NCBI GenBank assembly: GCA_002694685.1
Contig: NZMW01000010.1
Location: 496,001-560,000, forward strand
From: Balneola sp.
GTDB lineage: Bacteria > Bacteroidota > Rhodothermia > Balneolales > Balneolaceae
DNA length: 64,000 nucleotides
Direction of reading: 5' to 3'
The notes beneath the pieces were generated by a model, which searched no databases, was not told the origin of the DNA, and worked only from the letters and a program-made list of their open reading frames with translations. Positions 1 to 64,000 of the stretch are shown here, piece after piece. Within the stretch, counting starts at the first letter, position 1, and every line of letters begins with the position of its first letter. The position numbers were made by a program, and so were the translations under genes.

Positions 1-895
1 AAGTTCTTCAAGACCATTTTCACTAAGCCCTTTTCAAACACTGTACTTCAGTAACAATGATTTAGCCAATGAAAGAATTCCGGGTATCTCTACGCCGGTC
101 ACTTTTAGCGGCGGGCTCACCACAGAAGGGGATAACTTTTTAAGCAATCTTTCCGGTTCAACCTCTTTACCACGGGATGTATATTCGCTGGAAGTCATAC
201 TTTTTAGAGTTACAGATGCCCGAGGCAGAGAAAATCTTGCCCGGGATGTAGCAGAGATTGGAGGGGGTGATAGCGGAGCCCTATCTTTTGACGAAAGTGA
301 GATCTATCTCAAGAGCCCGGGAGATGTAGCCGGATCGCTGGCCGAAATCACAAATCCTTATCCTCAATTTAGTTGGGAAGGCAACACGGGTGTGACCTAT
401 AGACTTTTGGTCGTTGAACAGACGGGGCAGGATAGTCCTGAGTCACTACTTCAGAGTGCGAAAAGTTCTTCTCCAATAGGTGAGGGCGGTTCGTTGCTAT
501 CTTTTGAAAACCTTGATGTTATTGTTGAAGGCACCTCTTTTCAGTTTCCGGCTTCCGGCGCGCAATCTTTGGAGGCAGGTAAAACCTATTACTGGAGAAT
601 TTTGAAAACAGTCCAATCCAGCGGAGATAGTGAAGATGTTTCTTCTGAGATATGGAGTTTTACACTTAAAGATGCCTCTAAGGTGACGGCCACGCTGCCC
701 GTATCACAGGAAGCTGAACAAGCAATTGTTGAATTGATTGGGCAAGAAGCATATCAAAGTTTAAAAAACAGGGGCTTCACACTTGAATCTCTTTCGTATG
801 ATGGGCAGGAATTTACAGGGACCGCTGCCGGTATAAAATTGGATGAGCTTCTTCAGAAAATACGAGATGAAGACATAATTGTAGCTGGAAATTAG
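1..895 (+). CDS. Exported/periplasmic hypothetical protein, 5' end cut off by window edge
   Basis: The reading frame is open from base 2 and ends at the TAG at 893-895, so the gene starts left of the window; the GTG at 392 is only an internal codon. About 297 residues are visible. They read like a beta-sandwich (Ig or fibronectin-like) segment, with phrases such as YPQFSWEGNTGVTYRLLV and AGKTYYWRILKT, followed by a small C-terminal alpha/beta domain (KVTATLPVSQEAEQAIVELI). I do not recognise a named family. The FecR-domain gene begins 10 bp downstream, and the outer-membrane-like and CHASE2 cyclase genes follow on the same strand, so it is probably the upstream part of one envelope operon. 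The function is unknown. Confidence 0.8.
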   Translation, partial: SSSRPFSLSPFQTLYFSNNDLANERIPGISTPVTFSGGLTTEGDNFLSNLSGSTSLPRDVYSLEVILFRVTDARGRENLARDVAEIGGGDSGALSFDESEIYLKSPGDVAGSLAEITNPYPQFSWEGNTGVTYRLLVVEQTGQDSPESLLQSAKSSSPIGEGGSLLSFENLDVIVEGTSFQFPASGAQSLEAGKTYYWRILKTVQSSGDSEDVSSEIWSFTLKDASKVTATLPVSQEAEQAIVELIGQEAYQSLKNRGFTLESLSYDGQEFTGTAAGIKLDELLQKIRDEDIIVAGN

Positions 896-905
896 AGGGA
901 TTATT

Positions 906-1649
906 ATGAAAATTTTGCTACGATATTTTTACATACTATTTGGCCTGGTACTGATACTAAGTTTTATCTGCCCGGAGTACGTTCAGGCCCAATCTGATCG
1001 TTCTATAGCTATTGTTAAGCATTTCAAACCGACTGTAGAAGTTCGGAATATGACGGTTGACAAGATGATGGAATTAGATTTAAGTGAAAATAAAGGGGAG
1101 CAGCTCTTTAGCGGAGATTCTTTGGAAACGGATGATGAAGGCTTTGCTTTGGTTGTTTTTATGGATGCCAGTGTAGCTAAAGTAAAACCAAGTTCTTTGC
1201 TGATTATCAATGGTGATGTTGCAACGGCATCTAAAGCGATGAATACGAGGATTAACATTATTAACGGTGAAATCTTTTTAAACGTTGAGCCTCAGGGTGG
1301 AAATGATTTTGAAGTGGCGACCAATCGGTCGTTAGCTTCGGTACAGGGTACAGACTTTGGCAGTACTTCAGAAGGATATGTTTGGGTAGAGGAAGGACAA
1401 GTAGATGTGACAGCACTTAACTCGGGGCAAACGGTCTCTCTATTTGAGAAGATGTTCGCACGGGTGGACGAGCAAGGAAATAACATAGATTCGGGTACTC
1501 TGAATGATCAGCAGTTAAGCGAACTAAATGAAGGTTTTGACGAAATCGAAAATGATTTAGTCGAGAAAGAAATCATATTGCGCTTCCGTGATCAAAATGG
1601 GCAGCTAAGGGAAGTTCGAATTGATGTTTTTGAAAAAGGAAATAATTAA
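906..1649 (+). CDS. FecR-domain exported protein
   Basis: 247 residues. An N-terminal signal peptide or anchor (about residues 4-28, LRYFYILFGLVLILSFICPEYVQAQ) is followed by a FecR-type beta domain at roughly 35-195. The domain includes the typical stretch ATNRSLASVQGTDFGSTSEG and the following VWVEEGQVDV and GQTVSLFEKM segments. A C-terminal acidic helical part ends in a short beta segment. FecR domains are periplasmic; in iron uptake they relay a signal to sigma factors, but stand-alone copies often accompany CHASE2 cyclases or barrel proteins. No FecI sigma factor is visible here. It sits 10 bp after the preceding gene and 51 bp before the barrel gene, consistent with co-transcription. 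The specific role is inferred from context. Confidence 0.85.
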   Translation: MKILLRYFYILFGLVLILSFICPEYVQAQSDRSIAIVKHFKPTVEVRNMTVDKMMELDLSENKGEQLFSGDSLETDDEGFALVVFMDASVAKVKPSSLLIINGDVATASKAMNTRINIINGEIFLNVEPQGGNDFEVATNRSLASVQGTDFGSTSEGYVWVEEGQVDVTALNSGQTVSLFEKMFARVDEQGNNIDSGTLNDQQLSELNEGFDEIENDLVEKEIILRFRDQNGQLREVRIDVFEKGNN

Positions 1650-1700
1650 CAGCACAATTCTTGGGTTTAAGGCTTAAGGTAAATCAACAATTAACCTGTA

Positions 1701-4445
1701 ATGGGGTTTTTTAAAAAAGGTACAACACTACTAATTCTGATGTTGGCTGCAGCGAATGCATATGGCCAATATACCATTCAGCATCAAGCTCCTGTTGCTT
1801 TACAAAAAGGGAGTACGAATACGCTGGAGTTCAGCCTGCCCGGAATCACTGAGGCAGATTTACAGCAAGCAAACCTTTTCTACAGGTTTGATGGGGATTT
1901 TAGCTATCAACAGCAAGAAGTTCGTTTTCAAAATGGAGGGCTGACGGCTTCCCTGGATATTAGAAACCAAAATGTAAGTACGGTCGAATATTATTTGGAA
2001 GTTCAGCTTATCTCAGGCGAAACACTATTTTTCCCCAATAACCTACCTTCCGAGAACCCTGTTGAAGTTGAGGTGGTTGAGCAGCTTAGTGAGCAAAAGG
2101 AACAGTTAGAAGGAGTTGATTACACCATTCTTTCTCCACGCCCCGGTAATGGAGTCACTACTGATGATGTAGTCATTGCTCTGGCGTTGTTCTACGAAAA
2201 GTCTGATTTGCCTCCCGGTGTATTTAAACTGCTCATTGATGGAAAAGATGTTACCGCCGAGGCCGACACCAGTGCATACTATATTTCTTATATACCTAAA
2301 GACCTTGGTTCAGGGCCACACACTATTTCACTTGAATACCAAACAGAAGGAAAAGTATTTGCTGTGACAGACTGGAGGTTTGCGGTTGTTTCTCCGGGAC
2401 AGGCGAGCTTTCAGGGATTTGGTCCCAGTCGAATTCCACAAGGCAGGGTTGAATTGACGGCACGTAATCAGATTATTTCCGGAGACGTGAACAATGCATA
2501 CACCGGTCGAACGAATATTAATGGAGCCTATGGAGATTTCCGGTATTCCCTCAATGGCTATTTGACCTCTCAGGAATCAGTACGACTTCAGCCCCAAAAT
2601 AGATATGGAATTGATTTAGCCTATGGCGACTGGTGGGATTTTGAAGCTGGCCATGTGTATCCAACAATGAGTCAGTTTACAATCTCAGGGCGAAGAGTTC
2701 ATGGGCTGAACACGTCTTTGCATTTGCTTAATGAGAACATCAACCTGCAGTTTATATACGGGGAATTAGACCGTGAAATTACCAATCAATATGACAGCCT
2801 TTTGGTTGAAGATGTGGTAGTCGGTGCCGATTCAGTTGTTGATCAAAACTTCCTTCTAACGTATCAGGAAGGGGGAAGAGGAAGTTTTCAGCGAAAGGTT
2901 ACAGGAGGAAGAATTGGCTTTGGTAACGAAGAAAAGTTTCAGATTGGAATACAGGCACTAAGGATTCAGGATGACACCACTTCCATTTTTAATGTCAGGG
3001 ATTATCTTGATTTAGCAAGTTCTTCAGCAGTGTATGGCAGTAACCTGAATTCAGATGATATAGACAGTTTGTTGGCAAATCCGGATCGGCTGGACGTTCG
3101 GGGAGGGAATGTAAAACCGAAAGGCAATCTTGTCGCAGGGGCAGATTTTAAAATGGGGTTGCTGAATAACAGAGTCAGACTGGAGTCGGAAGCGGTAATC
3201 AGCGCACTTAATAACAATATTTATGACGGTCCGCTCACTGTACAGCGTGCTGAGGATCTGGGTTTCGATGTAAATCAAAAAACGGCTGATTTACTGGAAC
3301 AGCTTTCCTGGCTTATTATCGTAAACGAAAATATGAATACCCTTCCTTTTAGAATCTCTGAAGATGAAAGTGGAGAACTGAGCGGCAATGCGTTTTTCCC
3401 GACCGGTATTTTGGCGACCAATAGTGAACTTTCGCTTAGGTATCCGAACAACAACTTCAGGCTTCAATACCGCTGGATTGGTCCTGGTTTTAATTCCCTC
3501 GCCAACTCAACCATTCGAAAAGATGTGGCCGGCTTTACTATTTCTGACCGGCTTAATTTCCTTTCAAACAGAATGTATGTGACACTGGGCTATGAAAACC
3601 TAAACGATAATGTGACCGGCACCCGTGATGCGACCACTAATACCAATACCTATCGCACTAATGTGAGCTGGTATCCGGTAGACCGTAGCTTGCCAAGGGT
3701 AAGTGCCGGACTCAGATATCGTACCCGTGATAATGGAGTAGAGCGGCAAAACTTCTTACTGTCAGATGATTTGGTGAATGCCGCAGTACAAAACATCCGG
3801 CAGGAACAAAGAAATATCAATGGGCAGGATACGCTGATTATTCTTAGCACAGCAACTCCCCGATCTAACTATTCTGTAAATATCAATACATCCATCACGC
3901 AACAATTTAGCCTGATGAATGCCCGAAACGATATTTCGCTGAGCTATACAAACCTGAATACGACCGATGAAGTATTCGCTTATGGTGATATCGCAAGTTC
4001 TGCTTTCTCCCTGAGTTTAAATTCCAGATTTAGCGACCTTCCTTTAGAAACCCAATTTGGGTTTACTTATAACAATACTGAAGCAGGGAGTGGGCTGAAC
4101 AAAATTAATATTTTCGGAATGTATGCCGGAGGTAATTTTAGGATGATGGAAGACAAATTAACGGTAAACGGCCGGTTAGCTATCACTCAGAATAAGACAG
4201 AGAACAGAATGCTGCTGATTCGTGATAACCCAAACAGTGATGAGTTAAACGATAATGTTTACGATGATTACTTTATTTTGGGAGATGATATAACTAAAAG
4301 CACCTTTTCAACTTTTGTAATTCAGGCAGGAGCACGATATAATTTTAATGAGTATCATGCCTTAGTATTTGATTCTAATCTAACGAATGTAAGTGGCCGA
4401 GCTAATGACAGAATTGTTCAGCTTCGATATGTTTTCAGTTTTTAA
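1701..4445 (+). CDS. Large putative outer-membrane beta-barrel protein
   Basis: 914 residues with a clear signal peptide (MGFFKKGTTLLILMLAAANA, cleavage near YGQ). Residues about 25-240 look like two beta-sandwich domains, the second opening with YTILSPRPGNGV. From about 250 to the end the sequence is a run of alternating hydrophobic/polar strands separated by Asp/Asn-rich loops (for example NNNFRLQYRWIGPG, RMYVTLGYENLNDN), and it ends in RIVQLRYVFSF. A terminal aromatic strand of this kind is typical of an outer-membrane barrel. No TonB box or plug is evident and I cannot assign a family. The stop lies 4 bp before the CHASE2 cyclase start, so the two are almost certainly co-translated, suggesting an envelope assembly or sensing unit. 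Confidence 0.75.
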   Translation: MGFFKKGTTLLILMLAAANAYGQYTIQHQAPVALQKGSTNTLEFSLPGITEADLQQANLFYRFDGDFSYQQQEVRFQNGGLTASLDIRNQNVSTVEYYLEVQLISGETLFFPNNLPSENPVEVEVVEQLSEQKEQLEGVDYTILSPRPGNGVTTDDVVIALALFYEKSDLPPGVFKLLIDGKDVTAEADTSAYYISYIPKDLGSGPHTISLEYQTEGKVFAVTDWRFAVVSPGQASFQGFGPSRIPQGRVELTARNQIISGDVNNAYTGRTNINGAYGDFRYSLNGYLTSQESVRLQPQNRYGIDLAYGDWWDFEAGHVYPTMSQFTISGRRVHGLNTSLHLLNENINLQFIYGELDREITNQYDSLLVEDVVVGADSVVDQNFLLTYQEGGRGSFQRKVTGGRIGFGNEEKFQIGIQALRIQDDTTSIFNVRDYLDLASSSAVYGSNLNSDDIDSLLANPDRLDVRGGNVKPKGNLVAGADFKMGLLNNRVRLESEAVISALNNNIYDGPLTVQRAEDLGFDVNQKTADLLEQLSWLIIVNENMNTLPFRISEDESGELSGNAFFPTGILATNSELSLRYPNNNFRLQYRWIGPGFNSLANSTIRKDVAGFTISDRLNFLSNRMYVTLGYENLNDNVTGTRDATTNTNTYRTNVSWYPVDRSLPRVSAGLRYRTRDNGVERQNFLLSDDLVNAAVQNIRQEQRNINGQDTLIILSTATPRSNYSVNINTSITQQFSLMNARNDISLSYTNLNTTDEVFAYGDIASSAFSLSLNSRFSDLPLETQFGFTYNNTEAGSGLNKINIFGMYAGGNFRMMEDKLTVNGRLAITQNKTENRMLLIRDNPNSDELNDNVYDDYFILGDDITKSTFSTFVIQAGARYNFNEYHALVFDSNLTNVSGRANDRIVQLRYVFSF

Positions 4446-4449
4446 GTAG

Positions 4450-6609
4450 ATGCCAAAACAAAAAAGTAGAATTTCATCAGTTGTATTTATAGCCCTTGCT
4501 GCATTTCTGCTTTCACTTATTTTGATACTCCTCAAGCCCGTTCAGATTTTAGAGCTCAAGTACACCGATCAGCTTTTTGAATGGCGTGGTCCCCTGGATG
4601 TTTCTGACTCACCAATTGTATTAGTAGCAATCAGCCAAAAGGCAGATGAGGAGATTCCTTACAAATTTCCATGGCCCACCAATTTGCACGCCAAGCTCGT
4701 TGAGAATCTGAATAAAGCTGGCGCAAAAGTCATTGTTTTCGATGTGGTGTTCAATAATCCTGATATCTATGAGCCGAAAAACGATACGCTATTTGCTGAG
4801 GCCATGCAGAAATACGGGAACGTAACTTTAGCCGGTGATCTCCAGCGAATTGAAATAAACAACTCAGTGGAGGTTTCGCAGTTATTTCCAAACAGAGTGC
4901 TCCAGGCCGGTAACCCTAATAAAGTCGCATTGGTGCAGGTTTACCCGGATTTAGACGGAGCCATACGCTCGTACCGATTTGGTCAGCAGCATCAGGGTAC
5001 AAATTATTACCGTTTAGGTATCGAAGCTCTGCGGGAATATTACGGTTTCTCTTATGATGAAATTGATCCCATCGGCCCCAATCCCGAAAGTGACTATTTC
5101 AGCGTTGGTCCCTTTGAGATTTTGAAAGAACGAGGCAATTCTTTTCTTATCAATTACTATGGACCGGAAAGCACATTTCCTTCGGTTTCTTATGAGGAAG
5201 TTATTGATGACTCGACGTACACTACAGTTTTTGAGTCTGGGCTTGGGTTCGAAGTTAATGCCTTCGACGACCCTGATATTGGTCATCTGGCAAAAGAAAC
5301 TTTCAAAGACAAAATTGTTATAGTTGGCTCCACAATGGCGTTGCTTAAGGATTTTTACCCTACCCCTTTTGCCAACGAAGGCAACAATGAGCGACCCGGA
5401 TATCAAATTCATGCGAATGCCATTCAAACAATTATAGATGGTAACTATATAGACCGGTTTCGTGGATGGTACACTATACTCATCATGGTTTTCTTTTGCC
5501 TGAGCCTGGCACTTTTGAATCGTTTTGGGAATGCAAACTGGGGACTGCTGGTATCCATAATTTTGGGCAGCGGATATACGGCCATCACTTATTGGGCATT
5601 TATAGATCATAATGTTTTGATGATGATCACAGGCCCAATTCTAGCTGTGGTGATAACCCAGATAAGTATGGTTGGTTACGAGTATTACATTGAGGAAAAA
5701 GAGAAACGGAGGATTAAAGGGATGTTCGCATCCTATGTATCACCCGAACTGGTTGACCGTATGATAGAATCGGGGGAAGAACCACAGCTTGGCGGTGAAG
5801 AGACGTATATGACGGCTTTTTTCAGTGATGTTGTTTCATTTTCAACATTCTCCGAACAGCTTGAGGCGAAGCAGCTTGTTAAGCTTATTAATGAATATCT
5901 GAGTACGATGACCGATACTCTGAATAACCGAGGCGGCACCTTAGATAAATACATCGGCGATGCCATTGTTGCTTTTTTTGGGTCACCGGTTCCTCAAAAA
6001 GATCATGCCCTTCAAGCCTGTATTTCATCGCAATTAATGCAAAAGCAGCTGGCTGAACTAAGAGAGAAATGGAAAAAGGACGGCTGGCCTGAACTGGTGT
6101 ATACCATGCAGCAAAGAATGGGGATGAACACTGGGTTGATGGTTACAGGAAATATGGGTTCAAGCCGGCGCTTCAACTACACGATGATGGGAGACAATGT
6201 GAATTTAGCTTCCAGGTGTGAAACAGGGGCTAAGAAGTATGAGGTGTTCACGATGGTTACGGAATCTACAAAAAATGAGGCGGAGAAATTCGGTGATGAT
6301 TGTGTGTTTCGTTTGCTCGATCATATTGTAGTTAAAGGAAGAACGAAGCCGGTAAAAGTGTACGAGATAGCCGGGCTTAGAGATGATGTTGAAGAACCCA
6401 TGAAAGAGTGTATTGGATTGTATGAAGAAGCGCTTGATCTTTATTTCAAACAAGAATGGGATGAGGCCATTTCAAAATTCAAAGCCTCTGAGAAACTCGA
6501 AAAATACAGACGTAACCCTTCCGGAATATTTATAGATCGGTGTGAAATGATGCGAGAAAATCAGCCCGGTCCCGATTGGAATGGGGTCTTCATTATGAAG
6601 ACAAAGTAA
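4450..6609 (+). CDS. CHASE2-domain adenylate/guanylate cyclase
   Basis: 719 residues. One membrane segment (about 12-30) precedes a periplasmic CHASE2 domain (about 33-335). Three closely spaced membrane helices (about 340-410) lead to a class III cyclase domain (about 435-630) and a short helical C-terminus. Catalytic residues are present: metal-binding Asp460 in FFSDVVSF and Asp504 in DKYIGDAIVAFFG, base-contacting Lys500, and transition-state Asn585 and Arg589 in MMGDNVNLASR. It should convert ATP or GTP to a cyclic nucleotide; the substrate cannot be settled by eye. The start is 4 bp after the barrel gene stop. Together with the FecR protein this suggests an envelope sensor producing cyclic nucleotide in the cytoplasm. 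Confidence 0.92.
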   Translation: MPKQKSRISSVVFIALAAFLLSLILILLKPVQILELKYTDQLFEWRGPLDVSDSPIVLVAISQKADEEIPYKFPWPTNLHAKLVENLNKAGAKVIVFDVVFNNPDIYEPKNDTLFAEAMQKYGNVTLAGDLQRIEINNSVEVSQLFPNRVLQAGNPNKVALVQVYPDLDGAIRSYRFGQQHQGTNYYRLGIEALREYYGFSYDEIDPIGPNPESDYFSVGPFEILKERGNSFLINYYGPESTFPSVSYEEVIDDSTYTTVFESGLGFEVNAFDDPDIGHLAKETFKDKIVIVGSTMALLKDFYPTPFANEGNNERPGYQIHANAIQTIIDGNYIDRFRGWYTILIMVFFCLSLALLNRFGNANWGLLVSIILGSGYTAITYWAFIDHNVLMMITGPILAVVITQISMVGYEYYIEEKEKRRIKGMFASYVSPELVDRMIESGEEPQLGGEETYMTAFFSDVVSFSTFSEQLEAKQLVKLINEYLSTMTDTLNNRGGTLDKYIGDAIVAFFGSPVPQKDHALQACISSQLMQKQLAELREKWKKDGWPELVYTMQQRMGMNTGLMVTGNMGSSRRFNYTMMGDNVNLASRCETGAKKYEVFTMVTESTKNEAEKFGDDCVFRLLDHIVVKGRTKPVKVYEIAGLRDDVEEPMKECIGLYEEALDLYFKQEWDEAISKFKASEKLEKYRRNPSGIFIDRCEMMRENQPGPDWNGVFIMKTK

Positions 6610-6631
6610 GGGGGGGGGGAGTAAAAAATAA

Positions 6632-6662
6632 ATTCAGGATAGATTGTGTGTTTATCCTGAAT
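6632..6662. terminator. Hairpin between cyclase and tRNA-Ser
   Basis: A perfect 10-bp inverted repeat (ATTCAGGATA / TATCCTGAAT) with an 11-nt loop lies 22 bp after the cyclase stop. It separates the cyclase from the convergent tRNA-Ser. There is no long T run, so it is only a probable terminator. A run of ten G residues (6610-6619) sits between the stop codon and the hairpin. Confidence 0.5.
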
Positions 6663-6667
6663 AAATG

Positions 6668-6756
6668 CGGAGAGGGAGGGATTCGAACCCTCGATACCTC
6701 GTTAGAGGTATACTCCCTTAGCAGGGGAGCGCTTTCAGCCACTCAGCCACCTCTCC
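6668..6756 (-). tRNA. tRNA-Ser (anticodon GCU)
   Basis: Read on the minus strand, the acceptor arm GGAGAGG pairs with CCTCTCC and the discriminator base is G. The anticodon stem-loop CTCCC-CTGCTAA-GGGAG gives anticodon GCT. A long variable arm follows, and the T-arm carries GGTTCGAATCC. The length of 89 nt and the long variable arm are typical of tRNA-Ser. The 3' CCA is not encoded. Confidence 0.95.
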
Positions 6757-6847
6757 GTTTTTTGAAGGGCAACAAATATAGCGACCTTTCAGGACTAATA
6801 GCAACCTTTTTGGAGCTTTATTCTGAACGGTTTTTTTTAGTTGTATT

Positions 6848-9800
6848 TTATGAGATAGCCAACCCTTCTTTAGGAAATCGAAGGGTAAAAGTAGAGCCGG
6901 TTCCAACGCTTGACTTAACTTGTATTTCACCATTATGAAGTCCCACCATTTCACGAGAAATGAGAAGCCCAAGCCCTGTTCCCTTTTCCTCATTAGTGCC
7001 GATACGTGAGGTATTGGTGTCGAGCCGAAGAAGTTCGTTTACCAGTTTTGAAGACATGCCTATACCGTTGTCTTCAATTTCGATAACGTAAAATTCATTA
7101 TCCTGAAAAAGCCGGGTAATTACTTTCCCACCATTTGGGGTGAACTTAATGGCATTAGAAATGAGGTTCCTCAAAACTGTCTGCAACATATTAAGGTCAG
7201 CATTTAAGTGAAGTTCTTTTGGGATGTCGCTTTCCAGAGTGACGTTTTTTTGCTGAGCTACATGATCAAATAGTTGATGGGTCCTTTCAATTAATTCCTG
7301 AAGATTTACTTTCTCTGGTTCGGGTTGAATTTTTCCAGTATTGAGTGAAGCCCAACTAAGTAGGTGTTCCACCAGCTCCAGCAACGATTTTGATGAAGCG
7401 TGGATATACTCAAGACTAGTTTTCAGCTCTTTTCGGTCTGCTTCTTCAACTTCGTCAATCATCATTTCACTATATCCCAAAATAGCCTGAAATGGATTGC
7501 GTAAGTCATGAGCTATTAAGGAAAAGAACTTATCCTTGGTTTTGTTGCTCTCCTCCAGTTCCTCAGCCTGGAGCTTAATGATTTTACTCTTCTCCTGAAT
7601 ATCTGATTTTTCTTTTCGGAGCTCGGCTGTTTGCTCTTCAATAATTTTCTGGAGTTGTTCTTGCTTGCGAACGAGGTACTTATATCTGACCTGTGAGGCA
7701 GAGTAATAGCCCACCCCAATAATGACAACCAGCAATAAATAAAACCATACTTGTTCATAGAAAAAAGGCTGGATGCTAATCATTGCAACGGCAGGTTCAG
7801 TACTCCATACGCCGTCAGTATTTGCCGCTGAAACCTCAAAGGTGTAATCTCCGGAGGGCACATTCACATACGATGCGGTTCGTTCTCCAAAAACTTCAAC
7901 CCAATCGTCATCGTAGCCGTTGAGTTTATATCGATAGCGTGTTTTTTCGGGAGCAGCAAAGGTCAGGCCATGAAAATTGACATCAAAGCTTTTATACTCT
8001 TTCTGGATTTGAACTTCTGAAGCTTCATAAGAAGTGTTCCCTGCTACAACATTTTTTATGAAAATATTTGGCGGGACTTTACCAGCCCGGCTTGGCTTCG
8101 ATTTAAATATAGCGACCCCTTCTTGTGTGGCGAACCAAAAGTCTCCGTTGGAAGTCCTCAATCCTGCTTCCTGTACCGAACCGTTGCCTTCAGGATTTCT
8201 CATGCCCTCTTCACGCCCAAAGTGCAGAAGGGTAAAAGCGCCAACTTCACCATCCAGATAAGCATTTAGTTCACTTTTATGAATTTTGAAAACGCCACGA
8301 TTTGATGATGCCCAAAGCCAATTCTCGCTATCCTGAGAAACCCAATGTATAATATGATCAGGAAGTCCATCTTCGGTATTAATGAAAGTTACCTCTCCTT
8401 CTTTAATCCGATTAAGGCCGTTATTTTCAGTTCCCACCCAGATGGAGCCCGGCTCGGATTCATCTACATATATTGATCGAATGTTATTTGAGGATAAGCC
8501 AGACTCAACTGTATAATTGGTGAAAGTCCCCTCATGGAAACGACTCACTCCACCATCGAGTGTTCCCACCCAGAGTGCTCCATCATGGTCTTCAGTGATA
8601 TAGCGGATTTTATATCCGGCTAAACCGTCATCCAGATTAAAAATTTCGTGCTGTTCATTTATGGGGTCGAACTTAACCAATCCTCCATAGGTACCTACCC
8701 AAAGTTGCCCGGAACTGGATTTAAAAATTGAGTGAACGTCATTGATTTCTACATTTTTTCCGATGGTGTAATTTTGGAAACCATCGCCAGTAAATTTATC
8801 CAGGCCTTTCTGGTGATATCCAATCCATATGTTACCATCGGATCCCTTTCCAATTGCCTGGATAATATTAGAAGCGATGCCATCAGCGACGTCGTAGGTT
8901 CGTATGTCATTTCCCTCAAGTACATTAATACCGTGGCCCCGGGTTCCCACCCAATACCGTTGGGGGTTTTCTTCAAACATTGCCAGTGTATTATCTCCGG
9001 AAAGGCCTTCAGGAGTTCCAATATTTCGAACCTTTGATCGGCTTACGTTAATCAAACCATTAGTGTTTGTACTCAGCCAGATAATCCCCTCCCGATCTTC
9101 AAAGATGTTATTGATGTAGTAGTCTTTAACTTCCTCTACATCGTTAAGCTTTTGCAGGGTCCCATCTTGTAAAACACTTAAAGTGCCTCCATCTCCGACT
9201 AGCCAAAGCGTTTCATCCTGATCTCTTAAGAAATGATGATAGGTTTCCTGAGTGCGAAGAGCGTAATCCGGTAGTTTTTCGATTCGGCTTCCTTTATCCT
9301 GATACGTACCTCCTTGCGTTAGGTACAGAAGAATTTGGTCGTCCTCATAAACGTTCAAGACGGGAGCATCTGAGAGAGGAGCGTATTTTGGAAGGCTATG
9401 TAGTTCGCCATCAATCCACTTAAAAAGTCCGGCTTCTGTCGCTGCCAAAATTGCTCCATCAGAAGTTTGATGAACATCCAGCATTCGGACATCTTTTTGT
9501 TCCGCACTTATGAAGTAAGACGTCACTTTACCTTGGTCTAAATGTATAAGTCCATGATTTGTGCTAATCCAGATGGTTTGATCATCAGCTTCAATAATGT
9601 CATGGATTTGATTTTGGCGGGCTATCTCAGTTTCAAAGGCTCTGGAAAATTGAGTTCCATTATAAACGAAAAGCCCACTATGGGTAATGAAAAACATACG
9701 TCCATCTGAACTCTCCATAATTTTGGTGATGTCAGAACTAGTGAAGCCATTTTTATCTCCAAAGTGAGTGAAAGTGTCATCCTGAATCAATATCACCCCG

Positions 9801-10126
9801 CCATATTCAAGGGCAACCCAAATGCCTATACCATCCTGAATATGGATCAGAGTAGCCCTGTTGTGCGGCATGGATGGAGTATTGGAATAGTTGAAAACCT
9901 TAAAATCGATGCCATCAAAGCGAACCAGACCATCGTAAGTTGTAATCCAGAGGAAACCGAGAGAATCTTGGGTGATGCTGTTAACGGTATTTACGGGAAG
10001 GCCGTCTTCCAGAGTCCAGGAGCGATGGGTAAGCGTGTCAAGGCGTTGCAATAAAGGTAACTGGAATGCTGAAGCGGATTCAACAAAAAGGAGGAGTAAA
10101 AAAAATAAAATTCCTTTTCTAACCAT
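6848..10126 (-). CDS. Two-component regulator propeller sensor histidine kinase
   Basis: 1092 residues. After a signal peptide (MVRKGILFFLLLLFVESASA) come about 14 short propeller repeats with the typical pattern of a conserved Gly, xIWV/LW and xTxxGLxR (for example DSLGFLWITTYDGLVRFDG), forming a periplasmic sensor. A Y_Y_Y-like beta-sandwich at about 690-780 and one membrane helix (about 790-808) follow, then a coiled coil, a HisKA domain with His873 in SLIAHDLRNPF, and a HATPase with NLISNAIKFTPNGG, IEDNGIGM and GTGLGLLIS. The usual HTCS partners, a receiver and an AraC domain, are absent, so phosphate must go to a regulator encoded elsewhere. It is separated by 47 bp from hpt. The ligand is unknown. 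Confidence 0.9.
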   Translation of the reverse strand: MVRKGILFFLLLLFVESASAFQLPLLQRLDTLTHRSWTLEDGLPVNTVNSITQDSLGFLWITTYDGLVRFDGIDFKVFNYSNTPSMPHNRATLIHIQDGIGIWVALEYGGVILIQDDTFTHFGDKNGFTSSDITKIMESSDGRMFFITHSGLFVYNGTQFSRAFETEIARQNQIHDIIEADDQTIWISTNHGLIHLDQGKVTSYFISAEQKDVRMLDVHQTSDGAILAATEAGLFKWIDGELHSLPKYAPLSDAPVLNVYEDDQILLYLTQGGTYQDKGSRIEKLPDYALRTQETYHHFLRDQDETLWLVGDGGTLSVLQDGTLQKLNDVEEVKDYYINNIFEDREGIIWLSTNTNGLINVSRSKVRNIGTPEGLSGDNTLAMFEENPQRYWVGTRGHGINVLEGNDIRTYDVADGIASNIIQAIGKGSDGNIWIGYHQKGLDKFTGDGFQNYTIGKNVEINDVHSIFKSSSGQLWVGTYGGLVKFDPINEQHEIFNLDDGLAGYKIRYITEDHDGALWVGTLDGGVSRFHEGTFTNYTVESGLSSNNIRSIYVDESEPGSIWVGTENNGLNRIKEGEVTFINTEDGLPDHIIHWVSQDSENWLWASSNRGVFKIHKSELNAYLDGEVGAFTLLHFGREEGMRNPEGNGSVQEAGLRTSNGDFWFATQEGVAIFKSKPSRAGKVPPNIFIKNVVAGNTSYEASEVQIQKEYKSFDVNFHGLTFAAPEKTRYRYKLNGYDDDWVEVFGERTASYVNVPSGDYTFEVSAANTDGVWSTEPAVAMISIQPFFYEQVWFYLLLVVIIGVGYYSASQVRYKYLVRKQEQLQKIIEEQTAELRKEKSDIQEKSKIIKLQAEELEESNKTKDKFFSLIAHDLRNPFQAILGYSEMMIDEVEEADRKELKTSLEYIHASSKSLLELVEHLLSWASLNTGKIQPEPEKVNLQELIERTHQLFDHVAQQKNVTLESDIPKELHLNADLNMLQTVLRNLISNAIKFTPNGGKVITRLFQDNEFYVIEIEDNGIGMSSKLVNELLRLDTNTSRIGTNEEKGTGLGLLISREMVGLHNGEIQVKSSVGTGSTFTLRFPKEGLAIS

Positions 10127-10173
10127 AATTCAAGTGATCACAAAAAACCTAAGCCATTTCACCGCACATTATA

Positions 10174-10740
10174 CTATTCATCCTTATCAATAACATAAAT
10201 CTGGGATAGATTTCGTCCCAGCTGCGCGTAGTCAAGGCCATATCCCAATACAAAAGCGTCAGGAATTTCGAAGCCCACGAAGTCTAATTGTACTTCATAT
10301 TTGGTAGCTGCTTTTTTGTGAAGCAGGGTGCAAACGGCAACGGAGGCAGGGTCATTTTCTTTAATCCGCTTGACCATATAATTCATGGAAAGGCCGGTGT
10401 CAACGATGTCTTCAACTAAAATAACATGACGCCCTTCAATTTTTGCATCAATATGTTTCAGTTCAGTGACTTCGCCAGAGGATACTTTTTTATCACCATA
10501 GCTGCTAAGCTTCATGAAATCAACTTCACAGTCAATACTTACGTGTCGCATCAAATCCGAAAGGAAGATAAAAGCGCCATTCAGGATGCCTATGAAGATC
10601 GGTTTTTTGCCCTCATATTTTTTATCAAGCTGGTTACCCAGCTGATTCATGCGCTCGTCAATCTGTTCTTTTGTGATGAAGATTTTAAAATTCTCGCCGT
10701 TGCATGTTAATGTATCCGGCTGGTAAAAAGATGAACTCAT
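10174..10740 (-). CDS. hpt: Hypoxanthine phosphoribosyltransferase
   Basis: 188 residues, the usual length for the family. It makes IMP (and GMP) from hypoxanthine or guanine and PRPP in purine salvage. The PRPP-binding motif VILVEDIVDTGLSM lies at about 110-123, preceded by the flexible-loop region LSSYGDKKVSSGEV. The C-terminal VGFEIPDAFVLGYGLDYAQ is the base-binding part characteristic of Hpt. The start is 1 bp after the tilS stop, forming the tilS-hpt pair that is common in bacteria, so the two genes are surely one transcript. The adjacent propeller kinase gene lies downstream on the same strand. Confidence 0.95.
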   Translation of the reverse strand: MSSSFYQPDTLTCNGENFKIFITKEQIDERMNQLGNQLDKKYEGKKPIFIGILNGAFIFLSDLMRHVSIDCEVDFMKLSSYGDKKVSSGEVTELKHIDAKIEGRHVILVEDIVDTGLSMNYMVKRIKENDPASVAVCTLLHKKAATKYEVQLDFVGFEIPDAFVLGYGLDYAQLGRNLSQIYVIDKDE

Positions 10741-10741
10741 A

Positions 10742-12088
10742 CTAAGTAAAATTAATGGTCAAAAAGGTTTGTGAACTGGAGTTGTATTTGGCTATTTCCG
10801 AAACGGCTCCTCGCTCTCCGTTAACTGCTGAAACAGGGTAAATAATGGCATAAATAGTACTATCTGATCCGCACAATACCAAAGCCTTTTCCTTCAAATG
10901 TGAAGGAATTTTACGGTTGGTAAGATGGTCTGAGACTTTTTGATGCCCATCCATGCCCAAAGGATGAAAAGCATCACCGGCCTCCCAGGTTCTGAGTACA
11001 AGTGGCCAGGCAAGTTTATCCGAATCCAGTTGGAGGCTCGCTTTCTTGCTGAGGCGGGATTTTAGCCTGAACTTGATTCCACGTTTTTCAACTGCTTTGT
11101 CGACTAATCGCTTTTCGAGAATGGCAATTTTATCCGAATCCCCATCTTCCTTATCAGGCTCAATACGGATTTCATTCCGGTCGCGAATCAACAACACATT
11201 TCCAATACGCAGCTTTTTGCCGGTTTGCAGAGAATCTACTTCTGCGAGCTCTTTGAGCTGTCCTTTAGAATATTCACCCTCCAGACCCACCTGATCCAGA
11301 ATGGTTTTAAGTACGGCCGTTTTTAGGATTGCAGGCAGCTCATTGAATTTCTCACGGTGAATGAAGTTGGACGAAGAAACCTGATCAGCCAGGATATTCA
11401 TGCTCGCCTCAAAGGTTTGAGCGTGCTCCGTGAGGCTCAGGATATTTTTCTCCCACCCGGGAAATAGACTATCCATTTTTGGGGTGAACTCATTACGAAG
11501 GAAATTACGAGCGTATTCGGAGGACTTGTTACTTTTATCAGTGCGGAAAGGAATAGCTTCAGCATCGCAAAAAGTCAGGAGGTTCTGTTTGGAAAAGGAA
11601 AGCAGGGGACGAAATAATTCACCATCCCAAACTCTCATACCTTGCCATGCTGTGGGCGCACTACCCCGGAATATCTTCTGCAAAATAGTTTCAACCTGAT
11701 CATCGCGGTGGTGTGCGGTAACTATGGCATCTGCCTTGAAATCACCCTTTAGATCCCGAAAAAACTGATAGCGTTGATTGCGGGCCCATTCCTGAAAATT
11801 TTGGCCTTCCGCTTCTTCAGGGTTGAGCCGGATTGAACAACATTCAAACCCCCAGGCAAAAGCCATCTGCTCGACGAGTTCCTGATCTGAATCGGACTCC
11901 TTTCCTCGTTTGGCATAGTTCACATGAACAACTAATCCATCTAAATTAAGCTTATAGAAAAGATAAAGCAGAGCCATTGAATCAGGTCCGCCGCTAACGC
12001 CAAGAATGAAAAAAGCATCGTTATCAAAATAGTCTGACAGACAGTTTTTGAGCTGCTTTTGTAGTTTTTTTGTCACCGATTTTGCCAT
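10742..12088 (-). CDS. tilS: tRNA(Ile)-lysidine synthetase
   Basis: 448 residues. It attaches lysine to cytidine 34 of tRNA-Ile(CAU), changing the anticodon to read AUA. The ATP pyrophosphatase motif VSGGPDSM is at about 30-37, followed by VVHVNYAKRG, then TAHHRDDQVETIL and FRPLLSFSKQ. The C-terminal TilS domain (about 355-430) has LVLRTWEAGDAFHPLGM and KVSDHLTNRKIPSHLK. The length and domain order fit full-size TilS. It is followed without a gap by hpt. The next gene upstream (DUF1643) is transcribed away from it, and the intervening DNA is repetitive. Confidence 0.95.
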   Translation of the reverse strand: MAKSVTKKLQKQLKNCLSDYFDNDAFFILGVSGGPDSMALLYLFYKLNLDGLVVHVNYAKRGKESDSDQELVEQMAFAWGFECCSIRLNPEEAEGQNFQEWARNQRYQFFRDLKGDFKADAIVTAHHRDDQVETILQKIFRGSAPTAWQGMRVWDGELFRPLLSFSKQNLLTFCDAEAIPFRTDKSNKSSEYARNFLRNEFTPKMDSLFPGWEKNILSLTEHAQTFEASMNILADQVSSSNFIHREKFNELPAILKTAVLKTILDQVGLEGEYSKGQLKELAEVDSLQTGKKLRIGNVLLIRDRNEIRIEPDKEDGDSDKIAILEKRLVDKAVEKRGIKFRLKSRLSKKASLQLDSDKLAWPLVLRTWEAGDAFHPLGMDGHQKVSDHLTNRKIPSHLKEKALVLCGSDSTIYAIIYPVSAVNGERGAVSEIAKYNSSSQTFLTINFT

Positions 12089-12219
12089 GAAAAAAAGTAG
12101 GGGGAATAAGGGAGAATGTCGAGGGCTTAAGTACCAATCTCCTAATTCTAAAATTAAACTTGTGGCCGCTCGGCCATGCCCGACTGAAAGGCGGCTAAAG
12201 AGATGAAATAAGAGGCAAT

Positions 12220-12353
12220 GTCATCCTGAACAAGGAGCTCGCGATGGCGTGAAAGATCTGCCCTAAGAAGACCTCTATCTTACAAAACTTTTAGTAGATT
12301 GGTATGTGTGAAAAAGAGATCCCGAACTTCGCGTTCGCAAAGTTCGGGATGAC
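12220..12353. repeat. Dispersed hairpin element bounded by GTCATCC/GGATGAC
   Basis: The 395-bp gap between tilS and the DUF1643 gene has no convincing gene. It contains an element that begins GTCATCCTGAAC and ends GTTCGGGATGAC. An inner hairpin (12319-12350) has 11-bp arms ATCCCGAACTT / AAGTTCGGGAT. Elements with the same ends occur at 17522-17669, 25464-25607, 26041-26257 and 26327-26468, so this is one member of a family. Confidence 0.75.
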
Positions 12354-12413
12354 ACAGCCTTATACGATATCCATAGCCGTCCTGAGGAAGGGCATTACCC
12401 GTTGGGCAATTTT

Positions 12414-12434
12414 GGTCATTGGTCATTGGTCATT
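12414..12434 (+). repeat. Three copies of the heptamer GGTCATT
   Basis: Three perfect tandem copies of the 7-bp unit GGTCATT, just upstream of the DUF1643 gene. The same heptamer is repeated 11 times at 13213-13289 on the other side of that gene. Confidence 0.9.
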
Positions 12435-12483
12435 GTAATTTGGATATTCCCACCCTCAAAAAAAGCTGAACCAAACCCACATT

Positions 12484-13014
12484 ATGTACCCCGACCGCCC
12501 CTGGATTTACCATCACGATGAACCGCTGACTCGATACTCATTAGGCCAAGAGGGTGATAATCCGCTTATCTGTTTTGGGGTGAATCCATCCACAGCCAAG
12601 CCGGGTGACCTAGACCCAACGGTTGCTTCCGTCGCTCGTTTTGCCATTGAGAAAGATTATGATGGCTGGTTAATGTTCAACCTTTATCCTCAGCGTGCCA
12701 CAAATCCGGATAAAATGCATAAGCACTTCCAGAAAAAAATCCATGACAAAAATGTAGAGGTTATTGAAGACCTGATTAAGAAAGCAGGTTCCGGTGTTGA
12801 TATCTGGTGCGCATGGGGAACTTTGATTGAAAAACGCCCTTACCTTACCCGTTGTCTCCAGGATATTTATGAAGCTATATCAGGAAAAGGGAATCGATTT
12901 TTTACCCGTGGGAAAATATCCAAAGCCGGCCACCCACACCACCCGCTCTATCTCCGAAAAACATCCCCCATGGATGAATTTGATATAGGGTATTATGTGA
13001 AAGAGACTATTTAA
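12484..13014 (+). CDS. DUF1643 domain-containing protein
   Basis: 176 residues. The conserved DUF1643 features are present: an N-terminal YSL segment, ICFGVNPSTAKPGDLDPTV at about 38-56, then DGWLMFNLYPQRATNPDKM, the IWCAWGT stretch and the C-terminal ISKAGHPHHPLYL. The family is widespread and sometimes carried on mobile DNA, but no reaction is established. It is a cytoplasmic single-domain protein with no signal sequence. It stands alone between two repeat-rich spacers carrying the GGTCATT heptamer, which is the notable part of its context. The ATG at 12484 starts a protein whose N-terminus matches the family. Confidence 0.85.
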   Translation: MYPDRPWIYHHDEPLTRYSLGQEGDNPLICFGVNPSTAKPGDLDPTVASVARFAIEKDYDGWLMFNLYPQRATNPDKMHKHFQKKIHDKNVEVIEDLIKKAGSGVDIWCAWGTLIEKRPYLTRCLQDIYEAISGKGNRFFTRGKISKAGHPHHPLYLRKTSPMDEFDIGYYVKETI

Positions 13015-13021
13015 AAACACC

Positions 13022-13079
13022 CCATCTGACGACTTTGTTAAGGCACAGGATATAAAACTCGCAAAGAGTCGTCCGATGG
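13022..13079 (+). repeat. 58-bp palindromic REP-like element, copy 1
   Basis: The arms CCATCTGACGACT and AGTCGTCCGATGG pair over 13 positions with one mismatch, separated by 32 bp. A second 58-bp copy in the same orientation is at 14875-14932, so the pair flanks the M24 peptidase gene. The middle parts are similar but diverged (both end CAAAGAGTCG). The 397-bp gap holding this copy has no supported gene. Confidence 0.85.
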
Positions 13080-13212
13080 CTGGGCAGATTAAAATTCAAT
13101 GTCCCTTATACAATCACCGATCCGCTCAGGGTTAAAACCCATTCGCTTGTGTAAAGAGAAGTATTATACCCGCCTAAAAAACTACTCTCCGAACACTCAA
13201 AATTTGTATTCT

Positions 13213-13289
13213 GGTCATTGGTCATTGGTCATTGGTCATTGGTCATTGGTCATTGGTCATTGGTCATTGGTCATTGGTCATTGGTCATT
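13213..13289 (+). repeat. Tandem array of 11 perfect GGTCATT heptamers
   Basis: Exactly 77 bp made of 11 identical 7-bp units. It resembles in form the short tandemly repeated heptanucleotides known from cyanobacterial genomes. One frame reads as a periodic peptide (LVIGHWS...), but nothing else supports a gene. Copy number is likely to vary between strains. Confidence 0.95.
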
Positions 13290-13411
13290 AGCACATCCCA
13301 CGTTCCCAAGCTCCTGCTTGGAGAACGGCCTCTAGGTAGCTCCAGCTTCCCGTTTGTCTGATACCCTACAATCATCGATATTCTTTCAGATTTATAACCA
13401 ACATCCAATCT

Positions 13412-14710
13412 ATGCTCCGCTACTTAATAGTTTTTGTATTCTTGACTTCTGCCTGTACTACGGAATCCCAACCACCGATTGAATGGGGTGAATCACCGTG
13501 GCCCGAAATTCGCAAAGAGCGGATCTCAACATTGTTACCGCAAGCTATGGAAGTCGCAAATGTGGATGCATGGATTGTCATATGTCGCGAAAATAACAAC
13601 GATCCAATTGCCGACCACATCGGTGGAGAAAATGCCGGAGGTACCGCCGCTTTTCTTTTTTATGTGGATGAAGAAGGATTTCACTCCCGCGTCTATTCTC
13701 CATCCGGAGAAGCGACAGCGCTGGACGAATTGGATATCCATGATACCGTGATTCCGGTTGCTCGGGGAACTTCAGCAATGGAACAGTCTGCAGATTTTAT
13801 CAAGACAAAAAATTTTGATCGAATTGCCATCAATTCCTCCACATCGAATGTACAGGCAGATGGGCTTAGTTTCACGCAGCGACAGGCACTGGAAAGAGCA
13901 CTTGGCTCATCGCTGAGTTCCAAGCTGGTTTCATCAGAAGAATTGATTTACGAATGGCTTTCTGTCAAGCTCCCTGCTGAAGTAGATATTATGACCCAAG
14001 CAGCAGAATTGACGGCTCAATGGCAGATTGAGGCGTATGAAATTATTGAACCCGGTGTAACCACGGACGCTGAAGTTGCGGCTTTTTTGGATGCGAAGAT
14101 GGAAGAGTATGGAGTAGGAGAGGCATGGAATCCAACCCAAAACCCTAACGTAAATTCAGGCGCTGATCGTGGACATTCTCACGCCACTGACAAAGTGATT
14201 ATGCCTGGCGATGTCATCCAAACAGATTTTGGGATCAAGCTGTACGACCGATGGGTGAGTGACATTCAACGTTTTGCGTATGTGCTAAAAGAGGGCGAGA
14301 CAGAAGCTCCGGAGGATATCCAGTTTTACTGGGAGTCGGCCAGAGCCGGAAACCGAGCAGCCTTCAATGCAATGGCACCGGGAGTGAAGGGAGTAGAAGT
14401 AGATGCAGCACAGCGGGCACTGATGGAAGAGAGTGAATCAGAATATGTGATGTGGAGTACGGGCCACCCAGTGGGCTATGTCGCTCATGATACGGGGCCA
14501 AATTTAGGCGGGTCGCAATCTCCATCAATTCGCCCTTCAGCTCAAAAAATTCTAAAACCTGGGATGGTATTTGCCTTCGACGGTTTCCACAGCTGGCCCT
14601 TAACGGATAGCACCTACAAAACTATTTCCGTAGAGGAGATGGTAGTGATTACCGAAAACGGCGCTGAGTTTTTGATTCCTCCGCAAGAAGAGTTGGTGCT
14701 GGTGGAGTAG
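13412..14710 (+). CDS. M24-family (Xaa-Pro aminopeptidase-like) exported peptidase
   Basis: 432 residues with a lipoprotein-type signal (LIVFVFLTSAC, lipobox Cys15), so probably membrane-anchored outside the cytoplasm. An N-terminal creatinase-like domain (about 30-195) precedes the pita-bread M24 domain. Metal ligands seen are Asp272 (IQTDFG), Asp284 (SDIQRF), the His of STGHPVGYVAHD, and a Glu in ISVEEMVVITE. The usual first glutamate (GMVFxIEPG) is replaced by GMVFAFDGFH, with Asp instead of Glu, so activity or metal preference could differ. The family removes N-terminal residues next to proline or cleaves dipeptides. It is flanked by two copies of a 58-bp palindrome and lies near two S9 peptidases. 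Confidence 0.85.
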   Translation: MLRYLIVFVFLTSACTTESQPPIEWGESPWPEIRKERISTLLPQAMEVANVDAWIVICRENNNDPIADHIGGENAGGTAAFLFYVDEEGFHSRVYSPSGEATALDELDIHDTVIPVARGTSAMEQSADFIKTKNFDRIAINSSTSNVQADGLSFTQRQALERALGSSLSSKLVSSEELIYEWLSVKLPAEVDIMTQAAELTAQWQIEAYEIIEPGVTTDAEVAAFLDAKMEEYGVGEAWNPTQNPNVNSGADRGHSHATDKVIMPGDVIQTDFGIKLYDRWVSDIQRFAYVLKEGETEAPEDIQFYWESARAGNRAAFNAMAPGVKGVEVDAAQRALMEESESEYVMWSTGHPVGYVAHDTGPNLGGSQSPSIRPSAQKILKPGMVFAFDGFHSWPLTDSTYKTISVEEMVVITENGAEFLIPPQEELVLVE

Positions 14711-14727
14711 AATTATAAGTGCCAAAC

Positions 14728-14785
14728 TCCCAAGTCCCAAGTCCCAAGTCCCAAGTCCCAAATCCCAATGACCAACGACCCATGA
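14728..14785 (+). repeat. Degenerate heptamer tandem repeats (TCCCAAG, then AATGACC-like)
   Basis: Four perfect TCCCAAG units (14728-14755) are followed by TCCCAAA and TCCCAAT, then AATGACC / AACGACC / CATGAC-like units. The last units are the reverse complement of the GGTCATT heptamer of 13213-13289. The 281-bp gap also holds a strong hairpin at 14812-14839 (13-bp arms, one mismatch) and REP copy 2; no gene is supported. Confidence 0.85.
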
Positions 14786-14874
14786 CTAATTCTGTGGGAG
14801 TTAATAACGACTCGCTCCTGACGCTCTGCGTCGGAGCGAAAAGGTGGCTCAGCAGAAAGTGGTGCAAAAAAAGA

Positions 14875-14932
14875 CCATCTGACGACTGGATAAAAGGGCA
14901 GGACATCAAATCCACAAAGAGTCGTCCGATGG
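14875..14932 (+). repeat. 58-bp palindromic REP-like element, copy 2
   Basis: Same 13-bp arms (CCATCTGACGACT / AGTCGTCCGATGG), length and orientation as copy 1 at 13022-13079. It lies 164 bp after the M24 peptidase stop and 59 bp before the convergent S9 peptidase stop. Confidence 0.85.
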
Positions 14933-14991
14933 CTGGGGTGGGTTAAAGAAAAATCACAAATCGGTCGTTCGGTTCATCGATCACTCGCAAA

Positions 14992-17202
14992 TCACTCCTC
15001 CTCCCCTTCAAAATGCTTTTCATACCAATCAAACACCGTTTCCCACTGGTGGTAGAAATCCTCCTCGGTGCCTGCCAAACCAGCGCCGTGACCTGCATCC
15101 ATGTAATTCACCCACTTCACTTCCTTGCCGAGGCGGCGCAAGGCATAATACATTTCCCGCTGATTGTCGGCCGGGACATTCCAATCGCCTTCTCCACTTA
15201 AGATGAGCAGAGGGGTCGTGATGCGATCCGCAAAAAAGACGGCGCTATGGGCCACATATTTATCCGGGGCCTCCCAGAACGTCTGTCCGATTCGATCCTG
15301 TCCCACTTCTGCAGCAGAATAATTTCGCGTACCGATTTTAGGACTATCACCCAGAAAGCTGATGGCATTCACCTTGCCGGAGTTATTGATAGCAGCCGCA
15401 AAGCGATCCGTTTGTGTGATCAGAAGGTTAGTTCCGTACCCGCCATAACTAATGCCCTCCACGCCCAGCTTCGAGCCATCTACGAGGCCACGTTCCATGA
15501 GTTTGTTGATGGCGGTGGTCACGCCCTTCACCCAACCTTCACCGGGATAACCCAGCTCGAGATCTACAGAAGGGCGGAGGACAAAATAATCACGGTTGGC
15601 CAGGACGTTAGCCAGTGCATTAAAGGAATTATCAAAGAAATTCTCGTAGATATAAGCGATCAGCGGATACTGCTTTCCCTCCTCATAATTGGCGGGATAA
15701 TAAAGTACGCCATACAGGGTATCGCCGTCCACATCCATATACTGAATGAGTTCGGTTTCAGGGATTTTGTATTCGCTGAGCCAATCATTGAAATCAGTGA
15801 GTTGGCGAAGGTCGCTCAGTTCGTAATTGCTGACATAGACTTCGTAAGGATGATTTCCCTCGGCTCGTTCAAAAAGGAGGACATCCGCATCCTCGGCAAA
15901 ATTCCAGTCCGAATAGAGTTGATCATCCACCATGAGCGTTTCCATTTCCTGAGTTTCGATATCATATCGAACCATTCCACGTTGCCATTCGTCGCGGGCG
16001 GAAGAGGTGAAATACAGGTAGCGATCATCATCTGACCAATGCATCAGGTTCAGGCGCGGTTCACTGTTTTCATCTTCCGGAAACTCAAAAACCAGTTCCA
16101 TATCAGTTCCCGCGGTGTCGATGTGGTGATATCCTTTCTCGGAACGTAGCAGCATCGAGGCTCCGCTTTCGCTCCACCGGCTGAAGCTGAACTTCAGGCT
16201 GGTGGTATCTTCCTTCTCAATAAACTCATAACGATCGGCTGTAATCTCAGTTACGGCTGTATCTGCGATATGGCGGATAAAGACTTTTCCCTCCTCCGTC
16301 CAGGCCCACGAAGTTCCGGCAGGATCCCAATCCAGATTCAGCGATTTCTCGGTTCGGGAAATCAGGGTATCCCGAAGAGCCGGATCATTCAGACTGATGG
16401 TGTACATCATCTCTTCGCTGGCATCATCAGATCGGGTATAATTTGTTTTCAGGGGGAATTCCTCCGTCACGGCGACAAAAGATCCGTCTTCAGGGATATT
16501 GAGTGAAGCAATTATAACTTCATCAGTGAGTTCGGTGACTTGCCGTGAATCGGTATTGACCAGCGCGAGCACCGACTGATCATTTTGCATCCATACCCGA
16601 TCCCAGGCCAGGAAATCCTTGTCAGATTCCTGAATCACTACCGGGCCGTCGTTGGTGGACGTGTACATAGAATCGGCCTTAGCTCTCCACCCATCGACTC
16701 TTAAAGACAGCATCAATCCCGTTCCATCCGGCATCCAGTTCAGGTCGGTATTGGAAGCGATCTCCAGGTCGGTTTTGGGTTTGAACTCTCGCAGGCGATT
16801 CCGTTCGGCATCATACATATGCAAGGTAACCCGCTGCTTGTCCATCAGGATGACCGCCAGCGTTCGGTTATCGGGAGACCAGGCCGAGGCCTGAATGACG
16901 GTAGGTCCGTCGGTGACTTCATTTCGCTCCCCGCTCTCAGTATTCAATACATACAGGCGGGATTTGCGTTGCTGTACATAGGTTGGGTCGGCAAATTTGA
17001 AATGGTCAATCCCCAGCCGGTCGCGCTGTGATGAGGAGGTGACGGCTGCAAATCGCCCGTCATTCGTAATGCCGGTGATATTGGTGTTTTCCACTTCCAG
17101 CATCTGATCCGGAGTGAAGGTTTTAAGCTCTTGCGCGTAGGCCGGCTGATGGGTTTGTGAAAGAATCCCTGCAAGCAGGATAAAAAACAGGATGCGTGAC
17201 AT
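14992..17202 (-). CDS. S9-family prolyl oligopeptidase-like exported peptidase
   Basis: 736 residues with a signal peptide (MSRILFFILLAGILSQTHQPAYA). A beta-propeller of WD40-like/DPP-IV-like repeats spans about 30-470, followed by an alpha/beta-hydrolase domain. The nucleophile is Ser585 in GVEGISYGGYG. The acid lies in LILSGEGDWNVPADNQ and the His in MDAGHGAGL, giving the Ser-Asp-His triad in S9 order. The family hydrolyses short peptides, often after proline. It is transcribed divergently from another S9 gene at 18047 across 844 bp of repeat-rich DNA and is convergent with the M24 gene, so three exported peptidases cluster here. Confidence 0.92.
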   Translation of the reverse strand: MSRILFFILLAGILSQTHQPAYAQELKTFTPDQMLEVENTNITGITNDGRFAAVTSSSQRDRLGIDHFKFADPTYVQQRKSRLYVLNTESGERNEVTDGPTVIQASAWSPDNRTLAVILMDKQRVTLHMYDAERNRLREFKPKTDLEIASNTDLNWMPDGTGLMLSLRVDGWRAKADSMYTSTNDGPVVIQESDKDFLAWDRVWMQNDQSVLALVNTDSRQVTELTDEVIIASLNIPEDGSFVAVTEEFPLKTNYTRSDDASEEMMYTISLNDPALRDTLISRTEKSLNLDWDPAGTSWAWTEEGKVFIRHIADTAVTEITADRYEFIEKEDTTSLKFSFSRWSESGASMLLRSEKGYHHIDTAGTDMELVFEFPEDENSEPRLNLMHWSDDDRYLYFTSSARDEWQRGMVRYDIETQEMETLMVDDQLYSDWNFAEDADVLLFERAEGNHPYEVYVSNYELSDLRQLTDFNDWLSEYKIPETELIQYMDVDGDTLYGVLYYPANYEEGKQYPLIAYIYENFFDNSFNALANVLANRDYFVLRPSVDLELGYPGEGWVKGVTTAINKLMERGLVDGSKLGVEGISYGGYGTNLLITQTDRFAAAINNSGKVNAISFLGDSPKIGTRNYSAAEVGQDRIGQTFWEAPDKYVAHSAVFFADRITTPLLILSGEGDWNVPADNQREMYYALRRLGKEVKWVNYMDAGHGAGLAGTEEDFYHQWETVFDWYEKHFEGEEE

Positions 17203-17246
17203 AGTGAAGTACCCTTGGAGTTAAGAAATGATTGAAGGGTAAGTAC

Positions 17247-17281
17247 GCGCCTTCCGGCGAGGTTTGCAAGTGGGGTGTTTT
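17247..17281 (+). repeat. Dispersed motif GCGCCTTCCGGCGAGGTTTG (copy 1)
   Basis: A motif of about 35 bp, continuing AAGTGGGGTGT, lies just upstream of the S9 peptidase gene at 14992-17202. A close copy is at 20951-20983 after the second S9 gene, and its core recurs inverted at 24436-24447. Confidence 0.7.
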
Positions 17282-17300
17282 GATACTTGGCTTGTGTTTC

Positions 17301-17441
17301 CCTAATCAAACAGGACCCTATCCCCGGCCCTTTCCCTAACGCACTTTATTTATGAAGTGGATATAGAAACTAGATCTATGTGTATTTATGCAATTGAGGC
17401 GAGTCATCAAGTATGCGCCAGGGCAAGGGAGCTCTTTGGTG
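17301..17441 (+). repeat. 141-bp direct repeat, copy 1
   Basis: From CCTAATCAAACAGGACCC to GGGCAAGGGAGCTC the sequence recurs 415 bp further on at 17716-17856 with scattered differences. Its C-rich left part (GGCCCTTTCCCT) can partly pair with its G-rich right part (AGGGCAAGGGAG). It lies in the 844-bp gap between the two divergent S9 genes, where I see no real gene. Confidence 0.85.
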
Positions 17442-17521
17442 ACTTTGGTTGCTTGGATAAGAGAGAAGAGGTTTATGGAAAGTTGAAAATGGTCAATTAT
17501 TATTATGAAGCCCCAATTGTT

Positions 17522-17669
17522 GTCATCCTGAGCAAAGGGATGTTTGAATTAAGCCTGGGAATGTTTACGCGAAGGATCTCAAACTCAGCCATGGCAATTC
17601 GTTCAATCTTTGAGATCCCTCGTGTTCTGCTAGGTCACCTATAGCAACCCAGTAATCACTCGGGATGAC
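17522..17669 (+). repeat. Hairpin-ended dispersed element between the two 141-bp repeats
   Basis: It starts GTCATCCTGAGC and ends CTCGGGATGAC. An inner stretch (GCGAAGGATCTCAAACTCAG) is found in reverse orientation in the right half of the element at 26041-26257, which shows the two are related. Confidence 0.75.
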
Positions 17670-17715
17670 AATTGGCTCTGCATATATTTTGTATTGGAGC
17701 TTTATAGGTTGGTAT

Positions 17716-17856
17716 CCTAATCAAACAGGACCCTATCCCCGGCCCTTTCCCTAACGCACTTTATTAATGAAGTGGATGTAGAACCTAGATCTGAGGGTAT
17801 TTATGTAATTGAGGTGTGTTATCAAGTATGCGCCAGGGCAAGGGAGCTCCTTAGTG
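17716..17856 (+). repeat. 141-bp direct repeat, copy 2
   Basis: Direct copy of 17301-17441 at a 415-bp offset, same orientation. Everything from 17857 to the S9 gene start at 18047 is AT-rich and contains no supported feature, presumably the promoter region of that gene. Confidence 0.85.
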
Positions 17857-18046
17857 ATATCTGTTGCCAAAACACCCACTCAATACTCAAATCTCACTAC
17901 TAATTACTAATAAACTAAAAACCCACTCAATCCCAGATAATTCGCCAATACTGTTTAGGATTTACTATTATAGTCGCAGTAAAATCACTAGCTCTAAAAT
18001 GGCCGCTTCTGTAAGCCCACACAACTCGTAATAAAATTCCTCTGTT

Positions 18047-20923
18047 ATGAACCGATCGATCTCTTTTCTACTCTCTTTCCTTTTTCTTGTAATGCTTGCT
18101 GAGGTAGGCACCGCCCAGAACAAAGTTCCTCTCACTTATAAAGACTTTGATCAGTGGAAGTCCATCTCCGGACAAACCCTCACGCCCGACGGTCGGTTTT
18201 TGATATATGCACTCAATCCGCAGGAAGGCGACGGTGCAATCAAGGTGCAAAACCTTCGCAATAACAAAGAGGTCTCGCATGCGCGTGGTGAACGTTTTGA
18301 AGTGAGTTATGATGGCCGAACCTTGGTTCATTTCATTACGGCTCCTTATGACATGGTAAGGCAGGCGCTGATCGATGGGGAGAAGCCAGATGAGAAGTTT
18401 GATGATACCCTGGCGGTCTATTCGATCTATGAAGGCGATTTGGAAACATTTCCTGAGGTTGGATCTTTTAAACTACCGGAGCGATCTGGAGTATGGCTGG
18501 CGTATTTATACGATCGGGATACCGAGGAGAAAAAAGCTGAATCTGAAACCGATGTAGAAGGAGAGTCTGCAGATGATGCTGATTCCACTACGACCGAGAC
18601 GATTATTGAACAGGAGTTAGTACTTCGGAATCTTGAAACCGGAGAAGAGACGATGATCGAGTATGTAGAAGATTATTTCTTTTCCAGACATGGAGAGCGT
18701 TTGGTCTATGTAATGGCCGATGAAGATTCGGTTCAGACTCCCGGAGTTCATAGTCTTGAAACAGAAACCGGCAATACAATGACCATCAGCAGCGGACTGC
18801 AGTCTTACAAGTCTGTGGTGATGGATTCTTCGGCATCACGTATTGCGTTCTTGGCCAGACCCGCCGATGAAGAGAACGGCGAAGGTGAAGAAGCTGAAGA
18901 TAAAAAGAAAGAAGCCGATGAGGATGCCGAACCTGAGTTTTACACACTCTACTTCTGGGAAGAAGGAATGGATGAAGCAGAGGCACTCGTCGATGAATCT
19001 TCTGACTTGCTGAATGAGGGATGGATGGTGAACGAATACGCTTCCCCCGAATTTTCCCACAACGGAAACCGGCTCTATTTTGGAATTGCACCCGAGCCGT
19101 TTCGCAGAGACACTACCGTTGAGAAAATTGATATTGCCTCGGTGGATATCTGGAACTGGAAAGACGACCGCCTGCAACCGGAGCAGAAATTGCAGATCGA
19201 TGAGGACAAGAAGAGAACCTATAAAAGTGTTTATCACATTGCAGAAAAGTCCTTCATTCAGCTCGAAGATGATGAAATGAGATCAATTTCGGTGCCGGAC
19301 CGGGGAGATGCAGACTATGCCATTGGCACACACAACTTGCCCTATATGTATCTCAAGCAGTGGGAAGGATACCCGATGTATAATGATGTTTATTGGGTGG
19401 ATGTGAAAACAGGAGAGCGGAAGCAGTTTGGTGAAAAGGTGAAAGCTTCCCTCACGCTTTCTCCCGGAGGCACCTACGCCGCTTGGTACGATTATAAAGA
19501 CCGTAACTGGTACGTCAAAAATTTGGAAACACAGGCATTAGTTTCTCTTACGGATGAATTGGATATCCCTTTTTATGATGAACTGCATGATAGTCCTTCC
19601 GACCCCGGACCATACGGAGTAGAAGGGTGGACCAAAGATGACAACCAACTTATTATCCGTGATAGGTACGACCTTTGGGTATTTGATCCCGCCGGAAATG
19701 CAGATCCCTATATCCTCACTGATGGCCATGGCAGAGAGAACGAGATAACCTACCGCTCCTTTTCTAAAGATCCCGAAAGCCGGTGGTTTTCTTCCGATGA
19801 GGTGTGGTTGAGTGCCACCTATGAATCTGACAAATCATCGGCGGTGCTTCGTACCGAATTTGGTTCGGCCAGCAAGCCCAGGGAACTCACAAGAGGAGAT
19901 TACAACCTGTATACTCCTCAGAAGGCAAGGGAAGATAATAGCTGGATAGTTCGAAAAAGCACCTTCAAAGAATACCCCGATATTCACATTACCGACAACC
20001 GTTTCAGGAAGTTTGAGCAGGTCACCAATGCGAACCCACAGCAGAAGAACTATCTTTGGGGTGATGTGGAACTCTTCAACTATACGAGCCTGGATGGTGA
20101 GTCGCTTGATGCGTTGCTGTACACTCCCGAAAACTTCGACCCGGAGAAGAAATACCCTATGATTGTTTATTTCTACGAGCGCAGCTCAGACGGACTACAC
20201 CGCTACCGGGCGCCCGCTCCATCCGCTTCTATTATTACTCCCGCCTTTTACACCAGTCGCGGATATATCGTGGCCATGCCCGACATAACCTACAAAATTG
20301 GTAATCCCGGACGTAGCGCAGAAGATGCTGTGATCGGAATGTCCCTCAATCTGATTGATAAGGGCTTTGTGGACGAGGATAATATTGGACTTCAGGGACA
20401 AAGCTGGGGTGGGTATCAGATTGCCCATATCATTACCCGAACCAATATGTTTAAGGCTGCGATGGCCGGCGCTCCCGTAGTGAATATGACGAGTGCCTAC
20501 GGTGGTATTCGATGGGGATCCGGACTCAACCGGCAGTTCCAGTATGAGAAAACGCAAAGCCGGATTGGCGGTACGCTATGGGAAAAACCGTTGTACTACA
20601 TCGAGAACTCACCGCTCTTTTTTGCGGACCGGGTTGATACTCCACTACTGATGATGCATAACGATGCCGACGGAGCCGTACCCTGGTATCAGGGCATTGA
20701 ATTTTTTACGGCCCTCAAGAGACTGAGTCAGCCGGTCTGGATGCTCACATATAATGATGAGGCGCATAACCTGCGCAAGCGCGTAAACCGGAAAGACCTG
20801 CAGCGACGGATGCAGCAGTTTTTCGATCACTACCTGATGGGTGCACCCGAGCCGGTCTGGATGAAATACGGAGTACCCGCCATCGAGAAAGGTAAAAATC
20901 AGGGATTTGAGTTGGAGGAGTAG
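18047..20923 (+). CDS. S9-family exported peptidase (large)
   Basis: 958 residues with a signal peptide (ISFLLSFLFLVMLAEVGTAQ). A long beta-propeller region (about 30-650) contains an acidic, low-complexity insert (about 160-185) and another (about 275-295, ENGEGEEAEDKKKEADEDA). The C-terminal hydrolase domain has Ser786 in LQGQSWGGYQIA, the Asp in MMHNDADGAVPW and the His in YNDEAHNLRK, a complete S9 triad. The N-terminal half is longer than in typical DPP-IV-like enzymes. The likely role is extracellular or periplasmic peptide hydrolysis, complementary to the S9 and M24 enzymes on its left. The AT-rich restriction-modification island begins directly after it. Confidence 0.92.
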   Translation: MNRSISFLLSFLFLVMLAEVGTAQNKVPLTYKDFDQWKSISGQTLTPDGRFLIYALNPQEGDGAIKVQNLRNNKEVSHARGERFEVSYDGRTLVHFITAPYDMVRQALIDGEKPDEKFDDTLAVYSIYEGDLETFPEVGSFKLPERSGVWLAYLYDRDTEEKKAESETDVEGESADDADSTTTETIIEQELVLRNLETGEETMIEYVEDYFFSRHGERLVYVMADEDSVQTPGVHSLETETGNTMTISSGLQSYKSVVMDSSASRIAFLARPADEENGEGEEAEDKKKEADEDAEPEFYTLYFWEEGMDEAEALVDESSDLLNEGWMVNEYASPEFSHNGNRLYFGIAPEPFRRDTTVEKIDIASVDIWNWKDDRLQPEQKLQIDEDKKRTYKSVYHIAEKSFIQLEDDEMRSISVPDRGDADYAIGTHNLPYMYLKQWEGYPMYNDVYWVDVKTGERKQFGEKVKASLTLSPGGTYAAWYDYKDRNWYVKNLETQALVSLTDELDIPFYDELHDSPSDPGPYGVEGWTKDDNQLIIRDRYDLWVFDPAGNADPYILTDGHGRENEITYRSFSKDPESRWFSSDEVWLSATYESDKSSAVLRTEFGSASKPRELTRGDYNLYTPQKAREDNSWIVRKSTFKEYPDIHITDNRFRKFEQVTNANPQQKNYLWGDVELFNYTSLDGESLDALLYTPENFDPEKKYPMIVYFYERSSDGLHRYRAPAPSASIITPAFYTSRGYIVAMPDITYKIGNPGRSAEDAVIGMSLNLIDKGFVDEDNIGLQGQSWGGYQIAHIITRTNMFKAAMAGAPVVNMTSAYGGIRWGSGLNRQFQYEKTQSRIGGTLWEKPLYYIENSPLFFADRVDTPLLMMHNDADGAVPWYQGIEFFTALKRLSQPVWMLTYNDEAHNLRKRVNRKDLQRRMQQFFDHYLMGAPEPVWMKYGVPAIEKGKNQGFELEE

Positions 20924-20950
20924 AGAAGTGCAATGCGGAAGGTGAATTTG

Positions 20951-20983
20951 CGCCTTCCGGTGAGGTTTGCAAGTTGGGGTGTG
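20951..20983 (+). repeat. Dispersed motif CGCCTTCCGGTGAGGTTTGC (copy 2)
   Basis: Near-identical to 17247-17281. With the preceding GGAAGG (starting at 20938) it can form a small hairpin against CCTTCC, possibly acting as the S9 gene terminator. The 12-mer TTCCGGTGAGGT at 20955-20966 reappears as its exact reverse complement at 24436-24447, beyond the restriction gene. Confidence 0.65.
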
Positions 20984-21025
20984 AGTCAATGTAAAAGGAA
21001 TATTTCGCACATTTTGTTTACGTTA

Positions 21026-21062
21026 TTGACAACAATTATTTTGTTTACTATATTGTAAACAA
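21026..21062 (+). promoter_or_regulatory. Sigma70-like promoter with palindromic operator over the -10
   Basis: TTGACA (21026-21031), a 17-bp spacer, then TATATT (21049-21054). The palindrome TTGTTTAC-TATATT-GTAAACAA (21041-21062) has perfect 8-bp arms centred exactly on the -10 box. A further TTGTTTAC-like half site lies upstream (about 21014-21021). The first ORF of the small-gene operon starts at 21085. The layout is that of a repressor-controlled promoter; the 59-residue HTH protein encoded at 21392 is the obvious candidate repressor. Confidence 0.7.
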
Positions 21063-21084
21063 CTTCAAACGAAAAGTTTTAAAA

Positions 21085-21411
21085 ATGATTAATGAAAAAC
21101 AGAGTCTATCAGAGTTTTTCACAGGGACGCAAATGTTTTGCGGAAACATCAGGGGAAAAGAAGAAGCATCAGATAAGATGTTTCGGTTTAAAATCGTGCT
21201 GAGTGAAAGTGATAAAAGAATAGCGATCCCCGAAGAGTTTATTGAAGAAACGAAAGAATGGAAACCCGCATGTTCTGGGTGGAGATTAGAAGATATACTA
21301 GATTCAAAAGGACTATTTCTGGATTTTGGGCAGAAAAGATATATTAAGCCAACAGCCAAAGTTTGGGCTGAAATCAGAAGTGCTCTAAAATATGAATGCC
21401 AAAGACCTTGA
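21085..21411 (+). CDS. Hypothetical protein of restriction-modification island
   Basis: 108 residues, no signal peptide and no recognised family. The composition is mixed, with a segment of alternating charged and aromatic residues (ETKEWKPACSGWRLEDILD). It starts 23 bp after the palindromic operator, without a clear Shine-Dalgarno sequence. Its 3' end overlaps the HTH gene by 20 bp, which suggests translational coupling and supports it as a real gene. The AT-rich base use matches the island and differs from the flanking peptidase genes. It could be an accessory or control protein of the island; no function can be assigned. Confidence 0.6.
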   Translation: MINEKQSLSEFFTGTQMFCGNIRGKEEASDKMFRFKIVLSESDKRIAIPEEFIEETKEWKPACSGWRLEDILDSKGLFLDFGQKRYIKPTAKVWAEIRSALKYECQRP

Positions 21412-21571
21412 ATGCTTTTTCGAAACCCGACCAGCTATAAACAAGTCAGCTTTTTGTAAGGAAGTGGGAATTTCCCGTCAGTATTTAAATATGATCTTGA
21501 ATGGGGAACGACCTTTAACGGATGAGACCATTTATAAAATGACAGAAATTCTAAAAAAATATGGATACTAA
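21392..21571 (+). CDS. Small helix-turn-helix (Cro/XRE-like) protein, 59 aa
   Basis: 59 residues. MNAKDLECFFETRPAINK is followed by SAFCKEVGISRQYLNMILNG (about 19-38) and a third-helix region ending LKKYGY. The segment FCKEVGISRQYLNMILNGE has the helix-turn-helix pattern seen in Cro/XRE-type regulators (helix, GIS turn, recognition helix). It overlaps the previous ORF by 20 bp and precedes the next small ORF by 15 bp. It is likely to bind the palindrome at 21041-21062 and autoregulate this operon, like phage repressors or controller proteins of restriction-modification systems; that target is an inference from position. Confidence 0.7.
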   Translation: MNAKDLECFFETRPAINKSAFCKEVGISRQYLNMILNGERPLTDETIYKMTEILKKYGY

Positions 21572-21586
21572 TTAAACGATAGAACA

Positions 21587-21784
21587 ATGAAACAGCTTTT
21601 TTGGAAAGATAAAACCGGCCGTGGATTTTCAAATATACTCACTTTTGAAGATGTGCTTGGTTTAGAAAATGAAGAAGACTGGAACGGTGAAATGCTTCAA
21701 GATTGGGTGGAGGAATGTGAACCGGGCGATAGGTGGGAAAATAGAGTTAGTGAAATTACTTGTATTGATAAAGATTTTTTTTAA
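21587..21784 (+). CDS. Hypothetical acidic small protein
   Basis: 65 residues, acidic and tryptophan-rich (NEEDWNGEMLQDWVEECEPGDRWENR). No family is recognised and there is no signal peptide or membrane segment. It lies 15 bp after the HTH gene and ends 45 bp before the methyltransferase start, all on the same strand. Charge and size resemble small inhibitors or DNA-mimic proteins, but nothing in the sequence proves this. Reality of the gene is supported by its tight spacing and full-length ORF, with no other feature in the gap. Confidence 0.5.
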   Translation: MKQLFWKDKTGRGFSNILTFEDVLGLENEEDWNGEMLQDWVEECEPGDRWENRVSEITCIDKDFF

Positions 21785-21792
21785 AAACTTTC

Positions 21793-21835
21793 TTTGATAT
21801 GTAAGAATTATGTTTATCTTTGGGACAAAATGTCA
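21793..21835 (+). promoter_or_regulatory. FCB-type promoter plus palindrome at the methyltransferase start
   Basis: TTTG (21793-21796) and TATCTTTG (21815-21822) match the Bacteroidota -33/-7 consensus with 18 bp between. Immediately downstream, at the expected transcription start, is the quasi-palindrome GGACAAAATGTCA (21823-21835; arms GACA/TGTC). The methyltransferases M.SsoII and M.Ecl18kI, which also carry an N-terminal HTH, repress themselves through a site that I recall as GGACAAATTGTCC. The match in sequence and position suggests the same autoregulation here. Confidence 0.6.
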
Positions 21836-23125
21836 AAATCAGTCCCATATATGGAAAACAAGTTCAGTACTTTAAGAGAAAAAGCGGGTTTGTCAATTGA
21901 AGATGTTGCTAATATTACTGACTATAGTAAAAGGCAGGTATATAGGTGGGAGAATGGAAAATCTAAGCCAAAAAAGCCCATCTTTGACGAACTAATAAGG
22001 ATAGCTGAAAATGGGACTACTTATAGAGCAAATGGTAAAACAGAATTTACCTTTATAGATCTTTTTGCTGGTATTGGTGGTATGAGAAGAGCCTTTGAAG
22101 GGGTAGGTGGTAAATGTGTTTTTACAAGTGAATGGAACAAATATTCCAGACAAACTTACTCTGCCAATTACGAATTAGATCATGCTATAGCCGGTGATAT
22201 AACCAAGATTAAAGAAGAAGACATCCCTGAACATGACTTATTACTTGCTGGTTTTCCTTGCCAGCCATTTTCAATAGCGGGTGTTTCAAAGAAAAACTCT
22301 TTAGGTACTCCGCATGGATTTGAAGATAAGACTCAAGGAACTCTATTCTTTGATATTGCAAGAATATTAAAGCATCACCAACCTTCTGCAATCCTGTTAG
22401 AAAATGTTAAGAACCTAGTAAGTCATGATGGAGGAAAAACATTTCAAGTCATAAAAGATACTTTAACGGAGTTAGGATACTATTTTGATACCCGAGTTAT
22501 AGATGCTAAATCGTACTTACCGCAACATAGGGAAAGAATATTTATAGCAGGGTTTCGAACTGATATGGACTTTAATTTCGATGAATTGAACATTCCTTCT
22601 ACAGATACTGGTCCAAAGCTAGAATCTATTTTACATCCCCAAAACGGATCACAGGAAGAAGAACCACCATATACAATTGGAGAAAAAGCTACGGTTAATG
22701 ATAAATATACATTAAGTGATAAACTGTGGAATTATCTTCAAGATTATGCTGAGAAGCATAGAAAGAGAGGTAATGGTTTTGGTTTTGGTTTGGTAGGTCC
22801 TAATGACACATCTAGAACTCTTTCAGCTCGATATTATAAAGATGGTTCAGAAATACTTTTGAAACAAAAAGGAAAAAATCCAAGAAGACTTACTCCAAGA
22901 GAATGTTCCAGATTGATGGGTTTTGATAGACCAACTGAAAATGGTTTTATTATCCCTGTTTCTGATACTCAGGCTTACCAGCAATTTGGTAATGCTGTTG
23001 CTGTCCCTGTTGTAGAAGATATTGCAAAATTCATGAGTCCCTTCATTGTTGAAGAAAAAAAGCATTCAGGTCAAATATTTATCTTTTCTGGTACAGATGA
23101 TAAGCGATATGCTTACGATGGCTAA
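21830..23125 (+). CDS. DNA (cytosine-5) methyltransferase, Dcm/EcoRII-like, with N-terminal HTH
   Basis: 431 residues from the ATG at 21830; an in-frame TTG at 21794 and an ATG at 21851 are alternatives. Residues about 10-62 form an XRE-type HTH (AGLSIEDVANITDYSKRQVYRWENGK). The catalytic domain has FIDLFAGIGGMRR (I), GFPCQPFS with Cys144 (IV), ENVKNL (VI), LPQHRERIF (VIII) and the C-terminal FGNAVAVPV (X). The sequence around these motifs, for example AGVSKKNSLG and RTLSARYYKDGSEIL, closely follows E. coli Dcm, predicting 5-methylcytosine in CCWGG. It lies 48 bp upstream of the EcoRII-like endonuclease gene and protects the host from it. The HTH probably autoregulates the operon. Confidence 0.95.
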   Translation: MSKSVPYMENKFSTLREKAGLSIEDVANITDYSKRQVYRWENGKSKPKKPIFDELIRIAENGTTYRANGKTEFTFIDLFAGIGGMRRAFEGVGGKCVFTSEWNKYSRQTYSANYELDHAIAGDITKIKEEDIPEHDLLLAGFPCQPFSIAGVSKKNSLGTPHGFEDKTQGTLFFDIARILKHHQPSAILLENVKNLVSHDGGKTFQVIKDTLTELGYYFDTRVIDAKSYLPQHRERIFIAGFRTDMDFNFDELNIPSTDTGPKLESILHPQNGSQEEEPPYTIGEKATVNDKYTLSDKLWNYLQDYAEKHRKRGNGFGFGLVGPNDTSRTLSARYYKDGSEILLKQKGKNPRRLTPRECSRLMGFDRPTENGFIIPVSDTQAYQQFGNAVAVPVVEDIAKFMSPFIVEEKKHSGQIFIFSGTDDKRYAYDG

Positions 23126-23173
23126 TGTTATTTCAAAATAAAATTGATTGAAATTTTAGGAAAAATATAAAAA

Positions 23174-24373
23174 ATGAATCGGGGACAACTATCCAATTAT
23201 TTTACAAGTATTGCAGTAAAAAGACTTAGTAATGTTGAGGCTAATCTTGAGACATCCAATCAGCATGAATTTAATGGTGTTGCGCAACTCAAGAAAATAT
23301 TTGGTCAAGAAAGGGTTAAGGTTAGCTCAAAGTTTTTATATCTGACTGACGAAAATAGTTTAATTGAAAGTGGTTTTTTGACGTGGTATGATGCCCGGGA
23401 AAATCACCCAACGCGTTCTGAATACAGGCTTTACTTTCCGACTAATGATGTAACTAAGGTCGCCCAATCTAGTGACTTGTTAATCTTGTTAAAACTTAAA
23501 GATGATACTTTTGTTACGATTATTTGTGCTTCTGAAAGTACAATTGAAAGTCAATTAATTTGGTTATTTGGTCTATCTGGAGAGTTGGATAACTTTGATA
23601 CCAAGGTTTTTGAAGATCAAACAGACGAAGAGTTATCCTTTGCCTCAAAATTAATAATTGAAGAGTTAGGTATTGAAACAGTTAGTGGGAATGAAAATTA
23701 CCTTGACTTAATACTTGAAAAATTTGGGGAAGAATTCCCATCAACCTATGAGTTTTCAAGTTTTGCTAGAAGTACTTTGCCAGATGTTTCTTCTTTAGAT
23801 GATCCGGATAAAGCTTTAGTAACTTGGATAGAGAGAGAAGAGTTACTATTTAAAACTTTAGAGGAGTTCAAAGTCAATAAAAAATTAGAAGCAGGTTTTG
23901 ACGATGTTGACAACTTTATAAAGTATTCATTAAGTGTTCATAACAGAAGGAAGTCAAGAATTGGGTATGCTTTAGAATATCACTTAGCCAAAATATTTGA
24001 CGATTATGAATTGAATTATGCTCATGGGAAGATCACAGAAAATCGTTCCAAACCTGATTTTATTTTCCCAAGTATAGAAGATTATAAAAAGGAATCTTAC
24101 CCAATAGAATGTTTAACAATGTTAGGTGTAAAGTCGACTTGTAAAGACAGGTGGCGTCAAGTATTGTCAGAAGCAGCGAGATTGTCAATGAAAAACCTGT
24201 TTACACTTGAACCCAGTATTACCGTAAACCAAACTGATGAAATGAGGGCAAATAATTTACAACTAATTCTGCCGGAAGATTTACACTCAACATATGATGA
24301 TTTGCAATTAGATTACTTAATGAAATTATCCGAGTTTATTAATTTGACTAAGGAAAAGCAGGACAATTGTTGA
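23174..24373 (+). CDS. EcoRII-family type IIE restriction endonuclease
   Basis: 399 residues, against about 404 for EcoRII. The C-terminal catalytic domain (about 240-375) matches EcoRII closely: SVHNRRKSRIGYALEYHL, ENRSKPDFIFPS, LGVKSTCKDRWRQVL and LFTLEPSI. From recall of EcoRII, the PD-(D/E)xK residues correspond to Asp295 (KPDF), Lys320 (GVK) and Lys324 (TCK). The N-terminal part (1-200) would be the DNA-binding effector domain typical of type IIE enzymes, but is much less similar. It should cut unmethylated CCWGG. It is encoded just after the Dcm-like methyltransferase, on the same strand, in AT-rich DNA unlike the surrounding genes. No truncation is apparent. Confidence 0.9.
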   Translation: MNRGQLSNYFTSIAVKRLSNVEANLETSNQHEFNGVAQLKKIFGQERVKVSSKFLYLTDENSLIESGFLTWYDARENHPTRSEYRLYFPTNDVTKVAQSSDLLILLKLKDDTFVTIICASESTIESQLIWLFGLSGELDNFDTKVFEDQTDEELSFASKLIIEELGIETVSGNENYLDLILEKFGEEFPSTYEFSSFARSTLPDVSSLDDPDKALVTWIEREELLFKTLEEFKVNKKLEAGFDDVDNFIKYSLSVHNRRKSRIGYALEYHLAKIFDDYELNYAHGKITENRSKPDFIFPSIEDYKKESYPIECLTMLGVKSTCKDRWRQVLSEAARLSMKNLFTLEPSITVNQTDEMRANNLQLILPEDLHSTYDDLQLDYLMKLSEFINLTKEKQDNC

Positions 24374-24518
24374 CTAAATAATCTTATGTAGATTGTTTAG
24401 GGTTTTCCACATCACCCACATAAACAATCCCTATCACCTCACCGGAACCTTTCCACCTGCATCTTCTTTATACCCACCGAAGTAAGAGTCAATTTTAACG
24501 AACTACGAAAACTTATTT

Positions 24519-25340
24519 ATGAAAAGATTTATACCAATAGCAGCGATTCTATTTTTGATTGGAGCATGTGGGCAAAATGAAAAGTACAACGGAAACCAAG
24601 TCAATGTGGTGGGGCAGGAGATCAGCTACTCCACTGGTGAAACGACGATGAACGGGTACATTGCCCAGGATGAAAATGATTTTCAACAGCGACCGGGAAT
24701 TTTGGTGGTTCACGAATGGTGGGGCCATGATGAGCATGCCCGAAACAGTGCCGACAAACTAGCGGAGCTGGGCTACGTAGCGCTCGCCGTAGATATGTAT
24801 GGAAACGGTAAGCAAGCCACGCATCCGGATGATGCCATGAAGTTCTCCAACAACGTGATGAGTAATTTCGAAACCGCCGAGGCTCGCTTCAATGCCGCCT
24901 TGGAAACCCTCAAAAACCGGGGCAATGTTGATTCCACCAAAATCGGTGCCATAGGATACTGCTTTGGCGGAAGCGTGATTCTGGCCATGGCTAACTCCGG
25001 TGCTGATCTGGACGGTATCGCTGCTTTCCATGCGGGCCTTCAGCTTCCGGTGATGCCTCAGGAAGGGGTGAAATCCCGAGTGCTGGTCCTTAACGGCGCA
25101 GACGATCCGTTTGTAACGGAAGAGCAAGTAGCCAACCTCACCAGCGGATACGAAGACATTAACGCCGATTATCAATATATCAGCTATGACGGAGCAGTTC
25201 ACGCCTACACCAATCCCGGTGCGGATTCACTAGGTCAGAAGTTCGAACTCCCCCTCGCTTACAATGCCGAGGCCGACAGCCTTTCCTGGGAAGAGATGAA
25301 GACTTTCTTCAGCGAAACTTTTGCTGACACGGAAATGTGA
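24519..25340 (+). CDS. Dienelactone hydrolase-family lipoprotein
   Basis: 273 residues. A lipoprotein signal (LFLIGAC, Cys17) is followed by an alpha/beta-hydrolase of the DLH type. The triad is Cys148 (IGAIGYCFGG), Asp195 or Asp196 (NGADDPF) and His228 (DGAVHAYT). The oxyanion-side motif VVHEWWGHDEHARN is also typical. Family members hydrolyse esters or lactones; a periplasmic lipoprotein form is common in Bacteroidota and its natural substrate is not known. A terminator-like hairpin follows at 25374. It stands alone, just right of the restriction-modification island. Confidence 0.9.
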   Translation: MKRFIPIAAILFLIGACGQNEKYNGNQVNVVGQEISYSTGETTMNGYIAQDENDFQQRPGILVVHEWWGHDEHARNSADKLAELGYVALAVDMYGNGKQATHPDDAMKFSNNVMSNFETAEARFNAALETLKNRGNVDSTKIGAIGYCFGGSVILAMANSGADLDGIAAFHAGLQLPVMPQEGVKSRVLVLNGADDPFVTEEQVANLTSGYEDINADYQYISYDGAVHAYTNPGADSLGQKFELPLAYNAEADSLSWEEMKTFFSETFADTEM

Positions 25341-25373
25341 TAGACTCACATTAAAGGATATAGTTTATTCTAC

Positions 25374-25407
25374 AAAGGATGTCATGAACAATGGCATCCT
25401 TTTTTTG
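25374..25407 (+). terminator. Rho-independent terminator after DLH gene
   Basis: Hairpin AAAGGATGTCA / TGGCATCCTTT (one G-T pair) with a short loop, followed by a T7 tract, 33 bp after the stop. Confidence 0.85.
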
Positions 25408-25419
25408 TTATCGCCAGAT

Positions 25420-25662
25420 AACGCCCACCCACAGGGTGGCTAAGAGGTGTACGCAACGCCCCTGTCATCCCGAACGAAGCGCATGCGGAGAGAGGGATCC
25501 CATGGAAGGGGGCACAATGTTGCAAAGGCGTATGTTTTAAAAAGCAGGGATGCATGAAAAGGGGATCCCTCAGTCGTTCGCTTTAGGGCTCACTCCTTCG
25601 GGATGACATTGCTCGTTTCTGCACTTCTTACGCCCCGTTTCGGGACGATGACGCTAGGGCGT
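25420..25662 (+). repeat. Hairpin-rich dispersed repeat, copy A
   Basis: About 241 bp: AACGCCCACCCACAGGGTGG, then a long imperfect hairpin from GTCATCCCGAA (25464) to TTCGGGATGAC (25607), then ACGCCCCGTTTCGGGACGAT. Copy C (26282-26522) is a direct near-identical copy and copy B (26003-26257) shares the left half. The three surround the GIY-YIG nuclease gene. Confidence 0.9.
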
Positions 25663-25706
25663 CATGTTTTTTGTAAGGAATGGGTTTGGAGTCGCTCTTA
25701 CGTAAT

Positions 25707-26000
25707 ATGAAGACGTATTTTACTTATATCACAACCAACAGAAAGGACGGGGTTTTGTATACGGGGATGACGAACAACCTGATCATTCGTACGAGTCAGC
25801 ACAGGGAAAAAGTTTTTAAAGGATTTACCTCAAGATACAATGCCGATAAGCTAATCTGGTTCGAAGAATTCCAGTGGGTTCAGGATGCCATCATGCGAGA
25901 AAAAGAAATCAAAGGCTGGAGACGAGAAAAGAAGATCAACCTAATCGAATCCCTCAACCCAAACTGGGAAGACCTCTATCCAAAATTACTTAAAAAGTAA
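25707..26000 (+). CDS. Small GIY-YIG nuclease-family protein
   Basis: 97 residues from the ATG at 25707, where the protein begins MKTYFTYITTN like other family members; an in-frame ATG at 25680 would add nine residues. The GIY-YIG core is visible as TYFTYITT (YI half) and LYTGMTNNLIIRTSQH (YxG half), with the catalytic Arg/His region following and the Glu-containing helix AIMREKEIKGWRREKK. These small single-domain proteins are usually annotated as putative endonucleases with no confirmed role. The gene lies only 44 bp after repeat copy A and ends 2 bp before copy B, so it appears as cargo of the repeat cluster. Confidence 0.9.
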   Translation: MKTYFTYITTNRKDGVLYTGMTNNLIIRTSQHREKVFKGFTSRYNADKLIWFEEFQWVQDAIMREKEIKGWRREKKINLIESLNPNWEDLYPKLLKK

Positions 26001-26002
26001 TC

Positions 26003-26257
26003 TCGCCCAAAGGGCGGCAAGAAATGTCGCCAATGACCCTGTCATCCCGAACGAAGCGCATGCGGAGAGAGGGATCTTTATTAAGGAGGCACAATGTTAT
26101 AAAGGCGTATGCTTTAACGAGTGGGGATGCATGAAAGGGGGATCCTTCAGTCTTTCGCTTATGATCTCAAAAGTTAAACAGTTGCCCATGTCTGAGTTTG
26201 AGATCCTTCGCGTTCAAACTTCAATGTCGTTAGTACCACAAGGGCGCTCAGGATGAC
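26003..26257 (+). repeat. Hairpin-rich dispersed repeat, composite copy B
   Basis: The left half (GTCATCCCGAACGAAGCGCA at 26041 onward) matches copies A and C. The right half (from about 26165, GATCTCAAAAG..., ending CAGGATGAC at 26257) instead matches, in reverse, the element at 17522-17669. This looks like recombination or nested insertion between two related elements. Confidence 0.8.
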
Positions 26258-26281
26258 AACCATAGGGGTTGTTCAAAGAAC

Positions 26282-26522
26282 AACGCCCACCCACAGGGTG
26301 GCTAAGAGATGTACGCAATTGCCTCTGTCATCCCGAACGAAGCGCATGCGGAGAGAGGGATCCCATAGAAGAGGGCTCAATGTTGCAAAGGCGTATGCTT
26401 TAACGAGCTGGGATGCCTGAAAAGGGGATCCCTCAGTCTTTCGCTTGCGCTCTCTCCTTCGGGATGACATTGCTCGTTACTACATTTCTTACGCCCCGTT
26501 CCGGGGCGATGACTCTGGGCCG
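26282..26522 (+). repeat. Hairpin-rich dispersed repeat, copy C
   Basis: Direct copy of 25420-25662 at an offset of about 861 bp, with the same three palindromes. It ends 7 bp before the stop codon of the convergent gene at 26529. Between 26001 and 26528 there is no supported gene. Confidence 0.9.
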
Positions 26523-26528
26523 CCCAAC

Positions 26529-27407
26529 CTACTTAAACTTCATCAACCCAAAAGAAATACCCGAGGTTACATAAAACCCTTCAAGGGGGCGTTGACCAAC
26601 TTCCAGTCGATAAATGAAATTCCCGAAAAACCCGAATTTTCGCCCAAAGTTTAGTTCTTTGGTAAACGGTTTGGCTACAATCACACCGCCGACTCTCCAC
26701 CCTAATGTTTCTTTGATGGTTTTGGCCGGGGCATTGTTGAGTTCAAGATCAACGCTGGTGGGTATGATCATCACATCAGCAAAGGGGCGGATGAATCGGC
26801 CTGCAGCAAATTCATAGCCGTCACTGTCCTGCACTTGAAGGTAGCTTTTCCAATTGTACCCAGCACCCACATAAACCCCGGCATGAAATACATTGGTGAT
26901 ATCGTAATAAGTAAAGTTTTCCTCATACTCTAAAGCACTGTTACGGAGATATAGTCCGCCACGAAGAACCAGTTCGCGGGTTACATCACCGGGCAGCTTC
27001 ACTGTAGACCAGGTTTGAATTTCTTTGTTATTGATGTAGTCTTTTTCATAACTAAAACCGAGTAAAACCGGAACCGTTTGCTCTTTAGTTTTTTTGGTAA
27101 GGGTGAACTCTACCCCCGGGCTAAATAGAAAAGCCGGTCCTTCTTTGGCAAGAGAAAAAAGTGAATATAATGCGAGGGCTTCAACGTTAAGCCGGTCTGA
27201 AATAGGATATAGGGCGTCGGCTCCCACGCTCCAAATGGAAGCGCCTGAGGTATTGCTGAAGCCGGCATCAACCGTGAAGTAGTTTAGGCCGAGGTATCCG
27301 CTATGGATTTCCTCCGGGTTGGAATAGGACGTGTTGTAGGTCAATTGGGCGTTGGCAACCTGAGTACATAGAAATGTGAGCAGGAGAAATAATAAAGAAC
27401 GATTCAT
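26529..27407 (-). CDS. Putative outer-membrane beta-barrel protein
   Basis: 292 residues with a signal peptide (MNRSLLFLLLTFLCTQVANAQ). The remainder is a series of amphipathic strands with aromatic girdles (ELVLRGGLYLRNS, FHAGVYVGAGYNWKSYL, FFGNFIYRLEVGQ), and it ends in GISFGLMKFK. A small barrel of about 10-12 strands in the outer membrane is likely. I do not recognise a named family, and there is no enzymatic motif. It is downstream, on the same strand, of the GAF kinase gene (84 bp gap), but no functional link is evident. Its stop sits 7 bp from repeat copy C. Confidence 0.65.
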   Translation of the reverse strand: MNRSLLFLLLTFLCTQVANAQLTYNTSYSNPEEIHSGYLGLNYFTVDAGFSNTSGASIWSVGADALYPISDRLNVEALALYSLFSLAKEGPAFLFSPGVEFTLTKKTKEQTVPVLLGFSYEKDYINNKEIQTWSTVKLPGDVTRELVLRGGLYLRNSALEYEENFTYYDITNVFHAGVYVGAGYNWKSYLQVQDSDGYEFAAGRFIRPFADVMIIPTSVDLELNNAPAKTIKETLGWRVGGVIVAKPFTKELNFGRKFGFFGNFIYRLEVGQRPLEGFYVTSGISFGLMKFK

Positions 27408-27491
27408 AGCAACTTGGTGCGATTAAAAGTTGCTTAAAATCTATTCAGGCCGGTCTGGAAATTCGATCCCCCAAACTAGGTATTTTTGAAG

Positions 27492-28697
27492 CTAGTGCTT
27501 GCGTGGAAAATACACCGTAAAAGTAGTTCCCTTGCCCTCAGCGCTTTCAATATCAAAAGTGCCTTCATGCTGAGTAAGGGTGCGGAGGGCTTCTTTTAAT
27601 CCTATACCAAATCCCTTCTCATTGTTTGTTCCTTCAGTAGAGTGGTTGCGTTCGAGGGAGGAAATAGCCTTGATCTGCTCTTCGTTCATCCCAACTCCCT
27701 GATCTGAAATTGTCACTTTGTACTGATCCCGGTCCTCATCTTTATATCCGATTTCTACGGATACCAACTCGTCTTTTGAAGAATACTTGACCGCATTTGA
27801 GATCATATTCCCAATCACGTTAATGAGGTCGCCTGAAGATAAGGTGGTTATCCGCTCTTCATTCTCCAGTTCAGCCGAGATATGTAGCTTCACCTCTTTA
27901 CTGTCGGCTTGAAGTTTATAGAGAGAAAGCAGTTTATCTCTGAGGGTAGATGCTGTAATAAAACTGGTTTCTTCTTCGGCATTTATAGCCTTTTCAAGGC
28001 TGCTGTTCACATAGTCGATAAGGTTTTTGCTCGACTGTTTTGCCAACTCAAGAACGGACTTAAACTTCGGTCCTATTTCATTGTTGTCAATCATAGATAA
28101 ACCGCCGATGATGCCTGAAATCGGTGTTCTCAAATCATGTATAACCTTACGAAGGGTAGATTGCTGCTGCTGAACTTTTTTATTCTGACTGACCAACTCG
28201 TTCTTTAATTCAAGGTGTCGGGTAATTTGATCAGCGATATTCTTTACGATTTCCTTACTTTTTTCACTCAGCTGTAATTCGTCATCGTGAATAATACATA
28301 CCGTTCCGATGGCAACTTCATTCGAGGTGATAAGCGGTTCTCCATAATAGTAGCGAATGTGCTCCTCTCCGGTTACCGCAGCGTGGTCTTTAACCCGGTC
28401 GTCTTGGGACATATCAGGAATTTCAAGCGCGGCTTCTTTTTGCAATGTATAAGTGCAAAAGGTATTGTTTTTGGGAAGTGGTGGAAATAGCGCTCCATCT
28501 GAAGCTATGGTATACTGGGTTGATCCGTCAAAAATATTAACCTGAGAAAATTTCGACCCCGTGACCATTGTCAGTAGTCGTGACAAAGACTGAAGCACTT
28601 CATCATGCTCAGTAACATCTAAAGTGAGATTATTTAACTCACGTACCCGATTTGCCGCTTTGTGAAGATCTTTTTCTTCTGTTGATTGATTGGCCAT
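27492..28697 (-). CDS. GAF-domain sensor histidine kinase
   Basis: 401 residues, no membrane segment or signal, so cytoplasmic. A GAF domain (about 25-170) contains NNTFCTYTLQKEAALEIPD and IRYYYGEPLITS, typical of GAF-HisKA proteins. It is followed by a short coiled coil, HisKA with His187 (VIHDLRTPISGII), and HATPase motifs NMISNAVKYSS, ISDQGVGMN, EKGFGIGL and KGTTFTVYFPR. No response regulator is encoded beside it. The GAF ligand cannot be predicted; the tetrapyrrole Cys pattern of phytochromes is not evident. The NhaC-type antiporter gene is 108 bp upstream on the same strand, possibly a separate transcript. Confidence 0.92.
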   Translation of the reverse strand: MANQSTEEKDLHKAANRVRELNNLTLDVTEHDEVLQSLSRLLTMVTGSKFSQVNIFDGSTQYTIASDGALFPPLPKNNTFCTYTLQKEAALEIPDMSQDDRVKDHAAVTGEEHIRYYYGEPLITSNEVAIGTVCIIHDDELQLSEKSKEIVKNIADQITRHLELKNELVSQNKKVQQQQSTLRKVIHDLRTPISGIIGGLSMIDNNEIGPKFKSVLELAKQSSKNLIDYVNSSLEKAINAEEETSFITASTLRDKLLSLYKLQADSKEVKLHISAELENEERITTLSSGDLINVIGNMISNAVKYSSKDELVSVEIGYKDEDRDQYKVTISDQGVGMNEEQIKAISSLERNHSTEGTNNEKGFGIGLKEALRTLTQHEGTFDIESAEGKGTTFTVYFPRKH

Positions 28698-28805
28698 GCC
28701 TCAAGGTATCAAAAAAATCACCATTATAGTTAATTACTAGTACGGAGCTTTTTCAAGTTTAGATTGAGTACCTGAATTCTGCTTAGAGTAGGTATTTAAA
28801 ATCCA

Positions 28806-30371
28806 TCAGACAAAGAAAATCACCATTCCGGCATACGAAATAACGGCTAACAAACCCGCTAATATGGCCAAAGGAAATTGGGTTTGAACATGATCCATCA
28901 AATCACACCCCGTTGCCAGTGAGGATAAAATGGTGGTATCCGAAATCGGAGAACATTGATCACCAAACACGGAACCTCCAATCACTGCAGAAAAACAAAG
29001 CGTGAGAAAAAATGGATCAGGAACCACAGCCCAGGCTAATGGAATAGCGACGGGAAAGACAACAGCGTAGGTTCCCCAAGACGTTCCGGTAGAAAAGGCG
29101 ATCAGCATGCAAAGCACCATCAACAAGCCGGGAAGCAGGAAGGCCGGGATTACATCCCCAACCAGATCTACCACATAAGGTGCAGTACCTACCGCATCAG
29201 CTACTTCTTTCAAGGTTACAGCCAAGGCAAGAATGATAGCACCAATGGTTACTCCTTTACAGCCATCTATAAATCCGTCAATGACTTCCTGAAGCTTCAT
29301 GCCTTTGGCTAAAGCAATTCCGAATCCGGCTAAAACAGCAAGAATAAAAGCTTCAGCAATCAGTAAAACGGCATTTTCGCCCATCCCCATAAAAAAGCGG
29401 GTAATGATATATGGGATAATCGCGACGCCTAAAAGTGTCCCAATGGGACCAAAAAAGTCTATCAATCCGGGATTATAATCTTCCGGAACGGCATTTTTAG
29501 TCAGCTCATCGGCGGCCATGGGGGAAGCACCTTCGCGGTCTAACCCGTTTCCTGAACGAGCCCGCTTTATGGCAGCTCTCATTTTCTTTCCGGGCACAAA
29601 AGGGAATTTATCCCAAGCGAAAGTCAGTGTGATGAGTATGGCAAAAATAGCATAGAAGTTATAAGGGAGAGCTGAGAAGAAAAAAGCGATGCTTTGCTGA
29701 GTGGTTTCAAAAAGTGGCAACGTGCCGATGATGAGTCCGCCGACATAAAATGGCCACACGTTGAAGGGAATCAGCGTTGCGGCCGGGGAGGCGGTGGAGT
29801 CAACCATATAGGCCAATTCCTCGTGCGAGACTTTGTGTTTGTCGGCAATAGGGCGAACAGTAGCTCCCGTCAAAACGGTACTTATAGTTCCGCCTTGGTG
29901 GAAGATGAGTCCCATCATCCAGGTGAAGAATTTTGCGGTTTGAGGTCCTCTAACCATTTTTTCGCTGGCCCAAACGGCGAACTTTTCAGCTCCTCCAGTT
30001 CGGGTCCAGATTCCTATTAATCCACCCAAAGCCCACAAATAAACGATGATAATTAAAGCAAAGCTTTCGGTACCTACGGACGGTATTAAGAAATCCTGTA
30101 CAATATTGAGCTTCCCTGAAATCACCCCACCCAAACAAATTCCAATGAAGAGTGAACTGACAACCTCACGGGTATAAAAGGCTAAAACGATTGCAACCAG
30201 CGGCGGCATGATGGACCAAAACCCGTAATGACCATTTTGTTCCGGAAAAACCTGATTCACTCCGGCATATACCCCAGCGATGATTAATACTATAAAAGCA
30301 CCAACCCCAATCTTACGGCGGGTTTTAGGGTCTTTCCATTTCTGCTTGGTTTGCGCGAAATCGTTACTCAT
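28806..30371 (-). CDS. NhaC-family Na+/H+ antiporter
   Basis: 521 residues, strongly hydrophobic with about 12-13 membrane helices. The soluble N-terminus is KQKWKDPKTRRKIG. Typical segments of the NhaC superfamily are GICLGGVISG, LGGLIGIWTRTGG, TGATVRPIADK, VDSTASPAATLIPFNVWPFY, FSTGTSWGTYAVVFPVAIPL and SVFGDQCSPISDTTILSS. The family exchanges Na+ for H+ (some members exchange malate or lactate) and controls pH and sodium, which fits a saline habitat. A cytoplasmic loop of about 40 residues follows the mid-protein helices. The downstream neighbour is the GAF kinase; the region on its 5' side is a 414-bp tandem repeat without genes. Confidence 0.9.
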   Translation of the reverse strand: MSNDFAQTKQKWKDPKTRRKIGVGAFIVLIIAGVYAGVNQVFPEQNGHYGFWSIMPPLVAIVLAFYTREVVSSLFIGICLGGVISGKLNIVQDFLIPSVGTESFALIIIVYLWALGGLIGIWTRTGGAEKFAVWASEKMVRGPQTAKFFTWMMGLIFHQGGTISTVLTGATVRPIADKHKVSHEELAYMVDSTASPAATLIPFNVWPFYVGGLIIGTLPLFETTQQSIAFFFSALPYNFYAIFAILITLTFAWDKFPFVPGKKMRAAIKRARSGNGLDREGASPMAADELTKNAVPEDYNPGLIDFFGPIGTLLGVAIIPYIITRFFMGMGENAVLLIAEAFILAVLAGFGIALAKGMKLQEVIDGFIDGCKGVTIGAIILALAVTLKEVADAVGTAPYVVDLVGDVIPAFLLPGLLMVLCMLIAFSTGTSWGTYAVVFPVAIPLAWAVVPDPFFLTLCFSAVIGGSVFGDQCSPISDTTILSSLATGCDLMDHVQTQFPLAILAGLLAVISYAGMVIFFV

Positions 30372-30476
30372 AGGGTATAGGTTGATTTAATCTGCAGTGG
30401 GATGGTAGCAATTGAGAATTTGAAACCCAAATTCATTTGTTGGATGAGAGTGACTACTGAGTTAAAAATAACCCCA

Positions 30477-31535
30477 GTCATTGCGAGGAGCCTCATTTTC
30501 GAAGTAGGATTAAGGTGTATATCGACGCGGCAATCTCCCTTTAGGGCCTCCCAAATAGTTTATGGAGATCGCCACGTCGTATGGCATCGGAGCCTTCCGG
30601 TGATCCAGCCTCCTCGCGAAGACGAGTGTATTATTGAGGGTAATTAGTTCAATACAGCGTCTCCTCCCTTTTTCCAAAGGGGAGGAACAAGGAGGGGTTC
30701 GGGAAGGGCACGATGTTAGTTCAAAGAAAGTATCCTCTTCAAATATCTCGACCTCTTCTGTCTTTACTGAATCGAGTTCAGCACTGGCTTCCTTCGCAAG
30801 GAGAAGGACTCAGTGAAAAGCTTGGTAAATAATGCAGGCAAAGATCCTTCGGGAGTACCCTCAGGATGACTGGGGTGGTTTAAAATCCTCGTCATTGCGA
30901 GGAGGCCCGTGGTTGGAGCAGGTTCAAAATATATATCGACGCGGCAATCTCCCTTTAGGGCCTCCCAAATAGTTTATGGAGATCGCTACGTCGTAAGAGG
31001 TTAGGGCCTTCCAGAAATCCAGCCTCCTCGCGAAGACGGGTGTACTATTGAGAGTAATTAGTCCATAAAAGCGTCTCCTCCCTTTTCCAAAGGGGAGGAA
31101 CAAGGAGGGGTTCGGGAAGGGCAAGATGTTAAATCAAAGAAAGTATCCTCTTCAAATATCTCGACCTCTTCTGTCTTTACTGAATCGAGTTCAGCACTGG
31201 CTTCCTTCTCAAGGAGAAGTGCTCAGTGAAAAGCTTGGTAAACAATGCAGGCAAAGATCCTTCGGGAGTACCCTCAGGATGACTGTGGAGTTTTAAATAA
31301 GGCTAGTCATTGCGAGGAGCCCCGTGGTTGAAGCAGGTTCAAAATATATATCGACGCGGCAATCTCCCTTTCAGGCATCCCAAATAGTTCAGGGAGATCG
31401 CTACGTCGTAAGAGGTTAGGCCCTTCCAGAAATCCAGTCTCCTCGCGAAGACAGTTGTAATATTGAGGGTAATTAGTTCATTAAAGCGTCTCCTCCCTTT
31501 TCCAAAGGGGAGGAACAAGGAGGGGTTTTGGTAAG
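30477..31535 (+). repeat. Three tandem copies of a ~414-bp noncoding unit
   Basis: Units start at 30477, 30891 and 31306 with GTCATTGCGAGGAG; the third stops after about 230 bp. Each unit has a hairpin bounded by GTCATTGCGAGGAG and CTCCTCGCGAAGAC, a second palindrome (TCTCCTCCC...AAAGGGGAGGA) and a third element ending CCCTCAGGATGAC. The units are close to identical over most of their length. The 1.25-kb gap between the antiporter and the DEAD-box-like gene holds nothing else that I can support as a gene. Confidence 0.95.
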
Positions 31536-31544
31536 GCTTGAAAA

Positions 31545-31575
31545 CAAAAAAAGCGCAACTGAAACCAGCTGCGCC
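31545..31575 (-). terminator. Rho-independent terminator of the DEAD-box-like gene
   Basis: On the minus strand GCGCAGCTG-GTTT-CAGTTGCGC (one mismatch in the 9-bp stem) is followed by T7. It lies 43 bp after the stop at 31619 and separates the gene from the tandem repeat. Confidence 0.85.
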
Positions 31576-31618
31576 TTAAAATCTGTGTAATCACACAATC
31601 ACATAAATCTGTGATCTC

Positions 31619-33289
31619 TTAGTCAAACAGTTTTTTAATCCATCCAAAGGCACCGTCAGATTTACCGGGACTTGGCCGTTTTCTGTCTTTCTTACCTTCT
31701 TTTCCGCCTGAAAGTCCATCATAGCTTGGACGTGGAAGTCCGTTCGTAGATTTTTCCTTCTTAGGCTTTTTACGGCGCTTGCGGTCACGACTGTCATTAT
31801 CGTCGTTGTTGCTTTTGCTCTTACGTTTTTTGTTACTCTTATTATTACTTTTTTTAGAGCTCTTGCCGTTATTCGAAGACTTCTTATCGTTTTCTTTCTT
31901 CTTTTTCTTCTCTTTCACTTCTTCAGGAAGCGGGATTTCAGTTGGGGCAAATCCGACTTTCTCGACAATCTCGTCGATATCGTCTTTATCCATTTTTGAA
32001 ACCAGAGAAACCATGCGGGCTGCTTTTCCATTACCAACCAGCTCAGCACGATATTTATACTCTTCCACTTCGTTAGGCACATCATAGTTAATGACCTGCT
32101 TCACTTCATTCAGCTCTACTTCTGTAGCCGATAATCCGCCAACCAGTAGAATTTTCATGTCGCCGGAAGTGAATTTGCCGAAGCGTTCTTCGTAGTATTC
32201 TTCCTTTAACCCTTCATTGATGCTAACCACGCCCCATCCTTTTTTGCGGATGATGCGAAATAGTCGGTCAGTGGTGCGCTTAGATGCAGCAAATACGACA
32301 ATCTTGTCGGTTAAAGTATCTTCAAGGTGAGCAAGGAGGGTAGATATTTTTGCTCTTGGAGGCACATAGATATAAGCCTGAGTCAGATCTTTAGGAACGG
32401 TTGGGTCTGCTTCATCTTCAGATGAGGTGTCAGTTTCCGCTTCTTTTTCACTTTCTTCAGAACTTTGCTCTTCTTCCTCTGAATTTTTCTCAGGGTTCAG
32501 TACAACGTCTACACTTGCTTCAGCAAGCTTGCGGTCAATTTCATCCTGATTAAGAACAAATTCTTCCTGTTCTTTTTCCTCTTCCTGTGCATCTGCTTTA
32601 GACTCATCCTGATCTTCCGCCTTAGCATCAGAAGAATCTGATTTAGTATCTGCCGCAGCGTCAACATTAGATTCATCAAAGCCATGAACAATAGGATCTT
32701 TAAGGAAAGCCTCGGTAAGCTGTTGTGTAGGTTTGTTATTGGATTCAGAAAAAATAAGCACTTGAGGATCACCCTTAACAAGCTTCATGATGTCCTTTAC
32801 CCGGCTAACCAGGTTATAGTCCTCCATGCCGTGGGCTTCGTCAATAATGACAAGATCCACGTCGGTAAGCTTTAGCTTATTAGTATCCAGTATTTCAATT
32901 AACCGGCCGGGATTTGCAATCACAACCGGTGCTCCATCCTTAATCGCTTCTTCTTGTGCAGTGCGAATTCCTTTCATGGAAAGTGCCGCGCTGCTGATTT
33001 GTGCATGGTAGCCCATAGCCCAAACCGTTTCGTCTATTTCCTTAACTCGCTCAATGGATGGTGTTAATATTAAAACTCGTGTGCCAGCAATCTCTCCGTT
33101 CGTAGTCAGTTTCTGCAATGCAGGGATTAAAAATGCTCCATCATCACCAGCTTCATGTTTTACAAGCATATGTCTGCCTTGTAGCGCTGATGGGATAACT
33201 TCGTTCTGGAGAGGTGTGGGTTTTTCAATTCGTACGTCGGCCAGCCCGCTCAATAGTTCGGGGCTGAGGCCAAATTCTTCAAAAGACAA
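31619..33289 (-). CDS. Degenerate DEAD-box RNA helicase-like protein (probable pseudoenzyme)
   Basis: 556 residues. The Q motif is intact (FGLSPELLSGL..IEKPTPLQ, Gln28), and both RecA-like domains can be traced, split by a very acidic insert (about 207-298). The catalytic motifs are lost. Walker A reads KHEAGDDGA (44-52) in place of AxTGxGKT; motif II is DEAH (150-153); motif III is SES, not SAT; motif V RGxD reads GGLSATEVEL; motif VI HRxGRxxR reads YRAELVGNGKAAR. The C-terminal tail (about 460-556) is Lys/Arg/Ser-rich, as in RNA-binding tails of RhlE-type helicases. It is probably an RNA-binding scaffold without ATPase activity. The ORF is complete and the coding signal good, so it is unlikely to be a decaying gene. 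Confidence 0.85.
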   Translation of the reverse strand: MSFEEFGLSPELLSGLADVRIEKPTPLQNEVIPSALQGRHMLVKHEAGDDGAFLIPALQKLTTNGEIAGTRVLILTPSIERVKEIDETVWAMGYHAQISSAALSMKGIRTAQEEAIKDGAPVVIANPGRLIEILDTNKLKLTDVDLVIIDEAHGMEDYNLVSRVKDIMKLVKGDPQVLIFSESNNKPTQQLTEAFLKDPIVHGFDESNVDAAADTKSDSSDAKAEDQDESKADAQEEEKEQEEFVLNQDEIDRKLAEASVDVVLNPEKNSEEEEQSSEESEKEAETDTSSEDEADPTVPKDLTQAYIYVPPRAKISTLLAHLEDTLTDKIVVFAASKRTTDRLFRIIRKKGWGVVSINEGLKEEYYEERFGKFTSGDMKILLVGGLSATEVELNEVKQVINYDVPNEVEEYKYRAELVGNGKAARMVSLVSKMDKDDIDEIVEKVGFAPTEIPLPEEVKEKKKKKENDKKSSNNGKSSKKSNNKSNKKRKSKSNNDDNDSRDRKRRKKPKKEKSTNGLPRPSYDGLSGGKEGKKDRKRPSPGKSDGAFGWIKKLFD

Positions 33290-33548
33290 TGTTTACACCT
33301 CTTTCAATTTTGGCGTTATAGTTCAATTTTCAAAGATCGTGTCTTTCACTTAAAAGACTTTTCAATATACAAAAAATGTAAATGAAGCTCAGAGAATATT
33401 GAACATTGAACAGGAAGCATTGAATAATGAAGTTTGAGGGGGTTTTTGGGTATAAGATTAGAAAGTCATCTCGCGGCGAATGCCCGAGATCTGGATGTGC
33501 GATTAATTTCGATGTGTGATTAATTTCATTGTTATCAAAACTATCCAG

Positions 33549-33637
33549 ATTCCTGCCTTCGCAGGAATGACGGCGCTTTTAACTCATGAAGTTGTTATTC
33601 TGACCGGACTCTTGTCATCCCGGACTTGATCCGGGAT
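33549..33637. repeat. Two short hairpin elements between DEAD-box-like and CPBP genes
   Basis: ATTCCTGC-CTTC-GCAGGAAT (33549-33568) and ATCCCGGA-CTTGA-TCCGGGAT (33617-33637) are perfect 8-bp inverted repeats, each next to a GTCAT/ATGAC end. They belong in style to the dispersed hairpin elements of this window. The rest of the 349-bp gap (33290-33638) shows no gene. The second hairpin could also serve as terminator of the CPBP gene, whose stop is 2 bp away. Confidence 0.7.
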
Positions 33638-33638
33638 T

Positions 33639-34577
33639 TCATTCAGAATCTTTAATGGGCTCTTTAGCTGGATTAACTTCAATAAATCTTTTAGAAAAGA
33701 GCTCTGCATTCTTAAGCATCCCTTCTGATTTCTTGATCAAGAACAGGTTCAGGATAAGTATTAGCAGTATACCAAGTATCCCAATAACGCCTGCTTCAGG
33801 ACCAAAAGAACCTCCCGTCAACCAGCTTTCTCCTCCTTGCTGAATTTGGATGATGGAACTTCGGAATTCCATGCCACTTACAGGGAAACCAAAGATACCT
33901 CCCTGAAAGAAATTCCAGGAGAAATGAATTCCTATAGAGTACGCGAGCCGACCGGTAAGTACATAGGGGACGGCCAGCATAATCCCAGCCAGAGTGATAT
34001 TAATTACAGCTATTAAAGAAGAGTTAGGGTTGCCGGCGTGAAGAAGCCCAAAGATGGCAGAGCTTAAAAAGATAGCTCCTATTGTAGCCTTTTGAGGGGA
34101 AATACTTCCGAAACTGAATCCTTCTGTAATGTTTGGGATTAGATATCCACGAGACATGAGTTCCTCATAAAACCCTACACAAACCATCTGAAAAAAGAAA
34201 AGCAGAAAGGGCATAACCCACCCGTTCTGGCTACTTCTATCCCACCCATACCCTGTTATTTCCAGGGTTCCGGATTGCCACTGTACTAGAAAGATCAGCC
34301 CCATGACTCCGCCTGCAATCCCAATTCCAGCGGCGCATTCTTTTATCCAGTTCCTGTTAATCAACAAGCCAGCGTAATCCCAGGAGCGCTGATCAGCAAA
34401 GCGAAACATCACATAGAAAAGACCAAAGATGAGCAGGGATCTGACTAAATAATCTAGTCCGGGGATGGGGATCAAAGATGGAATACCCATCATGATGATG
34501 AATAGAAAGATAAATAAGAACACCCTGAAAAAGGACCGAAGCCTGTTTTCCTGATGATTAAAAAATGGATTTCGCAT
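33639..34577 (-). CDS. CPBP-family intramembrane metalloprotease
   Basis: 312 residues with about eight membrane helices. Abi/CPBP motifs are present: Glu138-Glu139 and Arg143 in YEELMSRGYL, His180 in SAIFGLLHAGNP, and His218/Asn222 in IGIHFSWNFFQ. These form the zinc site of CAAX-type intramembrane proteases (Rce1-like), which cleave within membranes. In bacteria the substrates are mostly unknown, with roles proposed in bacteriocin immunity and protein processing. It is a single gene, upstream of which the divergent GxxExxY gene begins 143 bp away. The start is supported by a basic N-terminus before the first helix. Confidence 0.9.
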   Translation of the reverse strand: MRNPFFNHQENRLRSFFRVFLFIFLFIIMMGIPSLIPIPGLDYLVRSLLIFGLFYVMFRFADQRSWDYAGLLINRNWIKECAAGIGIAGGVMGLIFLVQWQSGTLEITGYGWDRSSQNGWVMPFLLFFFQMVCVGFYEELMSRGYLIPNITEGFSFGSISPQKATIGAIFLSSAIFGLLHAGNPNSSLIAVINITLAGIMLAVPYVLTGRLAYSIGIHFSWNFFQGGIFGFPVSGMEFRSSIIQIQQGGESWLTGGSFGPEAGVIGILGILLILILNLFLIKKSEGMLKNAELFSKRFIEVNPAKEPIKDSE

Positions 34578-34650
34578 GAATATTTTTACTTGGGGATGAA
34601 TTGATAGCTAAAGTAGTAAAAAAACTCTGTTCTAAGTAGAAGTGAAATAG

Positions 34651-34688
34651 TCGCAGAGAACGCGGAGAACCGCAAAGTACGCTGAGTT
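34651..34688 (+). repeat. Left inverted repeat flanking GxxExxY gene
   Basis: TCGCAGAGAACGCGGAGAAC then CGCAAAGTACGCTGAGTT. It pairs imperfectly with 35100-35137, sharing the CGCAAAG and CGCTGAGT blocks when one copy is reversed. It lies 32 bp upstream of the gene. Confidence 0.7.
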
Positions 34689-34720
34689 GATTATTTCATT
34701 TATAAATAGTTTCATCGGTA

Positions 34721-35098
34721 ATGATTGAAAATGAATTATCAAAAATTATAATCGGAACTTCCATAGAAGTGCATAAAGAACTTGGGCCGGGACTGCTTGA
34801 ATCTATCTATGAAGAGGTTTTATTCTTTGAATTAGAACAAAGAGGGTTACACGTACAGAGGCAAGTTTCTGTCCCACTTATGTATAAAGAGATGCGGTTT
34901 GATACAGCATTTAGGATGGACCTGCTCGTAAATAATAGAGTGGTGATAGAGTTAAAAGCTGTGGAAAGTTTAGCGCCTGTACACTATGCTCAACTGCTTT
35001 CGTATTTGAAACTATCAAACAAAAAATTAGGCCTTCTAATCAACTTTAACAGTAAGTTGCTAAAAGATGGAATCCATCGAGTCGTAAATAATTTATAA
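34721..35098 (+). CDS. GxxExxY-family protein (PD-(D/E)xK nuclease-like)
   Basis: 125 residues. The name-giving motif is at 24-30 (GLLESIY). A nuclease-like Asp67...Glu77-x-Lys79 pattern is seen in RMDLLVNNRVVIELKAV, followed by a HYAQLLSYLKL helix and the family ending LLINFNSKLLKDGIHRVVNN. The family is usually annotated as hypothetical; the fold suggests a small PD-(D/E)xK nuclease, but no substrate is established. The gene is enclosed by imperfect inverted repeats of about 38 bp rich in CGCAGAG/CGCTGAG, the left 32 bp before the start and the right one base after the stop. That arrangement suggests a small mobile unit. Confidence 0.88.
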   Translation: MIENELSKIIIGTSIEVHKELGPGLLESIYEEVLFFELEQRGLHVQRQVSVPLMYKEMRFDTAFRMDLLVNNRVVIELKAVESLAPVHYAQLLSYLKLSNKKLGLLINFNSKLLKDGIHRVVNNL

Positions 35099-35099
35099 T

Positions 35100-35137
35100 A
35101 CTCAGCGATCTTTGCGTTAACATAGCGAACTCAGCGA
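35100..35137 (-). repeat. Right inverted repeat flanking GxxExxY gene
   Basis: ACTCAGCGATCTTTGCGTTA then ACATAGCGAACTCAGCGA, roughly the reverse complement of 34651-34688. It also contains internal short repeats (CTCAGCGA twice). It ends 14 bp before the next start codon at 35152. Confidence 0.7.
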
Positions 35138-35151
35138 ATAACCAAATTATC

Positions 35152-35835
35152 ATGAAGAGATACGTATTAGAAGCCGATAAAATGACGATCGAAGAAGTTT
35201 TTGGAGTACAAACAGATTCTAAAAGTTTATTCGATCCCAATTTCAATGTGATCCCCGGCACCACGATGCCTGTTATTGTGAAAGATGGAGAGATTCGGGA
35301 AGTGGTAAGTTCAGTTTGGGGACTAGATCAAAAAGATGGGAAAGAAGACTTTTTTGAAGTCCCTCAGGAAAGTTTTGAAGACGATAAAAGCCTTCAGCAG
35401 TTAGCTAAATCAACTCCCTGCATTATTCCTGCATCCGGATTTTATAAATGGAAGGAAAGGGTAGAAGATCCGCTGCCTTTTTATCTTCGGGTTATTAACC
35501 GTGATGTGACGGGGTTTGCCGGAATTTGTACTTCCTATAAAGAAAAAGATGGCCATGTAAAGCACTCCTATGCTGTGATTACAATGAAAGCAAATCCTTT
35601 GGTGGAACCTCTAGATAATAGAATGCCTGTAGTTTTAGAAGAGAAAGACTATGGGCTATGGCTTGGTGGCGATGCCCCTGAAATGCTTGAAAATGGCTTT
35701 GAAGGGAATTACTTGCTGCCGGATATGTCCGTTGTGAGAGTTCCTGAATTAGTAAATGACTTGTCCAATAACTCGAAAGAGCTTATTCAGCCCATTCCAA
35801 AACTGCGCAACTACGACGGCACTGATGAGGACTGA
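35152..35835 (+). CDS. SRAP/HMCES-like (YedK family) protein lacking the catalytic residues
   Basis: 227 residues with the whole SRAP fold recognisable: RYVL, NVIPGTTMPVI, SVWGLD, CIIPASGFYKWKE, GFAGICTSY, AVITMKAN, NRMPVVL and the terminal ELIQPI. In active members Cys2 forms a thiazolidine link to abasic sites, helped by an Asn (NARxET), a Glu (GFYEW) and a His (IHDRMP). Here these are Lys2, a diverged FFEVPQES, Lys99 and Asp155, so all four positions are changed. There is no alternative upstream start giving MCGR. It is probably a non-catalytic DNA-binding relative. A bidirectional terminator-like hairpin follows. The GxxExxY unit lies directly upstream. Confidence 0.85.
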   Translation: MKRYVLEADKMTIEEVFGVQTDSKSLFDPNFNVIPGTTMPVIVKDGEIREVVSSVWGLDQKDGKEDFFEVPQESFEDDKSLQQLAKSTPCIIPASGFYKWKERVEDPLPFYLRVINRDVTGFAGICTSYKEKDGHVKHSYAVITMKANPLVEPLDNRMPVVLEEKDYGLWLGGDAPEMLENGFEGNYLLPDMSVVRVPELVNDLSNNSKELIQPIPKLRNYDGTDED

Positions 35836-35851
35836 GGAATTAAAAATGTAT

Positions 35852-35910
35852 AATTCAAAATGAAAAATAGAACTGCTAACCCGCTGGTTCTCAATTTTTC
35901 ATTTTGAATT
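35852..35910. terminator. Bidirectional hairpin between SRAP-like and MscS genes
   Basis: Perfect 17-bp arms AATTCAAAATGAAAAAT / ATTTTTCATTTTGAATT with an inner AGAAC/GTTCT pairing. It sits between convergent stops, so it can end both transcripts. Confidence 0.8.
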
Positions 35911-35917
35911 TTTAATC

Positions 35918-36835
35918 TCAGTTGGGAGTAGTTCCGGGCTTGCCTTCTTTAGGGTTATCGTAGTAGCGGATGGTTGGATAGGCGAAATCGATGTCATCAT
36001 GTTCGTCAAAGCGATCGAGTATGGATTCCCAGAGGGCTTGTGAGATGCCTCTGCGCTTTCGGGGGTCGGAGAGATAGCGAATAGATAAATTGATTCCGCT
36101 GGCCTTCACGTCAGTGTAAACAATAGGGGTGAGATAGCGATATTGAATGAGGTACGACTTCTCGGCTTTTTTGACTTCTTCCCGAGCCTGCTCAACAAAT
36201 TCATGCATATTCTCTTCAACCACTTCTTTCAGGATTTCTTTGGCTTTTTTCCAATCACTTTCGAAAGTGACCAGCACGCCAAGTTCATTCCAAATAAACT
36301 CAAAGTCACTGGTATAGTTGGCGAGGTCTTCCGTAAATACCTTATGGTTAGGAATGTGAATTACCCTGCCGGTACTTTGGTCTGCATCTACCCAATTGCC
36401 TATCTCAAGAATAGTAAACTTAAAGACCCGTATATCAATTACATCTCCTTTAGACGGGCCTATCTGTATGCGATCTCCAATATCAAAGGGTTTTCGCCAA
36501 ATCAGGAATAGCCAGGCGGCGATGTCGGTAACCGGATCTTTCAGGGCAATAGCGATACCGGCAGAAAGCAATCCTAAAAAAGTACCGAGAGAGCCAAGAG
36601 CCTCAAACCAAACCTGACCGAGAATCAAAAAGCCAATAAAAAAGGTGAAGTAGGTAATATTCTTACGCCACTTATAAACACTCTTTTTATCATCAACATT
36701 ATGCTGAAGAATCCTGATGCCAATAATCCGGATAATCCAAAGCACCAGAATAATAACCAGTGTTTCGACAATCTGTATAGTTAGATTGGGAGAGTTGTTA
36801 ATAAAACCGAGAATTTCATCTGTTAACTCTTGCAT
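35918..36835 (-). CDS. MscS-family mechanosensitive channel
   Basis: 305 residues. Three membrane helices lie at about 20-40, 58-78 and 80-105, the last being the pore helix (LGTFLGLLSAGIAIALKDPVTDIAAW). The MscS beta domain follows (about 110-180: PFDIGDRIQIGPSKGDVIDI, VIHIPNHKVFTEDLANYT), then an alpha/beta C-terminal domain. It is a small-conductance channel that releases solutes on hypo-osmotic shock. The length and architecture are normal for the family. It is convergent with the SRAP-like gene and divergent from secG, with a 94-bp shared upstream region that holds the secG promoter. Confidence 0.92.
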   Translation of the reverse strand: MQELTDEILGFINNSPNLTIQIVETLVIILVLWIIRIIGIRILQHNVDDKKSVYKWRKNITYFTFFIGFLILGQVWFEALGSLGTFLGLLSAGIAIALKDPVTDIAAWLFLIWRKPFDIGDRIQIGPSKGDVIDIRVFKFTILEIGNWVDADQSTGRVIHIPNHKVFTEDLANYTSDFEFIWNELGVLVTFESDWKKAKEILKEVVEENMHEFVEQAREEVKKAEKSYLIQYRYLTPIVYTDVKASGINLSIRYLSDPRKRRGISQALWESILDRFDEHDDIDFAYPTIRYYDNPKEGKPGTTPN

Positions 36836-36867
36836 TGATGCTGTTTATTATTTTTGAGTAGCTAATG

Positions 36868-36899
36868 CTTGGGATAGTATATAAAAATGGATATCTTTG
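36868..36899 (+). promoter_or_regulatory. FCB-type promoter of secG
   Basis: CTTG (36868-36871), 20 bp, TATCTTTG (36892-36899): a perfect match to the Bacteroidota -7 box TAnnTTTG with the usual spacing. The start codon is 30 bp further on. Confidence 0.6.
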
Positions 36900-36929
36900 C
36901 TCCCTTCTAAAAGATAAGAATCTAATTAC

Positions 36930-37313
36930 ATGCTTTATAATATTATTGTAGGAATTATAGCAATCATTTGCTTCCTGTTAATTGTAGTTGTTTTACTGCA
37001 ACCTGGACAGGGAGGAGGAATCTCTGGAATGGGCGGTGGTGGCGCTCTTGGTGGAGGTGGCGGCGGAGGCCTTGGTGCTCGCCGAACAGCAGATTTGCTA
37101 TCGAAATCAACAAGTATACTTGCAGCTATTTTTCTGGCCCTTTGCGTATTGGCTAACTTCGCCATTGACCGGGGTCAGGTAAATGAGAGTATTTTACAAG
37201 GCGGTGGTCCGGGAGTAAATGCTCCTATTGAATCACCTTCTCAAACGGCACCGGCTATTCCGCAGCAACAGGGGAATACTCAGGATGCTACTGAAGGAGA
37301 CAGCGAAAACTAA
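36930..37313 (+). CDS. secG: Preprotein translocase subunit SecG
   Basis: 127 residues. Two membrane helices (about 2-24 and 58-76) are separated by a glycine-rich loop (QPGQGGGISGMGGGGALGG) and the conserved GARRTADLLSKST stretch, the SecG signature. SecG stimulates protein export through SecYEG. The C-terminal tail of about 45 residues, rich in Pro, Gln and Ser, is longer than in E. coli SecG but usual in Bacteroidota. It is a single-gene transcript with its own FCB-type promoter and a strong terminator. The long Gly run creates meaningless Pro-rich ORFs on the other strand. Confidence 0.93.
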   Translation: MLYNIIVGIIAIICFLLIVVVLLQPGQGGGISGMGGGGALGGGGGGGLGARRTADLLSKSTSILAAIFLALCVLANFAIDRGQVNESILQGGGPGVNAPIESPSQTAPAIPQQQGNTQDATEGDSEN

Positions 37314-37338
37314 GCGCTGATTCTTCTTAAGAATTTAA

Positions 37339-37373
37339 AAGCCTCGTTCATTCAGTTAAGCGAGGCTTTTTTT
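37339..37373 (+). terminator. Rho-independent terminator after secG
   Basis: AAGCCTCG-(TTCATTCAGTTAAG)-CGAGGCTT followed by T7. Its stem is GC-rich and it lies 25 bp after the stop. Confidence 0.92.
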
Positions 37374-37444
37374 ATTGGATTAGATCTCGAGCTTCCAGAA
37401 AAGGGTTTTTTAATATGAAACTAAGTGATAGAGACAGGGTTCGG

Positions 37445-38215
37445 TTAAAATCCGGCGTGGGCTTTTTCGGTACGTTGATTTAAGTCTCGGAGTACATTAA
37501 GGTATTCTTTGCTGGGCTCAGGAGTCGTTTTTATATGTTCCGCGATTTTTAAATCCCAACCTGTATGCTCTTGCACTTCCTCCACAGTTACCCCGGGGTG
37601 AATACTCTCCAGATAAAATTCCTTGGTTTTAGGATCAGGTTTCAAGATTCCTAAATCCGTAATAATGACGGCCGGACCTTCTCCGCGAATTCCTAAATCT
37701 CCCCGTTCACTTCCTCCATTCAAATAACCGGCAGAGGTGATAAAATCAACTTTATCGACAAAAGCTCGTTTTGAGTGACGCATCACTACCAGAGTTTGTT
37801 TGGCATTCGATGCTATTTCGGGAGCACCACCGGCACCTGGAAGGCGAATTTTTGGGTTTTCATACTCCCCGATTACGGTTGAATTAATGTTGCCAAATTT
37901 ATCGATTTGTGCTCCACCTAAAAACCCGATATCAACTTTTCCGGCTTGTAGCCAGTACTTAAAAACCTCGGGTACGGGAATTACATGACTGGCTGTTTCT
38001 GCTAATTCACCATCCCCAATGGAGAGCGGTAGTACGTCGGGATTTGTTTCGATAGTTCCAGATTCATAAATCAGAACTGCATTTGGGGCGTGAGTAAGCC
38101 GGGCTAAATTACAGGCCGCACTCGGAAGACCAATTCCTACAAAACAAACCTGACCATCTTTAAGCAAATTGGCTGCGGTCACGGTCATGATCTCATCTTT
38201 GGTATATTCAGCCAT
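37445..38215 (-). CDS. CoA-transferase subunit B
   Basis: 256 residues from the ATG at 38215 (MAEYTKDEIMTVTAANLL), which overlaps the subunit A stop by 8 bp (ATGGCTGA), so the subunits are translationally coupled; an in-frame upstream start at 38248 is less likely. The SENG-like active-site segment of class I CoA transferases is seen as IYESGTIETNP (Glu at about 60), with GIGLPSAACNLA before it and LPGAGGAPEIA later. The closest families are the CatJ/GctB/IpdB-type beta subunits that activate dicarboxylic or ring-derived acids by CoA transfer. The substrate is not certain. It is last in an operon with subunit A and the dioxygenase-like gene. Confidence 0.88.
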   Translation of the reverse strand: MAEYTKDEIMTVTAANLLKDGQVCFVGIGLPSAACNLARLTHAPNAVLIYESGTIETNPDVLPLSIGDGELAETASHVIPVPEVFKYWLQAGKVDIGFLGGAQIDKFGNINSTVIGEYENPKIRLPGAGGAPEIASNAKQTLVVMRHSKRAFVDKVDFITSAGYLNGGSERGDLGIRGEGPAVIITDLGILKPDPKTKEFYLESIHPGVTVEEVQEHTGWDLKIAEHIKTTPEPSKEYLNVLRDLNQRTEKAHAGF

Positions 38216-39068
38216 GGTTGACCTCCATTTTAGTAAGGTGCTCTTCAAAATTTTCTACTTGTAAAACATGGCTATCCATCCAGTAATGAAAGGTGTCGCG
38301 GTCTCGGGAGATATCATCCCACTTTTTATAAAAATCATTATTTCGCTTGTAATAGCCCATAGCATAGGAGGGTTTTGAACCTCCCGGTACTTCAGAAATA
38401 GCGGTGACCAACCAGTGGGGAATGATGGTTGCATTTACATCTCCTTTATCGAAAGAATCCACAATTTCTTCTACCGTGATGATGATTTTCCTGGCTGCCA
38501 TCGCTGCTTCTTTTTGTACGCCGATAATGCCCCACAATTTCACATTTCCTTTCTTGTCAGCTTGTTGGGCGTGAATGACGGTAACATCAGGGTTGATGGC
38601 AGGCGTTGCAGCAAGTTTTTCACCAGTAAAAGGGCATTCAATCCATTTCACGTATTCGGGATTGTGTTTGGCGAGGTCGGTTCCTGTGTATCCACGAAGG
38701 ACTGTAAAAGGCAATCCCGATGCGCCCGCTACATACGCGCTGGAAATATCGGCATGACTGTGTTCTTCAATTTCTATGGTGTGAGGATATCCATTTTCGA
38801 TTGAATCACGAAGGCGATGTAAAGATCCAACACCCGGATTTCCTCCCCATGAAAAGACTAGCTTTTTGGCAAGACCCATTCCAATCATCTGATCGTAAAT
38901 GAGATCGGGAGTCATGCGAATTAAGGTCAGGTTTTTTTTCTCTTGGCGGATGATTTCATGCCCTGCAGCAAAAGGTATGAGGTGGGTAAATCCTTCTAGT
39001 GCTACAGAGTCTCCATCCTGAATATGTTCAGAGATTGCCTTTTTTAAGGGTTGAATTTTATCGTTCAT
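38208..39068 (-). CDS. CoA-transferase subunit A
   Basis: 286 residues from the ATG at 39068 (MNDKIQPLKKAISEHIQDG), which overlaps the preceding gene's stop by 11 bp; a longer start at 39089 would overlap more and adds nothing conserved. Motifs of the alpha subunit include VALEGFTHLIPFAAGHEIIR, the glycine-rich FSWGGNPGVGSLHRLRD and NPDVTVIHAQQADKKGNVKLWGI. It pairs with subunit B in a CatI/GctA-like heteromeric enzyme that moves CoA between acyl groups. The adjacent ring-cleaving dioxygenase-like gene suggests 3-oxoadipate or a related aromatic breakdown product as substrate, which is an inference. Confidence 0.88.
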   Translation of the reverse strand: MNDKIQPLKKAISEHIQDGDSVALEGFTHLIPFAAGHEIIRQEKKNLTLIRMTPDLIYDQMIGMGLAKKLVFSWGGNPGVGSLHRLRDSIENGYPHTIEIEEHSHADISSAYVAGASGLPFTVLRGYTGTDLAKHNPEYVKWIECPFTGEKLAATPAINPDVTVIHAQQADKKGNVKLWGIIGVQKEAAMAARKIIITVEEIVDSFDKGDVNATIIPHWLVTAISEVPGGSKPSYAMGYYKRNNDFYKKWDDISRDRDTFHYWMDSHVLQVENFEEHLTKMEVNHG

Positions 39069-40008
39069 AAGGGAGTAAGTTCTCTTCAATTTTTTCTCTT
39101 CGTACTTCTTGCCAGTCCGGTAATTTTAGAGAAGTGCCTAGTTCTTCATTGCTTTCATCAACCAAAAAGCCGGGCTCTTCGGTAGCAACTTCAAATAGTA
39201 CATTTCCGGGAATGCGGAAATAAATTGATTTAAAATATTTTCGATCTTTCACTTCAGTAATCTGCATCCCTAATTCATCGGCAATGTAGGCGCGAACTTT
39301 TTCCAGAGTTTCTAAGGTGTCTACTCTATGAGCTACATGGTGCACGGTCCCGAGGCCGTTAATTCCGGTTTCTCCTTCAGGATTTGACCTCATAATTACG
39401 GTATTACCAGGGCCGCCTTCTCCTGCTTCGTACTTAGTCAGGGTTTCTTCGTGATCTGCTTTTCGGTATCCAAAAGTATTCATGAAATCCCCGGTCGCAT
39501 CACCATCTTCAACACTAAAAGTAACGCTGTGGATACCTTTAATTGCCTGCCCTTCATCAACCTGATCATTTGTCCATACTTTCTGGGTACGCTGATCTTC
39601 ATCCGTTCCGGTGATGTCTAAAATCAAACCAGAGGGATCGGTAAAAACGAGGGTTGTCATTCCAAAGCGAACAGATTCAGTAAACAAAACAGCATGTTCT
39701 TTCAGGCGCGCTTTCCAGAAATCAATAGCATCAACAGGGACAGAAAAAGAAGTTTGAACAACTTGTCCATTTCCTATTACACCTTCTCTTACACCCTGAT
39801 CTTTATAGGGAAAAGTTGTGAAAACGGTTGAGGGCTCTCCAATTTCATTGCCATAGTAAAAGTGATAAACGGCTTCATTATCAAAATTGACCGTTTCCTT
39901 TATCAGTCGGAGCCCCAATGTTTTGGTGTAAAAATCGTAGTCTTCCTGTGCATCATTAACTGTTGCCGTGACGTGATGAAGTCCTTTTATAACCTTACTT
40001 AAATCCAT
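39058..40008 (-). CDS. VOC-superfamily ring-cleaving dioxygenase-like protein
   Basis: 316 residues made of two paired VOC modules (about 5-140 and 150-290). Iron ligands fit PcpA/LinE/MhqO-type enzymes: His11 or His12 in KGLHHVTATV, a His in LGTVHHVAHRV and Glu in VLFEVATEEPGF. NFDNEAVYHFYYGNEIGEP is a hallmark of this subgroup. Members open hydroquinone-type rings or detoxify quinones. It is first in an overlapping operon with the two CoA-transferase subunits, so ring fission followed by CoA activation of the product is plausible. The exact substrate is unknown. Confidence 0.88.
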   Translation of the reverse strand: MDLSKVIKGLHHVTATVNDAQEDYDFYTKTLGLRLIKETVNFDNEAVYHFYYGNEIGEPSTVFTTFPYKDQGVREGVIGNGQVVQTSFSVPVDAIDFWKARLKEHAVLFTESVRFGMTTLVFTDPSGLILDITGTDEDQRTQKVWTNDQVDEGQAIKGIHSVTFSVEDGDATGDFMNTFGYRKADHEETLTKYEAGEGGPGNTVIMRSNPEGETGINGLGTVHHVAHRVDTLETLEKVRAYIADELGMQITEVKDRKYFKSIYFRIPGNVLFEVATEEPGFLVDESNEELGTSLKLPDWQEVRREKIEENLLPYER

Positions 40009-40079
40009 TTCTGCTAGTTTTATTAATTTGTTTAATGTTGAAACATTTTAAAGAAGGGAAATCATTTCTTTAATCCGAA

Positions 40080-40190
40080 TTATTTCGTGTTCAGAAACTT
40101 CATAAGGCGATCTTTATGATGTTCATACGCATCTGGGCATTCACTTTTTGAAGTCTCCCTCACAATCTGTGCGTAGCTTTTCAACAGTCA
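40080..40190 (-). pseudogene. Possible remnant of a gene upstream of the dioxygenase
   Basis: In the 330-bp gap 40009-40338 the minus strand has a short open stretch reading SKSECPDAYEHHKDRLMKFL and ending LNTK-stop. Upstream it is interrupted by a TGA, while a second frame offers ATG-TVEKLRTDCEGDFKK that would join it after a one-base shift. The residue pattern looks protein-like but I do not recognise the family. Nothing else in the gap is identifiable. It may be only a chance ORF. Confidence 0.3.
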
Positions 40191-40338
40191 TCCCATCTGA
40201 GTAAAAGGGTTATTCAGCAGCTTTCAAGTTAGGAATAACTTTTTTGAGCAAAATTTACACTTGAAATGACTGTTCTAATCATTTAATATCGCATAAAGAG
40301 GTACAAACTACTATTTAAACAGAACTATAGGTGGACAA

Positions 40339-41307
40339 ATGAAACGGATTTCCGGGATACTGGTTGTAGCAACAATGATTTTAATTTCAGGGTGCATGAT
40401 GCCAGGTGCAGAAATGCTGAACAAAGTCCCCATTAACTCTGTGACGGTAGAGGTTTTAGATCAGGATGGAAATCCGGTTCAGGGCGCTCAGGTTGAGGCT
40501 TCAAACGGCAGGCAGACAACCACAGGTGCTAACGGAAAGGCAAAGCTTAGATTTGGGTCACTGGGCGTGCATAGCATATCAGTGTATGCGGATAACTTCA
40601 TGCCGAATAATATGGTGGTAACAATGCCTACCGATAATGGTTCTACTGTCACGGCCCGGCTTACCGGTGAAGTGCAGATGGCGTCTCTGAATTTTGGAAT
40701 CAATATGAACGTCAATATGTACCCGATGATGTTTAACTACCTTTTTACCGGGTATGGGTACGAGCTTGAAGTTGAGGAATATCCGGAAGGCGGGTGGACC
40801 CAATGGCAGCTTTCTGATGATGAAGGCGAAGTGAGTACCATTATGAAGAAAGGATTTTTAAAGGAATTAGATAATGGTCAACAATGGTGGCAAATAATGA
40901 TGTACGACGAAGAGGATGAAGAAGCTTCATATACTGCGGAAGTTTTATTTGCAGAAGATCGACAACGTATTGTTAGGCTAAGAGAAAAAATAGGGGATTC
41001 GGAAGCTCAGGAAAGGCCAGTATCTGAAGGGTGGTATTCTCAGCCCCAGAAACTAACAGAGGAATCTATTGATGGTGCGATAAAAGAAAAAGGTATTTCT
41101 ATAGAAGTACCTAAGGGAACTTTTACAGCAGACCTAATCGACTTTGGTGTTGCTCCCGAGATTTCGCTGAAGCTATGGAGAGTAACTTCTGAAAACGTGC
41201 CGGGTGGCGTAGTTAAATCATCAACAATGGAAGGAGATGAGGTCATCTCATCCCTTGGATTGATAGACTATGGCGCTGATGCTGAAACGGTTTTAAATAG
41301 CTTTTAA
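40339..41307 (+). CDS. Lipoprotein with carboxypeptidase-regulatory-like domain
   Basis: 322 residues. The lipoprotein signal MILISGC gives lipobox Cys19. Residues about 33-112 form a transthyretin-like beta-sandwich (VTVEVLDQDGNPVQGAQVEA, TTGANGKAKLRFGSLGVHSISV, DNFMPNNMVVTM) of the kind that binds or spaces surface components. The rest is an uncharacterised domain with an acidic segment (MMYDEEDEEASYTAEV). There is a good Shine-Dalgarno sequence (AGGTGG) before the ATG. It is a single gene facing away from the dioxygenase operon, and a hairpin follows it. The function is not known. Confidence 0.75.
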   Translation: MKRISGILVVATMILISGCMMPGAEMLNKVPINSVTVEVLDQDGNPVQGAQVEASNGRQTTTGANGKAKLRFGSLGVHSISVYADNFMPNNMVVTMPTDNGSTVTARLTGEVQMASLNFGINMNVNMYPMMFNYLFTGYGYELEVEEYPEGGWTQWQLSDDEGEVSTIMKKGFLKELDNGQQWWQIMMYDEEDEEASYTAEVLFAEDRQRIVRLREKIGDSEAQERPVSEGWYSQPQKLTEESIDGAIKEKGISIEVPKGTFTADLIDFGVAPEISLKLWRVTSENVPGGVVKSSTMEGDEVISSLGLIDYGADAETVLNSF

Positions 41308-41313
41308 ATAGCC

Positions 41314-41348
41314 TAGGGAGGCGATGTCTAAATATAATCGCCATCCTA
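41314..41348. terminator. Probable hairpin terminator after lipoprotein gene
   Basis: TAGGGAGGCGAT / ATCGCCATCCTA with one mismatch, 11-nt loop, no T tract. It sits between convergent genes at 41307 and 41406. Confidence 0.5.
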
Positions 41349-41405
41349 AGTTTGAACAATGATGGCTAAACATAGATAAGTTAGACTGCTATTTGTGAAG
41401 CCTTA

Positions 41406-41825
41406 CTACTCGGATGCACTAATAACTTCAGAATCGTAAACTTTCACATCTGCCCAAAGGCTACTGTATTCGTCAATGAATTCTAAGTGGGTAGGGTGCT
41501 CGGCATAGATTTCATAATCTTCCATGGTTTTAAACCAGCTGAAAATGGAGTAGCCAAAACTATGATCGGTGACCTCTCTTTCTTCTGTAGATCCGGGAAC
41601 ACCTAATTGGTAACTATGGATTTCTTCAATTGACATGAGCTTTTCTAGCCCGGCTTCAAAGTCAGCAATCTGATCTTCAGTGACATCTTCATTCAAGTAG
41701 AAGTAGACGTTGTGTTGAAGCAGACCTACAGTAGCTTCTGCATCAGAAGGAGCAGGCTCTTGTTGTGGTGACTGACAAGCTGATAAAAATATTACGCCGA
41801 GAAATAATAGATATCGAATTTTCAT
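41406..41825 (-). CDS. Dabb-domain (stress-responsive alpha/beta barrel) lipoprotein
   Basis: 139 residues from the ATG at 41825, where a lipoprotein signal begins (MKIRYLLFLGVIFLSAC, Cys17); the ORF continues upstream to 41909 but without signal-like sequence. The mature part is one Dabb domain: LLQHNVYFYLNEDVTEDQIADFEAGL, SYQLGVPGSTEEREVTDHSF and YEIYAEHPTHLEFIDEY. Such domains form dimeric ferredoxin-like barrels; some are cyclases, most have no known activity. The periplasmic lipoprotein form is common in Bacteroidota. No operon partner is seen. Confidence 0.85.
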   Translation of the reverse strand: MKIRYLLFLGVIFLSACQSPQQEPAPSDAEATVGLLQHNVYFYLNEDVTEDQIADFEAGLEKLMSIEEIHSYQLGVPGSTEEREVTDHSFGYSIFSWFKTMEDYEIYAEHPTHLEFIDEYSSLWADVKVYDSEVISASE

Positions 41826-42070
41826 ACTAGATTTTTTTTGGGTGAGTCCGAATAATATACATAATGTCGTGAAGCGATATAAGTTTGATCCAAGCTTTTT
41901 AAAATGCATTAGAAAAGGGTAGAAGCGTTCGTGTCAGGAAAAGTTATAAACCAGAAAAGCAATTTTACACCTTTTTGCTGTTTTCATTCGTCTTTTAGAC
42001 AACCTGATGCTATTTAGTGCGTAAATGCACAGAATTTTGTCTTCGTCTATAATTAATAAAAGGTGTGCTC

Positions 42071-44458
42071 ATGTTTAAAAATTATATTCTGACCTCGTGG
42101 AGAAACCTGATAAAGCATAAAGGATATACCGGGGTAAATTTACTTGGTTTAGTTTTGGGAATCTCGGCCTTCATCATTTTAGGGCTTTATGTTTGGGAAG
42201 ATCTAAGCTTCAATAAATTCAATTCCAATTACGAACGTATTGGCCGGGTAGTAACCATCGATAAAGCACGTGGTGTTTCTTCACAACGAGTGGGCGTCTC
42301 TTATCCAGCGTTAGGTCCGGCGCTGGAAGAAAACTTACCAGAGATTGTTGAATCGGTGAGAATCATTAACCAGGGTCAAAGTACCATTCGGTACAACAAT
42401 GAAAATTATTTGGTTGAAACTTCTTACCTCACAGAGAACTCATTCTTTAAGATTTTTGATTTTAGACTAATTCGGGGTTCAGTTGACGATGTCTTAACCC
42501 GTCCCGGAACGGTAGTTGTAACCACAAACTTCGCAGATCGGGTATTTGGCAGAAGGGACATTATCGGAGAAAGCATTGAAAATCAGCAGGGAAACCTACT
42601 TGAAGTCGTTGGGGTGATGGAAGATGTTCCACCGAGCTCCCACTTTGAGTTTGAGCTGCTGCAAGCGATGGTAGCAGGCGAAGGCCAACAAGGATTCTCT
42701 CAGTTTCTGGAATCCTGGAGTTCAATCTCAGTTCAAACCTATGTGCTTTTTGACCGTCCAAGAAATACCGAACAATTTGCTGACCGGATAATGCAGGTTG
42801 CTACCGATAACGGTGGATACGAAATGTTTTTCCCTACAATTATCCCGCTTTCTGATGTCCACTTGAATTCATCAGAAATTCTCTTCGATGTAAATAACCG
42901 GAAAAGCGATATCAGTAATGTGTATATCATGATGGCCATTGCTTTGATGGTACTCATTCTTGCTTGCTTTAATTATGTGAACCTGGTGACGGCCCGTTCA
43001 GCATCTCGTGCCAAAGAAATTGGATTAAGAAAAGTGGTTGGAGGGGTGCGAAGTCAGCTCATAGCTCAGCATTTAATAGAGTCAATTTTTCTTGTGTTAT
43101 TGGCTTTTCTGATGTCGGCCGTTCTTGTTTATACAGCGCTTCCGCTTTTAAATGATATGTACTCCCGGTATGCTGATTTCAGTTGGCTGCTGACAATAGA
43201 GTTTGTTGGTGCTTCGATTGCAGGAATTTTGTTGATTGGGATGTTATCCGGTCTTTACCCAGCCGCTGTGCTTTCATCGTTCAAGCCTACCACTGTTTTG
43301 AAAGGAGCATTTTCGGGTAGCTCAAAAGGTTCTTTTTTGAGGCACTCCCTAGTAGTTCTTCAATTTATGATTTCCATAGCTCTGTTGGCTGGAACCATTG
43401 TTGTATTTCAGCAGATGAATTTCATTTTTAATGCTGATTTGGGGTATGATCGTGACCAAATTGTAACCCTGAATGCTGGACAATTTCAAAACCCTGACAA
43501 CGCGGTTACTTTTTATAATGAACTGGCCAAAGTTCCGGGTGTTAAATCGGTTGGAGCCTCGGTTCAACAAATAGGATCTCAATATGGTCGGTCAGGTGTA
43601 ACTCCTGAGGGTGTTTCCTCAGAGGAAAATATTATCAGTAGCGTGACAAACATCAATGATAATTACATTCCAACGATGGGTATTGGGATTGCTGAAGGGA
43701 GAAATTTCTCACCTCAATATGCTGATTCGGGTAATTCTGTTTTGGTAAACCAGTCTTTTCTGAGGATGCTTGGCTGGGACACCGGGACCAACAAAACTCT
43801 AACATTCGGAGCAAATAGCGAGAATCCAACAACTTTAAATATAGTAGGTGTTGTTGAGGACTTTCACTTTGCCACCGTCCGGCATGAAGTGGAGCCACTG
43901 ATCATGTTTTATGGAGAAGCATTACCGACGGTATCATTGAAAATTGATGACCAAAATATAAGTAACACACTAACAGAAGTAGAGGAAATTTGGAGCTCTT
44001 TCCTGCCTAACCGTTCTTTTGAATATAATTTCCTTGACGATACTTTTGCTCAACAGTATAACACAGAACAAACGCTGTCTCAGATGATCCGTCATTTCTC
44101 AATATTGGCCATTTCTATTGCAGCTATTGGGTTATTTATCCTGTCTGTATTCACAGTTCAACAACGAAGAAAAGAAATTGGGATTAGGAAGGTGCTGGGC
44201 TCTACAACTACTGGCATTGGAGTATTGCTCAGCAAGGACTTTCTGAAATGGATATTGCTTTCTAACATCATCAGCTTGCCGGTTGCCTGGTATTTGTTAA
44301 GGGAATGGCTCGCTAATTTCCGCTACCGCATCGATCTGGATGTTTACCCATTCTTAGCAGCAATGGTTATTTCCATGCTAATTGCGGGAATCACGGTTAG
44401 CATTCAATCTTATAAGGCAGCTACAGAAAATCCGGTTAAAAGTTTACGGAGTGAGTAA
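42071..44458 (+). CDS. FtsX/MacB-type ABC transporter permease
   Basis: 795 residues from the ATG at 42071, preceded by AAAGG at a suitable distance; a GTG at 42065 is possible. Two halves, each with an N-terminal helix, a large extracytoplasmic MacB_PCD domain and three-helix FtsX domains: helices at about 20-40, 285-305, 335-360, 375-400, 425-445, 675-695, 720-740 and 760-780. Typical sequences are FKNYILTSWRNLIKHKGYTGVNLLGL and RAKEIGLRKVVGGVRSQLI, repeated as RRKEIGIRKVLGSTTTGIG. No ATPase gene is adjacent, as is common for the many such permeases of Bacteroidota. The substrate is unknown. Confidence 0.92.
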   Translation: MFKNYILTSWRNLIKHKGYTGVNLLGLVLGISAFIILGLYVWEDLSFNKFNSNYERIGRVVTIDKARGVSSQRVGVSYPALGPALEENLPEIVESVRIINQGQSTIRYNNENYLVETSYLTENSFFKIFDFRLIRGSVDDVLTRPGTVVVTTNFADRVFGRRDIIGESIENQQGNLLEVVGVMEDVPPSSHFEFELLQAMVAGEGQQGFSQFLESWSSISVQTYVLFDRPRNTEQFADRIMQVATDNGGYEMFFPTIIPLSDVHLNSSEILFDVNNRKSDISNVYIMMAIALMVLILACFNYVNLVTARSASRAKEIGLRKVVGGVRSQLIAQHLIESIFLVLLAFLMSAVLVYTALPLLNDMYSRYADFSWLLTIEFVGASIAGILLIGMLSGLYPAAVLSSFKPTTVLKGAFSGSSKGSFLRHSLVVLQFMISIALLAGTIVVFQQMNFIFNADLGYDRDQIVTLNAGQFQNPDNAVTFYNELAKVPGVKSVGASVQQIGSQYGRSGVTPEGVSSEENIISSVTNINDNYIPTMGIGIAEGRNFSPQYADSGNSVLVNQSFLRMLGWDTGTNKTLTFGANSENPTTLNIVGVVEDFHFATVRHEVEPLIMFYGEALPTVSLKIDDQNISNTLTEVEEIWSSFLPNRSFEYNFLDDTFAQQYNTEQTLSQMIRHFSILAISIAAIGLFILSVFTVQQRRKEIGIRKVLGSTTTGIGVLLSKDFLKWILLSNIISLPVAWYLLREWLANFRYRIDLDVYPFLAAMVISMLIAGITVSIQSYKAATENPVKSLRSE

Positions 44459-44566
44459 CAGGGGCGTTGATTAAATTTAGCGATCTACTACCCACTCACT
44501 TTTTTAGCGTGCTACGTTTTTTTAGCAATCTCTTGTAGTAAGATGGGGCTTCAGATATGAAGAAGA

Positions 44567-44731
44567 TTAAACCTTGGGGCGTTTCCCGAAAATGAGAGAA
44601 GCAATGAACAGTACAATGAAGATATAAAAACAAATTTCAGCAATCCCTGCCGCAGCTCCTGCGATTCCTCCAAAACCAAGGATACCGGCAACTATCGCTA
44701 TAACAAAAAAAGTGATCGTCCATCGTAACAT
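44567..44731 (-). CDS. DUF1328-family small membrane protein
   Basis: 54 residues: [20 protein letters not shown], then [20 protein letters not shown] and a short basic end (GKRPKV). Two membrane segments separated by a Gly/Ala-rich bend are exactly the DUF1328 (YtjA-like) pattern. Function is not established; these peptides are widespread in proteobacteria and Bacteroidota and often found near stress or envelope genes. It is convergent with the FtsX-type permease (108 bp between stops) and lies on the same strand as the exported protein at 44848. Confidence 0.88.
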
Positions 44732-44847
44732 AAATGTTTCTAGTTAATTAGTGATTACTAGTTGAATGGGATGAACGTGCGTTTGTTCCAAATTGAAGTC
44801 GGGCCGATTACCCAGCTTTCAACTTCATGTTGCCACAGAATGATTAT

Positions 44848-45393
44848 TTATCTGAATTTTCCTACGATAACCGTGAAGTGAAGCGAAGCGTATATTTTGA
44901 TGGAATTGAAATGGGCTCCTGTTTCAAAACCAAACCCTATGTTTTTAGACAGAATAGCTAACATCTGGGCGTTTATAGGAAATGAAATTGCGGTCTCACG
45001 AGAATTTTTAGGATCGGGTGAAGATAAGATCCCGCAACTCTCTACACATTCTTCAAAAGTGAAGGTACCAACACCGGCTTGCAGATTAAGAGATAAACTG
45101 CGTTCAGAATTATTTGAAGGCTTTTGTAAAGAGGTGCCGACCATGAAAGCAGTTGCTAATGCCGAAGACTCAGGAAACAAAAGTTGACTTGAAGCTTCAG
45201 CTTTGATCGTCCCTATTAATTTGCCTGACTGCAGACTCGCGCCGAGCGCTATGGATAATCCTTCTGGAGAACCGCCAAGTCCGGTTTGAAACCAATACTT
45301 GTTCAAACTTGAAACCTGCTGACCAAATACAGGATTCGTAATAATAATTAGGAGTAATACAGAAAGACTAGTAATAAAAAACTGCTTTTTCAT
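44848..45393 (-). CDS. Exported hypothetical protein
   Basis: 181 residues with a signal peptide (MKKQFFITSLSVLLLIIITN, cleavage near VFGQ). The mature part contains amphipathic strands (KYWFQTGLGGSPEGLSIALG, SLSLNLQAGVGTFTF, IGFGFETGAHFNSIKIYASL) and ends IVGKFR. A single Cys pair (FEECVESCG) could form a disulfide. A small outer-membrane barrel is likely, but no family is recognised. The gene upstream runs the opposite way, so it is probably monocistronic, with its promoter in the 195-bp gap 45394-45588. Confidence 0.65.
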   Translation of the reverse strand: MKKQFFITSLSVLLLIIITNPVFGQQVSSLNKYWFQTGLGGSPEGLSIALGASLQSGKLIGTIKAEASSQLLFPESSALATAFMVGTSLQKPSNNSERSLSLNLQAGVGTFTFEECVESCGILSSPDPKNSRETAISFPINAQMLAILSKNIGFGFETGAHFNSIKIYASLHFTVIVGKFR

Positions 45394-45588
45394 ATCTCAA
45401 CCCTCAACCTTGTTTCTAATCACTTTAAATAAAAAAAATCAAGAATAATCACCATTAGAATAGTATTCATAGAGAGGTTCTATAGGGCTTATCTAAACTT
45501 GAGAAGGGTTAACAGGAAGGATATCACCACTCAGTATGTTGATTGATTAAATAAAAAGCACATAAAATCTCACTCAATTATCCTGATT

Positions 45589-46233
45589 ATGGAATTTCAA
45601 GAAGCGCTTAAGTGGCGATATGCAACAAAGAAAATGAACGGCGATCAAGTACCGGAAGAAAAGCTGGATAACATTTTGGAAGCTATTCGGATGGCTCCGA
45701 CTTCAATCGGTTTACAGCCCTTTACGGTTATTCATATTCAAGATCAGGAGATTAAAGAAAAGATTAAGCCGATTGCTTACGGACAACCTCAGATTACAGA
45801 AAGTTCAGACTTGCTGGTTTTTGCTGCGTGGAATGAGGTTACTCAAGAACGTATTGATAATTTTGTAGAGCTTACCGGTGAGATCCGTGACTTAAATGAA
45901 GAAGAGCTAAAGCCGCTTCGTGATATGGCTGATGGAGTAGCTTCAAGAACGATTGAAGAACAACGCGAATGGTCCGCCCGACAAGCTTACATAGCGCTCG
46001 GCTTTGGGCTTTCTGCTGCAGCTATTGAGGAAGTTGATGCAAGCCCAATGGAAGGTTTTAAGAATGAAGAATTGGATGAATTTCTGGACTTAGAATCGAA
46101 AGGTCTTCATAGTGTTTCGTTGATGGCTTTAGGCTACAGAGATGAAGAAAATGATTGGCTCGCACCTATGAAGAAAGTCCGCCGTCCGAAAGATGAATTA
46201 TTTATAGAACCAAATGTTCCTCAGATGGCATAA
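45589..46233 (+). CDS. NAD(P)H-dependent nitroreductase-family oxidoreductase
   Basis: 214 residues, cytoplasmic, with the nitroreductase fold: FQEALKWRYATKKMNGDQVP (FMN-binding Arg/Lys region), AIRMAPTSIGLQPFTVI (Ser/Gln FMN contact), RQAYIALGFGLSAAAIEEVDASPMEG and the end VSLMALGYRDEEND. NfsB-like enzymes reduce nitro compounds, quinones or flavins using NAD(P)H and FMN. The C-terminus KKVRRPKDELF matches the subgroup annotated as NAD(P)H-dependent oxidoreductase. A strong terminator follows. No operon partner is present. Confidence 0.93.
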   Translation: MEFQEALKWRYATKKMNGDQVPEEKLDNILEAIRMAPTSIGLQPFTVIHIQDQEIKEKIKPIAYGQPQITESSDLLVFAAWNEVTQERIDNFVELTGEIRDLNEEELKPLRDMADGVASRTIEEQREWSARQAYIALGFGLSAAAIEEVDASPMEGFKNEELDEFLDLESKGLHSVSLMALGYRDEENDWLAPMKKVRRPKDELFIEPNVPQMA

Positions 46234-46256
46234 GGATCATTTGTTATTGGTTAGAT

Positions 46257-46284
46257 AAAGCCCGCTTATTGCGGGCTTTATTAT
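46257..46284 (+). terminator. Rho-independent terminator after nitroreductase
   Basis: AAAGCCCGC-TTATT-GCGGGCTTTA with a short T-rich end, 24 bp past the stop codon. Confidence 0.9.
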
Positions 46285-46489
46285 TTTCATCTACAAAATT
46301 GCTGAAAATTTGATTCAGCGCATATTCTAAACCTATTCAGTTCTTGAGCGGAGCTTTCCCAAAGTCATGTGCTAACGAGTTGCTACCCTTCCTATTAGAA
46401 AGATATTTCTGCTACTTAGCACTTAATAAATTTTCCATATTGCCGATAATTACTATAGTAAATAGTAAAAGAGTACAACACATTATAAG

Positions 46490-47545
46490 ATGGAAAAGAC
46501 AGTAGAAATTCTTGCCAAAACTTTCGATCAGAGTCAGGAAGGGGCAGTAATTGCAGATATGAAGAAAGAGGGGCAACCCCTAATATACTGTAACGATGCC
46601 TTTTGCGAGATGACGGGTTATTCAAAAGAAGAGGTAATTGGGAAAAATTGTCGATTTCTTCAGGGAAACGATCGCGATCAGGCAGCATTGGTGACGCTAA
46701 GATCTGAGTTGAAAAAGAGAAGACCGACACGGGTTGTTCTCCGGAATTATAAAAAAAACGGACAGCTATTCTACAACCGGCTCAGTATATCCCCAATATT
46801 AAATGACGAGGGTGAAACAGTATATTATTTGGGGATACAGAATGATGTAACAGATCTGTTCTTATTAAAAGATAGGGTACTTGATACAGAAAATGAGAAA
46901 CAAGTACTTATGAGTGAGGTGCATCACCGGGTTAAGAATAATCTTGCCGTTATGGCCGGGATGCTTGATCTGGAGTTGGCTCAGGAAGATAAAATAACAG
47001 CACTTGAAAAAAGTCGGCTTCGGTTGCAGTCTATGGCTATGATCCATGAAGGACTTTATAATGAGGATGGGTTGCATAAAATTCAATTCAACAACTTTAT
47101 AGAAAGGATAGTGAGCGATATTGATCTCATACAGGATAAAAGGGATCTAAAGCTTCAATATCACCTTGAAATAGAGGAAGTTATTCTCAACGTAAATCAG
47201 GCCATTCCACTTTCGGTAATACTATCAGAACTCCTAAATAATGTCTATAAGCACGCATATCCAAATCAGGAATATGGCAATGTGACGATCTATATAAGCC
47301 TCGGCGATGCTGATAATGTGACTTTGGAGGTGCGAGACTCGGGCATTGGATATATCGAAGAAAAGTTTCAGCGGGTAGACCGAATGGGCTTTAGAATGGT
47401 AGAGCAACTAACGTCACAACTGGGCGGTACATTTGAAATAGAAAGTGAGTCAGCTCATTCTGGTACTGTTGGAAGGGTAAAATTCAAACGGAGTGATATT
47501 GCCGGGTCTTCACAGAGTAAAAGAATTAATATGGCTACAGGTTGA
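46490..47545 (+). CDS. LOV-domain (blue-light) histidine kinase
   Basis: 351 residues. The N-terminal PAS domain (about 10-125) is a LOV domain: the signature GKNCRFLQG has the photoactive Cys54, the FMN-contacting NYKKNGQLFYNRL follows, and the Gln of YYLGIQNDVTD is in place. A coiled-coil linker leads to HisKA_2 (EVHHRVKNNLAVMAGML, His145 or His146) and a HATPase domain (ELLNNVYKHAYPN, VRDSGIGY, GFRMVEQLTSQLGG). The protein is soluble. Light should form a Cys-FMN adduct and change kinase activity. No response regulator is nearby. It is convergent with mnmE with 3 bp between stops. Confidence 0.95.
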   Translation: MEKTVEILAKTFDQSQEGAVIADMKKEGQPLIYCNDAFCEMTGYSKEEVIGKNCRFLQGNDRDQAALVTLRSELKKRRPTRVVLRNYKKNGQLFYNRLSISPILNDEGETVYYLGIQNDVTDLFLLKDRVLDTENEKQVLMSEVHHRVKNNLAVMAGMLDLELAQEDKITALEKSRLRLQSMAMIHEGLYNEDGLHKIQFNNFIERIVSDIDLIQDKRDLKLQYHLEIEEVILNVNQAIPLSVILSELLNNVYKHAYPNQEYGNVTIYISLGDADNVTLEVRDSGIGYIEEKFQRVDRMGFRMVEQLTSQLGGTFEIESESAHSGTVGRVKFKRSDIAGSSQSKRINMATG

Positions 47546-47548
47546 ATT

Positions 47549-48922
47549 TTATTTCCCGATACAAAAGCGGGAAAATATGCTGTCTAAGACATCTTCATTT
47601 GTTATTTCTCCGGTGATTGTTCCAAGCTCTTTTAGAGCCGCCCGTAAATCAATAGAGAGAAAGTCTCCAGTCATATCTTGAGCCAAAGCACGTAAAGCAG
47701 ACTGCACATGTTCTTTTGTTTTTTGGAGGGCGTCACGGTGTCGGGTAGAGGTAACTAGCAGACTCGAGGCGTCGTAGTGTTTGTTTTCCAAAGCACGGTC
47801 TTTCAGCAACTGTTTAAGCTCCTTGATTTTTTCTCCTTCAAGGGCTGAGATTTTGAGATCAAATTCGGTACGCCATTCTTTTTCTGCTTCAATATCGGCT
47901 TTGGTGCCAATTAAAATGAAGGGTGTTTCTTTAGATCTTTTCTGAAAATCAGCAATTTCCTTCCGTTCATCTTCGGTAAAAGCCTGAGATAAGTCTTTTA
48001 AGTAAATGACTAAATCAGCTTGTTCAAAAGCTTTCTGTGATCTTTTAACCCCTTCAGCTTCCACTATATCTTGGGTTTCTCGCAGTCCGGCTGTGTCGAT
48101 GAGTTTGAACAGCAATCCATCGTAGCTCCAGTCGGCATCGATGGTGTCGCGGGTGGTTCCTGCAATTTCAGTAACAATGGCTCGGTCACTGCCCACCAAC
48201 GTATTCAGCAAGGTAGACTTTCCGGCGTTGGGCCGGCCAATTAATACGGTCTTGACACCATCTTTTACCAGACGTCCGGTTTCATAAGTTTCGAGCAGTT
48301 TGGTGATTTCTTCATCAAGATCTTCGAGTAGTTTCTGAAGCTGTTCCTTGTTCGCGAATTCTACATCTTCCTCAATGAAATCGAGCTCCAGCTCTACCAT
48401 CGCAGTAGCGTCAATAATTTGCTGTCTAAAGCTTTTGATGTGATGACCAAGCTGACCTTCGAGTTGCTGATGGGCGGCATCCAATGCTTTTGAACTTTTG
48501 GCATGAATGAGATCGGCGACGGCTTCAGCTTGATCCAGATCTAACTTCCCATTTAAGAATGCTCGCTGGGTGAATTCCCCGGGTTCGGCAGACTTCACTC
48601 CAAGAGCAAGAATAGTTTCTAAAACAGATTGGGTAACTAAAACACCACCGTGGCAAGAAATTTCTACCGTTTCTTCACCGGTGTAAGATTTTGGAGAACG
48701 AAACAGGGTGACCAAAACCTCATCAACTGGAAGGTTATTCTTATTCATGATTTTCCCGAAATGGACGGTATGAGAATCCTGCTTCGTCAGGTCTTTGTCT
48801 TTAAAGGCTTCGTTCACTTTGGAAATGGCATTCAATCCCGAAACTCGAATAACGGCTATGCCACCTTCTCCAACAGGTGTAGCAATGGCAGCGATGGGTG
48901 GTTTTTCTGCTATTTCATTCAT
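47549..48922 (-). CDS. mnmE: tRNA modification GTPase MnmE
   Basis: 457 residues. The N-terminal folate-binding domain (AAIATPVGEGGIAVIRVSG) is followed by helical segments and an inserted Ras-like G domain. G-domain motifs: GRPNAGKSTLLN (G1), IAGTTRDTID (G2), DTAGLRET (G3) and GTKAD in the place of NKxD (G4, Thr for Asn). The protein ends with the essential FCIGK. With MnmG it installs carboxymethylaminomethyl groups on wobble uridine 34. The start ATG at 48922 is 34 bp from the start of the divergent exported protein gene. The G4 Thr is a small oddity; some bacterial MnmE vary at this position. Confidence 0.97.
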   Translation of the reverse strand: MNEIAEKPPIAAIATPVGEGGIAVIRVSGLNAISKVNEAFKDKDLTKQDSHTVHFGKIMNKNNLPVDEVLVTLFRSPKSYTGEETVEISCHGGVLVTQSVLETILALGVKSAEPGEFTQRAFLNGKLDLDQAEAVADLIHAKSSKALDAAHQQLEGQLGHHIKSFRQQIIDATAMVELELDFIEEDVEFANKEQLQKLLEDLDEEITKLLETYETGRLVKDGVKTVLIGRPNAGKSTLLNTLVGSDRAIVTEIAGTTRDTIDADWSYDGLLFKLIDTAGLRETQDIVEAEGVKRSQKAFEQADLVIYLKDLSQAFTEDERKEIADFQKRSKETPFILIGTKADIEAEKEWRTEFDLKISALEGEKIKELKQLLKDRALENKHYDASSLLVTSTRHRDALQKTKEHVQSALRALAQDMTGDFLSIDLRAALKELGTITGEITNEDVLDSIFSRFCIGK

Positions 48923-48956
48923 ATTTAAAGGTATTCATCTACAAAAAAATAATTTT

Positions 48957-49706
48957 ATGAAATATACACATCTGATCGCAGCCTTATGCTTTTTGTTAAG
49001 TCCTCAATTAATTCATGCTCAGGAGAATTATACGCCCGACCGGCCGGGAATTGGAAATGGGTCAGCCGTTACTGAAAAAGGAGTATTTGGATTGGAGACC
49101 GGCGTGCTTGTAACAACGAGTGAGTTTGTAAATCAATTCGATATTGGTCAAATGCTTTTACGCCTTGGTGTTTTTGATGGGTTTGAAGTAAGGGCCTTGC
49201 TGAATTCATATACCACACAAAGTTTTGACCGCACTAATGTTGAGAGAAAAGGTTTTAACGATATTGGGCTTGCCGCAAAATATAACTTCTTCACTTCTGA
49301 TGAAGGCAATACAAGTGTTTCTGCTTTAGGAAAAATAAGCTTTCCGGTAGGTTCAGAAGCCTTCACAAACAATGAAATTATCCCCTCCTTATTTGTTCTG
49401 GCAGATCAGTCTATAACTGAGTTCGTTGGGGTTTCTTCAAATTTAGGGTACACGCCATCAGTGGGGGATGAAGAAGACAACTGGTTGTTTACACTGACCC
49501 CAAGCTTTACGGTTCCGAGCCAACAAAATGTAGGAATCTATGCGGGCTATGCCGGAATTTATAGCAGTGGTACAAATCAACAGTATATAGAAGGCGGAGT
49601 GACATTGACGGTAAATGATGGGGCACAGATCGATATTAACTCTGGATATGAATTAGAATCGGAGACGTTTTTTATCGGGGTCGGATTTGCACAGGGCTTT
49701 AAGTAG
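48957..49706 (+). CDS. Outer-membrane MetA-pathway-like (Phenol_MetA_deg) barrel protein
   Basis: 249 residues from the ATG at 48957, which is directly followed by a signal peptide (MKYTHLIAALCFLLSPQLIHAQ); the upstream in-frame extension overlaps mnmE and is not used. The mature start YTPDRPGIGNGSAVTEKGVF is the hallmark of the Phenol_MetA_deg/transporter family. It continues as strands of a barrel (FNDIGLAAKYNFF, VSALGKISFPVG, FVGVSSNLGY) to the final FIGVGFAQGFK. Family members are outer-membrane proteins presumed to pass small molecules. No degradative gene is adjacent. It is divergent from mnmE. Confidence 0.85.
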   Translation: MKYTHLIAALCFLLSPQLIHAQENYTPDRPGIGNGSAVTEKGVFGLETGVLVTTSEFVNQFDIGQMLLRLGVFDGFEVRALLNSYTTQSFDRTNVERKGFNDIGLAAKYNFFTSDEGNTSVSALGKISFPVGSEAFTNNEIIPSLFVLADQSITEFVGVSSNLGYTPSVGDEEDNWLFTLTPSFTVPSQQNVGIYAGYAGIYSSGTNQQYIEGGVTLTVNDGAQIDINSGYELESETFFIGVGFAQGFK

Positions 49707-49888
49707 AATCTGTATGGAATCTTGATCCGGCAGACTACCTTGGGCTGTTAACTTTATGTTAAATGATGTGTTGGAAGTCTTAAGCTGAAACAATTCCTCT
49801 TGGGCGTGCGTAGCGAATTTCACATCCCACCAAAAAAAGTGAGAGAGATGGTGATGTTTAATTCGAACAAAAAATGAGAGAAAGAGAT

Positions 49889-50542
49889 ATGAAGAGATCA
49901 ATAGTAGTACTATGCGCGATTTTGGTTTCAGCGCTTTCCGTACAAGCCCAATCACAAACAGAAACAAGTAAATTATTTAAAGCAGCCTATGAAGGCGATG
50001 CCCATACCATTGGTGTAATGGTTGATAAAGGAGTAGATCCAAATGTTGAGGACATCAAAGGTAATACCCCGCTTTTCTACACTGCACTGAATGGCAATAC
50101 CGATGCTGTACGTAAATTGGTGAAGCTGGGGGCAGATTTGAATCACCAAAATTCAGATCAAAATACTCCGCTGATTATAGCTATCACTCAAAATAACCAA
50201 CAAGCCGTTGAGGTTTTACTTAAGCATGGGGCAGATCCTAATGCTTTTAGAAATGACGGTTTTACTGCTTTACACATAGCCGCTCACAAAGGAGATATGG
50301 ATGCGGTAATTTCACTGCTGGCTTTTGCCGCAGATGTTAATAAACAAAGTGAGGCAGGCGTTACGCCACTTATGATTGCTGCTTCAAAAGGAAATTTTGA
50401 AATGGCAAGAGCACTGCTTAGCAATGGCGCCATAGATACTGAAAATAGAAACGGTGATACTGCTTTGGGCTGGTCAAGAGAGGCCGGGCACGAGAGTTTG
50501 GTTACTTTGATTGAGTACCATAATCAATATTCCGTGCTTTAA
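49889..50542 (+). CDS. Exported ankyrin-repeat protein
   Basis: 217 residues from the ATG at 49889 (MKRSIVVLCAILVSALSVQA signal peptide), preceded by a purine-rich AGAGAAAGAGA. An in-frame ATG at 49874 is possible. After the signal come five to six ankyrin repeats (about 30-215), each with the GxTPLxxAxxxG pattern (KGNTPLFYTALNGN, QNTPLIIAITQNN, GFTALHIAAHKGD, GVTPLMIAASKGN). A protein-protein interaction role in the periplasm is likely. A terminator shared with the convergent POT gene follows. No partner is identifiable nearby. Confidence 0.92.
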   Translation: MKRSIVVLCAILVSALSVQAQSQTETSKLFKAAYEGDAHTIGVMVDKGVDPNVEDIKGNTPLFYTALNGNTDAVRKLVKLGADLNHQNSDQNTPLIIAITQNNQQAVEVLLKHGADPNAFRNDGFTALHIAAHKGDMDAVISLLAFAADVNKQSEAGVTPLMIAASKGNFEMARALLSNGAIDTENRNGDTALGWSREAGHESLVTLIEYHNQYSVL

Positions 50543-50564
50543 TAAAACACCGATCAGTCAGAAT

Positions 50565-50605
50565 AAAAAAAGGCTCCTTCAGTAATGAAGAAGCCTTTTC
50601 TATTT
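50565..50605. terminator. Bidirectional terminator between ankyrin and POT genes
   Basis: AAAAAAAGGCTCCTTCA / TGAAGAAGCCTTTTCT with flanking A and T runs, usable on both strands. It lies between convergent stops at 50542 and 50624. Confidence 0.85.
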
Positions 50606-50623
50606 TAAAATATTTCTGAGTCT

Positions 50624-52303
50624 TTATTCAACGTCACCCATTAGCTTACGGATTGGAGGTGCAGCAAGGAGTGCTACAATCCCACCGCCACCTACAATAA
50701 GAGCAACACTCTGGAAAAGTCCAGATGGAGCTAGAGTCTCGAGCTGACCTGCAAGTAATCCGGCCATGAGATTTCCTAATGCAGCTGCTACAAACCAGAT
50801 TCCCATCATTTGAGAAACGCGGTTTTTTGGTGCGAGTTTGGTCATAGAGGAAAGCCCTACAGGTGATAAACAAAGTTCACCTACTGTGTGCAGGAAGTAC
50901 GTGACAATCAGCCATGCGGGGGAAACCAAGCTTGTGGATGATGCATTAGCTGAACCCCAGGCTAGAACAAAGAATCCGGCGGCAAGTCCGAAAAGACCCA
51001 AGCCAAACTTAACAGGAATTGAAGGGTTAGCATTTTTAGATGCGAGCCAAGTCCACATAAATCCAAATATAGGAGCAAAGATCACAATAAAGGTTGGGTT
51101 AATAAGCTGAAGTGTACTTGCAGGAATAATCCAGCCACTGCCTATTTGAGTAAAAACCCAGTAGAAAAAGGCAAGGACACCTACAGCAGAGGCTACCAAG
51201 GCAATTTTAGCTACTTGCCAGAGGTCATCTCTCCTAAAAGCTTTTAATGTATACCAGCCGATAGGAATGGCTAGAATGGCAGTCAAAATAAAAGAACCAT
51301 ATCCGCCCAGGAATTCACTTGGTCCGGCAGCACGATTGGTTAATTCAGCAGCAAATAGATTCAATGATGAACCCGCTTGCTCAAATCCACTCCAGAATAA
51401 AGCGGCGAGGATAAACAGCCAGAAAATTACGCCTAATCGTTTTTTCTCTTGTTGAGTATGTCCTCCAAAAAAGATGATATACCCAAAGAATAAAAGTGTA
51501 ATGATTACGGCAACAATACCAAGGTTTTGAGCCAATACATCCAATGCTACATTAATAGCTCCTGAACTTTGAAGGAACCCAAATACAACAACAACAGCGA
51601 TAAGAATAGAAGAGACGGTATAGAAGATTTTACTTTTTCTATTTACTTCTTCTTTGGTAAAGTTCTCATCAAGATCTCCGGCACCTTCCAGATACTTATC
51701 ACCAATCTTGTAGGAAATCAGGCCAAGTACCATTCCAAAACCGGCGAGTGAAAATCCATAATGCCAGTTGTAACCTTCACCAAGCAGACCACATAGAAGA
51801 GGGCCAAGAATAGCACCAAGGTTAATACCCATATAAAATATGGAGAAGCCTGCATCACGGCGAGCTCCGCCTTCAGGGTAGATATCTCCTACCATAGAGC
51901 TTACGTTTGGCTTCAAAAGACCGGTACCGATTACAATAAGGGCAAGTCCGATAAAAAAGAAGGTTGTTGTTGGTACAGCCATGCTGAAGTGGCCGGCTGC
52001 AATAATACAACCTCCAATAAATACGGCTTTTTTCTGCCCCCAAATGTTGTCAGCTACCCAACCACCGGGTAAGGAAAGCACATATACAAAGAACGTATAG
52101 ATACCATAAATAGCAGTTGCTTCACCAACACTAAATCCCAAACCCGGATTATCGCCAAGAGCTTCTGCCGTCATGAAAAGAACCAAGAGGGCGCGCATGC
52201 CATAATAACTGAAGCGCTCCCAAAGTTCAGTAAAAAATAATGTTGATAAGCCACGCGGATGTCCAAAAAAGTCATTTGCAGTGGCGGGATTCCCGTTTGC
52301 CAT
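50624..52303 (-). CDS. POT-family proton-dependent di/tripeptide transporter
   Basis: 559 residues from the ATG at 52303 (MANGNPATANDFFGHPRGL), where homologous sequence begins; the ORF extends to 52420 without membrane-like or conserved sequence. The POT signature ELWERFSYYGMRALL (ExxERFxYYG) is at about 25-38, and GGWVADNIWGQKK and the later LSPVGLSSMTKLAPKNR are also typical. About 14 helices. It imports di- and tripeptides with protons across the inner membrane, consistent with the three exported peptidases elsewhere in the window. It is divergent from hutH. Confidence 0.95.
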   Translation of the reverse strand: MANGNPATANDFFGHPRGLSTLFFTELWERFSYYGMRALLVLFMTAEALGDNPGLGFSVGEATAIYGIYTFFVYVLSLPGGWVADNIWGQKKAVFIGGCIIAAGHFSMAVPTTTFFFIGLALIVIGTGLLKPNVSSMVGDIYPEGGARRDAGFSIFYMGINLGAILGPLLCGLLGEGYNWHYGFSLAGFGMVLGLISYKIGDKYLEGAGDLDENFTKEEVNRKSKIFYTVSSILIAVVVVFGFLQSSGAINVALDVLAQNLGIVAVIITLLFFGYIIFFGGHTQQEKKRLGVIFWLFILAALFWSGFEQAGSSLNLFAAELTNRAAGPSEFLGGYGSFILTAILAIPIGWYTLKAFRRDDLWQVAKIALVASAVGVLAFFYWVFTQIGSGWIIPASTLQLINPTFIVIFAPIFGFMWTWLASKNANPSIPVKFGLGLFGLAAGFFVLAWGSANASSTSLVSPAWLIVTYFLHTVGELCLSPVGLSSMTKLAPKNRVSQMMGIWFVAAALGNLMAGLLAGQLETLAPSGLFQSVALIVGGGGIVALLAAPPIRKLMGDVE

Positions 52304-52443
52304 AATGTGTAAAGGTTGGTTAGGGTTTAAATATTCTATAAAGTGGGTGATGATACCTAAAGAGCTACTCGGTTGCAAGAAAGGATTGAATTCGGGATAG
52401 TTTGTAACGACCTTCTGCAAGAGTTAAAAAACGGATGTAAGAG

Positions 52444-53928
52444 ATGAAAATAAAGATCAGCAGCCTGTATTCAGATATTGAACAGTCAATATCTCAACTA
52501 AAAAAAGATCCTGGTCCGGTGCTGAATGCACGGGCTATTGTGGATGAGGCTTTAACAAAAAACGAAGCTTTTTATGGAATCAACACGGGATTTGGGGTTT
52601 TAGCCACTAAACGCATTGGGGCCGATCAGCTTAAGCAGCTTCAGAGGAATCTGATTCTTTCTCACGCCGTTGGAACCGGAGATTTGATTTCCAAAGAGAT
52701 TTCAAGGCTTATGCTACAGCTCAAAATCCACGCTTTGGGTATTGGATATTCTGGTATTTCTAAAGAGACTTTCGACCGACTGATTTATTTCGTTGACCAT
52801 GATCTGATCCCGGTTATCCCCGAAAAAGGAAGTGTAGGGGCTTCTGGAGATTTAGCTCCGCTGGCACATATGTCACTTCCCTTGTTAGGATTTGGCTCTT
52901 TTTGGAATGAAGACGGCACGGACACTATCCCGGCTGAAGAGCTGCTTAAAAAGCATAACATGGAACCTATTGACCTTCAACCCAAAGACGGCCTATCTCT
53001 TATTAATGGGACGCAGCTGATGAGTGGCTATGGGGCTTTTGTGTTAGAAAAAACACTCCGGCTTTTAAAATCTTCAGACTTATTAGGAGCAATGAGTTTG
53101 GAGGCCTTGCAGGGAAGTATTAAGCCTTTTGATAAACGCATTCATGAGATAAGGCCACATTCCGGTCAGCAAGCAGTTGCTGAGAATGTGCGAAAACTGT
53201 TGGCAGAAAGTGAAATTTTAGAGTCACATCGAAATTGCGGGAAAGTCCAAGATCCATATTCACTCCGATGCATTCCGCAAGTTCATGGCGCTAGTCGGGA
53301 TGCGATATCGCATTGCGTGCAAACGGTTCAAACCGAAATCAATTCAGTAACAGACAACCCGCTGGTTTTCCAAAACGGTGATATTATAAGCGGAGGGAAT
53401 TTCCATGGGCAACCACTTGCTCTGGTTTTAGATTATGCGGCCATTGCCTTAGCAGAATTGGCAAGCATTTCAGAGAGAAGAACCTATCTATTGCTGGGAG
53501 GGCACGACGGACTCCCTAAGTTACTGATGGAAGAAACAGGAATTAACTCCGGTTTTATGATTCCGCAGTACACATCCGCAGCTTTGGTATCGGAGAATAA
53601 GGTACTTTGCCATCCGGCTTCTGTAGATTCGATTCCTACCAGTTTAGGACAAGAAGACCACGTAAGTATGGGAAGTGTTGGGGCGTTAAAATTATTGAAT
53701 GTCTTCAAAAATGTGGAACAGGTATTGGCTATAGAATTGTTTACAGCAGCTCAGGCATTGGATTTCCGTACCCCATTGAAACCCGGGAAAGGCGTGGAGC
53801 AAGCGCATAAATACATCAGGGAACAAATTCCCCATGCTCATGAAGATCATTTCTTTAAAGATGAAATTAATGTGGCAGTTGACTTGCTGCTGGACAAGAA
53901 TTTAATAGATCCGTTGAAACTGAATTAA
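52444..53928 (+). CDS. hutH: Histidine ammonia-lyase
   Basis: 494 residues. The MIO-forming Ala-Ser-Gly is in SVGASGDLAPLAHMSLPLLG (about 140-160). Supporting HAL segments are FYGINTGFGVLAT, NGTQLMSGYGAFVL, RCIPQVHGASRD, VTDNPLVF, GGNFHGQPLAL and SLGQEDHVSMGS. It converts histidine to urocanate and ammonia in the first Hut step. hutU, hutI and hutG are not adjacent, so the pathway would be completed elsewhere, or the enzyme is stand-alone. The POT transporter is divergent, possibly sharing regulation. It is followed by a hairpin and DUF456. Confidence 0.95.
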   Translation: MKIKISSLYSDIEQSISQLKKDPGPVLNARAIVDEALTKNEAFYGINTGFGVLATKRIGADQLKQLQRNLILSHAVGTGDLISKEISRLMLQLKIHALGIGYSGISKETFDRLIYFVDHDLIPVIPEKGSVGASGDLAPLAHMSLPLLGFGSFWNEDGTDTIPAEELLKKHNMEPIDLQPKDGLSLINGTQLMSGYGAFVLEKTLRLLKSSDLLGAMSLEALQGSIKPFDKRIHEIRPHSGQQAVAENVRKLLAESEILESHRNCGKVQDPYSLRCIPQVHGASRDAISHCVQTVQTEINSVTDNPLVFQNGDIISGGNFHGQPLALVLDYAAIALAELASISERRTYLLLGGHDGLPKLLMEETGINSGFMIPQYTSAALVSENKVLCHPASVDSIPTSLGQEDHVSMGSVGALKLLNVFKNVEQVLAIELFTAAQALDFRTPLKPGKGVEQAHKYIREQIPHAHEDHFFKDEINVAVDLLLDKNLIDPLKLN

Positions 53929-53936
53929 TATGAGTT

Positions 53937-53977
53937 CCAACAGCCTAAAGTAGTTGAATGAAACCTTAGGTTGTTGG
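53937..53977. terminator. Hairpin between hutH and DUF456 gene
   Basis: CCAACAGCCTAAAG / CCTTAGGTTGTTGG (near-perfect, two mismatches), 13-nt loop, no T run. It lies 9 bp after the hutH stop and may attenuate transcription into the next gene. Confidence 0.5.
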
Positions 53978-53992
53978 ATACGTGTAGTTACC

Positions 53993-54469
53993 ATGGAAAC
54001 AATCTTAATCATCATAGGTGCTTTATTTATTTTAGCAGGACTTGCCGGAGCTTTCTTACCGGTAGTTCCGGGATTGCCATTCAGCTACTTTGGATTGTTA
54101 ATCCTTCAGTTTTTACACGCCCCTTTTTCTGTGATGTTTTTGATCTTCTGGGCCGTTGTGGTAATCACAGTAGGTTTTTTCCTCGATAACATAATTCCAG
54201 CCTGGGGTACCAAAAAATTTGGGGGTTCTTCTTATGGCATTACCGGTTCTGTAGTAGGATTGATCTTTGGTTTGTTCTTTCCACCTATTGGTTTTGTTCT
54301 TGGTCCCTTAGCAGGAGCTTTTGTAGGAGAGATTATTGGTGGAAATAATTCGGATAAAGCAATGAAGTCTGCCATTGGTTCTTTTGTCGGGTTCATGGCA
54401 GCTACAGGGTTAAAAGTTATGGCAGCTGGAATAATGGCATACTACTATTTCAGTAATGTGACATACTAG
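53993..54469 (+). CDS. DUF456-family membrane protein
   Basis: 158 residues from the ATG at 53993 (METILIIIGALFILAGLAGA); the ORF can be extended to a TTG at 53954 but that part is in the hairpin. Four or five hydrophobic segments with the DUF456 signature LPVVPGLPFSYFGLLI, a central FLDNIIPAWGTKKFGGSSYG and a glycine-rich GLIFGLFFPPIGFVLGPLAGAFVGEI stretch. Function is not established. It resembles small inner-membrane proteins that occur widely in Bacteroidota. It follows hutH on the same strand with 64 bp between, so co-transcription is possible. Confidence 0.9.
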   Translation: METILIIIGALFILAGLAGAFLPVVPGLPFSYFGLLILQFLHAPFSVMFLIFWAVVVITVGFFLDNIIPAWGTKKFGGSSYGITGSVVGLIFGLFFPPIGFVLGPLAGAFVGEIIGGNNSDKAMKSAIGSFVGFMAATGLKVMAAGIMAYYYFSNVTY

Positions 54470-54579
54470 TATTTGTTACTTCACACAAAGGGAGTACTGC
54501 AATAACTTGATGTGGGGCAATGTGTTTTATTTTGGCGTTTTTATTACGTAATTGAATCAAATTCAATTAAGCTCCCAAA

Positions 54580-56001
54580 ATGAGATTCTTTACTATTCTT
54601 TTTTCTTTCGGATGCCTTGTAGCCCTTACCTTCACATCTTGCGAAAATGCCAAACCAAAAAATTCTACCTTTGCTATTTCTGGAGCAACTTTGTTTGATG
54701 GGACCGGAGCTGAAGCTATTTCAAATAGCATAATTATAGTTAGAGAAGGTCGGATTGAATGTGTGGGTGAACAGGGTGACTGTTCAATTCCGTCTAATGC
54801 TGAGACTATTGACGCTTCCGGAAAATACATTACACCGGGTATGATTGATGCACATATGCACTTTTCACAGACCGGTTTTTTTGATGGTCGTCCGGATGCT
54901 ATGGACATCACAGACGAATATCCGTTCCCGGATGTTGCCGCTTATCAAAAGCAAAACCCCCAGCGCTATTATGACTCGTATTTATGTTCCGGAATAACGG
55001 GGGTCTATGATGTCGGTGGTTTTTCATGGACGATTGATTTACAGGAAGAAGCAGAAAATAATCCTAAAGCACCACATGTAGCGGCAGCAGGACCACTTCT
55101 CACCCCAGCTCCGGGCGCTCCATTTGACTTACCCTCAGATCGGGTACTTGTGAACCTAGACTCAGAAGAAACGGGGGTGAAAACCGTTCAATACCTTTCT
55201 TCCTTAGGGAGTACGGGGATCAAGTTTTGGCAGATAAATACAAGAAGTGATGAGTATAAGGATTGGGTGTCAACAGCGGCGGAAGAAATTAGAAAAGAAG
55301 GCAACCAGATGATCGCCCATGCTACAACGCTGGAGCAGGCCAAATTCGCATTGGAAAACGGCGCAAAGCTATTAGTACATAGTGTAGGAGATGTAGAAGT
55401 AGATGAAGAATTCCTGGAGATGGCTAAAGAAAACGGAACTTACTATAACCCAACGCTGATTGTGAGTGCGGGATACATGCTTGCATATAAAGCAGCGGCA
55501 GATATTGAACCTATTCCGGTCAACGATCCCAATGGATGCATAGATACAAGAACCAAAGAGTTGATTACAACCGCATCACAATTTAAAGACCATCCAAGGC
55601 TTACAGAAAATTTTAAGGAACGACTTCGGTCATTTAATTATGAGGAAGATATGCCGGAAGTAATTCAATATGAAAACCTAAAAACTATACATGAATCAGG
55701 AATACCGGTAGTGGTTGGTACGGATGCCGGAAACCCGGGAACACTACATGGGGTTTCAATTTTTGATGAGCTTGAAGCAATGCAGTCAGCTGGCATTACA
55801 GCTGAAGATTTGATTGTAATGGCCACCAAAAATGGAGCGGAATCCATGCGAAGAGGTGATGATTTTGGAACCCTTGAAGTTGGAAAATTCGGCAATTTGA
55901 TTATTCTGGATGAAAACCCTTCTCAGGATATTTCAAACATGCGATCTTTATCCCATGTCATGATTAAAGGAAACCTTATAGAGGTTGGATCTTCTAAATA
56001 A
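54580..56001 (+). CDS. Amidohydrolase-family lipoprotein
   Basis: 473 residues with a lipoprotein signal (FSFGCLVALTFTSC, Cys21). The amidohydrolase barrel has His92 and His94 in MIDAHMHFS, a Lys in STGIKFWQINT (candidate carbamylated ligand), His in MIAHATTLEQA, His in LLVHSVGDVE and Asp in VVVGTDAGNPGTLHG. Bacteroidota often have such imidazolonepropionase/prolidase-like exported hydrolases (SusD-unrelated) that probably cleave amide or peptide-like substrates. The C-terminal small domain includes DFGTLEVGKFGNLIILDENP, typical of this subfamily. The substrate is unknown. It precedes the TPR protein gene by 70 bp. Confidence 0.9.
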   Translation: MRFFTILFSFGCLVALTFTSCENAKPKNSTFAISGATLFDGTGAEAISNSIIIVREGRIECVGEQGDCSIPSNAETIDASGKYITPGMIDAHMHFSQTGFFDGRPDAMDITDEYPFPDVAAYQKQNPQRYYDSYLCSGITGVYDVGGFSWTIDLQEEAENNPKAPHVAAAGPLLTPAPGAPFDLPSDRVLVNLDSEETGVKTVQYLSSLGSTGIKFWQINTRSDEYKDWVSTAAEEIRKEGNQMIAHATTLEQAKFALENGAKLLVHSVGDVEVDEEFLEMAKENGTYYNPTLIVSAGYMLAYKAAADIEPIPVNDPNGCIDTRTKELITTASQFKDHPRLTENFKERLRSFNYEEDMPEVIQYENLKTIHESGIPVVVGTDAGNPGTLHGVSIFDELEAMQSAGITAEDLIVMATKNGAESMRRGDDFGTLEVGKFGNLIILDENPSQDISNMRSLSHVMIKGNLIEVGSSK

Positions 56002-56071
56002 GAACTTAGTGATTTCTTGTTTTTCCAATTATTTTGAATTCAGCAAAGGCTGCAAACTTAAAAAGCATCTC

Positions 56072-57544
56072 ATGAAAACTGTATATACTTCATTTCTACT
56101 AATTATAACGCTCATGATTTTGGGCGCTAGTGCTCAGGCACAGAATAAACAACTCGGGAAAATTAACTTTCCGAATTCGGGAAATAAGTCAGCTCAAGCC
56201 GATTTTATAGAAGGCATGAAATTCCTGCATAACTTTGAATATGCTGATGCTGCCCGAGCTTTCCAGCGGGCGCAAGAGAAAGACCCGGATTTTGTGATGG
56301 CATATTATGGGGAGGCTAAAAGTCATAACCACCCGATTTGGATGCAACAAGATCGAGTAGCAGCAATGGGGATTTTAAGCAAGTTAGGAGAAACTGTCGA
56401 TGAGCGACAAGAGAAGGCTTCAACCCAAAGAGAAAAAGACTTGTTGATGTCTCTTGAAGTGCTATATGGAAATACCGATGAAACACAGGGACTTTCCAAA
56501 GAAGAGCGGGATGATTTGTATATGGAATACATGGCAGACCTTCATGAAAAATACCCTGATGATCATGAGATTACGGCTTTTTATGGACTCTCAATTTTGG
56601 GAACAGCTCACGAGGGGCGCGACTTTGCGATTTACATGGAAGCAGCCGCAGAGTTATTTGATGTCTGGAATGCGAATCCAGAACACCCCGGAGCTGCCCA
56701 TTATCTCATTCATTCCTTTGATGATCCCATTCATGCACCTTTGGGGTTACCGATGGCTAAAGCTTATTCTGAAATTGCACCATCAGCGGCTCACGCTCAG
56801 CACATGACCTCGCATATTTTTTTAGCGCTTGGAATGTGGGGAGAAACCATTGATGCTAATATTGTTGCCCGTGATGTTCAGCAAACTCGCCAAAAAGAAT
56901 TGGATGAGCGGATGACTGTTTGTGGTCACTACCCCTGGTGGTTGGAGTATGGATATGTGCAATTTGGGCAGGATGAAAAGGCACGGCAGGTATTACAGAA
57001 CTGCTATGACCGTATCAAAAGAGAACCCACTGCAAGTGAGAAATGGCATTTTTCAGTGATGAGAGGTCATTATATAGTAGGTACCGAATTATGGGCAGCT
57101 GCTGAAGAATGGAGTGCTGATTATGAATCAGGAAATCGCAATGGACTGAATTACTTCTTCACTTCCGCTTTAGCTGCAATAAAAATGGGAGATCCAGAGA
57201 AAGCTCGCCAAAACCTGGACCAAATTATGCAAATTCCTGAGAATCCAGATCGGAATATCCAAATGAATCAGATCAAGAGTCTTCTTCTTATTGATGAAGG
57301 AAATCAGGAAGAAGGATTAGACCTGTTGAAAGAAACAGTGGTAATGGAAGCCGAGCTTCCCATTGATTTTGGCCCACCCACAATCGTTAAGCCATCTTAT
57401 GAATTATTAGGTGACGTTCTGATGGATATGGGTGAGTACGAACAGGCTTTTGAAGCTTATAAAAAACAATTAGAGCGAACCCCGGATCGGCGCCGTTCAG
57501 TACTAGGATTAGGAAAAGCCCGTGGAATGATGGCTTCCCGCTAA
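56072..57544 (+). CDS. Exported TPR-repeat protein
   Basis: 490 residues from the ATG at 56072, followed by a signal peptide (MKTVYTSFLLIITLMILGASAQAQ); the longer ORF from 55985 overlaps the amidohydrolase gene. TPR-like helical repeats begin at GMKFLHNFEYADAARAFQRAQEKDP and recur at the end (YELLGDVLMDMGEYEQAFEAYKKQLERTPD). A middle region carries several histidines (HPGAAHYLIHSFDDPIHAP, HAQHMTSHIFLALGMW), a feature of a Bacteroidota subgroup. It may assemble periplasmic complexes. It probably follows the amidohydrolase gene on the same transcript. The convergent neighbour stops 13 bp away. Confidence 0.88.
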   Translation: MKTVYTSFLLIITLMILGASAQAQNKQLGKINFPNSGNKSAQADFIEGMKFLHNFEYADAARAFQRAQEKDPDFVMAYYGEAKSHNHPIWMQQDRVAAMGILSKLGETVDERQEKASTQREKDLLMSLEVLYGNTDETQGLSKEERDDLYMEYMADLHEKYPDDHEITAFYGLSILGTAHEGRDFAIYMEAAAELFDVWNANPEHPGAAHYLIHSFDDPIHAPLGLPMAKAYSEIAPSAAHAQHMTSHIFLALGMWGETIDANIVARDVQQTRQKELDERMTVCGHYPWWLEYGYVQFGQDEKARQVLQNCYDRIKREPTASEKWHFSVMRGHYIVGTELWAAAEEWSADYESGNRNGLNYFFTSALAAIKMGDPEKARQNLDQIMQIPENPDRNIQMNQIKSLLLIDEGNQEEGLDLLKETVVMEAELPIDFGPPTIVKPSYELLGDVLMDMGEYEQAFEAYKKQLERTPDRRRSVLGLGKARGMMASR

Positions 57545-57557
57545 TCAATTTCCATTT

Positions 57558-60032
57558 CTACTGATTTTCTGAATTCAAGCTAATATCACTGCCTGAGCGG
57601 AATGTTTGAGTATGGGTGAATGTATTGCCGTCCTCACTGATTCCTTCAATCACAATGCGGTAGCTGGAGGAGATGTCATTGGTCCAGAATTCAATAGCGT
57701 TTCCTTCTGAGGAAAGGTTAACGTCTGGATTCCAGAAAAGGGTAATACGATCATCTCGCTCCGCAAGGTCTTTTGGGACGGTTAAATTATATTTTGGGTG
57801 ATAGAATTCAGCCCGTTCCTGAAACCCTTGAACGTATGAGTTTTTTAGTCCTCTGACATTTTTCTGCACACCATTTCCTGTATGGGTGGTGATAATGATA
57901 GTACTGGAAGTAGGTACACTTCCTAAATAATTAACATCGCTATCTCTTGTAATAATCATAGACTTGATGTCTTCTGAATCCATCATTTTAACAAACTCGA
58001 AATAGGTTGGAATCCCATCTACAAAATATCGAAACTCATTTTCATCTCCATCTGCACCTCTTCCGGTAAGGCTTACTGCATTATCTATGGGGTTAAACCT
58101 TAGACCTGGCACCAGGTTAAATACCTGTTCTATTGGCAAGTTTCTTAAGTAATCTCTTTTTGCCATATCAACATAAATTGACCGGCCTCCAGCATTATCC
58201 AGGTACTGCTGGAGATCAGCGCTAAATTCTGAATTGCCGGTGACGGTAATTTCTCCAAGATCCTGAGACCATTCAAAGTCATCAGCTTGTTGCGACTTGC
58301 TAATAGCAGAACTTGCCCGGTCAGCAGTGTTAATTTGCTGATTATTATCTTGAGCCTTCGTGGCTTCCCGGGATAATTCTAACTGTGGAGTATCAGAGTA
58401 ATTTTTGGGAAAGTCTTCAAACTGATCATCAACGGTTATCCAGACTTTGTCACTGCCATTCTCCTTATTTGATTTTAAAGTCACATTCTGTACTCCGGAA
58501 ACCATAAGGTCATCTATCTCAAAAAGCCCGTCTTTATCAGTTGTTATGATTTGGGAATTTTCATTGTTTGAACCAGTCTCTGCATATACAACGGCATCTT
58601 CAATAGGCCTATCTAATAAAAGCGTAGTGATTTTTCCGGAAAGACTAATCCCCGTTTCAGGTGGGACAAGGTTTTCAAGCTGTTCTTTAATTGCATCAAT
58701 CTGCATGGGATATGCACGCCAGCCTTGGGTCAAGAGCAATAAATCAAGGTATGGCTCCGCATTTTTAATGTCGCTGAAGTAAAATCCCGGATTTTCAATA
58801 TGTCCTCTAATTTCAGTTCCTAACCGAAGATGGGATGTAATGTCAATGCCATCTTTTTTATACTTCCTCAGATTATCATCAAAAACAGAGATACTGGCTG
58901 TTCCATTAATTTGCGTTCCGTTATGGTCACGGACACCAAGGTCTAGCTTGACCCGATCTCGAGCCGCATATACTTCCTGATTCAGATTGGTGTTTACCTC
59001 AAGTTGATCCACCGGATTTTGGGCATAGCTAAGTCGTTCGGCTATAGGGTTCCCGTCTTCACTAAGAAGAGTAAAATGGACAATGCCGGACGCAAACTGA
59101 TTTTTTGGTATCATAGCTGAGCTACCTTCAGAAATAGGAGCTGCATGAAAAATCAGTCCCTTTACATGGGCAAATAGGAAGTAGGATTGCGAATCGAAAG
59201 CCCCCGCCGTTTTCAGGTCAACGGTAAAGAAGTCACCTTCTTGATCAACATTCAGAATAGCACCTTCTTCTTTGACTTCGGGTAAGGGGATTCTTTTGTC
59301 CTCAACCTGGGCATAATAACTTGTGTTGGCCTGTGGGGTGAAGTCAACGTAGCCCATGCCATTATGCTGAGTAGAAAAATCAGTTACAGGCTGTCCATTT
59401 TCACTATAGATGGTGCCTTCAATATTATGTCCCAAGCCATCTTCCCCGATAGATTTAAAAGCCAGCGTTGTTGAAAGTTCATTCACTAAATGACCTGATT
59501 CTGGAAAGAACTGAAGATCAAATTCCTCACTTTTGGAAGCAATCCCGGTACTGCCGTCGGGATTTAGGATTTGAATAGGTTTTTTGAAAGCATAAGACTC
59601 GCCAAAATTAAGTCCCCATTTGGTATACGCCCGGAGTTGGTAGGTACCCGTACTTTTATCAACATCCTCAAAAGTTAGCGTTCCCTGTCCGCGTCCCTCT
59701 TCAATCTTGATAAGTTCACGTTTAGCTACTTTGCCATCTGGAGAAACCAGTTCAACATACATCACAGTGCTGAGATCTGAGGGAAGTGTATATCCCCCCG
59801 CTACAGAGTATGCTGAAAACCAGATGCGTTCCCCAAAATAATACCAGTCGCGGTCGGTATGCAGATATACGCTTTCACGTGGCAACTGATCCTGCAGTCC
59901 CTTGAACTGCTTGATAAACTCAATGGCAGGCTCCATACTCTGAGCCTGAACCGTTGTATAACTAATTGGTAAAAGAAGAGCGACTATTATTACTTTGAAG
60001 AGAAGTCTCGAAAACCTGTCTAGATATTTCAT
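57558..60032 (-). CDS. Exported MG2-like/TonB-plug protein without barrel, paralog 1
   Basis: 824 residues, signal peptide (FSRLLFKVIIVALLLPISYT..AQ). The N-terminal part has the alpha-2-macroglobulin-type segment ESVYLHTDRDWYYFGERIWF and several beta-sandwich domains (about 40-520). A carboxypeptidase-regulatory-like domain (about 465-540) and a TonB-plug-like domain (about 620-740: LRNLPIEQVFNLVPGLRFNP, YFVDGIPTYFEFVK) follow. In place of the usual GARGAxGVIxITT the plug ends LGSVPTSSTIIITT, and no barrel follows, only about 85 residues of beta-sandwich. It is a tandem duplicate of the next gene (97 bp gap). The role is probably in envelope structure or as an adaptor. Confidence 0.8.
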   Translation of the reverse strand: MKYLDRFSRLLFKVIIVALLLPISYTTVQAQSMEPAIEFIKQFKGLQDQLPRESVYLHTDRDWYYFGERIWFSAYSVAGGYTLPSDLSTVMYVELVSPDGKVAKRELIKIEEGRGQGTLTFEDVDKSTGTYQLRAYTKWGLNFGESYAFKKPIQILNPDGSTGIASKSEEFDLQFFPESGHLVNELSTTLAFKSIGEDGLGHNIEGTIYSENGQPVTDFSTQHNGMGYVDFTPQANTSYYAQVEDKRIPLPEVKEEGAILNVDQEGDFFTVDLKTAGAFDSQSYFLFAHVKGLIFHAAPISEGSSAMIPKNQFASGIVHFTLLSEDGNPIAERLSYAQNPVDQLEVNTNLNQEVYAARDRVKLDLGVRDHNGTQINGTASISVFDDNLRKYKKDGIDITSHLRLGTEIRGHIENPGFYFSDIKNAEPYLDLLLLTQGWRAYPMQIDAIKEQLENLVPPETGISLSGKITTLLLDRPIEDAVVYAETGSNNENSQIITTDKDGLFEIDDLMVSGVQNVTLKSNKENGSDKVWITVDDQFEDFPKNYSDTPQLELSREATKAQDNNQQINTADRASSAISKSQQADDFEWSQDLGEITVTGNSEFSADLQQYLDNAGGRSIYVDMAKRDYLRNLPIEQVFNLVPGLRFNPIDNAVSLTGRGADGDENEFRYFVDGIPTYFEFVKMMDSEDIKSMIITRDSDVNYLGSVPTSSTIIITTHTGNGVQKNVRGLKNSYVQGFQERAEFYHPKYNLTVPKDLAERDDRITLFWNPDVNLSSEGNAIEFWTNDISSSYRIVIEGISEDGNTFTHTQTFRSGSDISLNSENQ

Positions 60033-60129
60033 AATCCTATTTCCTTTTTGAATGGAGTATAAAGATAAAAGATAGAGGCTACTTCAACATGACATATTCA
60101 TGTGAGGTGAAAAATACGACTGCTATAAG

Positions 60130-62622
60130 CTATTCATTTGTATCCATAGAATCTTCGGTAATAAAAGTCTGAGTTTTATAAAATGGAGTTCCTGTTTCGG
60201 TAATTCCTTCAATCACGATACGGTATTGGGAGGCAACATCACTTGTCCAGAACTCAATCGTATTGTTATCGTCTGAAAAGTTGAACTCAGGTTCCCAGTG
60301 AAGGGTAATACGGTTGTCAAGTTGAGCTATGTCTTTGGGAACAGTGATCCCATATTTAGGGGAATAAAAGTTTGTAGGCTCCTGAAAGCCTTCAACATAA
60401 GTAGTTCGGGTACCCCGTTCATTTCGAGAAGAAAGTCCGGTTCCACTTCGGGTTGTAATAATGATGGCTCCACCGGCGCCTCGGGCTCCGTAGATAGCAA
60501 GATCTAAAGAGCTTCGTGCAACCGTAATATTTTTGATATCCTGCGTGTTGATGCCACTCACAAACTGAAAATCAGATTCAACCCCATCAACAATAATAAG
60601 GGGAGGTAGGGGCCCCGAACTAATACTTGAGAACGAATTTCGAATAGTGACCGAGTTGCTTTGAGAATTATACTGAACGCCGGGCAGCTGATTGAGAATC
60701 TGCTCGATGGGTAAATCCCGCAGGTAGTCGGCTTCATCCATATTAACCTGGGTTCCAGAACCGCTAAGTTCTCCTTCTGAGAAAACCTGTTCGGTATAAC
60801 TATCAGTTTCGGCTTCTCCGGTTACCGTAAATTCACCTAAGTCTCCAGACATCTCTGCTCCCTCAAGGATTTCCGAGCTTGCTATAGCTGCTTCAGAACG
60901 TTTTTTGAGATCTACGGGCTCTTGCTCTATTTGTCCTTCTGTATCAGTTGCAGGAGCAAATGGAGATTGAACAACAGGATCCCACTGATCGGCAAATTCT
61001 GCAAATTGTTCATCCATTTCAATCCAAAGACGATCGCCCCCACCATCACGGTTGGCTCGTACATTCACGACTTCTCGGCCTTGAACTTCAAGATCTTTGG
61101 CAGTAAATAAACCTTCCTCATTTGTTGTTATAATCTGAGACTGACTATTATCGCTGCCAACAGCCAAAAACACAGCTGCGTCTTTCAATGGTTTATCTCC
61201 CCAAAGGGAAGTTATTCTCCCAGTTATTTCAATTCCGGTTTCAGGCGGGGTGAGATTTTCCAACTGTTTCTTCAGTTCTTCTGTGTCCATAGCGAAGGCT
61301 CTCCATCCCTGAGTTTGCATCAATAAATCCAAATATGCATCGGCATTTGGTGCATCACTGAAATAGAAGCCTGGCTGCTCAATGTATCCTTTAATCTCAG
61401 TGCCTAGTTGGAAGTGTGTAGTGATGTCGCCACTATTAGGCTGATAGGAATGGATGTTATCATCAAAAACGGAAACGCTGGCTGTTCCTTGCAGTAGTCC
61501 TTCTTTCTCGTCCTGAACTTCGAAATCAAGACTAACGCGTTCTCTGGTTGTAAACGCAGATTTGTTAAGCGAGGTGGTGATATCAAGTTGGTCAACAGGG
61601 TTTTTTGCAAAAGCGAGTCGTTCGGCTACGGCTTCTCCCTGTCCATTCAGCAGTGTGAAGTGTACAATGCCTGTGGGGAAATTATTCTGGGGAATCATAG
61701 CTGAAACACCGCGTTCAGCTTCAGCAATTGGAGCAGCGTGATAAACAGTTCCGCGAACATGAGCAAAAAGCAAGAAAGCCTGATTTTCGGCAGACTCAGT
61801 TGCCTGAAGGTTGACGGTAAAAAAGTCGTTCTTAAGGCCGATATTCAGTATAGCTCCGTCTTCCATGACTTCAGGTAGCGAGAATTTTTCCCCATCCAGC
61901 ATGGCATAATAGTTCTGCCCTGCTTCCGGTGTAAAATCAATAGCACCCATGCCTAAATGAGAGGAGCTGAAATCTGTAATGGCTCGGTCATCACTATCGT
62001 AAATAGTGCCTTCAATGGTTGTTCCGAGCCCATTATTGCTGATGGCCTTGAAGGCGAGGCTTGTTGATAATCCGTCTACTAAATGACCTGACTCGGCAAA
62101 AAACTGGACATCAAACTCATCACTTGAAGTTTCAGCTTCGATGTCATCCGTGCCGGTATAGACATTAACTTTTTTAGTGAAGGCATAGGATTCTCCAAAG
62201 TTTAAACCCCACTTGGTGTAAGCTCTTATTTCATAGGTTCCACTGGCTTCATCAACATCTTCAAAGGTAAGGCTTCCGCTCCCATTGCCGGCTTCCATTT
62301 TTACCATTTCCCTTTTGGCGATGGTGCCATCCGGTGCTACCAGTTCCACATATAAAACGGTACTGAGCTCAGAGGGCAACAAGTAGCCACCAGAAACGGT
62401 GTAGGCCGAAAACCAGATACGCTCTCCAAAATAATACCAGTCGCGGTCAGTATGCAGATAAACGCTTTCACGGGGAAGCTGGTCCTGAACATTCTTGAAC
62501 TGTTTTATAAAATCTACAGCCGGTTGATAATTTTGAGCTTTTAAATCTTCTCCACCTGCAATAACGACTACTAAACTTAAGAAGATTATTTTTTTAAAAG
62601 AGTGAATGAATAGAGAAAGCAT
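60130..62622 (-). CDS. Exported MG2-like/TonB-plug protein without barrel, paralog 2
   Basis: 830 residues, signal peptide followed by QNYQPAVDFIKQFKNVQDQL. Nearly the same architecture as the downstream paralog: ESVYLHTDRDWYYFGERIWF near residue 60, beta-sandwich modules, a regulatory-like domain with ETGIEITGRITSLWGDKPLKD, and a TonB plug (YLRDLPIEQILNQLPGVQYN, LPPLIIVDGVESDFQFV). Here the plug keeps its consensus end, IYGARGAGGAIIITTRSG, and again no barrel follows. It lies first in the pair. A true receptor partner may be encoded elsewhere, or the plug acts as a binding module. Confidence 0.82.
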   Translation of the reverse strand: MLSLFIHSFKKIIFLSLVVVIAGGEDLKAQNYQPAVDFIKQFKNVQDQLPRESVYLHTDRDWYYFGERIWFSAYTVSGGYLLPSELSTVLYVELVAPDGTIAKREMVKMEAGNGSGSLTFEDVDEASGTYEIRAYTKWGLNFGESYAFTKKVNVYTGTDDIEAETSSDEFDVQFFAESGHLVDGLSTSLAFKAISNNGLGTTIEGTIYDSDDRAITDFSSSHLGMGAIDFTPEAGQNYYAMLDGEKFSLPEVMEDGAILNIGLKNDFFTVNLQATESAENQAFLLFAHVRGTVYHAAPIAEAERGVSAMIPQNNFPTGIVHFTLLNGQGEAVAERLAFAKNPVDQLDITTSLNKSAFTTRERVSLDFEVQDEKEGLLQGTASVSVFDDNIHSYQPNSGDITTHFQLGTEIKGYIEQPGFYFSDAPNADAYLDLLMQTQGWRAFAMDTEELKKQLENLTPPETGIEITGRITSLWGDKPLKDAAVFLAVGSDNSQSQIITTNEEGLFTAKDLEVQGREVVNVRANRDGGGDRLWIEMDEQFAEFADQWDPVVQSPFAPATDTEGQIEQEPVDLKKRSEAAIASSEILEGAEMSGDLGEFTVTGEAETDSYTEQVFSEGELSGSGTQVNMDEADYLRDLPIEQILNQLPGVQYNSQSNSVTIRNSFSSISSGPLPPLIIVDGVESDFQFVSGINTQDIKNITVARSSLDLAIYGARGAGGAIIITTRSGTGLSSRNERGTRTTYVEGFQEPTNFYSPKYGITVPKDIAQLDNRITLHWEPEFNFSDDNNTIEFWTSDVASQYRIVIEGITETGTPFYKTQTFITEDSMDTNE

Positions 62623-62888
62623 TGGGAAACGTTTGTTATAATTTTACGCTAATATATTATTTTTATGCTAATTAAGTATAACATGTTAATGCTATTTTTC
62701 CTTTGAAGCCAGTTAGATTCATGAAGAAGGGGGATACGGTTAAATGTGTTTGGTTTGATGACAGTCTTAGCGCTATAAGACTTACTTTTCATTGATATAA
62801 ACCATAATAGGACGCAGAATAGCTTTTTAACTTGAATTTGTGCCGCATTATTATACTTTTAGTCAAGGATTAATTAATGGAGTCCGTT

Positions 62889-63674
62889 ATGAAAAAAGTA
62901 GGGTTAGTTACATTTCTATGTTCGCTATTACTAGTAACTTTAAGCTTTGCACAGACGGAGGAGGGAGCTTATCTCAATATCGATTACCTGAAAGTAGATT
63001 CTAAAGATCTTGCACAATTTGAAGAACTAGTTAGTTCAAACTGGCAGGGCATTTTTGATGAAGAGATGGCATCGGAGAATATTACGGGTACTTATTTCTA
63101 TAAGGTTATATATCCTGGCGGACAGTTAAGTAAGTACAATTATGTTCTAATCAGGACTTACCAAAGCCTTGAGGCAATTATGGAAGCTAATCAAACCTTG
63201 TCGATGAAGCTTTCGAGCCGGGACGATGATTTATTGGAGAGGTCGATGGAAATTGTGACACACCAATATTCAGAACTCTGGAAGACGGAGGCTGGGATTA
63301 TGGATCCCATGGATTCATCAAATAGCCTGTATTTGGTGATAAACTATATGCGAGTGAAGCCCGGAATGGAAAGTCAATATCTTGCACTGGAGAATGATAT
63401 TGCAAAACCTCTTCATGAAGAACGAGTTAGAACCAAGAAAATGCACAACTGGCGAACCTATTCTATCATGCAACCTGGAGGAGTAGGCTATGACTATAAC
63501 TTCGCTACGGCTAATTATTACGATGATTTAGCCAACATTGAATATGGTTTTACCAATGAAATCATGAACAGCGTGATGCCTAGTGCGAACTTCACAGAAA
63601 CAATGGATGCTATCATCAGAACAAGGGATGTGGTTGGCAGTGAGTTATGGAAACTCTTGCACTATTTGGACTAA
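62889..63674 (+). CDS. Exported protein with two related alpha/beta repeats
   Basis: 261 residues from the ATG at 62889; GGAG six bases before it is a better ribosome site than any before the in-frame ATG at 62877. Signal peptide MKKVGLVTFLCSLLLVTLSFAQ. The mature protein contains two similar halves: AYLNIDYLKVDSKDLAQFEE...VIYPGGQLSKYNYVLIRTY and LYLVINYMRVKPGMESQYLA...IMQPGGVGYDYNFATANYY. This suggests an internal duplication of a ferredoxin-like (Dabb/ABM-type) domain. No family name or activity is evident. The following gene starts 38 bp downstream and may be co-transcribed. Confidence 0.75.
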   Translation: MKKVGLVTFLCSLLLVTLSFAQTEEGAYLNIDYLKVDSKDLAQFEELVSSNWQGIFDEEMASENITGTYFYKVIYPGGQLSKYNYVLIRTYQSLEAIMEANQTLSMKLSSRDDDLLERSMEIVTHQYSELWKTEAGIMDPMDSSNSLYLVINYMRVKPGMESQYLALENDIAKPLHEERVRTKKMHNWRTYSIMQPGGVGYDYNFATANYYDDLANIEYGFTNEIMNSVMPSANFTETMDAIIRTRDVVGSELWKLLHYLD

Positions 63675-63712
63675 AAAGGCATAAAAGTTTCAGGCAACCT
63701 CTTAGGGGAATA

Positions 63713-64000
63713 ATGACAAAAACTGAAAAACAGCAACTTAGAAAGATCATTGCCTTAAGAATAGAGGAAACAAAAGAGGAAATAGCAGAACTTCAGGAAT
63801 TGGTCAAGCCCATTCCATTGGACGCTTCTATTGGCCGTATTTCTCGGATGGATGCCATCAACAACAAAACCATAAATGAATCTTCGCTCAGAGAAAAAAA
63901 GCAGCAGCTTAAGAAGCTGGAACGGGCGCTGGATAATTCCGAATCAGATAGTTTTGGCGTATGCACAAAATGTGGGGGTGAAATTCCTTTTGGCCGGCTT
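63713..64000 (+). CDS. DksA/TraR-family zinc-finger protein, 3' end cut off by window edge
   Basis: 96 codons visible, starting at an ATG with an AGGGGAA ribosome site. A helical N-terminal coiled coil (QLRKIIALRIEETKEEIAEL, then IGRISRMDAINN) leads to the first half of a C4 zinc finger (FGVCTKCGGEIPFGRL), the DksA/TraR pattern. The tip sequence LDASIGRISRMDA is typical of the TraR-like subgroup common in Bacteroidota. Related proteins bind RNA polymerase through the secondary channel and affect initiation. The second Cys pair and the end of the gene lie beyond the window, so completeness cannot be judged. Confidence 0.9.
   Translation, partial: MTKTEKQQLRKIIALRIEETKEEIAELQELVKPIPLDASIGRISRMDAINNKTINESSLREKKQQLKKLERALDNSESDSFGVCTKCGGEIPFGRL

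Follow-up and report, generated by a model that had tools for sequence, protein, structure and literature searches.

We analysed a stretch of 64,000 nucleotides (hereafter the window) from a Balneolaceae genome, G000, whose genus has named relatives in Gracilimonas, and focused on a minus-strand gene whose product resembles DEAD-box RNA helicases. The 556-residue protein matches Pfam DEAD (E 1.4e-19) and Helicase_C (E 1.1e-10), each above its gathering cut-off, and the gene is laid out as follows.

31619..33289, minus strand: pseudohelicase coding sequence, 556 aa, TTG start, with an ortholog in 79 of 92 family genomes
32681..33289, minus strand: N-terminal RecA-like lobe, residues 1-203; retains the Q motif and DEAH, lacks motifs I, Ia and III
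33131..33163, minus strand: degenerate Walker A, VKHEAGDDGAF, residues 43-53; Thr of GKT in 0 of 62 orthologs
32399..32680, minus strand: acidic, variable, disordered linker, residues 204-297; pLDDT below 50 over most of it
31922..32398, minus strand: C-terminal RecA-like lobe, residues 298-456, the best-conserved part; retains INYDVP, with motifs V and VI in rewritten form
32111..32149, minus strand: rewritten motif V, LLVGGLSATEVEL, residues 381-393; motif V Arg in 0 of 62 orthologs
32015..32062, minus strand: rewritten motif VI, EYKYRAELVGNGKAAR, residues 410-425; retains the first Arg, lacks both finger Args
31742..31921, minus strand: basic Lys/Arg/Ser/Asn low-complexity tail, residues 457-516; model disordered beyond about residue 475
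31550..31577, minus strand: intrinsic-terminator-like hairpin of 12 pairs with a T tail, downstream of the coding sequence

The intact frame, acidic linker, Lys/Arg/Ser tail and separate terminator given in a preliminary description of this DNA were all confirmed, the terminator as the 12-pair hairpin at 31577-31550. Almost every complete ortholog starts with TTG; one has GTG. The linker has some of the highest dN values in the gene and is nearly missing from the Fodinibius and Rhodohalobacter orthologs. Also 3' of the gene, at about 31000-31120 and 31414-31530 of the window, is a pair of nearly identical intergenic stretches, each about 120 bases long.

To map the distribution of the gene we used a profile of the C-lobe and defined a strong copy as a match with E below 1e-45. 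Each of the 79 genomes carries a single strong ortholog, all ten genomes of the genus have an ortholog, and there was no strong copy in the order's other families or the remaining class (245 genomes). Some of the remaining family genomes contain extremely diverged forms that are identified by their tail, those of genera g21 and g15 (L097, L099) being examples; in members of g4, g21 and g15 the tail end is kept despite an almost unrecognisable N-lobe. The gene order SecG-MscS-SRAP-CPBP-pseudohelicase is constant in most members examined, and its MscS-CPBP-pseudohelicase core is still present in the most divergent genus, g4. In a tree that included active paralogs, rebuilt after an earlier version had contained badly filled rows (L082, L090), the orthologs formed a single clade (support 100/100). 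By sequence, this is a family-specific paralog of the DEAD-box RNA helicases that Balneolaceae have retained as a single gene. The gene is dispensable in some lineages: these searches found no ortholog in G012, a 98% complete genome, and the copy in G030 is frame-broken (L204, G030:C4:70528-71983). In G022 (L028) a frameshift has removed the tail, whose sequence continues in another frame; this change and the broken frame of G030 may be real losses or assembly errors. As a separate observation, a PDDEXK_3 (GxxExxY-type) gene lies between CPBP and SRAP in the window (34721-35098, plus strand) and likewise in L060, and had no match at this position in the more distant relatives examined.

Catalytic motifs were counted in 62 aligned orthologs and compared with ten aligned active paralogs, all ten of which have the catalytic residues. 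Walker A departs from AxTGxGKT throughout the orthologs, with the final Thr absent from all 62 and the second Gly present in only two. Motif III reads SES in the window protein (the Thr of SAT occurs in 9/62), and GGLSATEVEL stands in place of the ARGxD of motif V. At the positions of HRxGRxxR the His is never found, the first Arg is found in every ortholog, and the finger Args are found in 0/62 and 2/62. Other elements are kept: the F and Q of the Q motif (F3 and Q28) are each present in 62/62, as are N-Y-D-V-P of motif Va. Motif II is DEAH in the window protein and in the Gracilimonas/Balneola clade; its Glu occurs in 23/62 orthologs and is lost in the Rhodohalobacter relatives. The preliminary description had read the motifs correctly (KHEAGDDGA for Walker A, SES, GGLSATEVEL for motif V, and YRAELVGN for HRxGRxxR). 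Its claim that every ATPase motif is lost holds for Walker A, SAT, motif V and the arginine fingers, but not for the DEAH of this protein or for the universally kept Q-motif F and Q. The same losses occur in every one of the 62 aligned orthologs, and no aligned active paralog shows them, which excludes chance; by this alignment the motif loss is ancestral and fixed in the family.

Selection was measured within the genus. The C-lobe has a dN/dS of about 0.01, and at most about 0.04 where measurable; values were about 0.05-0.17 for the whole gene, below 0.1 for the tail end, and much higher for the linker. The N-lobe ratio is not to be taken literally because N-lobe dS is itself constrained. An AlphaFold2 model, based on 52 sequences from the window and its relatives, reached pLDDT above 90 across most of both lobes. 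Its N-lobe superposes on the eIF4A N-domain (1qva) with 1.5 A rmsd over 201 residues, and the predicted fold scores a Z of about 30 to eIF4A, DDX6 and CshA. The best PDB match to the full-length profile was 5ivl (CshA; E 7.7e-52), with eIF4A also matched. Both RecA lobes are predicted to fold. A comparison of orthologs had been proposed earlier, with the prediction that motif loss would be family-wide and under purifying selection; this is what we found, and in no ortholog was Walker A or HRxGR regained. Because the loss is conserved and nowhere reversed, the earlier proposal of a non-catalytic protein is well supported by sequence. As far as sequence can tell, this is a conserved pseudohelicase, with a helicase fold, lost catalytic motifs and retention by selection.

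The terminal ~40 residues, from LPRPSYDGLSGGKEG to GAFGWIKKLFD, are the best-conserved part of the tail and had no place in the preliminary description.

31694..31738, minus strand: conserved short motif LPRPSYDGLSGGKEG, residues 518-532; L518, P519, P521, L526, G528, G529 and G532 invariant in 52 orthologs
31622..31654, minus strand: C-terminal amphipathic helix GAFGWIKKLFD, residues 546-556; K552 and F555 invariant, L554 nearly so

The basic stretch is free to vary, and the end, LPRPSYDxLSGGRxG...G(W/F)(I/F)KKLF, is nearly invariant. In the predicted model residues 547-555 form a terminal helix that is amphipathic and cationic by hydrophobic moment. A similar amphipathic helix, KPAKGFWGLIKALFS, ends the main active DEAD-box paralog of the genus, and most active paralogs sampled from the order's other families end in similar helices. 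Across the C-termini that we compared (L080, L083-L085, L087-L093, L096, L098), active DEAD-box helicases of Balneolales commonly have a cationic amphipathic helix as their last element, in many cases preceded by a basic tail. The recurrence of these end-helices suggests that the active helicases may be docked as well, and the helix on the active paralog is the strongest hint, at the level of sequence, that the two proteins might dock in common. The RNase E/G of the window genome is a short, 567-aa form in which the long scaffold tail is absent, and RNase Y, considered as a docking partner, was rejected because it fell below the cut-off in this genome. With RNase E/G short and RNase Y below the cut-off, we speculate that helicase tails could do the docking.

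The same features could serve a protein-protein adaptor that does not bind RNA, in which the C-lobe surface and LPRPSYDxLSGGRxG would bind a partner (RNase G, the ribosome or RNA polymerase being candidates) and the DEAD-box fold would be a platform only, in parallel with Utp25 in the SSU processome. We regard such an adaptor as possible, though rather unlikely. Invariant stretches of the C-lobe include VPPRxKI and ASKRxxDRL, at positions atypical for active helicases, and motifs Ia and V no longer have their RNA contacts; in Utp25, an essential protein, the DEAD-box motifs can be dispensed with (PMC9539457). Against an adaptor of this kind, the long Lys/Arg-rich tail found in nearly all members suggests contact with nucleic acid, the Pro of motif Ib is present in 62/62 orthologs, and R369, the Arg at a QxxR-like position, is invariant.

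The 5' end of the gene unexpectedly carries a second set of conserved features, at the level of nucleotides; neither the conserved leader nor the synonymous-site constraint had been noted in the preliminary description.

33290..33338, minus strand: 49-nt conserved 5' leader with GATCTTTGAAAATTGAACTATAACGCCAAAA and an AGAGGTG Shine-Dalgarno (SD) sequence, near-identical within the genus
33341..33358, minus strand: leader hairpin; 6 of 6 aligned pairs changed on both sides, and also found by single-sequence folding
33238..33272, minus strand: hairpin inside codons 7-18; 98.3% of cells paired, 4 pairs with two-sided changes
33364..33377, minus strand: promoter-like TTTTTTGTATATTG upstream of the leader, at the same position in Gracilimonas, Balneola and several other genera
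32720..33289, minus strand: reduced synonymous divergence, codons 1 to about 190, by pairwise dS and codon identity

The leader is recognisable in Balneola and allied genera, and its 18-nt core occurs once in the genome. By analogy, TTTTTTGTATATTG resembles a Bacteroidota promoter of the -7 type. Searches of Rfam returned no element above its gathering score, and a phage origin of the 5' part found no match. The leader element GATCTTTGAAAATTGAAC (window 33321-33338, minus strand) resembles a boxA-like rRNA-leader stretch of relatives, GTTCTTTGAGAATATTGA (L189-L192); this boxA-like leader ('TCTTTGA...TTGAA') is only noted here because it is lost in Rhodohalobacter and Fodinibius.

Synonymous divergence was about 0.3 in codons 1-190, compared with about 0.7 elsewhere in the gene and in most neighbouring genes of the same species pairs. 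At invariant residues, codon identity in codons 21-190 exceeded that in the C-lobe and tail both in Gracilimonas (0.71 vs 0.48, p 1e-12) and in Balneola (0.95 vs 0.71, p 5e-20), and the contrast persisted after stratification by amino acid. The active paralog has background synonymous levels beyond codon 20, and the neighbouring genes have no such constraint. Several other causes were considered and set aside. The ratio of N-lobe to C-lobe dS was clearly below 1 at every divergence tested, and since the N-lobe rate is lowered in close and distant pairs alike, this looks like constraint and not recombination; in most pairs the N-lobe dN was at or above the C-lobe value. Codon composition was rejected, GC3 being similar between the lobes in most members tested. 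So was an antisense or alternative-frame gene: in most members tested the least interrupted antisense frame had about as many stops as synonymous shuffles, and a stop near codon 93 is common to most members of the genus. The leader, the early-codon constraint and the two covarying hairpins suggest that translation may be controlled through the mRNA.

In another reading the protein binds RNA and regulates itself: its main conserved target would be the mRNA that encodes it, and the leader, covarying hairpins and constrained first ~190 codons would make up the binding site. Such autoregulation is an unlikely account overall. It would explain why constraint in codons 21-190 is seen in Gracilimonas and Balneola and is missing from the active paralog and neighbours, why the hairpins covary, and why the SD sequence AGAGGTGT is exactly complementary to ACACCTCT in codons 25-27, both conserved and invariant. 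It fits poorly with Fodinibius and Rhodohalobacter, in which constraint is confined to the first ~40 codons, and with the finding that codons 1-100 show no excess of structure over synonymous shuffles. A further complementarity, of CCTCTCC (33208-33214, codons 26-28) with the conserved GGAGAGG about 115 nt downstream on the minus strand (33091-33097), never showed covariation, and in the window itself its last pair is lost. Being conserved without covariation, an SD/anti-SD switch built from these elements is only a lead.

The reading that we favour, although we would call it evenly poised between right and wrong, is that of a tail-docked, non-catalytic protein that binds RNA, acts as a partner or brake of an active helicase, and is itself controlled at translation. 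An RNA-binding scaffold or a regulator of a true RhlE-type helicase, as first proposed, would be plausible in this light. The pseudohelicase would be unable to close on ATP and hence would not unwind RNA. It may use the face of the C-lobe and its basic tail to bind RNA independently of ATP, and its terminal helix may dock where the active helicase is found, at the inner membrane or on a common protein partner. There it could hold RNA as a scaffold, or act as a brake for the active helicase, in RNA decay or ribosome assembly. The structured leader and the start of the coding RNA would probably control its synthesis at the level of translation. Several points weigh against this reading. Motifs Ia and V have lost their RNA contacts, and with them RNA binding in the classical DEAD-box manner may have disappeared. 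A likeness between amphipathic tails is no proof that the two proteins dock together, and the suggestion of membrane binding comes from analogy with the helices of MinD and FtsA. We also consider, more doubtfully, a pseudohelicase tethered by a MinD-like tail beside its similarly tailed active paralog, with the leader and first ~190 codons forming a functional RNA element, perhaps a translational switch or a binding site. Since codons 1 to ~190 and the leader would then double as an RNA element, the ATPase lobe would be kept partly for RNA and not for catalysis.

That the F and Q of the Q motif never vary could reflect continued binding of adenine or some other nucleotide. It is nevertheless very improbable that the protein still hydrolyses ATP or senses nucleotides with a rewritten pocket that reads adenine through the Q motif: F3 and Q28 are universal and DEAH is kept in the Gracilimonas/Balneola clade, but the Lys-Thr of Walker A and the arginine fingers are absent and the Rhodohalobacter relatives lack the motif II Glu. 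A decaying pseudogene or assembly artefact can be dismissed for this lineage, as the preliminary description had already argued of simple decay, because nearly all orthologs are long stop-free frames with dN/dS well below 1, invariant residues, a conserved leader and a terminator, even though the G030 copy is frame-broken, the G022 tail is lost by frameshift and some reduced genomes are without the gene.

Pseudohelicases are rare in the open literature: among 5.39 million open papers, three use the word. We found no description there of a bacterial DEAD-box pseudohelicase, a result that does not prove absence. Routine annotation of the Pfam type would label this protein a 'DEAD/DEAH box helicase', which would mislead across Balneolaceae. 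A family that has the fold and the tail without the engine would separate the binding and docking roles of DEAD-box proteins from those of ATP hydrolysis, and its 5' half appears to be under dual constraint, on protein and on nucleotides.

Among helicases, the nearest resemblance is to the CshA/RhlE/SrmB types, whose catalytic motifs are lost in the Balneolaceae protein. The best NCBIfam score, to CshA, was 150.9 bits against an equivalog cut-off of 646, and the cut-offs for CshA, RhlE, SrmB, RhlB and DbpA were not reached. The active paralog of the same genome (G000:C1:300283, L080) shares the TTG start and has a similar domain order and terminal amphipathic helix; it differs in having intact motifs, no LPRPSYDxLSGG and no synonymous constraint past codon 20. 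By analogy, the terminal helix is like those of MinD and FtsA, short, cationic, amphipathic and C-terminal, with a comparable hydrophobic moment, and common ancestry is not implied. For this comparison we used what we take to be the MinD and FtsA helix sequences. The C-terminal membrane-targeting helix (MTS) of MinD has been described (PMC6803595).

Utp25/Def, a pseudohelicase of the eukaryotic SSU processome (PMC9539457), likewise combines a DEAD-box fold with vestigial motifs, lineage-wide conservation and an intrinsically disordered extension. It differs in being eukaryotic and in having that extension at the N-terminus, and Pfam Utp25_C gave a weak match in 1 of 52 members (E 0.0015). PriA of Deinococcus radiodurans is reported to be an SF2 pseudohelicase whose ATPase motifs were lost in one phylum and which keeps nucleic-acid binding and a partner helicase (PMC4504706). 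PriA is a DNA-replication-restart protein and an orthologous replacement, whereas the Balneolaceae protein is a paralog additional to three DEAD-box proteins that are active. With no sign that either belongs to the same family, Utp25 and Deinococcus PriA are the closest known pseudohelicases.
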